Assembly (NCBI GenBank): GCA_016287465.1
Contig: JAEEWP010000006.1
Span: forward strand, 1 to 34,610
DNA from: Caryophanales bacterium
GTDB taxonomy: Bacteria > Bacillota_I > Bacilli_A > RFN20 > CAG-826
Length of the DNA: 34,610 nucleotides
Direction of reading: 5' to 3'
This document shows, one piece after another, positions 1 through 34,610 of the stretch. Below the pieces are notes generated by a model. That model had not been told where the DNA came from. It searched no databases and saw nothing but the letters and a program-made list of their open reading frames with translations. Position 1 is the first letter of the stretch; every line of letters begins with the position of its first letter. A program made the translations under genes and the position numbers.

Positions 1-1482
1 GAGGGTCTTGTAGGCGTTGCTCTGGTTGTCGTATTCGCTTTGGCTCGTGCCATTGATGGTGATGTCGATCTCAGTGAGCTGGCACTTTAAGCCTTTCTGC
101 TTGATGAGTTTGGCATCGTTGATGATGTTGTCCATGTTGGCGTTCGAGTCAAGGTGGGTCTGTAGACCTACTCCGTCGATAAGACCTTCGGTGATGGCAT
201 CAGCAAGGAAGCCATTGAGGGCCCAGTTGCACCAAGTTGGCTGATAGTCGAAGGCGAAGTCGTTGTAATAGAGCTCTTGCCATTCGGCTTTGTATTTGGA
301 GGCGTATTTGAAAGCGTAGTAGACGTAATCTTCACCAACGGTCGAATACCAGTTGTTGTTATTGGTTCTGTAGCCGCCGTTCTCGACCGCTTCGTTAGCA
401 ACGTCGACGGCATAGACGAGCTCAGGCCATCTCTCGTTGATGGTGTCGAGGGTGACCTGGATGAAGTTCTCCATTCTCTCGAGCATGAGAGCGCGGTCGG
501 CTTTTGGACCATTCTGGGTGTAGTCGGTCGTGAAGAACCAGGCTGGGGTTTGGGAATACCAAACGAAGGTGTGATGTCTCACTCCGATGTTATTCTCAGC
601 GGCCCAATCATAGATTCTCTCAAATGGCTTTGTGGTGATGGCAACCCCTGCTGGATCCTTAGCAAGGAGAGCCTGGCAGGCCTCTTGGTCGAGAATTCGT
701 TCAGGTTTTCCTTCGTTCTCCGCGGTGATGGAATTGAAGTTATCGATGGTGATCTTCCTGACTTCGGTGTTTCTCACCATCGTGTCAGACATACAGGTTC
801 CGATTTTGAAATGGTCCTCATATGTCGTGTAGAGGGATTCGTCATTGGCGACGTATTTGGTCGTTACTGTTTCTTCACCATAGGTGATCTCAATATCATC
901 GAGGAGGATCGTTCCTGCTTTGCTGGCATCAGTGAGGGTGTAGTTAAGTCTAAGTGAACCGAGCATATCGAGGGTGTCATAGGTCATCTCGATCGCGTTC
1001 CATTTGCCCTCTTCGTCAGAGGTGATGGTGATCATTTCGCCTTGGACGGTTGCGGCACGGCCATTCCATGGGACCGCTTCTAACTGGATGGTCTTGATGT
1101 TTGAATTGGCAGGAATGTAACAATAAAGAGAAATGATATCGCCGTTCTTGGCGTCTTCGTCTTTGAAGTATGGCTCCTTGATGAGGTCGCTTCCGATGTA
1201 GCCGTCTTTCGTGAGGCTATAGGAGAGGCAATATGTGTCATCCATTCCTTCATTTTCAAGGATAGTGACGGAACCTGAGCCTTCAGCAACGCCTAAAGGA
1301 GCTTTCTCATAGTCCTCTGGCGAGGTCCACATCCTGACGGTGTCGCCAACCTCAAGAGGTTTGCTTTCTTCCGGTTCTTGGCTTTGATTAGTCGAATTAC
1401 GCGGAGTGGTATTGCAACCCGCTAAGGTCGCAAGGGCAAATAGAGGCATGGTCGCCATCAAAAAAGGAGTCTTTCTTTTCAT
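1..1482 (-). CDS. GH10 endo-beta-1,4-xylanase lipoprotein, 3' end cut by window edge
   Basis: Surface-anchored xylanase expected to cut beta-1,4-xylan backbones. The frame is open for 494 codons from ATG 1482 to base 1, with no stop inside the window. Residues 1-23 form a lipoprotein signal ending in a perfect lipobox LAGC (Cys23). About residues 40-190 look like a beta-rich carbohydrate-binding domain (CBM4/9/22 style, weak assignment). The GH10 catalytic domain follows: HTFVWYSQTPAWF matches the family HTLVWHSQ strand, DVANEA holds the acid/base Glu364, and LTEIDI holds the nucleophile Glu471. The 107-residue spacing is normal for GH10. The start is supported by GAGGAAAG upstream. The family call rests on motifs seen in the translation; xylan as substrate is inferred from the family. 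Only the last part of the barrel is missing. Confidence 0.9.
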   Translation of the reverse strand, partial: MKRKTPFLMATMPLFALATLAGCNTTPRNSTNQSQEPEESKPLEVGDTVRMWTSPEDYEKAPLGVAEGSGSVTILENEGMDDTYCLSYSLTKDGYIGSDLIKEPYFKDEDAKNGDIISLYCYIPANSNIKTIQLEAVPWNGRAATVQGEMITITSDEEGKWNAIEMTYDTLDMLGSLRLNYTLTDASKAGTILLDDIEITYGEETVTTKYVANDESLYTTYEDHFKIGTCMSDTMVRNTEVRKITIDNFNSITAENEGKPERILDQEACQALLAKDPAGVAITTKPFERIYDWAAENNIGVRHHTFVWYSQTPAWFFTTDYTQNGPKADRALMLERMENFIQVTLDTINERWPELVYAVDVANEAVENGGYRTNNNNWYSTVGEDYVYYAFKYASKYKAEWQELYYNDFAFDYQPTWCNWALNGFLADAITEGLIDGVGLQTHLDSNANMDNIINDAKLIKQKGLKCQLTEIDITINGTSQSEYDNQSNAYKTL

Positions 1483-1583
1483 AATCTTTCCTCGATTAAG
1501 AATATTTTACGGACGAATATGTGCGAAAGGAAGAAATAAGCGCATATGAAAGGGTTCACCGAGGGGCTATAATTTCCCTAAAG

Positions 1584-2822
1584 ATGGGAAAAATCAAAAG
1601 GATTGATGTCCATATGAAGCCGAAGAGGATTCTTTTCCTTTTCTCTTTCATCATCAGGACCGCAGCCTATTTTGCGAGGAAGAAAGAAGGCGCGACGATC
1701 AAGAAGATTGGCAAAATGCCAAAGCCTCCGTACATCCTTTTGTCGAACCACTCCTCCTTCATGGATATCTATCTCGGCTTAGGAGCGACTAGCCCAAGAA
1801 GAAGCTACTGGGTTTGTGCGGCTGAGGAATTTATCGACAAGTATTTCGTCTGCGTCCACTCCGGCATCATGCCGAAGAGGCGTTTTGTTAATGACCCTAG
1901 AAGCCTTATCAGCATGGCCGACGTCCTCAAAAAGAAGAAAAAGATCATGGTCATGTATCCTGAGGCCGTTTATTCCTTCGTTGGCAAACCTTTGAGGATC
2001 GATGAAGGATTAGGAAAACTCGTCAAGTACATGAAGGTCCCTGTCGTCTTCCTTAACTGCAAGGGAAGCTACCTCCGTCAACCTCAATGGAGCGACCAAG
2101 AAGTTAGGCCAGTTCCTATTACTGCAGAGATGGAATGCATCATCCCAAAAAGCGAAATCGAGGAGCTTTCTGCTGAGGATATTCAGAAAACTATCAGGAA
2201 TTGCTTCAATTCCGACGAGGAAGAATATCAATTACAAAACCACATCAAAATCGATTATCCAAATAGAGCGGAAGGCCTTGAAAGGATCCTTTATCAGTGC
2301 CCCCACTGCGGCAAAGAATTCCATATGTCCTCTAAGGGAAACACTCTCTCCTGTGATGAGTGTGGCACCAAGTATCGCTTGAACGAGAACGGCACTTTGT
2401 CATGCCTCAACGGAGAAGCCAAATTCACTAAGATCAGTAGTTGGTTCGAATGGGAGAAATCCAACGTCGAGAAAGAAGTCAGAGATGGAACATACCACTT
2501 CGAAGACGATATCAGGATGGAGAAGATGGAAGGAGTTAAGGTTGGCTTCGTTCCTCTAGAAGGAGAATACCACCTCACTCATGACATCGATAACGGAATC
2601 ATCGTCAAAGGGCCTAGCGGAATCGTCTTCCATAGGGAACCTCTTCAGAGCTTTGGTCTTCATATCGACTACAACTGGAAAGGGAAAGGAGGACTCATCG
2701 ACCTCTCCTCCCCTGATGAGACATATTTCGCCTATCCTCTCCATAAAGAAAAATGGCTGACCAAGATAAGATTCGCGGTCGAAGCCATATATGATCTCAA
2801 GAAAGAGGAAATCAAAAAATAA
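1584..2822 (+). CDS. PlsC-like acyltransferase with C-terminal zinc ribbon
   Basis: Likely 1-acylglycerol-3-phosphate acyltransferase relative, 412 aa. The acceptor is unproven. The HX4D motif is in SNHSSFMDIYL (His56, Asp61). The second acyltransferase block, usually FPEGTRS, reads YPEAVYS at about 125-131, keeping the Glu but losing Gly, Thr and Arg. A four-Cys zinc ribbon follows (CPHC at 239-242, CDEC at 257-260), then a domain I do not recognise. Single-domain PlsC proteins are about 200-250 aa, so the second half is an addition. The frame is open back to GTG 1521, but a TATAAT lies at 1568-1573 inside that extension and homologs I recall begin near MKIKR, so ATG 1584 is preferred; ATG 1614 is the alternative. 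It converges with the CPBP gene at a shared terminator. Confidence 0.8.
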   Translation: MGKIKRIDVHMKPKRILFLFSFIIRTAAYFARKKEGATIKKIGKMPKPPYILLSNHSSFMDIYLGLGATSPRRSYWVCAAEEFIDKYFVCVHSGIMPKRRFVNDPRSLISMADVLKKKKKIMVMYPEAVYSFVGKPLRIDEGLGKLVKYMKVPVVFLNCKGSYLRQPQWSDQEVRPVPITAEMECIIPKSEIEELSAEDIQKTIRNCFNSDEEEYQLQNHIKIDYPNRAEGLERILYQCPHCGKEFHMSSKGNTLSCDECGTKYRLNENGTLSCLNGEAKFTKISSWFEWEKSNVEKEVRDGTYHFEDDIRMEKMEGVKVGFVPLEGEYHLTHDIDNGIIVKGPSGIVFHREPLQSFGLHIDYNWKGKGGLIDLSSPDETYFAYPLHKEKWLTKIRFAVEAIYDLKKEEIKK

Positions 2823-2845
2823 GACCGGAAATCCCGGTCTTTTTT
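2821..2845. terminator. Bidirectional rho-independent terminator
   Basis: Arms AAGACCGG (2821-2828) and CCGGTCTT (2834-2841) enclose a 5-nt loop, with a T run on the + side and A run on the other. It sits exactly between the convergent acyltransferase and CPBP stops and overlaps the acyltransferase stop codon. Confidence 0.9.
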
Positions 2846-3479
2846 AAACGATGAAGAATCGGACTATGACGTTTAGGAAGTCATAGAGGCCATGGGCGAA
2901 GGCCACACCGACGAACTTGCATTCCTTGATGAAGTATTTCGCAAAGCCGAAGACCGCGCCGATGCCGAAGGTGAAGAGGACTTGGGCGAAGTCGCCGTTA
3001 TTGATGAAGTGCCATAGACCAAATAATGCAGAGGCAATGATGACGCCTATCCACTTATGCTTGATGAAGAAACCGATGAAGGTCTCCTGGACATAGACTC
3101 GGAAGATAAGCTCTTCCACCGGTCCAATGATGATCATAAAGAAGAAGAGGTTGAGGAAGAAATACTCCCATGTGAAATCAACATGACCTCCGACGAGGGA
3201 AAAGCCTAAGAGGGCCGGTAAGAAGGCGATGAAGAAAGATAATACGAGAGCGACGCCTAAACCAATCAAATAGGATTTCCAGTTAGCGAGCTCAATACCA
3301 ATCTTAATGCCTGTGATCTTGATGGCCACCAAAGCGACCGCTCCATTAAGGAGATTGATAAGGACTATAAGGGCGAATCTGAGAACATAAACGATGTCCC
3401 CAGGGATGAGTCGGGCACTGAAAGTGATGAGACAAATGAGTAGAAGGCTCACGATCAAAACGATTATCTTCTTTTTCAT
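2844..3479 (-). CDS. CPBP-family intramembrane metalloprotease (CAAX/Abi type)
   Basis: Integral membrane protein of 211 aa with about six hydrophobic segments. The family signature EExxxR is present as EELIFR (Glu122, Glu123, Arg127), followed by the conserved His157 in GLWHF and His196 in FAHGLYDF. These are the expected glutamyl-protease or metal-site residues of the CPBP/Rce1-like fold, so an active enzyme is likely. Family members process prenylated or small secreted peptides, confer bacteriocin self-immunity, or have no known substrate; nothing nearby decides which. The ATG at 3479 has AAGGGG only one base upstream, an unusually tight SD spacing, so translation initiation is not well explained. 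It appears monocistronic. Confidence 0.85.
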   Translation of the reverse strand: MKKKIIVLIVSLLLICLITFSARLIPGDIVYVLRFALIVLINLLNGAVALVAIKITGIKIGIELANWKSYLIGLGVALVLSFFIAFLPALLGFSLVGGHVDFTWEYFFLNLFFFMIIIGPVEELIFRVYVQETFIGFFIKHKWIGVIIASALFGLWHFINNGDFAQVLFTFGIGAVFGFAKYFIKECKFVGVAFAHGLYDFLNVIVRFFIV

Positions 3480-3527
3480 ACCCCTTAATTGAACTCTAAA
3501 AAGAAGGGAAGCCGCAACACCTTTCTA

Positions 3528-3560
3528 AAAGAAAAGGCCACTTTTCCGTGGCCTCTTTTG
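3528..3560 (-). terminator. Terminator of the sigma/serpin transcript
   Basis: Arms AGGCCAC (3535-3541) and GTGGCCT (3548-3554) with a 6-nt loop lie directly after the stop of the serpin-like gene. On the minus strand the stem is followed by TTTTC and TTTT. Confidence 0.85.
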
Positions 3561-5213
3561 TTAGACGAGGTAATTAGGATCGACGATCTCGCCGATGATG
3601 ATAGGAACATCGAGATAGTCATTGCCAACTTGAAGCATTTTGCTTCTCTCAAACACATATGGGCGATTGAGGACGAAGTCGACTTCAGTTTCATCACCCG
3701 AAGCCATTTCGTCACCGCCCACGATTGTCGCGGAGCAGGAATAGAAACCTTTGTAGTCAAACCTCATGGTTGAGAACTGCGCGATGTATTTAAGACCGAT
3801 AGGGAGTCCCCTGGTGCTTTCGGCAAGACGCGAACCAAATCCTCCGTTCTGGGTAAGGTGTGGGAAGGCCGAGATCAAGTCACCTTCGTGAAGTTGCGAG
3901 GCGTTATTCATGAAGAAGTATGGGGCGCTGATGTTGACTTCATATGTATCAGCGGTCCTCTCTTCTCCGTTCCTTTCGTAAGTGACTGTCTTTGGGGCAT
4001 AATTGTCGTCCAAGACATCCTGAAGGATGCTGCTAGGCATAGCGGTCTCGTTCTTCGGCAAGAAGAATGTCATGTTGCTATGATCAAGAGACATGGTCGC
4101 GCCGGTGAGATTGTCACCTTCATAAAGATAGCTGTGCTGTTCGGATTGTTTGATGTAGTCAACCCTCTTGGTTTGCCCGTTGCAGGTGTAATTCATCAAA
4201 TGGGTGCCGCTCAGGTACTGGCTTTCGTAATAGTCTTGGTTTTCGAAAGAATCGATGTCGTAGAACACGGACATGATGTTTATCGCAGCAGGATCGTCAT
4301 CAGGAAGCTGGATGTTTGGGACAGGTTTGCCTGGGAGGCCATTCTCAGCGATGTACTGCATGGCTTTGTTGCTCGTCAAGGCTTCCATATAGAGTGAGGC
4401 ATCGAAGGCGTTTTGGAGGTCTTTATAAAGCTCATTGTCCGTTTGCTGAAGCAAACGCACCTTGTCTGGATTGAGCCAGATGGAGTTGAGGTTGAGACCA
4501 CCGACATCGTTTCCCTCGCTGTCTTTCGTGATCGTTCCGAAACTGGCGACGATTTGCTTTGTGGCTGTTTTAAGAGCCTCTGCGCTATCAAGCTCAACGT
4601 AGTCGAGAATGTCTTGCAAACCGTTTTGGTCAGAGATGATTCCGGTGATAGCAAGAGCGATATAAGCGTCAGGGATCGAGATGGCAAGGCTCTCTTCAGA
4701 AGAACCAGCAGGATTATTGACGTCCATCATCAAGGTGACGAATTTCTTCGCAAAAGCCTTATAGGAATTGTATGTGGTTAAGGACATGTCGTTGATTCCG
4801 CCCTTCGTCTGCTGATGGGTTGGGGTGATCAAACGGTTGAGGTCCTCATGGACGTAAGAGCCTTCTTGATATTCGTCGTAGTCCTTTGGGCTGCCTTTGG
4901 TAGGAGTTTTGTCCGAGACGGCGGCTGTTGCCGAACCTTGAGGTCTTTCTTTATTGTTGCTGCTGACCGCCTCAGCGACAGCCCCAAGATTTCCTTTACC
5001 CATACCCATCATGGCGGTAGGGATGAGGATTCCTAAAGCCAAAGAGCAGGTCAAGAGAGCGCCCCCAAGAGGGAGGGCCCATCTTGTCCAGGGTGGGAAA
5101 CTTGTAGGTTTCTTTTCGATTATCTCTTTTTTCTCGTAAGGATTCTTAACTATGGCATCCAGGTTCTTGTCGATCTGCTGGATTCTTTTCTTCATTCTTT
5201 TGTCTAAGCCCAT
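3561..5213 (-). CDS. Membrane-anchored divergent serpin-fold protein, partner of ECF sigma
   Basis: 550 aa. A basic cytoplasmic segment (1-44) precedes one membrane helix (about 45-72) and a low-complexity linker to about 140. The outer part reads as a degenerate serpin: helix A-like YKAFAKKFVTLMM (151-163), SIPDAYIALAIT (179-190) matching the family SPLSIYLALA region, LNSIWLNPD (242-250) matching NAIWL, INIMSVFYDI (311-320) matching LVNAIYF, MTFFLPKNE (381-389) matching the LP strand, and a C-terminus with VLNRPYVFE (514-522) and VPIIIGEIVDP (536-546) matching ADRPFLF and LFMGRVVNP. The predicted reactive loop lies between K488-G489 and F513. It overlaps the sigma gene by 10 bases and so is probably translated with it. 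Position suggests an anti-sigma or sensor role. No zinc anti-sigma motif (HxxxCxxC) is present. The serpin call comes from motif order by eye, not a profile search. Confidence 0.7.
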   Translation of the reverse strand: MGLDKRMKKRIQQIDKNLDAIVKNPYEKKEIIEKKPTSFPPWTRWALPLGGALLTCSLALGILIPTAMMGMGKGNLGAVAEAVSSNNKERPQGSATAAVSDKTPTKGSPKDYDEYQEGSYVHEDLNRLITPTHQQTKGGINDMSLTTYNSYKAFAKKFVTLMMDVNNPAGSSEESLAISIPDAYIALAITGIISDQNGLQDILDYVELDSAEALKTATKQIVASFGTITKDSEGNDVGGLNLNSIWLNPDKVRLLQQTDNELYKDLQNAFDASLYMEALTSNKAMQYIAENGLPGKPVPNIQLPDDDPAAINIMSVFYDIDSFENQDYYESQYLSGTHLMNYTCNGQTKRVDYIKQSEQHSYLYEGDNLTGATMSLDHSNMTFFLPKNETAMPSSILQDVLDDNYAPKTVTYERNGEERTADTYEVNISAPYFFMNNASQLHEGDLISAFPHLTQNGGFGSRLAESTRGLPIGLKYIAQFSTMRFDYKGFYSCSATIVGGDEMASGDETEVDFVLNRPYVFERSKMLQVGNDYLDVPIIIGEIVDPNYLV

Positions 5214-5707
5214 AATAGCTCCTTTCTTAGTTTCTCTTTCGCAATGCTGTATATCCTTCTGGCAGAGGATTCGGGGATGCCGGTTTCCTCGACGATCTCC
5301 TCCCAGGAATAGGAATGGATTGCGCGTAGATAAACTATGATCGTTTCCTTATTGGAAAGGAGGGGTTCGATCATGTTGAGGACAGGGTTGCTTCTTTCTT
5401 CTTCGCCGTATATCTCCTCAATGAGATCGGAGGAAGGGAGAGCTCTGTTCTTCTTCATGAAATCGATAGCCTTATTTTTAGCGATCGAACAGAGGAAGGA
5501 TTTGAGTTTGTTAGGATCTTTTAATTGATCCTTATGCTCAACCGCTTTAAGGAACGCCTCACTCAAAACATCGTCACAGTCGTCTTGGTTTTTGACGTAG
5601 GCGGCGATGACGAAATACATGAGATTTTTGTACTCAAGGTATACTTTTTCGATGGCTTCCTGATTGCCGGCAATGAAGCCGATCGCCGTACGTTTTGAGA
5701 TCGACAT
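5204..5707 (-). CDS. ECF-type sigma-70 family RNA polymerase sigma factor
   Basis: 167 aa, usual length for an ECF sigma. Region 2 covers about 10-85: EKVYLEYKNLMYFVIAAYV, then DDCDDVLSEAFLKAVEH (the DDVLSE-type core-binding helix), then AKNKAIDFMKK (promoter -10 recognition end). Region 4 covers about 115-165 and contains the HTH that reads the -35, SYSWEEIVEETGIPESSARRIYSIAKEKLRK. The SD GGTGAGGGGG precedes ATG 5707. The stop overlaps the start region of the membrane-anchored serpin-like gene, the usual arrangement for a sigma factor and its regulator. The upstream element at 5720-5754 is shared with three lipoprotein genes just upstream, which suggests, but does not prove, autoregulation and a local regulon. 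Confidence 0.9.
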   Translation of the reverse strand: MSISKRTAIGFIAGNQEAIEKVYLEYKNLMYFVIAAYVKNQDDCDDVLSEAFLKAVEHKDQLKDPNKLKSFLCSIAKNKAIDFMKKNRALPSSDLIEEIYGEEERSNPVLNMIEPLLSNKETIIVYLRAIHSYSWEEIVEETGIPESSARRIYSIAKEKLRKELLWA

Positions 5708-5719
5708 TTTTCCCCCTCA

Positions 5720-5754
5720 CCTATATGACTTAAAAAGAATGAGAAAACGCTCAA
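5720..5754 (-). promoter_or_regulatory. Promoter-like element of the sigma operon (copy A)
   Basis: On the minus strand: TTGAGC (5749-5754), 19 bases, then GTCATATA (5722-5729) followed by GG. The same two boxes at 18-19 bases recur upstream of all three lipoproteins. An inverted repeat CATATC-AAG-GATATG lies at 5767-5781, just upstream. The spacing fits neither a textbook sigma-A nor the usual ECF promoter, so the recognising sigma is unknown. Confidence 0.5.
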
Positions 5755-5781
5755 AATATTTCTAAGCATATCAAGGATATG

Positions 5782-5812
5782 AAAAAGAGGATTGCAAATG
5801 CAACCCCCTCTC
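5782..5812 (-). terminator. Terminator after lipoprotein 1
   Basis: On the minus strand, an 11-bp stem with wobble pairs joins GAGGGGGTTGC to GCAATCCTC around an ATTT loop, followed by TTTTT. It ends the lipoprotein 1 transcript before the sigma promoter. Confidence 0.85.
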
Positions 5813-5837
5813 TCTCAAGCGAAGGACCACCACTTCG

Positions 5838-6773
5838 CTATTCGTAAAGGACTTCGTAATCAGGAAGCGCCTTCCATTCATCGGAGTTTTGAATGGTGTC
5901 CCTGATTTCGAAGACGAGCTCTAAAAATCTCTTTCCGCTCCAGGTTAATCCTTCAGGATAACCTTCGATAATTGGGCAATTCCTCGCTTCAATCGTTTTG
6001 TCATCGATCGTCAGCTTGTAATTTGTCTTTGGGTCGGTTGAGATCATGACGCCTTCATATGGATCATAAGTGCTTGGATATTGATAAAGCGCGAACAATT
6101 TTACTTTTTCGTAGAGGCTCTTGATGTTTGGGTACTCAAAGGTCGTCACGTATTCTTCAGGACTTCTTTCGATCACCTTATTTGTCTTGACGAGAGTACC
6201 ACTATTGCTATCGTATGAGGAATCGAAGCCAGTGCCCCAGGTCAATGAGAAGGTGAATTTCTCAAGAGGGACGGCAAGATGGCCATATTGTCTCAATCCA
6301 AGCCTTTCGGCTTTATCCGCAGCCGACCTAATTTCTTCCTCGGAAATCTTGCCATTTTCGTAAGCTTCCTGGATTCCATATGCCCCTTCGCCTTCAACCC
6401 AAACGGCTAGGCTATAGGAGCCATCCCACCCATCACATACGTAGATGTCCGCAACATAAAAGCTTATAACCGCCTGAGTGAATCCAATACCATCTTTATG
6501 GAACCTTACCAATAAGACGTGCGTTTTTTCACGGAAAAGACCTAAGTAACCCCGAATGTAATAACCATCAGGATCTTTCTTGCTATAGGCCTTGCAGAAA
6601 GCTTCGACCTGATCGGACGTTAGATAATCGCCATAAGCCTCATACTTGCGAGGACCCTGTCTTGATATGGTGTTCTCGGATGAATGAGAAGGACCATAGA
6701 GCACCAAAGGTGTGCAAGAGGAAAGAATCGCACAGGTGAATAAAGCGGCTAATGGATGTTTCTTGTGTTTCAT
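5838..6773 (-). CDS. Lipoprotein paralog 1 of tandem array, unknown function
   Basis: 311 aa from ATG 6773, chosen because GAGGAGG lies 8-9 bases upstream and the protein then opens with a lipoprotein signal ending SSC (Cys20). The frame stays open to 6986, but that extension would run through a terminator and promoter. The body has two recognisable blocks shared with the next two genes: a middle block YSLAVWVEGEG..GIQEAYENGKISEEEI (about 125-155) and a C-terminal block with FTFSLTWGTG, YDSNSG, a run on Tyr/Pro spacing, and the ending LVFEIRDTIQNSDEWKALP. I know of no function for this family. Secretion and lipid anchoring follow from the signal. It has its own promoter-like element and terminator. 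Confidence 0.85.
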   Translation of the reverse strand: MKHKKHPLAALFTCAILSSCTPLVLYGPSHSSENTISRQGPRKYEAYGDYLTSDQVEAFCKAYSKKDPDGYYIRGYLGLFREKTHVLLVRFHKDGIGFTQAVISFYVADIYVCDGWDGSYSLAVWVEGEGAYGIQEAYENGKISEEEIRSAADKAERLGLRQYGHLAVPLEKFTFSLTWGTGFDSSYDSNSGTLVKTNKVIERSPEEYVTTFEYPNIKSLYEKVKLFALYQYPSTYDPYEGVMISTDPKTNYKLTIDDKTIEARNCPIIEGYPEGLTWSGKRFLELVFEIRDTIQNSDEWKALPDYEVLYE

Positions 6774-6789
6774 GGTTTTCGCCTCCTCG

Positions 6790-6824
6790 CCTATAAGACT
6801 TAAAAAGAATGAGAAAACGCTCAA
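6790..6824 (-). promoter_or_regulatory. Promoter-like element of lipoprotein 1 (copy B)
   Basis: Minus strand TTGAGC (6819-6824), 19 bases, GTCTTATA (6792-6799). Nearly identical to copy A, including the inverted repeat CATATC-AAG-GATATG further upstream (6837-6851). Confidence 0.5.
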
Positions 6825-6851
6825 AAAGTTTCTGAGCATATCAAGGATATG

Positions 6852-6882
6852 AAAAAGAGGATTGCAAATGCAACCCCCTCTC
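6852..6882 (-). terminator. Terminator after lipoprotein 2
   Basis: Same hairpin sequence as at 5782-5812 (GAGGGGGTTGC / GCAATCCTC, T5 tail on the minus strand), placed just after the lipoprotein 2 stop. Confidence 0.85.
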
Positions 6883-6906
6883 TCATACAAGCAGCGGACC
6901 ACTACG

Positions 6907-7818
6907 CTACTTGTATCTCGGTGTTTGTTCGGGAAGGGACTTCCATTCATCGGAGTTCTGAATGGTGTCGATGATCTCGAAAACAAGCGTTAGGAAACTT
7001 CTGCCTTTTGGTGTGAGGCCGTCTGGGAGCCTCTCTGTCACAGGGCAATTGGTGGCGTTTATCACCTTATCCCCTATCTCAAGTCTATACGTGTAGGCAG
7101 GAATGGTACGCTCCAATGTCCCCTCATAAGCGTCGTAATCCGTTGGGTATGAATAGAGATCGAGCTGTTTGACTTTCTGATAGAGTTCAGCGATATCCGG
7201 ATAATCATAGGTGGTTGTGTAATCTTCTTTGGTGAGTTCGCTGGAAAGCGGATAAAGGTCTTTCACGAGGACCCCTGTTTTGCTGTCATAGGAATGCTCT
7301 GGGCCACAACCCCATTTCAAGGAGAACGAGAAATTCTCAAGGGTCACATCTTCAGGCGAACCATGTCTTAAGTGGCAACGCTCCGCGCCATAGATGATGG
7401 ACTGGACGTTCTCGTCGTTGATGATGCCTTTCTTGTAAGCGTTATCCAAGGAATAGGAGTCATCTCCGTCGACATAGACGTTGACGCTATATGAAGGATC
7501 TGGGCAATAGCAGATATAGGTGCCATTCAAAACGACGTTGACGCAGACGCAAGGAACGCCCATTCCAAGACTGCCAACGTCAAACTTAAGCATATCGACG
7601 TAGACATTGTCGAAAACGGCTAATTCGTTTACGAGGTAAACATAGCCGGCATCAAGAGGGCGGCCAATCCTATTCGCATAGGTTTTGCAGGCGTTTTCGA
7701 CCTGTGTCGCACTCATGGAACCAAAAGGAACGTATGTGCGAACAGGCCCTGTATCAGAGATCCCACAGGAAGATAAAGCGCAAGTTAGCAGAGTGAGTAA
7801 ACCGATATTCTTTTTCAT
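6907..7818 (-). CDS. Lipoprotein paralog 2 of tandem array, unknown function
   Basis: 303 aa from ATG 7818, with AGGAGGG as SD. The signal MKKNIGLLTLLTCALSSC ends in lipobox LSSC (Cys18). Order of blocks is as in paralog 1: MSATQVENACKTYANRIG near the mature N-terminus, a YSVNVYVDGDDSYSLDNAYKKG block in the middle, then FSFSLKWGCG, YDSKTGVLVKD, and the shared ending LVFEIIDTIQNSDEWKSLP. Paralogs 1 and 2 share more of the C-terminus with each other than with paralog 3. Function is unknown. Likely exported and anchored to the outer face of the membrane. Monocistronic between its own promoter-like element and terminator. Confidence 0.85.
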   Translation of the reverse strand: MKKNIGLLTLLTCALSSCGISDTGPVRTYVPFGSMSATQVENACKTYANRIGRPLDAGYVYLVNELAVFDNVYVDMLKFDVGSLGMGVPCVCVNVVLNGTYICYCPDPSYSVNVYVDGDDSYSLDNAYKKGIINDENVQSIIYGAERCHLRHGSPEDVTLENFSFSLKWGCGPEHSYDSKTGVLVKDLYPLSSELTKEDYTTTYDYPDIAELYQKVKQLDLYSYPTDYDAYEGTLERTIPAYTYRLEIGDKVINATNCPVTERLPDGLTPKGRSFLTLVFEIIDTIQNSDEWKSLPEQTPRYK

Positions 7819-7834
7819 GGTTTTTGCCCTCCTA

Positions 7835-7870
7835 CCATACAAGACGATTGAGATAAGAAAAACCGCTAAG
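7835..7870 (-). promoter_or_regulatory. Promoter-like element of lipoprotein 2 (copy C)
   Basis: Most diverged copy: minus strand CTTAGC (7865-7870), 19 bases, GTCTTGTA (7838-7845). Flanking sequence is unlike copies A and B, so what is conserved here is the two boxes and their spacing. Confidence 0.4.
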
Positions 7871-7880
7871 AGATTTACGA

Positions 7881-7909
7881 AAAAAGAGGATTGCCTAAAC
7901 AACCCTCTT
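7881..7909 (-). terminator. Terminator after lipoprotein 3
   Basis: Minus strand GAGGGTTG and CAATCCTC pair (one G-T wobble) around a 6-nt loop, followed by TTTTTT. It is a shorter relative of the hairpins after lipoproteins 1 and 2. Confidence 0.8.
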
Positions 7910-7932
7910 CCCATTCCTTATAAGATTTCGGA

Positions 7933-8874
7933 TCAAATCAAACGAATCTGATCGTCTTCCGGTATCTCTATGGATTTAAATTCGTCGGAATTCTCGATGG
8001 TGTCCTCGATCTCGAAAACAAGATCCAGGAATTTCTTCCCTTGTGGGATCGTGTTTTCCGGCACCCCGTATCCACGATGAACGCAGTCGTCGCCCGCAAT
8101 CCTCTTGCTGCCGACCTCTAGGCCGATCTCTATCGTGTAGAAGACCGCTGGCGTTTGATATGGCCTTATTCCCCCGTACTGAAGGTAAGGGTAAAACACA
8201 TCAGCGTAAGAATAGATATCCAAGGCTTTGACCTTTTCATAAAGCTCATTGAGGTTAGGATAGGTGAACGAAGCGGTGTACTTGTTGTTCATTCCTCTTA
8301 TAGTTATAAGACCGCTTTCGCTGTTATAGCTCATACTATTTGCGGCTCCCCAAGTAAAAGAGAAACGGAAAGACTCGGCTTTTGTGTCAAAGGTTTTATG
8401 CTCACGGACACGGAGTTCTTCCGCTTTAGCCATGATGGACCTGATATCCTCATCCGTTATTTTTCTTTGAAGATAAAGCGTCTCTAAATCGAAGGATCCC
8501 TCCCCTTCAATCCAGACGTTCATGTCATATGACGGGTATGGGAAATCGCAGATATGGTAACCGGCAACGGAATATGGTTCTATCATACAAAGATCAGCGA
8601 AGCCAGGAGATTCATGTTTTAAGGCATTGACGTGCATGTTTCCATACGTGCCGAAGTCAAATTTCAAATAATATTCATCAGGGACAGAGCTCCCAATCCT
8701 TTCGGCATAGGTCCTACAAATCTCTTCGACTTGCTGAGCCGTATAAGAGCCAAAAGCCTCATAGACGCGGGCTTCGCTGCTGAGCGAGGCTTCTGATGAT
8801 GTTTCCACCACAGGAGCTTGGCATGAGCAAAGAGCGCATGCGAGTATGGCAAAGATAACTTTTTTGTTTCTCAT
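7933..8874 (-). CDS. Lipoprotein paralog 3 of tandem array, unknown function
   Basis: 313 aa from ATG 8874 with a strong SD AAAGGAGG. Signal MRNKKVIFAILACALCSC, lipid-anchor Cys18. Mature part begins with an acidic Ser/Glu-rich stretch, then YTAQQVEEICRTYAERIG, the YDMNVWIEGEGSFDLETLY block, FRFSFTWGAANSMSYNSESG, and the ending LVFEIEDTIENSDEFKSIE. It is the first gene of the array in transcription order and the most divergent. The stop is TGA, read as a true stop; the next in-frame stop is only a few codons later. Function unknown; anchoring outside the membrane is inferred from the lipobox. Confidence 0.85.
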   Translation of the reverse strand: MRNKKVIFAILACALCSCQAPVVETSSEASLSSEARVYEAFGSYTAQQVEEICRTYAERIGSSVPDEYYLKFDFGTYGNMHVNALKHESPGFADLCMIEPYSVAGYHICDFPYPSYDMNVWIEGEGSFDLETLYLQRKITDEDIRSIMAKAEELRVREHKTFDTKAESFRFSFTWGAANSMSYNSESGLITIRGMNNKYTASFTYPNLNELYEKVKALDIYSYADVFYPYLQYGGIRPYQTPAVFYTIEIGLEVGSKRIAGDDCVHRGYGVPENTIPQGKKFLDLVFEIEDTIENSDEFKSIEIPEDDQIRLI

Positions 8875-8890
8875 GTTCTTTCCTCCTTTA

Positions 8891-8924
8891 CCTATAAGAC
8901 TTCAAAATACCCTAGAATTGCCAA
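8891..8924 (-). promoter_or_regulatory. Promoter-like element of lipoprotein 3 (copy D)
   Basis: Minus strand TTGGCA (8919-8924), 18 bases, GTCTTATA (8893-8900). AAGTCTTATAGG is identical to copy B, while the bases between the boxes differ. Confidence 0.45.
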
Positions 8925-8951
8925 GGATTTCGTAAAATATAGCACAAGCAC

Positions 8952-8980
8952 AAAAAAAGCCACTATTTTGTTTAGTGGCG
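8952..8980 (-). terminator. Terminator after tRNA-Glu
   Basis: Perfect 7-bp stem GCCACTA (8959-8965) / TAGTGGC (8973-8979). On the minus strand it is followed by a seven-base T run. Confidence 0.9.
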
Positions 8981-8992
8981 TTTCTTTTAAGT

Positions 8993-9067
8993 TGGTGACC
9001 CAGCCGGGAATCGAACCCGGGATTCAACCTTGAGAGGGTTGCGTCTTAGCCGCTTGACCACAGGGCC
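8993..9067 (-). tRNA. tRNA-Glu (anticodon CTC)
   Basis: 75 nt including an encoded CCA. Acceptor GGCCCTG pairs with CTGGGTC, with one U-U mismatch at pair 6-67 and one G-U. The anticodon arm is CAACC-CTCTCAA-GGTTG, and the T arm is CCGGG-TTCGATT-CCCGG. It lies 70 bases downstream of gltX, which encodes the synthetase that charges it. Confidence 0.93.
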
Positions 9068-9076
9068 GTGCCACAT

Positions 9077-9105
9077 ATTAAAGCATTGACGGATTAACTT
9101 TTCAA
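9077..9105 (-). promoter_or_regulatory. Promoter of tRNA-Glu
   Basis: Minus strand TTGAAA (9100-9105), 17 bases, TTTAAT (9077-9082). The tRNA can be made independently of gltX read-through. Confidence 0.55.
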
Positions 9106-9137
9106 TAGTGGCGAAGCGTTTTTGTTTAACTCTATCT

Positions 9138-10784
9138 TTAGATAGCGTTCTTTAAACGCTTCATGACCCTCTCTTTTCCAAGGATCTCGATGACCTCGTG
9201 GAGGTTTGGGGAGTCTTTCTGACCGGTGATGGCGATACGGATGATCTCAGCTGCGTCGGAGATGTTTCCCTTATAGGCATCAGGATTGGCTTTGTAGTCT
9301 TTGTTGGCGATCGCGAATCCGTTAGCGGCAGCGACTTCTTTGACGCTGTTCCACCACTCTGACTCGCCTGCGCCATAAAGCATCTTATCGGCGACTTCGG
9401 ACATGAAGGCCTTTAAGAACTCTTTGTCGTATTTCTCGTTGAATGGGAGTTCTCCATGCTTCTCGAACTCGTCATCGTAGAAGAACCAAGTGGCTGGCTC
9501 GATGTCGCCATACTTGGCGTAGTCTTTTCTTGGGTTTGGACGGTCCTTCTCGATGTTGAGGATCTTGGAGAAATACTCCATATCGTCATCCATCTTCTTA
9601 AGAAGGGTTGGGGAATTCTTCTCCGCCCATTCCTTGACCGCTTTGAGGAGCTCCTCTTTTGGGGTGGCGGCAAGGACTTCCTTGCAGAAGTAATTGAGTT
9701 TTCCTTCGTCAAAGAGAGCGCCGTCTAAGGACATCTTCTTGAAAGCGAAGGTGAATTTGCTCACATCAAGGGACTTGTTGGCGATGGTCCACTCCTCGAA
9801 GTTGGAATTGGCGATCGACATAAGGTAAACGAGAAGTCCCTTTGGAGGATAGCCGGCCTTAAGGAAGTAAGAGACGGCGGCCTCAGGGTCTTTTCTCTTG
9901 GAGAGCTTTCTCTTGTTGCCATGGTCAAGCTTCATGATGACTGGCAAGTGGGCGTATTTTGGTCCTTTCCAGCCTAAATCGCGGAAAAGCTGGATGTGGA
10001 TTGGGGTGCTCGGAATCCATTCTTCACCACGGGTGACGACGGTAGTTCTCATGAAATGATCATCGACGACGTGGGCGAAGTGATAGGTTGGGAGGCCATC
10101 GGACTTCATGATGACGATATCGACATCGTTGTCGGCGAGTTCGAGCTCACCTCTGATGGCATCCTTGAATTTGATCTTCTTATCGTGGTCCCCCATCGAC
10201 TTATAGCGGATGACCCATGGGGTTCCGGCTTTGATCTTCTCGATCTGCTCGTCGACGGTGAGCTTACGGTCTCTCGCGTATGGGCCATAGTAGCCTGGGA
10301 GGATCTTATTGGCTTCTTGGAAATCTCTGATCTTCTGAAGGTCTTCTGCGCTGCAGAAATCCGGGTAGGCTTTGCCTTCCGCGATGAGATGTTTGATGAC
10401 GACCTTATAGATGTCGGCACGGACGCTTTGCTGATATGGGCCATAAGCGCCTTTATCGCCATTAGGGAAATATCCTTCGTCAGCGATGATGCCGAATTCG
10501 GCAAGCTGGTCGATGAGCTCGTCAGCGCTGCCGGCGATGGTTCTCTTGGTATCGGTGTCCTCTAAACGGAACATGTAGACGCCTTGGCTTTGCTTAGCGT
10601 ACGTATACGCGATGAAGGCGGTGAACAAAGAACCGGTATGGAGGAAGCCAGTCGGCGATGGGGCGAAACGGGTCACCTGAGCGCCTTCTGGAAGATTACG
10701 TAATGGGTATTCTTTCTCAAGGTCATCGATGGTCTTCGTGACGTCTGGGAATAATAAGTTTGCGAGGTCTAAATAGGTTGCCAT
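9138..10784 (-). CDS. gltX: Glutamyl-tRNA synthetase
   Basis: Class I aminoacyl-tRNA synthetase joining Glu to tRNA-Glu, 548 aa. The HIGH-type motif is in APSPTGFLHTGSL (HTGS at 49-52), and the KMSKS-type motif is KRKLSKRKD. Between them, LEDTDTKR and the Glu-recognition region VVTRGEEWIPSTPIHI are typical GltX. The C-terminal anticodon-binding part is lysine-rich and somewhat long, so the enzyme exceeds the usual 470-500 aa. ATG 10784 was chosen over the in-frame GTG 10793 because AAGGAG sits nine bases before the ATG and would overlap the GTG. The next gene downstream is tRNA-Glu. Whether it also mischarges tRNA-Gln cannot be told from this window. Confidence 0.95.
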   Translation of the reverse strand: MATYLDLANLLFPDVTKTIDDLEKEYPLRNLPEGAQVTRFAPSPTGFLHTGSLFTAFIAYTYAKQSQGVYMFRLEDTDTKRTIAGSADELIDQLAEFGIIADEGYFPNGDKGAYGPYQQSVRADIYKVVIKHLIAEGKAYPDFCSAEDLQKIRDFQEANKILPGYYGPYARDRKLTVDEQIEKIKAGTPWVIRYKSMGDHDKKIKFKDAIRGELELADNDVDIVIMKSDGLPTYHFAHVVDDHFMRTTVVTRGEEWIPSTPIHIQLFRDLGWKGPKYAHLPVIMKLDHGNKRKLSKRKDPEAAVSYFLKAGYPPKGLLVYLMSIANSNFEEWTIANKSLDVSKFTFAFKKMSLDGALFDEGKLNYFCKEVLAATPKEELLKAVKEWAEKNSPTLLKKMDDDMEYFSKILNIEKDRPNPRKDYAKYGDIEPATWFFYDDEFEKHGELPFNEKYDKEFLKAFMSEVADKMLYGAGESEWWNSVKEVAAANGFAIANKDYKANPDAYKGNISDAAEIIRIAITGQKDSPNLHEVIEILGKERVMKRLKNAI

Positions 10785-10812
10785 ATAAGTCACTCCTTAA
10801 AGAAGCGAGAAG

Positions 10813-10833
10813 ATTATAGAACACGTGCGCGTG
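10813..10833 (-). promoter_or_regulatory. Putative gltX -10 with GC-rich inverted repeat
   Basis: Minus strand TATAAT (10813-10818) lies upstream of the gltX SD. No good -35 is seen. Just upstream is the inverted repeat CACG-TGCG-CGTG (10822-10833), unusually GC-rich for an intergenic site here and placed where a regulator would cover the spacer. Confidence 0.4.
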
Positions 10834-10862
10834 CAATTCCACAAAACAATAGCGAAAACCGC

Positions 10863-10891
10863 TTGCACTTGGATAGTGAGTTTCATATAAT
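10863..10891 (+). promoter_or_regulatory. Promoter of tRNA-Gly(GCC)
   Basis: TTGCAC (10863-10868), 17 bases, perfect TATAAT (10886-10891), ending 24 bases before the tRNA. Confidence 0.85.
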
Positions 10892-10915
10892 ACTACTCGC
10901 GCCACAAAAGGCGAT

Positions 10916-10989
10916 GCAGGTGTAGTTCAATGGTAGAACATTACCTTGCCAAGGTAAATACACGGGTTCGATTCCCGCCACTTGCTCCA
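10916..10989 (+). tRNA. tRNA-Gly (anticodon GCC)
   Basis: 74 nt with encoded CCA. Acceptor GCAGGTG/CACTTGC (one G-U), anticodon arm TTACC-TTGCCAA-GGTAA, T arm CGGG-TTCGATT-CCCG. Confidence 0.95.
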
Positions 10990-10998
10990 TTAAAAAAC

Positions 10999-11027
10999 AA
11001 TCCCGATTTGCTCGGGATTTTTTATTT
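10999..11027 (+). terminator. Terminator of tRNA-Gly(GCC)
   Basis: Stem AATCCCGA / TCGGGATT (11012-11019) with a 5-nt loop, followed by a T run. Confidence 0.9.
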
Positions 11028-11034
11028 TCCAAAG

Positions 11035-11050
11035 AAAAAGAAGGCCGTTT
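11035..11050. terminator. Left arm of a terminator split by the IS element
   Basis: AAAGAAGGCC (11037-11046) is an exact reverse complement of GGCCTTCTTT at 12541-12550. Removing the IS rejoins the arms around an 8-nt loop with U tracts on both strands. It was presumably the terminator of the ABC operon at 12557-14918. Confidence 0.75.
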
Positions 11051-11100
11051 TGATGGGTACCCAGTTTCCTAGACATCAAATGTTCGTTAACTGGATTGTA

Positions 11101-11970
11101 TCATAAGGCCAACATGGATGCTTCCCTGAACTTAGACGGAGGCATCCATTTTGTTTTGCTTTTGATCCGACGGTTGTTGTAATAATCGATATAGTCCGCG
11201 ACCGCTTCCTTGAACTGGCCGAACGTCCTGAATTCCGACTCGTGGCCATAGAACATCTCGTTCTTCATCACCCCGAAGAACGACTCCATTATGCAGTTGT
11301 CGATGCAGTTCCCTTTCCTGGACATCGACTGGACGATGCCTTTCTCCTTGAGCCTCCGCTGGTAATAGCCATGCTGGTATTGCCAGCCCATGTCGCTATG
11401 GAGGATCAGCCCTTCCAGGTCGGGATGCTTCATGAAGGCCTCATCCAGCATCCGCTTGGTCTGCTCCAGGTTCGGGGACAGGGACAGGTCCCACGCCACG
11501 ACGTCGCCCATCCCCATGTCGAGGATCGGGGACAGATACGCTTTGCCGAACGGGCAGTTGAACTGGGAGACGTCCGTCGTCCATTTCTCGTTCGGCCTAT
11601 TCGCCACGAAGTCCCTGTTGATGAGGTTGTCCGCGATACGGCCGACCTCACCGATATAGGAATGGTACTTCTGCTTCTTTTTGACCGCTCGCAAGCCGAG
11701 TTTGCCCATCAATCTAAGCACTTTCTTATGGTTGATCGGGTAACCGCGGTTACGGAGCTCCGCCGTTATCCTTCTGAAGCCGTATCTCCGTTTGTTTTCG
11801 AGGAAAATATCCCGGATCAGATCCATCGTCTCCTTGTTTTTGACGTCTTTGTCGGGCTTATGAAGCTCAAAATAATATGTTGCCCTAGGAAGAGAAGCCA
11901 CTTTAAGCAATTTGGAAAGCTTCCATTCCTTATGAACGGATAATAACTCACCAATTACCTTTGCTTTTTC
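11101..11970 (-). CDS. IS3-family transposase OrfB (DDE integrase part of OrfAB)
   Basis: Catalytic part of the transposase, expected as an OrfAB fusion made by -1 frameshifting. On the minus strand the heptamer G-AAA-AAG (11970-11964), just before the OrfA stop, moves the ribosome into this frame, which continues EKAKVIGELLSVHKEW. An HTH_21-like segment, KETMDLIRDIFLENKRRYGFRR, precedes the integrase core. The triad is visible: Asp in WTTDVSQF, Asp in LHSDMGWQYQ, Glu in CIMESFFGVMKNEM. The C-terminus YIDYYNNRRIKSKTKWMPPSKFR is typical of IS3/IS150. The frame stays open to 12159, but the part above 11970 is the shadow of OrfA. The stop is TGA. Confidence 0.92.
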   Translation of the reverse strand, partial: EKAKVIGELLSVHKEWKLSKLLKVASLPRATYYFELHKPDKDVKNKETMDLIRDIFLENKRRYGFRRITAELRNRGYPINHKKVLRLMGKLGLRAVKKKQKYHSYIGEVGRIADNLINRDFVANRPNEKWTTDVSQFNCPFGKAYLSPILDMGMGDVVAWDLSLSPNLEQTKRMLDEAFMKHPDLEGLILHSDMGWQYQHGYYQRRLKEKGIVQSMSRKGNCIDNCIMESFFGVMKNEMFYGHESEFRTFGQFKEAVADYIDYYNNRRIKSKTKWMPPSKFREASMLAL

Positions 11971-12485
11971 GCCTTGGCTTCCGCGGCTTCCCTCTTTGAG
12001 ACCAAGGCATCGAGTTTTTTTAGGTACTCGTTCTCCATTTCCAGGTATTCGTTCCTTTCCCTGAGGATCCTCAGTTCCTCCTGCTCGGAAACGGATAGCT
12101 TGGTTTTCTTGTTTTTCCTTTTCATGACGAATCGTTTGGCTGGCCTGCCTTTCCTGCATTGTAAACCATCCACGCCTTTCTCGTCATATCTTCTCACCCA
12201 TCGATGGAGCTGGCTTATGCTAATATGCGCGTTTTTGGCTACGGAAGAAATGGAATCGCCCGCAAGGACCTTCGCCACCAGCTCAAGCCTTCCTTCAGGC
12301 GTCCAATCCTTGTTGGCCGGGGAATGCTTCAAGCCGTCGACGCCCAGATCGTCGTACGCCTTCGCCCAATCCCTGACGTGTTTCATGAAGCTGTGATGGA
12401 AGCCGGGAGATCCCGAGATGTCGATATGCTCGCCGTTTTTATACTTGCCGACGCATTCAAGTTTGAATTCCAATGAGTATTTCAT
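11955..12485 (-). CDS. IS3-family transposase OrfA (DNA-binding part)
   Basis: 176 aa. Two helix-turn-helix segments, MKYSLEFKLECVGKYKNG and a second with SISSVAKNAHISISQLHRWVRRY, are followed by a basic stretch and a C-terminal leucine-zipper-like coil, EELRILRERNEYLEMENEYLKK, as in IS150 OrfA. It binds the terminal inverted repeats and supplies the N-terminus of the OrfAB transposase; OrfA alone usually limits transposition. ATG 12485 has AAAGGGG upstream. It overlaps OrfB, and the end of OrfA carries the slippery site. Confidence 0.9.
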   Translation of the reverse strand: MKYSLEFKLECVGKYKNGEHIDISGSPGFHHSFMKHVRDWAKAYDDLGVDGLKHSPANKDWTPEGRLELVAKVLAGDSISSVAKNAHISISQLHRWVRRYDEKGVDGLQCRKGRPAKRFVMKRKNKKTKLSVSEQEELRILRERNEYLEMENEYLKKLDALVSKREAAEAKAKKQR

Positions 12486-12540
12486 AGAAAAAAGTACCCC
12501 TTTCCTAATGTCTAGGATTTGGGGTACCTTTCATTTTGCA

Positions 12541-12558
12541 GGCCTTCTTTGTTTTTTT
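12541..12558. terminator. Right arm of the IS-split terminator
   Basis: GGCCTTCTTT followed by G and seven Ts, partner of 11037-11046. It touches the stop of the ABC permease gene, so the original hairpin began right after that operon. Confidence 0.75.
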
Positions 12559-13690
12559 ATAAGAGTGCGAGGTAGTAGTTGTATGCCCTCTCTACGCGTA
12601 TTGAACGAACGATGCCGAACACTGCCATTCCAAGAATGATTCCGCCACCGATCGCGATCGCGAATCTGATCCAATCGTCTTTCCTGAACTTCGCTTTTCT
12701 TCTGACGACGAAGATGGAGACGAAGTAGACGACGGAGATGAGGAAGTAGGCAAGGGCGAAGATAAGGAGCATGTAGGCCTGCCAATAGCCATTTACGATG
12801 ACCTCATCCGTGAAGAACTCGGTCAATAAGGCGAAGCAAAGCATGAACGTTAAGGTCAAGGAATTGACGACGCCGAATCTCTGAGGGATGACGGTTCCAA
12901 GATGCTCGCTCTTGATTTTTCTGAACTCGAAGAAGGCAAGAAGGGCCATACCTCCCCAGAAGATAAGCTGGAGAAGGAGAGCAAGCATGGATCTCCAGAA
13001 GGTATAGATCGCATTGCCGTCTATATCGACGTTGTATCCGTTGACAGCGGAAAGGCCGCGTTCAAAGACCTCAGTCTGGGAAAACCAGTTGACCGATGAT
13101 TGGGCGATCCAGCTGTATGAATCAGGATTCAGGATAAGAGTGTTCAGAAGTGCTGGGAAGGAATTCACGATGAGGATCATGACGATAGCTTGGAAAGTGC
13201 TATTGGAAACGCTCACCGCGAATGTGCTGGCCAAGAAGGTGATGACGCAAGCGAGGTAGAGAAGAGGGAGGCCGAGCATCGAGGAGCCAAAAGTTCCTAA
13301 GAGGCTGGTGCCGTTTCCCAAGATGAAGCAAAGGAGGAAGCCGACGCAATAAGAGCCAACAAGAAGGGCGGTGATGACGGCAAGGCCAAACAAGAGTTCG
13401 GTGAAGAAAGCCTGTCCCCTGGTCATTGGCATCGAAAGGATGATGTCGCTTCTGTTTTTGCTGAAGTAACGGTTATGCATGATAAGCGGGAGAATTCCCG
13501 ATAAGAAGATGCAGACCACGCCCGTTACGAGGATGTAGACCGAATAGCCGATCGTGCCCCTGAAGAGCAAGACGCAGAAAACGTCGACGACGAATGGGAT
13601 GACGACAAGGAAGACGGCGAAGAGGGTGATATAAACCGTGGCGATAGGCCAGAAGCTCTTCACTAAGTATTTGAAGTATCTCGTGTTCAT
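12557..13690 (-). CDS. ABC-2 type transporter permease (YtrC-like)
   Basis: 377 aa integral membrane protein with about eight to ten hydrophobic segments, the membrane partner of the ATPase encoded just upstream. The N-terminal MNTRYFKYLVKSFWP and the motif NRSDIILSMPMTRGQAFFTELLFGL are typical of ABC-2 permeases paired with YtrA-type regulators. Its ATG overlaps the TGA of the ATPase gene (ATGA), so the two are translationally coupled. Substrate unknown; related systems respond to cell-envelope stress or antibiotics. Its downstream terminator has been split by the IS element, so its transcript may now run into the IS. Confidence 0.85.
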   Translation of the reverse strand: MNTRYFKYLVKSFWPIATVYITLFAVFLVVIPFVVDVFCVLLFRGTIGYSVYILVTGVVCIFLSGILPLIMHNRYFSKNRSDIILSMPMTRGQAFFTELLFGLAVITALLVGSYCVGFLLCFILGNGTSLLGTFGSSMLGLPLLYLACVITFLASTFAVSVSNSTFQAIVMILIVNSFPALLNTLILNPDSYSWIAQSSVNWFSQTEVFERGLSAVNGYNVDIDGNAIYTFWRSMLALLLQLIFWGGMALLAFFEFRKIKSEHLGTVIPQRFGVVNSLTLTFMLCFALLTEFFTDEVIVNGYWQAYMLLIFALAYFLISVVYFVSIFVVRRKAKFRKDDWIRFAIAIGGGIILGMAVFGIVRSIRVERAYNYYLALL

Positions 13691-14556
13691 AACATTTCCC
13701 TCTCTTTGTTGTAGATGAAGGCTTCTTCGACCGTAAGTGGAACGATGTCGAGCATAAGAGGATTATACTCGGCGAAGAAGGCGCGGATCTTCACTTCGGT
13801 CTCATCGGTCACGACGACAAGGAAGTGGCCATCGCGTTTGACTGCGAGAGGCTGAAGGGCGGATAAATCCTCTGGGACTTTATCGCCAAAGGCGAGATGG
13901 ACCTTATGAAGGTTCTTGGCCTGGACGAATTCATCGCTGACCTGGCCATTGTCGACAAGGGAATAAGAGTCACAGATGTCGCCAAGCTCACGGAGTGAGT
14001 GTGAGGCGATGATGACCGTGGTCTTTGGGTTTTTGGCGATAAGCTCAATGAGGTCTTTTTTGAATTCGTTACGGCTATATGGGTCAAGTCCGTCGAAAGC
14101 CTCGTCGATGAGGATGATGTCGGCATGCGAGGCAAGGGCGGCGGCAAGATAGGCCTTTCTTCTCATACCTTTCGAGAAGGAATTGAGAGGCTTATCGATG
14201 TTGACCTGATAACGGACGAGGTTCTTCTTGAATTCCTCTGGGGTGAAGCGATCAAAGAAGCATGTGTAAAGCATGGTCAGATCTTTGATGTGGGCGTTCT
14301 TGCCATAGAATGGCTCATCGGCCAAGAAGAAGATCTTGGCTTTGGCTTTTGGGCTCTCAAAGATCTCTTCCCCATCGAGCCTGATGGAGCCAGAGTCCGC
14401 TTTAAGAACGCCGGCGATGAGACGTAGAAGCGTCGATTTGCCTGCGCCGTTCTCGCCGACGAGTCCGTTGATGGAGCCGTCATGGATCTTGGCGTTGCAA
14501 TTCTTAATGACGATCTGGCCGTCGTAGGACTTGGTCAGATTGGATATCTCAATCAT
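13687..14556 (-). CDS. ABC transporter ATP-binding protein (YtrB-like)
   Basis: 289 aa cytoplasmic ATPase. Walker A GENGAGKST (35-43), signature FSKGM (127-131, in place of LSGGQ but normal for this subfamily), Walker B IILIDEAFDGLD with catalytic Glu, and H-loop His186 in IIASHSL. After the nucleotide-binding core there is a C-terminal segment of about 90 aa, common in this class. Start and stop both overlap their neighbours as ATGA, fixing the order gntR-ATPase-permease as one operon and showing that TGA is a stop codon here. Confidence 0.92.
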   Translation of the reverse strand: MIEISNLTKSYDGQIVIKNCNAKIHDGSINGLVGENGAGKSTLLRLIAGVLKADSGSIRLDGEEIFESPKAKAKIFFLADEPFYGKNAHIKDLTMLYTCFFDRFTPEEFKKNLVRYQVNIDKPLNSFSKGMRRKAYLAAALASHADIILIDEAFDGLDPYSRNEFKKDLIELIAKNPKTTVIIASHSLRELGDICDSYSLVDNGQVSDEFVQAKNLHKVHLAFGDKVPEDLSALQPLAVKRDGHFLVVVTDETEVKIRAFFAEYNPLMLDIVPLTVEEAFIYNKEREML

Positions 14557-14918
14557 TGCTTTTTCTCCTTTTTAAGTTTTTCGATTGCGGTTTCGATTTG
14601 GTCAATGCTGATTCCACTGGCGAGAAGATCGGTCAAAGCCTTCTCAACATAGGAGGGAAGTTCCACCTTTTCTTTTCTCCAGCTCTTTTCCTCTGCCACA
14701 TAGATGCCTTTTTTAGGAAGCGTCACTAAATAACCCATATCCGTCAAAGCAAGGAAAGCGCGCATGACGGTGTTAGGGTTGATGGTCAAAGAAAGAGCAA
14801 GCTCACGGACGGAAGGAAGCTTCTCCTGTGGCTTGAGAATACCCATCTCAATGTAGAGTTTGATTTGATCGACGATTTCCTCGAAGATCGGTTTTGTTCC
14901 AGTGAAATGAATCTGCAT
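14553..14918 (-). CDS. GntR-family regulator, YtrA subfamily
   Basis: 121 aa from ATG 14918. Winged HTH of the GntR type: PIFEEIVDQIKLYIEMGIL, GEKLPSVREL-like EKLPSVRELALSL, and NPNTVMRAFLALTDMGYL; then a short C-terminal coil (about 85-121) with no ligand-binding domain, which is the YtrA layout. It probably represses its own operon with the ABC transporter. A good promoter (14939-14968) is followed at once by two direct repeats of NTGTACCAAN (14921-14940), a likely operator. The frame is open to GTG 14939, but that would lie in the -10 box. No SD is seen, and the leader is only about 14 nt. Confidence 0.88.
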   Translation of the reverse strand: MQIHFTGTKPIFEEIVDQIKLYIEMGILKPQEKLPSVRELALSLTINPNTVMRAFLALTDMGYLVTLPKKGIYVAEEKSWRKEKVELPSYVEKALTDLLASGISIDQIETAIEKLKKEKKQ

Positions 14919-14920
14919 TA

Positions 14921-14968
14921 ATTGTACCAACTGTACCAATTATGCCAAAAATAGGTTCATAAATGCAA
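14921..14968 (-). promoter_or_regulatory. gntR-ABC promoter and probable GntR operator
   Basis: Minus strand TTGCAT (14963-14968), 18 bases, CATAAT (14939-14944). ATTGTACCAA and CTGTACCAAT sit in tandem at 14921-14940, covering the expected transcription start, as in autorepressed GntR operons. Confidence 0.65.
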
Positions 14969-14975
14969 TAGGTTA

Positions 14976-15005
14976 GAAAAAAAGCCCACGTTTTATGGGG
15001 CTTTC
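14976..15005 (-). terminator. Terminator after the 15020-16132 gene
   Basis: AAAGCCC (14981-14987) pairs with GGGCTTT (14998-15004). On the minus strand it is followed by a T run. Confidence 0.85.
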
Positions 15006-15019
15006 TTTTTATAAAAGAA

Positions 15020-16132
15020 TTATTCTTCTTTATTATCTTCGTCGGGGTCTTTTTCAGTCGCCTCAGCGTCAAATACATCAGGGTTTTGAGGGCCTTTCAT
15101 GAGGCTGTCTTCCGCTTCTTTGAGGGCTTCCTCATACTTCTTCGCATCCTCTTCCCCAATCTGGTTCATGTACTTGAGTTCCTCGAAGGCGCGTCTAGCG
15201 AGATCGATCGTGGCTTTGACGAAGGCTTCCTTGTGTTTGGCGAAGAGAAGATCCATCGCGAGCACATAGTAAGGAATAAGGATAGTGAGAGGGATGATCA
15301 TGAAGCCGAGGCCGACAAGGTTCATCAGGATGCCGACATAGGCACTCTCCTTTAGGAGAATGTAGCCGGTGACCGCTCCGCCAGCATAGAAGACAAGAAG
15401 AATGAGATAGACCCACCAGGTAGCCTTGAAGAAGTCGGAATTGTATCCTTTGGTCCTGTATTTCAAAGCCTCCTTGTAAGCGGCATTGACGATGCGGGAA
15501 TCCGGGGTGACCATCGCGTCTCTGATGAAGACCATGATGGTATATCTTCCTAAGAAGTATATGAAGGAAAGGGTGAATCCGGCATCCATCGCGAAGGAAG
15601 CCATCCTCGAGAACATGGTGATTGAGGCGGAATCGGTGAGGAATTTGCTCGCCGCTTCAGTGTCCCCTGACATCAGGTAGGCATAGAACTGATCGATATC
15701 GTTCACGAGATTGGGGTCGAAGTATTTCGAAAAAGTGGCGTAGAAGAAGCTGAAGATGAAATAGACGATAAGCGAGACGAGGAAGGAGAAAAGAATGCTC
15801 CTTAGGATTCTGAAAGAGCCGAAGAAGCTTGGGCTATAGTAGAGCCCTGCCGTTTTGAAATAATCGCCCGCTCTCGTGGTTCTGCCGCCTTTCTCAAGGA
15901 AGGAACAGACGATCGCGGCGAAATAGAACGGGACGACAATGGCCCCAAGGATCAGAAGGGTGAGGAGAACGGTTCCCGCGCCGATATAGGAAAGAAGGAA
16001 ATCGATGAGCCAGACTAGCCCGGCGATCATGAAGAAAAGCCCTAGGAACGGGGCGCTTTTCTTGAGAAGGGAGCCAAATCCCTTTCTGGCGTCTCTACCG
16101 ACGTCGATATCTTTTAAGTCTTTATTCTGCAT
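15020..16132 (-). CDS. Multi-pass membrane protein, unknown function
   Basis: 370 aa from ATG 16132, which overlaps the upstream gene's end by 11 bases. About six hydrophobic segments: SAPFLGLFFMIAGLVWLIDFLL, a second near 55-85, ILFSFLVSLIVYFIFSFFY, a segment in the middle, WWVYLILLVFYAGGAVTGYILL and LMNLVGLGFMIIPLTILIPYYV. A cytoplasmic-looking helix follows, then a strongly acidic tail ending in DEDNKEE. I do not recognise a family. Overlap with the NERD-like membrane protein suggests that the two act together. The SD (GAGAAAACC) is weak, fitting coupled translation. Confidence 0.75.
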   Translation of the reverse strand: MQNKDLKDIDVGRDARKGFGSLLKKSAPFLGLFFMIAGLVWLIDFLLSYIGAGTVLLTLLILGAIVVPFYFAAIVCSFLEKGGRTTRAGDYFKTAGLYYSPSFFGSFRILRSILFSFLVSLIVYFIFSFFYATFSKYFDPNLVNDIDQFYAYLMSGDTEAASKFLTDSASITMFSRMASFAMDAGFTLSFIYFLGRYTIMVFIRDAMVTPDSRIVNAAYKEALKYRTKGYNSDFFKATWWVYLILLVFYAGGAVTGYILLKESAYVGILMNLVGLGFMIIPLTILIPYYVLAMDLLFAKHKEAFVKATIDLARRAFEELKYMNQIGEEDAKKYEEALKEAEDSLMKGPQNPDVFDAEATEKDPDEDNKEE

Positions 16133-16763
16133 TTTTGGTTTTCTCGGAGAGATCGTGGATCTCATGGATGACGCGGTGAAGGTCCTCTCCGTTAAAGGCC
16201 TCCACTTCTTTGCTTTCGTAGGAAGAGATGACTTCGCTTAGTCTGTTGGTCGGGACAAGCTGAACCTCGCCTTCGACGTTCTCGAAACGGCTCACGAAGC
16301 AATCCTTGTTGATGAGGACGATGCCGACGAGGAAGTTGATTTGAAGGCCACTGATCATGGAAAGCCTATTGACGATGTTCTTGGTTTCGATGAGAGGAGA
16401 AGGGATTTCCTTCTTGAGGGTGTTCTTGTGGTCTTTCAGATAATAGACCCAATAGAAGTCCTCCGCTTTCGCGTTGATTGCCCCTTCGAAATAGCGGTCC
16501 ATGATGACGTAGAGATACTTATCCCCGCCTAAGAGATGGTCGATGTTGATATAGACGCCATCGCCCATATCGAATCTGACATTATTGACGAGGTAATAGT
16601 CGCCATCGTCAGCGACTTTTCTGACGGTCTTATAGAAGGCCTCTTTCGGGGCACGCCTGAACTTCCTTTTCTTGAGAGGAGTGTAGAAAAACCAAATGCC
16701 CAAAAGGGCCGCGACGAAGACGGCAGCAACAATGAAGATGGTTAGTTTGACTTCGAATGGCAT
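16122..16763 (-). CDS. Membrane-anchored NERD-like protein with altered catalytic residues
   Basis: 213 aa. One N-terminal membrane helix (about 7-28), a basic stretch, then a region resembling the nuclease-related NERD fold: YYLVNNVRFD, INIDHLLGG (Asp75), LYVIMDRYFEGAI (84-96), a W-containing strand, and IPSPLIETKNIVNRLSMI matching the family NPL.Q...hi..L segment. NERD proteins carry E-x-K after the VI strand; here the residues are Met88, Asp89 and Arg90, so nuclease chemistry is doubtful. First gene of a two-gene unit with the 370-aa membrane protein; TACAAT at 16792-16797 may be its -10, and GAGG is the SD. The NERD call is by motif pattern only. Confidence 0.65.
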   Translation of the reverse strand: MPFEVKLTIFIVAAVFVAALLGIWFFYTPLKKRKFRRAPKEAFYKTVRKVADDGDYYLVNNVRFDMGDGVYINIDHLLGGDKYLYVIMDRYFEGAINAKAEDFYWVYYLKDHKNTLKKEIPSPLIETKNIVNRLSMISGLQINFLVGIVLINKDCFVSRFENVEGEVQLVPTNRLSEVISSYESKEVEAFNGEDLHRVIHEIHDLSEKTKNAE

Positions 16764-16860
16764 GGTTTTTCCTCACTCAGAGGACTTGTTTATTGTATCA
16801 ATAAATCTTGCGCCTAAGCACGACAAAAGGATTTTTGTTTTATATGTAGGAGATCAAATA

Positions 16861-17694
16861 CTACTTGGTTTCGTCTTCTTCGACGGCGACGTAGGCCATA
16901 TCTTCTTCGAAGACACGCATGAAAGTGTCTGGTGTGACTGGGGTGATATCGCCTTGGAAAGCGATGCCGATACGGCCGGTTTCCTCGGAGACGATGATGG
17001 TGACGGCGTCGGTATTCTCAGAGATGCCTAAGGCAGCCTGATGACGGGAGCCGTATTTGCCAGTGAGAGGCTTGGAGGTCGCGACGAAGAAGACCGCGGC
17101 ACGGGCGATTTTGTCTTTCTTGATGATGACGGCGCCGTCATGGAGAGGGGTGCCGACATAGAAGATGGTCTCAAGGAGCTCTGGGGTGACAGGCGCATTG
17201 ACGTCGACGCCACGCTGCTTGACGACGGATGGGATCTTGTCCTCGTCGAGAAGGTCATCCTTCTTCATGAAGGTGATGAGGCAACCACGCTTCATCATCG
17301 ACATGTCGATGACGGCTTTGTAGATTGCTTTGTAGAGGTCATCGCGGTCGAAAACCATCTCAGGCTCGACTTTCTTTCTCTTGAAGAAGTCTTTCTTGAA
17401 CATGCCGTTGGCCATATTGGCGCGGACGCTAGTGGCATTGATGATGACGGCGCCGGAGATGAGAAGAAGAGCGCCAGATGCGCCGACGATTCCGAGGATA
17501 TCGAAGTTCGGGATGATGAAGGCAAGGAGCGCGGCCACTTCAAAAGCGATGGTTCCGGCGATGAAGGCCGGGTGGCGGCTGACATATTTGAAAATGATGA
17601 AATCGCCTAAGGCGATAATGAGAACGGCGACGATCAAAGAAATGACCCAATTGGCGTCATAATTGATAACAGCAAAATCTATAGTACTTAACAT
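16861..17694 (-). CDS. cdaA: Diadenylate cyclase, CdaA type
   Basis: 277 aa membrane enzyme making c-di-AMP from two ATP. Three hydrophobic segments in residues 15-85, then the DAC domain: PLHDGAVII (Asp186-Gly187-Ala188, catalytic DGA motif) and GSRHQAALGISE (217-219), where the usual RHR reads RHQ. Start ATG 17694 gives the normal CdaA length; the open frame to 17829 passes through an AT-rich leader and has no better SD. The usual partner gene cdaR (YbbR) is not adjacent; downstream is the NERD-like gene. A 7-bp inverted repeat GAAATAT/ATATTTC (17714-17732) lies in the leader. c-di-AMP normally controls potassium and osmolyte uptake in Firmicutes. Confidence 0.9.
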   Translation of the reverse strand: MLSTIDFAVINYDANWVISLIVAVLIIALGDFIIFKYVSRHPAFIAGTIAFEVAALLAFIIPNFDILGIVGASGALLLISGAVIINATSVRANMANGMFKKDFFKRKKVEPEMVFDRDDLYKAIYKAVIDMSMMKRGCLITFMKKDDLLDEDKIPSVVKQRGVDVNAPVTPELLETIFYVGTPLHDGAVIIKKDKIARAAVFFVATSKPLTGKYGSRHQAALGISENTDAVTIIVSEETGRIGIAFQGDITPVTPDTFMRVFEEDMAYVAVEEDETK

Positions 17695-17862
17695 TGTGGT
17701 TTCCAAAATTAATGAAATATTTCTGATATTTCCCAAATAGTTTAACAAAGCCATATCCTTTTTGAAAGCCACAAAGGGCCATTTTATTGAACTTTTTTGT
17801 AAAAACAAAGAGTGAGGCCATTTGGACACTCTGGCGCATGGTCCACTGCCTCTTCATTTGAC

Positions 17863-17891
17863 TTGAACAAAGCGGTCTCTTTTCATATAGT
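17863..17891 (+). promoter_or_regulatory. Promoter of tRNA-Gly(CCC)
   Basis: TTGAAC (17863-17868), 17 bases, TATAGT (17886-17891), ending 13 bases before the tRNA. Confidence 0.8.
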
Positions 17892-17904
17892 AATTAGGCG
17901 CCAT

Positions 17905-17978
17905 GCATCAGTAATTCAATGGTAGAATGGCAGCTTCCCAAGCTGCTCACACGGGTTCGATTCCCGCCTGGTGCTCCA
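17905..17978 (+). tRNA. tRNA-Gly (anticodon CCC)
   Basis: 74 nt with encoded CCA. Acceptor GCATCAG/CTGGTGC (one U-G), anticodon arm GCAGC-TTCCCAA-GCTGC, T arm CGGG-TTCGATT-CCCG. Second glycine isoacceptor in the window. Confidence 0.95.
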
Positions 17979-17984
17979 ACGTCA

Positions 17985-18015
17985 AAAAAAGGAGGCTCAA
18001 TCGGCCTCCTTTTCA
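17985..18015. terminator. Bidirectional terminator, tRNA-Gly / GGDEF gene
   Basis: AAAAGGAGGC (17987-17996) and GCCTCCTTTT (18004-18013), perfect 10-bp stem with 7-nt loop between the convergent tRNA and the GGDEF gene. Confidence 0.92.
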
Positions 18016-18023
18016 TTTTTTTC

Positions 18024-19721
18024 TTAGTGTTTTCTCTTCGCGTGGATGCGGTTTTTCATCTCGTACATCCTCTTGTCCGCGCGACGGTAGACGTCGTCGT
18101 AGCTCTTGTCTTTGTTCGAATGGTAGACGGCAGAACCATAGGAGACGGAGAGTTTCATGAACGCTCTATCGGCAGCCTCGTTGTTGTGATCGATGAGCCT
18201 ATCCATGAAGCCAAGGCATTCCTTGATCTTGTCGGTTCTCTCATCCTCGAGGATGACGACGAACTCATCGCCGCCGATACGGTAGACATAATCATCAATG
18301 AAGGCCTCGCAGATGATCTCCGCGACCTTGCAAAGCACGATGTCGCCTGAGATATGGCCATAGTTATCATTTACCTCTTTGAGGTAGTTGACGTCGAGCA
18401 TGACGACGCCGAACCTCTTGAGCGAACCATCTTTGATCTGCTCTTCGAGGGCTTCGGTGGCTCTTGAATAGGAGGCGCTGTTCTTGACCTTGGTAAGGCT
18501 ATCCTGATAGGCAAGCTTTTCCAAGAGTTTCTGGTGGGATTTGATCCTTCCAACCATCTCTTTGAAGGAATATGTAAGTTCCCCTACTTCGTCACGGCCC
18601 TCTTTCGGATAATCGATCTCAGCGTTGACGTCCTCACTGATTTTCATAGCGCTATCCGCAAGATGCCTTAATGGAGTGTTGATCCTATGGGCAAGGACAA
18701 CGGCGACCGCCACGAAGAACGCAGCAAAGCCGACAGAGATGATGATGTTTATCATGATGGCGCTGTTTCTGGCAGCGAATATGTCTTCGTAGGAGTCACA
18801 AAGAACGAGTTTCATGCCGTTTCTCAAAGTGACGAAGACCATGACGCGGTCGGTTTCGCGGTATTCATAACGAATGACCTTATCCACGGTGTCTTTCGAT
18901 TCGTTGAGGTAACCGTTCTCAAGAAGGTGATCGGCCTCATCGCCATGAGGATGTTCCTCTAGGAAATAGCCAGGATGGTAATGGATTGAGCCATCGTAGG
19001 CTTTGAGATAGAGGTAGCCTGTGTTCTTATATTTGACTTTGTCAATTTCTTCGAGCAGTTTGCTAAAGCTGATGTCGATGCCGATGACGGCAACCGGGTT
19101 ATCAGGATCGTCATCGCAGAAGACCGGGGTGACGTAAGAAAGCATGACGTCTTTGATTGAGCCATCAAGATGAGGATCCATCCAAAGGGCTTCACCATGG
19201 TTGACCGGGGTGGTGTACCAAATAGTGTCCTCTTCGGCTGTGGCATCTTGAATTTGGGTGATTTGGAGTTCTTCGAAGTGACCGGTTTCGTTTCTGCCAT
19301 AGAAACAACCTTCTTCGAGATTGCCTTCCCCTGTCACCGGAATCGTGTAATGGAAATAGGCGTCGTTGGCGGTTGGGATCTGGTCACACATGAAAAGAAT
19401 GAGGGATTCAACATCATGGAGGACGGCGTCCCTGCTCGCTTTGGAGTTCTTGAGATTCTCCGCGGTGACCGCTTCTTCTGCCATGAATTCCGCGAGGGCG
19501 TTGACGCTGTTCTCGATGGAGATGAGGGTCGTGTCGATTTCATCGCCTTTGTCGATGCAGAAAAGGTTCATCTCACTTGAGGCGGCTTTGGTTAAAACGT
19601 TATTGAGATGGAAGAAAGTGAAAACCGAAATGGCCGCAGCAAGGCTAGCGGTGCAGGCCAAAATAACTCCGATGATCTTGGTGTTTATGGAGAATAGCCA
19701 ACTGGTCTTCTTCGTTTCCAT
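18024..19721 (-). CDS. Diguanylate cyclase: dCache sensor, HAMP, GGDEF
   Basis: 565 aa transmembrane sensor that makes c-di-GMP. First membrane helix about 15-37, a large outer ligand-binding region about 40-315 with double-Cache features (DTIWYTTPV, VIGIDISFSKLLEEI), second helix about 320-344, a HAMP linker (345-395), then the GGDEF domain from about 405. The active-site motif RIGGDEF is intact (483-487), and substrate residues MLDVNYLKEVNDNYGH are present. The allosteric I-site (RxxD before GGDEF) is absent; the positions read F-I-D-D. Product feedback is therefore probably missing. The signal sensed is unknown. No strong SD; GGGAAAG is twelve bases before the ATG. Confidence 0.9.
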   Translation of the reverse strand: METKKTSWLFSINTKIIGVILACTASLAAAISVFTFFHLNNVLTKAASSEMNLFCIDKGDEIDTTLISIENSVNALAEFMAEEAVTAENLKNSKASRDAVLHDVESLILFMCDQIPTANDAYFHYTIPVTGEGNLEEGCFYGRNETGHFEELQITQIQDATAEEDTIWYTTPVNHGEALWMDPHLDGSIKDVMLSYVTPVFCDDDPDNPVAVIGIDISFSKLLEEIDKVKYKNTGYLYLKAYDGSIHYHPGYFLEEHPHGDEADHLLENGYLNESKDTVDKVIRYEYRETDRVMVFVTLRNGMKLVLCDSYEDIFAARNSAIMINIIISVGFAAFFVAVAVVLAHRINTPLRHLADSAMKISEDVNAEIDYPKEGRDEVGELTYSFKEMVGRIKSHQKLLEKLAYQDSLTKVKNSASYSRATEALEEQIKDGSLKRFGVVMLDVNYLKEVNDNYGHISGDIVLCKVAEIICEAFIDDYVYRIGGDEFVVILEDERTDKIKECLGFMDRLIDHNNEAADRAFMKLSVSYGSAVYHSNKDKSYDDVYRRADKRMYEMKNRIHAKRKH

Positions 19722-19798
19722 AAGAGGTCTAAACTTTCCCTATTGTAAGACAAAGTCTTTGATATGTCTTGCTAAAAATTATTTGGAAAATTTACTGA

Positions 19799-19852
19799 TT
19801 GCTCTTTTCAAAGAGAGGGTCTAGACTATGCGGAGTTAGTTAATCCTAACTC
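19799..19852 (+). promoter_or_regulatory. ZIP gene promoter and inverted repeat at transcript start
   Basis: TTGCTC (19799-19804), 17 bases, TAGACT (19822-19827). A perfect inverted repeat GAGTTAG-TTAATC-CTAACTC (19833-19852) starts where transcription should begin and ends ten bases before the ATG. It could be an operator or a 5' hairpin. Confidence 0.5.
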
Positions 19853-19862
19853 TAGAATCATT

Positions 19863-20675
19863 ATGTCACCGATCGTCAACTCTATCGTGGGTATCTCCCT
19901 CATCTTCCTCTGCACGACGCTAGGCTCATCCTTCGTCCTCTTTTTCCGCACGAAGACGATCAGCCCAAAGCTCAACCGCATCTTTCTTGGCTTTGCGGCC
20001 GGGATCATGCTTTCGGCGTCCATTTTCTCGCTCATCATCCCGGCTTTAGAGACAAATGTCTCTTATATGCCTTCCTTTGTGGTCGTACTAATTTCTGTTC
20101 TTTTAGGCGCTGCGTTCCTATGGGGAATCGACAAACTCACCCCTCACCTGCATGTCCAACGCAATGAGGAAGAGGGTATCAGGAATGTTCACCTTTCAAA
20201 GACCACAAAGATGTTCATGGCAGTCACCATCCACAACTTCCCAGAAGGCCTTTCGGTCGGCATCGCCTATGGCGTCGCTCTCGCTGCGGTCGCTATCGGA
20301 GAGGGAAGCGCTGCCTCCATGCTTATGGGCGCTCTTATGCTCGCCATCGGTATCGGCATTCAGAACATCCCTGAAGGCGCAGTCGTCGCTTTGCCATTCT
20401 TAAGCGAGACCGGAAGCAAAGGAAAAGCCTTCATGTATGGCACTTTATCCGGGGCCATTGAGCCTATCGCCGCAGTGCTTGGTTTGTTCCTTGCCTTCCT
20501 CTTCCAGCCGCTCATGCCTTGGGCCCTCGCTTTCGCGGCAGGGTGTATGCTTTATGTCATCGCCGAAGAGATGGTTCCTGACCTTCAGTCAGAGGCCGGA
20601 AGTCACGAAGGCGTTTGGTCATTAATGGTCGGTTTTGTTCTTATGATGGTCCTTGATACTGCTTTGGGGCAATAA
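19863..20675 (+). CDS. ZIP-family divalent metal transporter
   Basis: 270 aa membrane protein, probably an importer of zinc or another divalent cation. About eight membrane segments. Helix IV holds the metal site TIHNFPEGLSVGIAYG, and helix V holds IGIQNIPEGAVVALP; both HNxPEG and QNxPEG are the hallmark of the GufA/ZupT branch. A hydrophilic segment between helices III and IV (HLHVQRNEEEG) has the expected His and acidic residues. No SD is visible before ATG 19863; instead an inverted repeat fills the leader, so expression is probably controlled there, perhaps by a metal regulator. Confidence 0.9.
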   Translation: MSPIVNSIVGISLIFLCTTLGSSFVLFFRTKTISPKLNRIFLGFAAGIMLSASIFSLIIPALETNVSYMPSFVVVLISVLLGAAFLWGIDKLTPHLHVQRNEEEGIRNVHLSKTTKMFMAVTIHNFPEGLSVGIAYGVALAAVAIGEGSAASMLMGALMLAIGIGIQNIPEGAVVALPFLSETGSKGKAFMYGTLSGAIEPIAAVLGLFLAFLFQPLMPWALAFAAGCMLYVIAEEMVPDLQSEAGSHEGVWSLMVGFVLMMVLDTALGQ

Positions 20676-20700
20676 AGACCACCCTCTCATTTAATCGTTG

Positions 20701-20706
20701 TATAAT
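20701..20706 (+). promoter_or_regulatory. Putative -10 of ppa
   Basis: TATAAT with no clear -35 at 16-18 bases. Transcription would start close to the SD, giving a very short leader. Confidence 0.45.
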
Positions 20707-20726
20707 CCTTTGTGGAGGTAAAAGTA

Positions 20727-21263
20727 ATGAACATCCTTCACGCAATATCCCGTGCCAGAATCAAACCAGAGAGCTTCCTCGCCTGCGTTGAGATCCCTGC
20801 CGGCAGCAAAAACAAATACGAGCTCGACAAGGAGTCGGGCGCCCTTATCCTCGACCGCATCCTTTATACGGCCACCCAATACCCACAGAACTACGGTTTC
20901 ATCCCAAGGACCTGGGGTTTGGATCATGACCCTCTTGATGTCCTTGTCCTTTGCACCCAGCCAATCGTCCCTCTCTCACTTGTGAGATGCAAACCAATCG
21001 GCACCCTTAAGATGACCGATGGCGGAAAGGTCGACGAGAAGATCATCGCCGTCTGTGAGAACGACCCAGACTACAACTGCTACAGCGAATTGGCCGATCT
21101 TCCAAAGCACCTTCTCGATGAGATCTCCCACTTCTTCAAGCACTACAAAGAGCTTGAGTACAACAAAGAGACCATCGTTGAGGGCTATAGCGATTCAGCC
21201 GCTGCCAAAGAGACCATCGCCGCCGCGAGAAAACGCTACGACGAGAAGTTCCTCGACAGATAA
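20727..21263 (+). CDS. ppa: Inorganic pyrophosphatase, family I
   Basis: 178 aa, the normal size for the soluble bacterial enzyme that splits pyrophosphate to phosphate. Substrate and metal residues are visible: KNKYELDK near the N-terminus, YPQNYGFIPRT, the signature DHDPLDVLVL, and the third acidic cluster ENDPDYNCY. The C-terminal helix contains HYKELEYNKETIVEGY. ATG 20727 is chosen over the in-frame GTG 20712 because GGAGG lies eight bases before the ATG. Single-gene unit closed by a strong terminator shared with guaA. Confidence 0.95.
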   Translation: MNILHAISRARIKPESFLACVEIPAGSKNKYELDKESGALILDRILYTATQYPQNYGFIPRTWGLDHDPLDVLVLCTQPIVPLSLVRCKPIGTLKMTDGGKVDEKIIAVCENDPDYNCYSELADLPKHLLDEISHFFKHYKELEYNKETIVEGYSDSAAAKETIAAARKRYDEKFLDR

Positions 21264-21274
21264 GGATTTCTAAA

Positions 21275-21305
21275 AGAAAAGGACGCAGATTCGCGTCCTT
21301 TTTTC
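21275..21305. terminator. Bidirectional terminator, ppa / guaA
   Basis: AAAAGGACGC (21277-21286) and GCGTCCTTTT (21293-21302), perfect stem with 6-nt loop and T runs on both strands. Confidence 0.92.
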
Positions 21306-21306
21306 T

Positions 21307-22836
21307 TTATTCGAGTTCGATGGTCGCCGGTGGTTTGGTGGTGAAATCAAAGAGCACGCGGTTGACTCCCCTGACCTCGTTGACGATGCGGTCGGCAACA
21401 AGGGTGAGAACCTCGTATGGAATCTTGGTTGGTTTGGCGGTCATGAAGTCATCGGTATCGACGGCGCGGAGAACGACGGAGTAGTCGTAGGAACGCTCAT
21501 CGCCTTTGACGCCAACGCTCTTCATGTTTGAGAGAGCCGCGAAGTACTGAGCAGGTTTGATTCCGCTCTTGGCGATTTCCTCTCTGAAGATGTAGTCTGC
21601 TTCCTGCACGATTCTGACTTTCTCAGGAGTGACTTCGCCGACGATTCTCGTGGCAAGTCCTGGGCCCGGGAATGGCTGTCTCTCAACGAGAGAAGCAGGA
21701 AGTCCAAGGTAGTAGCCAACCTCACGGACCTCATCTTTGAAGAGCTCATCAAGAGGCTCGACAAGGCCGATGAATGGAAGATCCTTTGGAAGGCCTCCGA
21801 CGTTATGGTGGCTCTTGATGGTTGCGCTAGCACCTAAACCGGATTCAACGCGGTCAGGATAGATGGTTCCTTGGGCGAGGTAAGCGCCGTTAGCGACGTC
21901 CTTCAAAGCCTCACCGAAGCAATCGATGAATGTTTTGCCAATGATTTTGCGTTTTTTCTCTGGCTCATTTACGCCTGCGAGACGGCCTAAGAAGAGGTCA
22001 CCTTTGTTGAGGCGGTTGAAATGGAGTTTGAAGCGGCTCTTCTCGCCGAAGACGGCTTCGACTTCGTCGCCTTCGTTTTTGCGCATTAAGCCATGGTCGA
22101 TGAAGTAGCAGATGACCTGGTCACCAAGGCTCTTCTCAAGAAGGGCTGCGGTGACGGCGGAATCAACACCACCAGAGAGGGCGCAGATGACTTTGTGGTC
22201 TCCGACCTTCTCTTTGATCTCCTTGATCTTCTTGTTGACGAAGTAAGAGGAGTCCCACTCCTGCTTGGCTCCGCAGACATTGAGGACGAAGTTCTCAAGC
22301 ATTTTGAGGCCCTGCTCGGTGTGAGTGACCTCTGGATGGAACTGGACGGCATATAAATGTTTCGCTTCATTGGAGAAAGCGGCGTTTGGACAGGTATCGG
22401 TCGAAGCGGTCCTCGTGAAGCCCTCTGGGAGCTTGTTCACTTGGTCACGGTGACTCATGAAGACGCTTAGTTCTTTGTTCACGGATTCGAAGATATCGCT
22501 CTTGCCATTGATATGGAGGCCAACTGGGCCGTACTCGCCTTTCTCAGCGGTTCCGACTTCCCCTCCTAAGAGATGGGCCATAAGCTGGGCGCCATAGCAG
22601 ATGCCAAGGATTGGTTTTCCAATCTCGAAGATCTTCTTGTCGATGGTTGGTGAGCCTTCGGCGTAGACGGAGTTAGGTCCGCCGGTGAAGATGATGCCCT
22701 TGACATCAGGATCAGAAAGAACAGAGAGGTCGTGATTGAATGCGAGGATCTCGGAATACACCTTGAACTGTCTCACGCGACGAGCGATGAGCTGGTTGTA
22801 TTGACCACCGAAATCGAGAACGATAATTTTTTCCAT
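21307..22836 (-). CDS. guaA: GMP synthase (glutamine-hydrolysing)
   Basis: 509 aa enzyme converting XMP to GMP with glutamine and ATP. N-terminal class I glutamine amidotransferase: nucleophile Cys80 in LGICYGAQLM, His/Glu in QFHPEVTHTEQG. ATP-pyrophosphatase domain: P-loop ALSGGVDSAVTAALL, then GLGASATIKSHHNVGGLP. C-terminal dimerisation part ends RVLFDFTTKPPATIELE, as in the family. The start is taken as ATG 22836 (MEKIIVLDFGGQ); an ATG three codons upstream is also possible. No clear SD. Divergent from pckA across 249 bases; I see no purine riboswitch in that gap. Confidence 0.95.
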   Translation of the reverse strand: MEKIIVLDFGGQYNQLIARRVRQFKVYSEILAFNHDLSVLSDPDVKGIIFTGGPNSVYAEGSPTIDKKIFEIGKPILGICYGAQLMAHLLGGEVGTAEKGEYGPVGLHINGKSDIFESVNKELSVFMSHRDQVNKLPEGFTRTASTDTCPNAAFSNEAKHLYAVQFHPEVTHTEQGLKMLENFVLNVCGAKQEWDSSYFVNKKIKEIKEKVGDHKVICALSGGVDSAVTAALLEKSLGDQVICYFIDHGLMRKNEGDEVEAVFGEKSRFKLHFNRLNKGDLFLGRLAGVNEPEKKRKIIGKTFIDCFGEALKDVANGAYLAQGTIYPDRVESGLGASATIKSHHNVGGLPKDLPFIGLVEPLDELFKDEVREVGYYLGLPASLVERQPFPGPGLATRIVGEVTPEKVRIVQEADYIFREEIAKSGIKPAQYFAALSNMKSVGVKGDERSYDYSVVLRAVDTDDFMTAKPTKIPYEVLTLVADRIVNEVRGVNRVLFDFTTKPPATIELE

Positions 22837-23085
22837 GGCACACATTATCGACTTCAAAGATTTTCTTGAAAAGAACAATGTGAAAAATTTTTGAAATTCC
22901 CACACATTTTGGCTGTTTTTCGGGGAAAAATTGCAAGAGCTTCAAATTCGGTAAATCGGTAACCAAATATTTGAAGGGTTATATTTATATAAATTGCTGG
23001 AAAAAAGTCGGGAAACTAGGTTAGTATGTTAGCATGGGAAATATGTTGAAAAAATTTCCCCAATACATAGGAAGGACAAACTGAT
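22837..23085. promoter_or_regulatory. guaA-pckA divergent intergenic region
   Basis: AT-rich, 249 bases. It holds a direct repeat of TCGGTAA (around 22949-22965) and, just before pckA, an imperfect hairpin TGGGAAAT ... ATTTCCCCA (about 23035-23063). TTGCTG near 22996 could be a pckA -35, but no matching -10 stands out. GGAAGGA is the pckA SD. No known riboswitch fold was recognised. Confidence 0.35.
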
Positions 23086-24744
23086 ATGTCAACAAAGTAC
23101 AACTTCAAACGTGAAGAGATTGGTGCTGTTTCGCCCCAATACTATTCCAGGCTCAGATCAACTGTCGAAGCCGCTTTCTACCGCAACAACGTTCACACCG
23201 TCAAGAACATCGCTGAAGCCTACGAGCTCGCGAAGAATTCCGTCGGCACCACCATCACCGACCTTCCAGTCGTTAAGGCTAAAGAACTCGGCCTCCCAGA
23301 AGATGCCAAGGTCTTGCTCTTCAATGACGGTTTCATCACCGGAAGACAGGCCCGTTTAAGGAGACTTGTCGACGACACCAACCGCGACAAATATGCCGGT
23401 CAGGTCAGAGAGGTCATCTTCGCTGGCCACACCAAGAAATGGTACCACGGCATCGCCTATGTCGGACTCGCCCATGACTTCATGCTCAGAGCCCACCTTC
23501 TCGTCCCAGAGGGATACGAGAACACCCTCTACTCCTGGATGCTCAACTTCCAGAATGCCGACAACGAATACTTCACTAAGTTATATAAGGAAAGCAAACT
23601 CATCGAAGGAGAAGGCGATTTATTCATCTACTCCGATCCAGATTGCTACACCAAAGACTACCCAGACGGACTCGCCCTCTTTGACAAGGACAACAACTGC
23701 GCCGTTCTCCTTGGCATGCGCTACTTCGGCGAGCACAAGAAAGGCACCCTTACCCTTGGCTGGACCGTTGCCAACAGACACGGCTACACCTCCTGCCACG
23801 GCGGCCAGAAGAGATTCAACCTCGAAGGCGGCAAGCAGAAAGTCATCTCCGTCTTCGGCCTTTCCGGTTCTGGTAAGTCCACCATCACTTTAAGTGATCA
23901 CGGCGGACGTTTCGATACCACCGTCCTCCACGATGATGCCTTCATCATCAACAACACCGATGGTTCTTCCATCTCCCTTGAGCCTTCCTACTTTGATAAG
24001 ACCGCTGACTACCCTCTCACGAGAGACCAGTCCAAATACTTCCTCACCATCCAGAACGTCGGCGCCACCGTCGATGCCGATGGCAAGATCGTTCCTGTCA
24101 CCGAGGACATCACCAATGGCAACGGCCGTACCGTTAAGTCCATCTTCGCCACTCCAAACCGTGAGTTTGAGTTCAAAGAGCCAACCAACGCCATCTTCTG
24201 GATCATGAAGGACCCAACCCTTCCTCCAGTCGTCAAGGTCAAAGACGCCGCTCTTGCTTCCGTCATGGGCGCCACCCTTGCCACCAAACGTTCCACCGCT
24301 GAATACATCCCAGGCATGGATCCAAACCAGCTTGTCATCGTTCCTTATGCCAACCCATTCAGACTTTATGAGCTTGGCAAGGACTACGCTTCCTTCAAAT
24401 CCCTCTTCGAGAACAAGAAACTCGGCATCGATTGCTACATCATCAACACCGGTTCCTTCCTCGAGAAGAAGGTCAAGCCATCCGACACCCTTGGCTTAAT
24501 CGAAGACATCGTCCTCGAGAAAGCCAAATTCGTCCCATTTGGCCCATTCTCCTCTCTCGAGTACTACCCACTCGAAGGATTCGAAGTCCCATTCAACGAC
24601 CCAGAGTACCTCAAGCAGCTTGCCCTCCGTATGGAAGACAGACTCCAGTACGTCTCAACCCTTGATGACTTCAACAAGCTTCCACAGGATGCTATCGACG
24701 CCGTCAAAGTGGTCGTCGAAGAAGCCAAAAAAGCTGTCAAATAA
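23086..24744 (+). CDS. pckA: Phosphoenolpyruvate carboxykinase (ATP)
   Basis: 552 aa. Interconverts oxaloacetate plus ATP with PEP, CO2 and ADP. P-loop FGLSGSGKSTIT (258-266), a variant of the usual GLSGTGKTTLS, and the metal/ATP acidic pair LHDDAF (Asp283, Asp284). The region MRYFGEHKKGTLTLGWTVANRHGYTSCHGG replaces the commoner YAGEIKK...HCSAN stretch, so this is a divergent branch of the ATP-dependent family. The start is supported by GGAAGGA nine or so bases upstream. First gene of a six-gene operon; oadA follows after 9 bases, which places both oxaloacetate-consuming enzymes under one control. Confidence 0.92.
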   Translation: MSTKYNFKREEIGAVSPQYYSRLRSTVEAAFYRNNVHTVKNIAEAYELAKNSVGTTITDLPVVKAKELGLPEDAKVLLFNDGFITGRQARLRRLVDDTNRDKYAGQVREVIFAGHTKKWYHGIAYVGLAHDFMLRAHLLVPEGYENTLYSWMLNFQNADNEYFTKLYKESKLIEGEGDLFIYSDPDCYTKDYPDGLALFDKDNNCAVLLGMRYFGEHKKGTLTLGWTVANRHGYTSCHGGQKRFNLEGGKQKVISVFGLSGSGKSTITLSDHGGRFDTTVLHDDAFIINNTDGSSISLEPSYFDKTADYPLTRDQSKYFLTIQNVGATVDADGKIVPVTEDITNGNGRTVKSIFATPNREFEFKEPTNAIFWIMKDPTLPPVVKVKDAALASVMGATLATKRSTAEYIPGMDPNQLVIVPYANPFRLYELGKDYASFKSLFENKKLGIDCYIINTGSFLEKKVKPSDTLGLIEDIVLEKAKFVPFGPFSSLEYYPLEGFEVPFNDPEYLKQLALRMEDRLQYVSTLDDFNKLPQDAIDAVKVVVEEAKKAVK

Positions 24745-24753
24745 GGAGACAAC

Positions 24754-26142
24754 ATGGCTTTAAAAATCGTCGAAACATCACTTAGGGACGGTCACCAGTC
24801 GCTTTTCGCGACCAGGATGAACACCGAAGAGGTCCTTTCCGTCCTTAAGGAGTTGGACGATGCCGGTTACCACGCCATTGAAGTTTGGGGCGGCGCCACC
24901 TTCGACGCCTGCATCCGCTTCCTCAACGAAGACCCTTGGGAGAGACTCCGCAAAGCGAAGGCTCTTTGCAAGAAGACCAAGCTTCAGATGCTTTTCAGAG
25001 GACAGAACATCCTCGGATACCGCCACTACGCCGATGACGTAGTTGAGAAATTCGTCCAGAAATCAATCGAAAACGGCATTGACATCATCCGTATTTTCGA
25101 TGCCCTTAACGACATCAGAAACCTCGAATGCGCCGTCAAAGCCACGAAGAAATACGGAGGAGAGTGCCAGATCGCCCTTAGCTACACCACCTCCCCTGTC
25201 CACACCATCGCCTACTATGTCGACCTTGCAAAGCAGGTTGAGGCCCTCGGAGCCGATTCCCTTTGCATCAAGGACATGGCTGGCGTCCTTCTCCCTGGTG
25301 ATGCCTATGAGCTCATCAAGGAACTCAAGAAGAACACCAAGCTCCCAATCGAGCTTCATACCCACTGCACCGGCGGCATCGCTGAGATGACCATCCAGAA
25401 AGCCATCGAAGCCGGAGTCGATATCGTCGACACCGCTTTGAGCCCACTTGCTGGCGGCACCTCCCAGCCATGCACCGAATCCCTTAACTTCGCTCTCAAG
25501 GGAACCAAATACGATCCAAAACTCAATCTCGACTGCCTTAACAAAGGCGCTGCCGCTTTGAGCAAGATCAGAGCGAAGTACCTTGAGAACGGACTTCTCA
25601 ATCCAAAAGTCCTTTCCTTCAATCCAAACATCCTCAAATACCAGGTTCCTGGCGGCATGCTTTCTAACCTCATCTCCCAGCTCAAGCAGCAAAACGCTTC
25701 CGATAAGCTCGAAGATGTCCTCAAGGAAGTTCCAAATGTCAGAAAAGACCTTGGCTATCCGCCTCTTGTCACCCCTCTTTCCCAGATGGTTGGCACCCAG
25801 GCTGTCATGAACGTCATCTCTGGCGAACGCTACAAACTCGTTCCAAAAGAGATCAAAGACTATCTCCATGGCAAATATGGCAAGGCTCCTGCCCCGATCA
25901 ATGAAGAGGTCAAAAAGAAGATCATCGGAGACGATGAGGTCATCACCTGCCGTCCTGCCGATCTCCTTGCTCCTGAATTCGAAGAGCTCAAAGAGAAGTA
26001 CAAAGACATCGCCAAATGCGATGAGGATGTCCTCTCTATCGCTCTTTTCGAAAAGAACGCCCTCGAGTTCCTTGGCAAGAAATATGGTCCAAAAGATGAT
26101 GAAGTTGAGGAATTCAATGTCGTCTTAGGAGGTAACAACTAA
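24754..26142 (+). CDS. oadA: Oxaloacetate decarboxylase alpha subunit (carboxyltransferase)
   Basis: 462 aa. Moves CO2 from oxaloacetate to the biotin of the carrier protein. TIM-barrel carboxyltransferase: VETSLRDGHQSLFATRM (metal Asp12), RIFDALND, carbamyl-lysine region CIKDMAG (Lys173), metal ligands HTHCTGG (His202, His204), and DTALSPLAGGTSQP. The second half is the conserved PYC/OADA domain. It ends without the biotinyl domain that many OadA proteins carry; that domain is the separate gene two positions downstream. The stop overlaps the oadG start (TAATG). SD AAGGAG. Confidence 0.94.
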   Translation: MALKIVETSLRDGHQSLFATRMNTEEVLSVLKELDDAGYHAIEVWGGATFDACIRFLNEDPWERLRKAKALCKKTKLQMLFRGQNILGYRHYADDVVEKFVQKSIENGIDIIRIFDALNDIRNLECAVKATKKYGGECQIALSYTTSPVHTIAYYVDLAKQVEALGADSLCIKDMAGVLLPGDAYELIKELKKNTKLPIELHTHCTGGIAEMTIQKAIEAGVDIVDTALSPLAGGTSQPCTESLNFALKGTKYDPKLNLDCLNKGAAALSKIRAKYLENGLLNPKVLSFNPNILKYQVPGGMLSNLISQLKQQNASDKLEDVLKEVPNVRKDLGYPPLVTPLSQMVGTQAVMNVISGERYKLVPKEIKDYLHGKYGKAPAPINEEVKKKIIGDDEVITCRPADLLAPEFEELKEKYKDIAKCDEDVLSIALFEKNALEFLGKKYGPKDDEVEEFNVVLGGNN

Positions 26143-26480
26143 TGTATTTGCCTGTTTATGACACAATCAGCAAAGACGCCACCATCAGCGTTGGCGAAGG
26201 AGCCCTTTATAGCGTCCTTGCCATCGCCATGGTCTTCGCTATCCTCTTAATCATCATTGGCGTCACTTACCTCGTCTTCAAAATCACTGGCTTATTCGAC
26301 CTCAAGAAAGAGCTTGATGCAGCCAAAAAAGCCAAAGAAGGTGCATCTGCTCCTGCTCCAAGCGGAGAAGTCACCATCAAGGACGATGACATGATGGCCG
26401 CAGTTCTTGTCGCCACCATCGATTACCGCCTCACCCATAAGAGCGACGTTCGCGTCGTTTCCGTTAAAGAAATCAATTAA
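26142..26480 (+). CDS. oadG: Oxaloacetate decarboxylase gamma subunit
   Basis: 112 aa. A single membrane helix (about 22-48, VLAIAMVFAILLIIIGVTYLVF) is followed by a flexible Ala/Lys/Pro segment and a short conserved end, DDDMMAAVLVATIDYRL. In known Oad complexes, gamma assembles alpha with beta and binds a metal ion. Its ATG shares one base with the oadA stop, so translation is coupled. The C-terminal block is the recognisable part; the rest is poorly conserved in this family. Confidence 0.85.
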   Translation: MYLPVYDTISKDATISVGEGALYSVLAIAMVFAILLIIIGVTYLVFKITGLFDLKKELDAAKKAKEGASAPAPSGEVTIKDDDMMAAVLVATIDYRLTHKSDVRVVSVKEIN

Positions 26481-26492
26481 GGAAGGTTTGTT

Positions 26493-26852
26493 ATGAAAAT
26501 CTACAAAGTCAAAGTCAACGGCAAACTCTACGAGGTCGAACTCGAAGAGGTCAAAGAGAGCGCTGGTTCAATCGCTGCTCCAGCTGCCGCTCCTGCTGCC
26601 GCCCCAGCCGCCGCTCCAGCTGCTGCTCCAGTCGCTGGCGGAACCAAAGTCCCAGCTCCTATGGCTGGCAAGATCCTTGATATCAAAGTCGCCGTTGGTG
26701 CCAAAGTCGCCAAAGGCGATACCATTGCTATCCTCGAAGCTATGAAGCTTGAAAATGAGATCAAGTCACCAGCTGCTGGCACCGTCAAAGCCATCTGCGT
26801 CTCCAAAGGCGCCATGGTCAATAACGGCGACGCCCTCATCGTCTTGGAGTAA
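26493..26852 (+). CDS. Biotin carrier protein of oxaloacetate decarboxylase
   Basis: 119 aa. Short N-terminal strand region MKIYKVKVNGKLYEVELEEV, then a mobile Ala-Pro linker (about 25-50), then a lipoyl/biotinyl domain. The biotin site is EAMKLEN with target Lys85; the family norm is EAMKMEN, so one Met is Leu. PAPMAGKI and a matching second half sequence form the usual two-fold barrel. It carries CO2 from OadA to the membrane subunit OadB. The biotin ligase that should modify it is in the last gene of the same operon. SD AAGGAAGG. Confidence 0.93.
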   Translation: MKIYKVKVNGKLYEVELEEVKESAGSIAAPAAAPAAAPAAAPAAAPVAGGTKVPAPMAGKILDIKVAVGAKVAKGDTIAILEAMKLENEIKSPAAGTVKAICVSKGAMVNNGDALIVLE

Positions 26853-26854
26853 GT

Positions 26855-28030
26855 ATGTGGGACCTGATCCTCGAATTCCTCAATTCGACAGGCATCGTTA
26901 ACTTCTTCAAAGGCGATGGCTGGATGAACCTCATCATGATTGGTGTGGGTGCATTCTTCCTTTTCCTCGCCATCAAGAAGAAATACGAACCTTATCTTCT
27001 CATCCCGATTGCCGTCGGCATGATCCTCGTCAACATCTTTCCAGCCATCTATATGACCTATGACGCTGCTGGAAACGTTGTGGAAAGAGGCCTTTTAGGC
27101 TATCTCCATTTAGGTGTTGAGTGCGAGCTTTATCCATGCCTTATCTTCATTGGCATCGGTGCGACCACTGATTTCGGTCCGCTTATTGCAAATAAGAAGA
27201 CCATGATTCTCGGTGCTGCCGCCCAGATCGGTATTTTCGCTGCCTTCCTTGGTGCAATTGCCCTTTCTGGCATCTGGCCAGATGTCTTCAACTTCACTGT
27301 TGGTGACGCAGCTGGCATTGGCATCATCGGTGGAGCCGATGGCCCAACCGCCATTCTCGTGAGCAACAAGCTTGCTAGACCGGAATTGACCGCTGGCATC
27401 GCCCTTGCGGCTTATAGCTACATGGCCCTTGTTCCAGTCATCTTCCCTCCGATCATCAAACTCTGCACCACCAAGAAAGAGAGAAGCATCAAGATGGAGA
27501 CGCTTAAAGAAGTGACCAAGAGCGAGAAGATCCTCTTCCCGATCATCGTCACCCTCATCTGCTGCATCCTCGTCCCAAGCTGCACTCCACTTATTGGCTG
27601 CTTGATGTTTGGTAACCTCATCAAAGAAAGCGGTGTCGTTCCTAACCTCGTTCACACGGCTTCGAATGCGCTTCTTTATATCTGCACCATCCTCTTAGGA
27701 TTATCCGTTGGCGCCACCGCCATCGGCACAACCTTCCTCCAGCCGAAGACCATCATGATCTTCGTTCTTGGCATCTTAGCCTTCATCATCGCCGCTATCT
27801 GCGGTCTCATGGGTGGAAAGCTTATGTGCCTTGTGACAAAAGGAAAGGTCAACCCAATGATTGGTGCCGCTGGTGTCTCCGCCGTTCCTATGGCCGCTCG
27901 TGTCGTCCATAAGATCGGACAAGAGGAAGACCCAGACAACTACCTTCTCATGCACGCTATGGGACCTAATGTCGCCGGCGTCATCGGTAGCGCTATCGCG
28001 GCGGGCATCTTGCTCTCCATGATCGGCTAA
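26855..28030 (+). CDS. oadB: Oxaloacetate decarboxylase beta subunit, Na+ pump
   Basis: 391 aa membrane subunit that decarboxylates carboxybiotin and exports Na+. About nine to eleven membrane segments. The conserved TTDFGPLIANKK (Asp106) and IGGADGPTAILVSNKLA (Asp162), the latter in the re-entrant region tied to Na+ binding, are intact. The C-terminal part contains GAAGVSAVPMAARVVHKIGQ and NYLLMHAMGPNVAGVIGSA, both hallmarks of the family. The start is two bases after the carrier-protein stop. Energy conserved here as a sodium gradient can drive transport or ATP synthesis elsewhere. Confidence 0.95.
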   Translation: MWDLILEFLNSTGIVNFFKGDGWMNLIMIGVGAFFLFLAIKKKYEPYLLIPIAVGMILVNIFPAIYMTYDAAGNVVERGLLGYLHLGVECELYPCLIFIGIGATTDFGPLIANKKTMILGAAAQIGIFAAFLGAIALSGIWPDVFNFTVGDAAGIGIIGGADGPTAILVSNKLARPELTAGIALAAYSYMALVPVIFPPIIKLCTTKKERSIKMETLKEVTKSEKILFPIIVTLICCILVPSCTPLIGCLMFGNLIKESGVVPNLVHTASNALLYICTILLGLSVGATAIGTTFLQPKTIMIFVLGILAFIIAAICGLMGGKLMCLVTKGKVNPMIGAAGVSAVPMAARVVHKIGQEEDPDNYLLMHAMGPNVAGVIGSAIAAGILLSMIG

Positions 28031-28051
28031 TCGTTTTAGAGGCAATTCAAT

Positions 28052-29323
28052 ATGAAAAACAAAACCGTAAGGGCAATGACCCTTGATGCGCTTTTTCTAG
28101 CGCTTCTCATCGTCTCATCCTTCATCTCGATTGATGTCGGATATTGCAAATTCACTTTGCAGCTCCTTACGGTTTTTCTTATTGCCAATTTCCTCTCTTT
28201 GGCCGATGGGCTTATCGTCATTGGCCTATACATCGTGATGGGCCTTATCGGCATACCTGTGTTCGCCGGATTCGGAGGGGGAATCGCTTATGCGGCATCC
28301 CCTACTTTCGGATTCGTCTATGGGTTTATCTTCGTAATCCTCTTAAATCACCTCTTCAGCGACGTTTTACTAAAGAGGATGAGGAATGAGCTATGGAAGA
28401 GCTTAATCGGCTCCATAGTGTCCCTTATCGCTTTATACGCGGTCGGTTTCGTCCATGGGTATTTGATACTCACTCTCGTTAAGGGAAAGAGCGATTTCAC
28501 TTTAGGAGCGGCATTTGGTCTATTCCTCGCTCCATATATTCCTTTCGATATCGGGAAACTCGTTATCGCTTCATTCATCTCCTCTAGGTATGTGAGTGTC
28601 CTTCTCCCAAGCAGAAGGGTCCACTTCAACGAGATTGATTCCACGAACACCTATCTCAAAGAGAATTACCGTATCTACAAGAACCTCTCCTTCGTGGACG
28701 CTTCATACCAGAGCAAAGGCAAAGGAAGGCTAGGAAGGAAATGGGAGGCTTCTAAGGATGAGGCTTTGATGTTCTCCGTCCTTATAAAAGACAAAAAGCT
28801 CTTGCAAAACGCGCCTATTCTTTCTCTCGTGGCAGGAAGTGCGGTATTTAAATATCTGAAACAAATCGGCCTCAAAAACGTTTCAATCAAGTGGCCGAAT
28901 GACATCTATGTGAACGGCAAGAAGATATGCGGAATCCTCCTTGAGTCCGTGAGCCACGAGAAGATTGACGCGGTCATCATCGGAATCGGTCTTAACGTCA
29001 ATCAGGAAACCTTCCCAGAAGGATTCTATAGGACCCCTACATCCATCAGATTAGAGACAGGTTCTACGATGGACTTAAGGGACATCAAAAAAGACCTTTA
29101 TAAGACAATCAAAGAAGAGATTGTTTCCTTTAAGGAAGGAACCTCCGATTGCCTAAAGGTCATTAATGAACACAATTACCTTAAGGATGAGAAATGCTTC
29201 TGCACCTATAAAGGCGAGAAGAAAGAAATCAAAGTCCTAAGGATCGATGATGAAGGAGACTTGGTCGGCATCATCGATGGGGATGAGAAAAAGATCATCT
29301 CCGATGAGATAACCTTCGAATAA
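28052..29323 (+). CDS. BioY biotin transporter S component fused to biotin protein ligase
   Basis: 423 aa in one uninterrupted frame. Residues about 1-185 are BioY-like: five to six membrane helices, GFGGGIAYAASPTFGFVYGF (73-92) and PYIPFDIGKLVIA (161-173), both BioY hallmarks. After a linker of only a few residues, residues 189-423 are a BirA/BPL catalytic domain: VHFNEIDSTNTYLKEN, the biotinyl-AMP loop SKGKGRLGRKW (221-231), KWPNDIYVNGKKICGILLE (280-298), and a small C-terminal SH3-like part. There is no N-terminal repressor HTH. Biotin brought in could be attached at the membrane to the carrier encoded two genes upstream. The energising ECF AT module is not in the window. Confidence 0.92.
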   Translation: MKNKTVRAMTLDALFLALLIVSSFISIDVGYCKFTLQLLTVFLIANFLSLADGLIVIGLYIVMGLIGIPVFAGFGGGIAYAASPTFGFVYGFIFVILLNHLFSDVLLKRMRNELWKSLIGSIVSLIALYAVGFVHGYLILTLVKGKSDFTLGAAFGLFLAPYIPFDIGKLVIASFISSRYVSVLLPSRRVHFNEIDSTNTYLKENYRIYKNLSFVDASYQSKGKGRLGRKWEASKDEALMFSVLIKDKKLLQNAPILSLVAGSAVFKYLKQIGLKNVSIKWPNDIYVNGKKICGILLESVSHEKIDAVIIGIGLNVNQETFPEGFYRTPTSIRLETGSTMDLRDIKKDLYKTIKEEIVSFKEGTSDCLKVINEHNYLKDEKCFCTYKGEKKEIKVLRIDDEGDLVGIIDGDEKKIISDEITFE

Positions 29324-29326
29324 GAA

Positions 29327-29357
29327 AAGGCACCGGTTGACCGATGCCTTCTTTTTT
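29327..29357. terminator. Bidirectional terminator at end of Oad operon
   Basis: AAGGCACCGGT (29328-29338) and ACCGATGCCTT (29341-29351), 11-bp stem with one mismatch and a tight loop, T run on the + side; also serves the convergent DUF2188 gene. Confidence 0.85.
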
Positions 29358-29710
29358 TATCTCTTTTGGATCTTGCCTTTGGAAGCGCCTTTGGAAGCGT
29401 GGGTCAAGATAGTACGACCGGTGTTGGCGGCCATCTTCTTGGTGTATTCCTGGGCTTCGGCTTTGGTGTCAAACGTCTTGATGACTTTATCCGAGCCAGT
29501 TAAGAAGACCTGCCACTTATTGTCGCTTGCTCTCTTGGAAAGATGGTAGGAAGCACCTGCAGTCGGTCCTTTCTTCTCCTCTTTCTTCGGGGCTGGTTTC
29601 TTAGCAGGAGCTGGTTTGGCAGCTTTTGCTGGTTTCGCAGCTGGTTTGGCAGCTGGTTTCGCTGGTTTTTTAGCCGCAGCTGGCTTTGCTTTTGGTGCTG
29701 GTTTAGCCAT
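29357..29710 (-). CDS. DUF2188 protein with histone H1-like Lys/Ala/Pro tail
   Basis: 117 aa. Residues 1-50 are nearly all Lys, Ala and Pro in short repeats (KPAAKPAAKPAK), resembling histone H1 tails and the AlgP or Hc-type DNA-binding tails. Residues 53-117 match the small DUF2188 fold: YHLSKRASDNKWQVFL, KTFDTKAEAQEYTKKMA, and a basic end, GKIQKR. Very high positive charge suggests nucleic-acid binding, possibly a nucleoid protein; that is inference. A strong SD, AAGGAG, lies eight bases before ATG 29710. The repeat-rich tail is a place where length may vary between strains. Confidence 0.85.
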   Translation of the reverse strand: MAKPAPKAKPAAAKKPAKPAAKPAAKPAKAAKPAPAKKPAPKKEEKKGPTAGASYHLSKRASDNKWQVFLTGSDKVIKTFDTKAEAQEYTKKMAANTGRTILTHASKGASKGKIQKR

Positions 29711-29762
29711 ATGTAGACTCCTTTTGTTATTTACATTCTAGTGCATTATTTTTGGATAAAAA

Positions 29763-29790
29763 AGAAAAAAGCCTTAACGAGTAAGGCTGT
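29763..29790 (-). terminator. Terminator of tRNA-Val
   Basis: AGCCTTA (29770-29776) and TAAGGCT (29782-29788), 7-bp stem, 5-nt loop, minus strand T run. Confidence 0.88.
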
Positions 29791-29801
29791 TTCTTTATAA
29801 A

Positions 29802-29877
29802 TGGTGGGTAGTAAGGGACTCGAACCCCTGACCTTCTGTACGTCAAACAGATGCTCTCCCAACTGAGCTAACTACCC
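29802..29877 (-). tRNA. tRNA-Val (anticodon GAC)
   Basis: 76 nt with encoded CCA. Acceptor GGGTAGT/ACTACCC, anticodon arm TCTGT-TTGACGT-ACAGA, T arm CAGGG-TTCGAGT-CCCTT (with one G-U closing pair). Confidence 0.95.
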
Positions 29878-29911
29878 ATTAACTCAATGCCCTCTATAGA
29901 GGCGCTTCGTT

Positions 29912-29940
29912 ATTATAGTCAAGTGACTCGTCCACCACAA
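29912..29940 (-). promoter_or_regulatory. Promoter of tRNA-Val
   Basis: Minus strand TTGTGG (29935-29940), 17 bases, perfect TATAAT (29912-29917). A 12-bp palindrome CCTCTATAGAGG (29891-29902) lies between the start point and the tRNA. Confidence 0.8.
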
Positions 29941-29964
29941 GAGAGAATTTAAGAAATAGACGAA

Positions 29965-31377
29965 TTAACGCCTATGACGTTTGTTGCTTTCTTTGAGCTT
30001 AGGGAGAAGGGCGATGAAACTCTCGAAACCCTCCATCTTCCAAGTCCAGTTATCGCCATTGATGATCGATGGAGTATTGAGCCTTGTCTCTGAACCCAAA
30101 CCAAGGACATCCTGCATCGAGATGATTGCGTATTTGGCAGGCAAGGCAAGGAGATAATCGATGACCTTCTCTCTTAAGGACTCCCCTTCATATCCTTTGA
30201 GGGCAAGGAGCCATTTCTCTTTCTGCTCTTCGCTCATTTTGGAGGCAAAGCCTTCAAACGGGTCATTATCGTGGGTGCCGATATAGGCGACCATGTTCTC
30301 TTTCTTGTCATCGAAATTGACGTCTTCGAAGGTGAACTCAAGGACGTTCATGCCTGGGAAGTCATAGGCATCCCTAAGGGTATAGACCTCAGGGCGAAGC
30401 TCACCGAGGTCTTCGGCGATGATCTCAGTCCCTTTTAACTTCTTCTTAAGGAGGTCAAAGAACTTATGGCCGGGAGCCTCAATCCATTCGCCCTCTTTGG
30501 CGGTTGGGCAAGAGGAAGGAATCTTCCAGAAGGTGTCAAAGGCCCTGAAATGGTCAAGTCTCACGATGTCATATAAGGAAGCGTTTCCCTTGAGACGGTT
30601 GAATAAGAACGAGAAATCATTCTTCTCAAAGAGGTCCCAGTTATAGATTGGGTTGCCCCATCTTTGGCCATCCGCGCTGAAATAATCCGGAGGTACGCCG
30701 GCGATGAAGGTTGGTTCTTTGGTATGTTCATCAAGAAGGAAGGAGTCCTGATTGGCATAGACGTCGCAGGAATCGAAGCCGACATAGAACGGGACATCAC
30801 CGATGATGCGGATGCCGTTCTTATTGGCGAACTTCTTGATGGCCATCCACTGCTCATAAAGCTTCATCTGAACCCAGATCTCGTATTCCCTTTCTGGGGT
30901 GAGTTCTAAGGTATCGTGATCGATGGCTTCCTGATCTTCTTTTGGCCAGGTATGCCACGCTGCCATAGCGTTTTTGCGCTTAAGCATCATGAAGAGAGAC
31001 CATGCTTTGACCCATTCGTTTTTCTTAAGGAAAGAAAGGGTATTTTTATGGTCTTTCTCTTTGGAATCCATGAAGGATTTGTATAGGATTTCGTGCTTTT
31101 TGTAGGCGATTTCCTCGTAATTGATCTTTGAGGTAGGCTCAAGCTTCTCTTCTGTTAAAGAGGCGATATCGAAATAGAGTTCATCAATCGCGTAGCTCGA
31201 GAAAGGCTGATATGGGGAATGGCCATATCCCAAAGGATTGAGAGGGAGGATCTGCCAGAGTTTGAATCCGCCTTGCTTAAGGAGTTTGACGAACTCAAAA
31301 GCATTCCGACCGAAATCGCCGATTCCATAGTCGGAAGGGAGTGCGCTCACGGGAAGAAGAATGCCTGAGGAGCGCAT
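29965..31377 (-). CDS. malQ: 4-alpha-glucanotransferase (GH77)
   Basis: 470 aa cytoplasmic amylomaltase transferring alpha-1,4-glucan segments in maltodextrin or glycogen metabolism. The N-terminus RSSGILLPVSALPSDYGIGDFG and GYGHSPYQPFSSYAID are diagnostic. Catalytic residues: nucleophile Asp275 in VRLDHFRAF, acid/base Glu322 in IIAEDLGEL, transition-state Asp370 in GTHDNDPFEG. Length is normal for the short bacterial form. It follows the FAD enzyme after six bases, with its SD (GAGGAGAAAT) inside that gene's end, so the two are co-transcribed, although no metabolic link is obvious. Confidence 0.95.
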   Translation of the reverse strand: MRSSGILLPVSALPSDYGIGDFGRNAFEFVKLLKQGGFKLWQILPLNPLGYGHSPYQPFSSYAIDELYFDIASLTEEKLEPTSKINYEEIAYKKHEILYKSFMDSKEKDHKNTLSFLKKNEWVKAWSLFMMLKRKNAMAAWHTWPKEDQEAIDHDTLELTPEREYEIWVQMKLYEQWMAIKKFANKNGIRIIGDVPFYVGFDSCDVYANQDSFLLDEHTKEPTFIAGVPPDYFSADGQRWGNPIYNWDLFEKNDFSFLFNRLKGNASLYDIVRLDHFRAFDTFWKIPSSCPTAKEGEWIEAPGHKFFDLLKKKLKGTEIIAEDLGELRPEVYTLRDAYDFPGMNVLEFTFEDVNFDDKKENMVAYIGTHDNDPFEGFASKMSEEQKEKWLLALKGYEGESLREKVIDYLLALPAKYAIISMQDVLGLGSETRLNTPSIINGDNWTWKMEGFESFIALLPKLKESNKRHRR

Positions 31378-31383
31378 ATCCGT

Positions 31384-32799
31384 TTATTTCTCCTCTTGTT
31401 TTTCGATTTCGGAAAGGATCTGTCCGCAGTAGACGCCCATGACGGAGGCCATCATAAGACCGCGGGTCCAGCCAGAGGAATCGCCAAGGCAATAGAGGTG
31501 CTTAACGTTCGTGGCTAATTTATCGTCCATTTTGATCTTGTTGCTATAGAACTTGATCTCTGGGGCATAGAGCAAAGTCTCGCGTCCAGCGAATCCAGGG
31601 ACAACATGGTCGACCGCTTTCATGAAGTTGATGATGTCGGTCATGGTTCTGTATGGGAGGGCGGCCGTGATATCACCTGCCACCGCATCTTTCAAAGTTG
31701 GGGTGAGGTTGGAACGGGATAATTCTTTCGGCCAGGTGCGTTTGCCATCGAGGATGTCGCCAAAGCGCTGGACGAGGATGTGTCCGGTGGCAAGCATGTT
31801 GGTGAGTTCGCCGAATCTCATGGCGTATTGGATTGGCTGATCGAATGGCTCCATGAAGTTATGGGAAGCAAGGATCGAGACGTTGGTGTTCTCGCTCTTC
31901 TTCTCTTTGAAAGAATGTCCGTTGACGACGGCGAGGCCATCATCGTAGTTCTCTTGGGCGACGAATCCGCCAGGGTTCTGACAGAAAGTGCGGACCTTGT
32001 CTTTGAATGGTCCTGGGTAGCCAACTAATTTGGCTTCGTAGAGGGTCTTGTTAAGGGTTTCCATAACTTCGTTACGGACCTCAACGCGGACACCGACATC
32101 GACTGGGCCAGGTTTGTGGGCAATGTCATATTTGGCACAGATCTTCTCAAGCCAATCGGCGCCTCTTCTGCCAGCGGCGATGACGACGTCTTTGCATTCG
32201 ATGACACGCTCTTCATTTGTGTGGTATTTACGGAGCTTAACGCCTTTGGCCTCCCCTCCTTTGAGGATGAGGTCATAGCATTCGCTGTCGAAGATGATAT
32301 CGACGCCATGCTCCTGAAGGTATTTTTCGAGGGCGAGATAAAGATCATGGGCCTTTTCAGTTCCAAGGTGACGGATTGGGCAATCGATGAGCTGAAGGCC
32401 TGCTTCGATGGCGTGCCTTCTGATGGTCTTAACTTCAGGATTGTCGTTGTCGCTTCCTTCGATGTGCTTATCAGCACCGAACTCAAGATAAATCTTGTCG
32501 GTGTATTCGATGAGGCTTTGAACCCTATCGGCACCGATGAGGTCAGGAAGCTCTCCACCTACAGAATAGCTAAGAGAAAGCTTTCCATCTGAGAAAGCGC
32601 CTGCTCCGCTGAAACCTGTCGTGATAGCGCATGGATCGCACTTGATGCAGTGTCCTATCTTGTCTTTAGGACAATGCCTATGCTCGACGGCATGGCCTTT
32701 TTCGACCATGAGGATCTTCTTTTTGGTTCCTCTTCTTAAAAGTTCAAAAGCAGTAAAGATGCCAGCTGGGCCGGCTCCAATGATAACTAAATCGTACAT
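31384..32799 (-). CDS. FAD-dependent dehydrogenase, COG2509 type
   Basis: 471 aa from ATG 32799, placed at MYDLVIIGAG because the SD GAGGG lies eight bases before it; the frame is open ten codons further. N-terminal dinucleotide-binding GxGxxG in IIGAGPAGIFTAFELLRRG. Family marks: HRHCPKDKIGHCIKCDPCAITTGFSGAGAFSDGKLSLS-type region with a Cys cluster, PIRHLGTEKAHDL, RFGELTNMLATGHILVQRF, and the C-terminal FAD-contact LYCLGDSSGWTRGLMMASVMG. Members are widespread in Firmicutes but no substrate is established. Operon with malQ. A perfect 18-bp AT palindrome (32848-32865) lies upstream. Confidence 0.85.
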   Translation of the reverse strand: MYDLVIIGAGPAGIFTAFELLRRGTKKKILMVEKGHAVEHRHCPKDKIGHCIKCDPCAITTGFSGAGAFSDGKLSLSYSVGGELPDLIGADRVQSLIEYTDKIYLEFGADKHIEGSDNDNPEVKTIRRHAIEAGLQLIDCPIRHLGTEKAHDLYLALEKYLQEHGVDIIFDSECYDLILKGGEAKGVKLRKYHTNEERVIECKDVVIAAGRRGADWLEKICAKYDIAHKPGPVDVGVRVEVRNEVMETLNKTLYEAKLVGYPGPFKDKVRTFCQNPGGFVAQENYDDGLAVVNGHSFKEKKSENTNVSILASHNFMEPFDQPIQYAMRFGELTNMLATGHILVQRFGDILDGKRTWPKELSRSNLTPTLKDAVAGDITAALPYRTMTDIINFMKAVDHVVPGFAGRETLLYAPEIKFYSNKIKMDDKLATNVKHLYCLGDSSGWTRGLMMASVMGVYCGQILSEIEKQEEK

Positions 32800-32847
32800 A
32801 AATTTATCCCTCGTGTACTCTACTCTCATTTATGGAAAAGTCGAGCA

Positions 32848-32865
32848 ATATTTTTATAAAAATAT
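32848..32865. promoter_or_regulatory. 18-bp AT-only palindrome upstream of FAD enzyme gene
   Basis: ATATTTTTATAAAAATAT is perfectly self-complementary. It lies 50 bases before the FAD gene start, near where a promoter would be. Could be an operator or chance in AT-rich sequence. Confidence 0.4.
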
Positions 32866-32875
32866 CTTAGGCAAA

Positions 32876-32903
32876 AGAAAACGCCCATAACAGGGCGCTT
32901 TTT
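32876..32903 (-). terminator. Terminator of the second GGDEF gene
   Basis: AGCGCCC and GGGCGTT on the minus strand pair around a TGTTAT loop (arms about 32881-32887 and 32893-32898), followed by TTTC and TTTT. It starts at the gene's stop. Confidence 0.75.
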
Positions 32904-32904
32904 G

Positions 32905-34020
32905 TTAGTTACGAGTTCCTTCTGTCTTTCTCTTTTGCTCATACATCTCGCGGTCAGCAAGATTGAGGAAATCGATGACAGACATCCCTTCGACATATTT
33001 CGCAATGCCGAATGAGAAGTTCAACTTGAAGGTGAATTCCGTTTTGTCGGCGCGATCGCAGATCTTCTTTATGAAGGCATCGATATCCTTCATGCTCTGA
33101 CGGCAGAAGATGACTGAGAATTCGTCTCCGCCCATACGGAACGCGTTGGCGTGGATGGCATCGGCTTCCTCGTGGAGGGCTTTGCCAAAGAATGAGAGGG
33201 CTTCATCTCCGACGCTATGTCCATAGTTGTCGTTGATACTCTTGAAGTCATCGATGTCGCAATACATAAGATAGACGGCTTTGTATTTGCTGGCGTTGTT
33301 AACCTTTTCTTTGATCTCATCATCGAAGGCGGAACGGTTTTTGATACCGGTAAGACCGTCTTGGGTGATTTTGTGACGGAGAAGGAAGAGAACGGCGATG
33401 AGAACCATAAGGGCATATGGGAACCATCTGTATTCCATACCTTGGAGAGTTATGAATCCGATGGCCATGAAGATGAATGGGATGAGGGAACAAGCGCCAA
33501 AGGCCATGCAAAGAAGCTTCTTGCTGCCCACCACTTTTCTGGAAGCGAGGAATCCGAAGACACCATTACCGACAAGATAAAGGGCCAATACAACCGTGGA
33601 GGCCATGCCGGAGATGCCATATTCAACAGAGAAAACGTTGAGGGCAAATCCGCCTTGGACCAAGTCATAAATATAGAATGGGATGAAGGCAAAGGCTGGG
33701 ATGGCGAGGAGGATACGTTTCCAACGCTCCTTGAAGGCATTGGTCTTGGCAAACCAATCGAGAGCAATGACGATTGACCAGCCAGTGAAACCGCCGGCGA
33801 TGTAATAGAGGCCCAAGAGAATGCTTGCGACCGCCTTTTGATCGAAGCTAACAAGAGCGGTTCCAACCATCTCGATGATGATTGAAAGGCAGACAAAGAA
33901 AGGAATCGCAATAGCCCTGACGTTCTTCCTAAACGAGTAAACGTTTATGAACATGAGCGTGCTCGCGATGATCACGACTAGTGAGAACGCGGTTACGGAG
34001 TAATAAGCTTGGTAATTCAT
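32905..34020 (-). CDS. Membrane diguanylate cyclase (multi-pass sensor, GGDEF)
   Basis: 371 aa. Six to seven membrane helices fill residues 1-215 without a large outer loop, resembling 7TM-type sensor modules. The GGDEF domain begins at TQDGLTGIKNRSAFDDEI (219-236). Substrate region CDIDDFKSINDNYGHSVGD is intact, as is the active motif RMGGDEF (297-301). The inhibitory I-site RxxD is absent. It should make c-di-GMP in response to a membrane or redox cue that cannot be named. A good promoter lies upstream (34046-34074), but no SD precedes ATG 34020. Second cyclase in the window, with a sensor unlike the first. Confidence 0.9.
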   Translation of the reverse strand: MNYQAYYSVTAFSLVVIIASTLMFINVYSFRKNVRAIAIPFFVCLSIIIEMVGTALVSFDQKAVASILLGLYYIAGGFTGWSIVIALDWFAKTNAFKERWKRILLAIPAFAFIPFYIYDLVQGGFALNVFSVEYGISGMASTVVLALYLVGNGVFGFLASRKVVGSKKLLCMAFGACSLIPFIFMAIGFITLQGMEYRWFPYALMVLIAVLFLLRHKITQDGLTGIKNRSAFDDEIKEKVNNASKYKAVYLMYCDIDDFKSINDNYGHSVGDEALSFFGKALHEEADAIHANAFRMGGDEFSVIFCRQSMKDIDAFIKKICDRADKTEFTFKLNFSFGIAKYVEGMSVIDFLNLADREMYEQKRKTEGTRN

Positions 34021-34045
34021 AGGTTCAAGGGTTTGAAACTCATAA

Positions 34046-34074
34046 AGTTTAATAATTTGTTCTTTTTTTTACAA
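34046..34074 (-). promoter_or_regulatory. Promoter of the second GGDEF gene
   Basis: Minus strand TTGTAA (34069-34074), 17 bases, TAAACT (34046-34051). The remaining gap to 34281 is AT-rich and also holds TTGACT (34213-34218), a likely -35 for the gene on the + strand. Confidence 0.55.
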
Positions 34075-34281
34075 TATCGTTTTACAAAAACTCTTTGAGA
34101 TTGTTCGCAAAATATCCAAAAATCCCTGCAAAAACCACATAAACATAATTTCAGTTAAACTGTTAATTTACCTGAATTTTTTCAACATTTTCCCTTAGAC
34201 TTCGGGCCCCTATTGACTTTTTCTTTCCAAAAGACTGAAATTATTTTGCACCCGCTAATCAAATAGAAAGGAAAACCTTGT

Positions 34282-34610
34282 ATGCTTTTTGGCGACAACA
34301 GTGATGCGGCAAAGGAAGCCGTATCAAGAATCATTCCGCGTGATTTGGCGAATTTCAATTGGACGTTCATCGCCCTCCTTGCCGTGGTCTTTTACATATA
34401 CTGGACCGAAGCAAGGAACAAGAATTGGAAAGCCATCATCGCCGGATTCTCCCTCTATGGAGTCCACTGGCTCTATGAGATCGCAAACGCGGTCATCGCA
34501 AAGATCTTCGGATACCCTCTTTGGGCCGTCTCGAACGAAAGCACATCGTTCGTTCTTCTCATCGGCGTCAGCTGGGAACTCTCAATGATGTTCTCAATCG
34601 CCGGCATCAT
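34282..34610 (+). CDS. Unknown membrane protein, 3' end cut by window edge
   Basis: Open for 109 codons from ATG 34282 to the end of the window. SD AAAGGA lies about ten bases upstream. After a short polar N-terminus (MLFGDNSDAAKEAVSRII) come hydrophobic segments FNWTFIALLAVVFYIYW, AIIAGFSLYGVHWLYEIANAVIAKIF and SFVLLIGVSWELSMMFSIAGI. The conserved-looking W-E and H-W-L-Y-E positions inside the helices suggest a polytopic protein with functional polar residues. I do not recognise the family, and the remainder lies outside the window. Confidence 0.75.
   Translation, partial: MLFGDNSDAAKEAVSRIIPRDLANFNWTFIALLAVVFYIYWTEARNKNWKAIIAGFSLYGVHWLYEIANAVIAKIFGYPLWAVSNESTSFVLLIGVSWELSMMFSIAGI

Follow-up and report, generated by a model that had tools for sequence, protein, structure and literature searches.

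What does a membrane protein do when its gene overlaps that of a sigma factor? The question was raised by a stretch of DNA from a Caryophanales bacterium (34,610 nucleotides, hereafter the window), for which a first-pass annotation had described an ECF sigma factor and a transmembrane partner with a serpin-like outer domain. Both genes were located as claimed (Table 1). The sigma factor carries Sigma70 regions 2 and 4 in a short protein; it matched Pfam Sigma70_r2 (E 3e-12) and passed the NCBIfam cut-off for TIGR02937, sigma70-ECF (66.5 vs 42.9 bits). The two genes lie on the same strand and overlap by 10 nt, from which we infer that they are co-transcribed.

Table 1. Features of the sigma/serpin locus and the adjacent lipoprotein genes (positions refer to the window)
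Feature	Position	Strand	Basis or remark
Terminator-like hairpin directly 3' of the serpin gene	3535..3554	.	opposite-strand reading likewise ends T-rich
Membrane anti-sigma candidate with serpin ectodomain, 550 aa	3561..5213	-	profile comparison, AlphaFold2, structure matches
Serpin domain, residues 140-550	3564..4796	-	VIA-align Z 33.6 to 2vdx, model residues 146-547
Hinge and reactive-centre loop, residues 489-518, GFYSCSATIVGGDEMASGDETEVDFVLNRP	3660..3749	-	alignment; low pLDDT 502-514
Membrane helix, residues 42-68	5010..5090	-	hydropathy, AlphaFold2 helix
Cytoplasmic tail, residues 1-41, predicted sigma-binding part	5091..5213	-	same tail on unrelated ectodomains, sigma upstream
ECF sigma factor, 167 aa	5204..5707	-	Sigma70_r2, TIGR02937
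Predicted autoregulatory ECF promoter, TTGAGCGTTTTCTCATTCTTTTTAAGTCATA	5724..5754	-	conserved upstream of sigma genes, fixed N18 geometry
Lipoprotein 1, 311 aa, predicted target	5838..6773	-	lipobox LSSC, start 20 nt past promoter
Matching promoter before the adjacent lipoprotein gene	6794..6824	-	exact match
Lipoprotein 2, 303 aa, paralogue of lipoprotein 1	6907..7818	-	alignment A8, 43% identity
Lipoprotein 3, 313 aa, paralogue of lipoprotein 1	7933..8874	-	alignment A8, 37% identity

In the AlphaFold2 model of the 550-aa protein (pLDDT 79.7) a tail helix (residues 2-21) is followed by the membrane helix, a linker predicted to be disordered and an outer domain modelled with confidence. The protein thus has the layout of an anti-sigma factor, a cytoplasmic part and one membrane helix, and its relatives are arranged alike. 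A VKNPYEK motif is conserved in the cytoplasmic tail. The tail matched no known anti-sigma domain in Pfam or PDB, although tails this short could escape such models, and neither RsgI_N, RsgI_M nor RsiV-type domains were detected in the whole protein by Pfam at E 10.

A gene for a CAAX-type (Rce1-like) membrane protease lies downstream of the serpin gene at 2844-3479(-). Its product was considered as a site-1 protease; the terminator-like hairpin stands between the two genes. Farther away in the window, at 11101-12159(-), there is a transposase-like gene (HTH_21, rve).

The serpin fold of the outer domain

The 550-aa protein (P0001) had zero Pfam matches even at E 10 and its NCBIfam scan was also empty; the serpin claim therefore required other evidence, and relatives were used for the identification. 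One of these, L039 (the L numbers denote loci of our collection), 24-27% identical to the window protein (E 3e-28), was recognized as Pfam Serpin (E 9.5e-13) across almost the entire model. The profile of the window family aligned to a profile of Pfam-recognized membrane serpins with a probability of 99.5 (E 1.1e-22, hhalign), and it retrieved Serpin-ZX from the PDB (E 3.4e-4). For the AlphaFold2 model, Foldseek and VIA-align listed serpins (best Z 33.6, rmsd 2.9, 342 residues). Structure prediction, which the first-pass annotation had named as a check, thus gave a serpin fold. Taken together, the profiles, the recognized relative and the model settle the fold: the outer domain is a serpin.

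The top structural match was cleaved CBG (2vdx), a ligand-binding serpin. Latent tengpin (Z 33.4) fitted the model better than native tengpin (Z 30.3); for native miropin Z was 29.6. Since, in addition, the hinge (residues 489-500) was modelled as a strand, the model shows the loop-inserted state. This is compatible with insertion, but the model predicts one state and proves no transition. The better fit to latent than to native tengpin could mean that loop insertion proceeds without cleavage.

Recurrence of the pair and exchange of ectodomains

The same genome contains three further sigma/membrane-serpin pairs (L001, L047 and L050), of which the L001 serpin was recognized by Pfam unaided, and the other two carry the window's tail type. 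The serpins of 50 loci of the same family split into two groups. Lipoprotein or secreted serpins of ~400-470 aa have no neighbouring sigma gene, whereas serpins with a cytoplasmic tail and a membrane helix have a sigma gene immediately upstream, mostly overlapping; a sigma gene counted as absent if neither flank contained one within ~1.5 kb, some loci being close to contig ends. In the paired loci the genes are co-directional and overlap or abut. At least four families of the order contain the pair, and a class-wide search detected it in family f27 of another order (L137-L139, L170; Pfam Serpin E 4e-44). The arrangement that the first-pass annotation had reported from one locus is thus kept in relatives. 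The genomes compared are for the most part metagenome-assembled; relatives with a name are metagenome genomes that bear the label Bacilli, Bacillales or Erysipelotrichaceae, and most come from the rumen or another ruminant stomach. Serpin or tail queries were used to collect the loci, and sigma factors were detected with a profile built from these same sigma factors.

Serpins with the window-type tail nearly always have a sigma gene upstream. In two relatives of the L001 type, L067 (with a lipoprotein signal) and L071 (with a short tail), the usual tail is missing and so is the sigma gene. A profile restricted to the tail plus the membrane helix (A7) identified the same module, with an adjoining sigma gene, on ectodomains unrelated to serpins (L049, L189, L191-L200, L202); their number is a lower bound, since the loci came from serpin or tail queries. 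The sigma tree requires at least seven switches between serpin and non-serpin ectodomains, three of them forced by well-supported branches. A fifth ECF sigma factor of the genome (L120) has as its partner a membrane protein with a long N-terminal part and RsgI_M, a known anti-sigma domain. Because the sigma gene tracks the tail across ectodomains, the tree shows switches and a sister sigma factor is paired with RsgI_M, the module is read as an anti-sigma factor whose sensor can be exchanged, the serpin being one of its ectodomains. That the two window proteins are a sigma factor and its anti-sigma factor is in our judgement very probable.

The eight loci of family f17 (L157-L164) encode membrane-anchored serpins with unrelated tails and have no sigma gene nearby. 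Such sigma-less proteins would fit an explanation in which the membrane serpin of the window is a mere surface inhibitor co-regulated by the sigma factor, its tail being no anti-sigma domain. We regard this as very improbable, as the sigma gene is tied to the type of tail rather than to the serpin, is found upstream of the same tail even when the ectodomain is no serpin, and disappears jointly with the tail in L067 and L071.

A conserved promoter and the predicted regulon

In both large sub-families the sigma genes are preceded by a two-block promoter with a fixed gap of 18 nt, which reads GAGCG-N18-GTC in window-type loci and CGACA-N18-GT[CT] in those of the L001 type. The window-type motif occurs five times with zero mismatches in the genome, before the sigma gene, the neighbouring lipoprotein gene and three other lipoprotein genes, vs an estimated ~0.002 exact matches expected from base composition. 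Allowing at most one mismatch, nine further genomes gave 29 matches vs 2 for a reversed-pattern control. These precede sigma genes or genes of lipoproteins or secreted proteins, mostly 15-32 nt from the start codon, the exceptions being one match at a contig end, one before a broken lipoprotein gene and one before another open frame. Judged by sequence, the genes sharing this conserved promoter, the sigma pair and the lipoprotein genes, are predicted to form a regulon.

The three lipoprotein paralogues of the window had no Pfam match, and neither a recognizable function nor a link to proteases was found for the target lipoproteins; the predicted fold of lipoprotein 1 gave no PDB match at E 0.001 or better (Foldseek). 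The three stand in tandem at 5838-8874, and copies also lie upstream of the sigma gene in L081, L084, L085 and L090. In L226 a target lipoprotein gene (from 1501(+)) has an intact promoter, but its reading frame is broken early in comparison with its relative L211. The same genome as the window also encodes a lipoprotein-type serpin with an inhibitory-looking hinge, IEGAAVT (L002:1171-2586(+)); no window-type promoter was found before it.

For the L001 sigma factor no regulon could be proposed, its promoter type being found only before its own operon (at most two mismatches). In L001, L018, L020, L023 and their relatives the -10 block is just a few bases ahead of the likely ATG; a leaderless transcript is therefore possible.

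The non-serpin ectodomain of the L049 anti-sigma factor (L049:250-1692(-)) shares 32% identity (E 7e-26) with a lipoprotein from another genome (L211:1550-2392(+)), whose gene is preceded by the sigma-type promoter. At least one ectodomain therefore shares its stock with the regulon lipoproteins. We would guess that the serpin ectodomains are related in the same way to the free lipoprotein serpins.

The reactive loop, the possible trigger and related systems

The reactive loop predicted by the first-pass annotation is present: residues 502-514 have low pLDDT, as expected of a mobile loop, and the loop has the same length as in the relatives. The phenylalanine at P14, which had been called unusual, turned out to be ordinary for this lineage, where Val, Ile, Phe or Leu often occupies P14, also in lipoprotein serpins. 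In window-family serpins P12-P9 are small residues; the hinge is conserved, whereas the loop varies. The consensus of inhibitory hinges (P17-P9) is ExGTEAAAA (PMC8233489); the window hinge, GFYSCSATI, departs from it although P12-P9 are small, and the L001-type hinge, SIVKSVSM, is farther away. Near-inhibitory hinges occur in two sigma-paired lineages, EAAAVT in the L009 type and EGGAVT in f27. The shutter His is replaced by Gln in 53 of 55 sigma-paired serpins vs 20 of 55 others, a count confounded by ancestry. For this reason, and because some unpaired lipoprotein serpins share the Gln, the replacement was rejected as a signature of pairing. With hinge and shutter departing from those of inhibitory serpins, the ectodomain may be non-inhibitory.

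Hormone-carrying serpins bind hormones, and by analogy the ectodomain could be a non-inhibitory scaffold for a ligand or surface molecule, in which binding and not loop cleavage exposes the site-1 site. The non-consensus hinges and the Gln at the shutter in most paired serpins agree with this, as does the match to CBG, although a fold by itself reveals no function; an anti-sigma ectodomain that senses a ligand is already known from RsiV (PMC5014341, PMC6066255). The near-inhibitory hinges of the L009 type and f27 argue against it, as do the small P12-P9 residues, conserved hinge and variable loop of the window family. We consider this explanation rather unlikely.

We favour, on balance, the joint reading of an ECF sigma factor and a membrane anti-sigma factor whose serpin senses an extracellular cue, likeliest a protease that cuts the loop. 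As to its parts, a sensing role of the serpin is probable, whereas cleavage of the loop as the trigger is put forward tentatively, somewhat short of even odds. The short cytoplasmic tail would hold the sigma factor at the membrane protein. An environmental protease would cut or engage the reactive loop, and the ensuing rearrangement of the serpin would lay the anti-sigma factor open to cleavage at site 1 and, after that, at site 2 (M50). Once released, the sigma factor would transcribe the operon that encodes it, together with a number of surface lipoprotein genes. The genome encodes an M50 site-2 protease, thus ordinary intramembrane proteolysis probably still follows. The proposal of the first-pass annotation that a protease-driven change of shape replaces site-1 proteolysis suits the anatomy and can be kept as a hypothesis, but the hinge is non-consensus and the best-matching structures are loop-inserted.

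Serpins are suicide inhibitors. This property and the presence of the M50 protease would also suit a protector, a serpin that traps nearby proteases and blocks site-1 cleavage for as long as it lasts, the system thereby measuring protease load. Such a role appears improbable to us, considering that the hinge is off the inhibitory consensus and that related systems swap the ectodomain for domains that are no inhibitors.

Loop cleavage and insertion, to return to the favoured reading, could serve as the switch. Three features favour such a switch: the loop is retained, P12-P9 are small in the window family, and two paired lineages have near-inhibitory hinges. It is opposed by the departure of the hinge from consensus, largest in the L001 type, and by the Gln at the shutter His. 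Also counting against the favoured reading are the failure of the tail to match a known anti-sigma domain, the missing link of the target lipoproteins to proteases, and the absence of the promoter before the lipoprotein serpin L002. In its full form, the serpin would be a bacterial receptor for one-shot protease sensing: a protease cuts the loop, the loop inserts, the change is transmitted across the membrane and the sigma factor is released. This we regard as possible but doubtful.

Here serpins are found repeatedly as the outer half of sigma/anti-sigma systems, where they probably act as sensors and for which targets are predicted. This gives these proteins a testable role and would widen the range of anti-sigma sensor domains. 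Rumen Bacilli may use a serpin to sense proteases, the pair being present in dozens of genomes and seemingly controlling surface lipoproteins. Such a system would offer a sigma-factor reporter for protease activity at the bacterial surface, in rumen and gut. The signalling layout is known, but no description of a serpin as an anti-sigma sensor was found in the open-access literature; where papers mention both a serpin and an anti-sigma factor, their titles and abstracts indicate that the joint mention is incidental.

The closest layout is that of SigV/RsiV of Bacillus subtilis, in which the RsiV ectodomain binds lysozyme, a signal-peptidase site is exposed and site-2 cleavage follows (PMC5014341, PMC6066255). 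Common to both would be an ECF sigma factor, a membrane anti-sigma factor, an ectodomain recognizing an extracellular protein, and site-1 followed by site-2 proteolysis, the last by inference in our case; in contrast to RsiV, the ectodomain here is a serpin without any RsiV-type Pfam domain. Exchangeable sensing ectodomains are shared with the modular RsgI anti-sigma factors (PMC12203970, PMC4711584), as in SigI/RsgI of Clostridium thermocellum, and the sister protein L120 contains RsgI_M; the ectodomains there are carbohydrate-binding modules, whereas the window protein has a serpin and no RsgI domain, and its sigma factor is of the ECF type. With tengpin, miropin, siropins and the Bifidobacterium serpin, which have been described as protease inhibitors (PMC8233489), the window serpin shares the fold. 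A 2021 survey noted membrane-anchored serpins in prokaryotes and called the role of prokaryotic serpins "enigmatic", sigma factors never being mentioned (PMC8233489). The window serpin differs from those bacterial inhibitors in being membrane-anchored, in its cytoplasmic tail and sigma neighbour, and in its divergent hinge and shutter.
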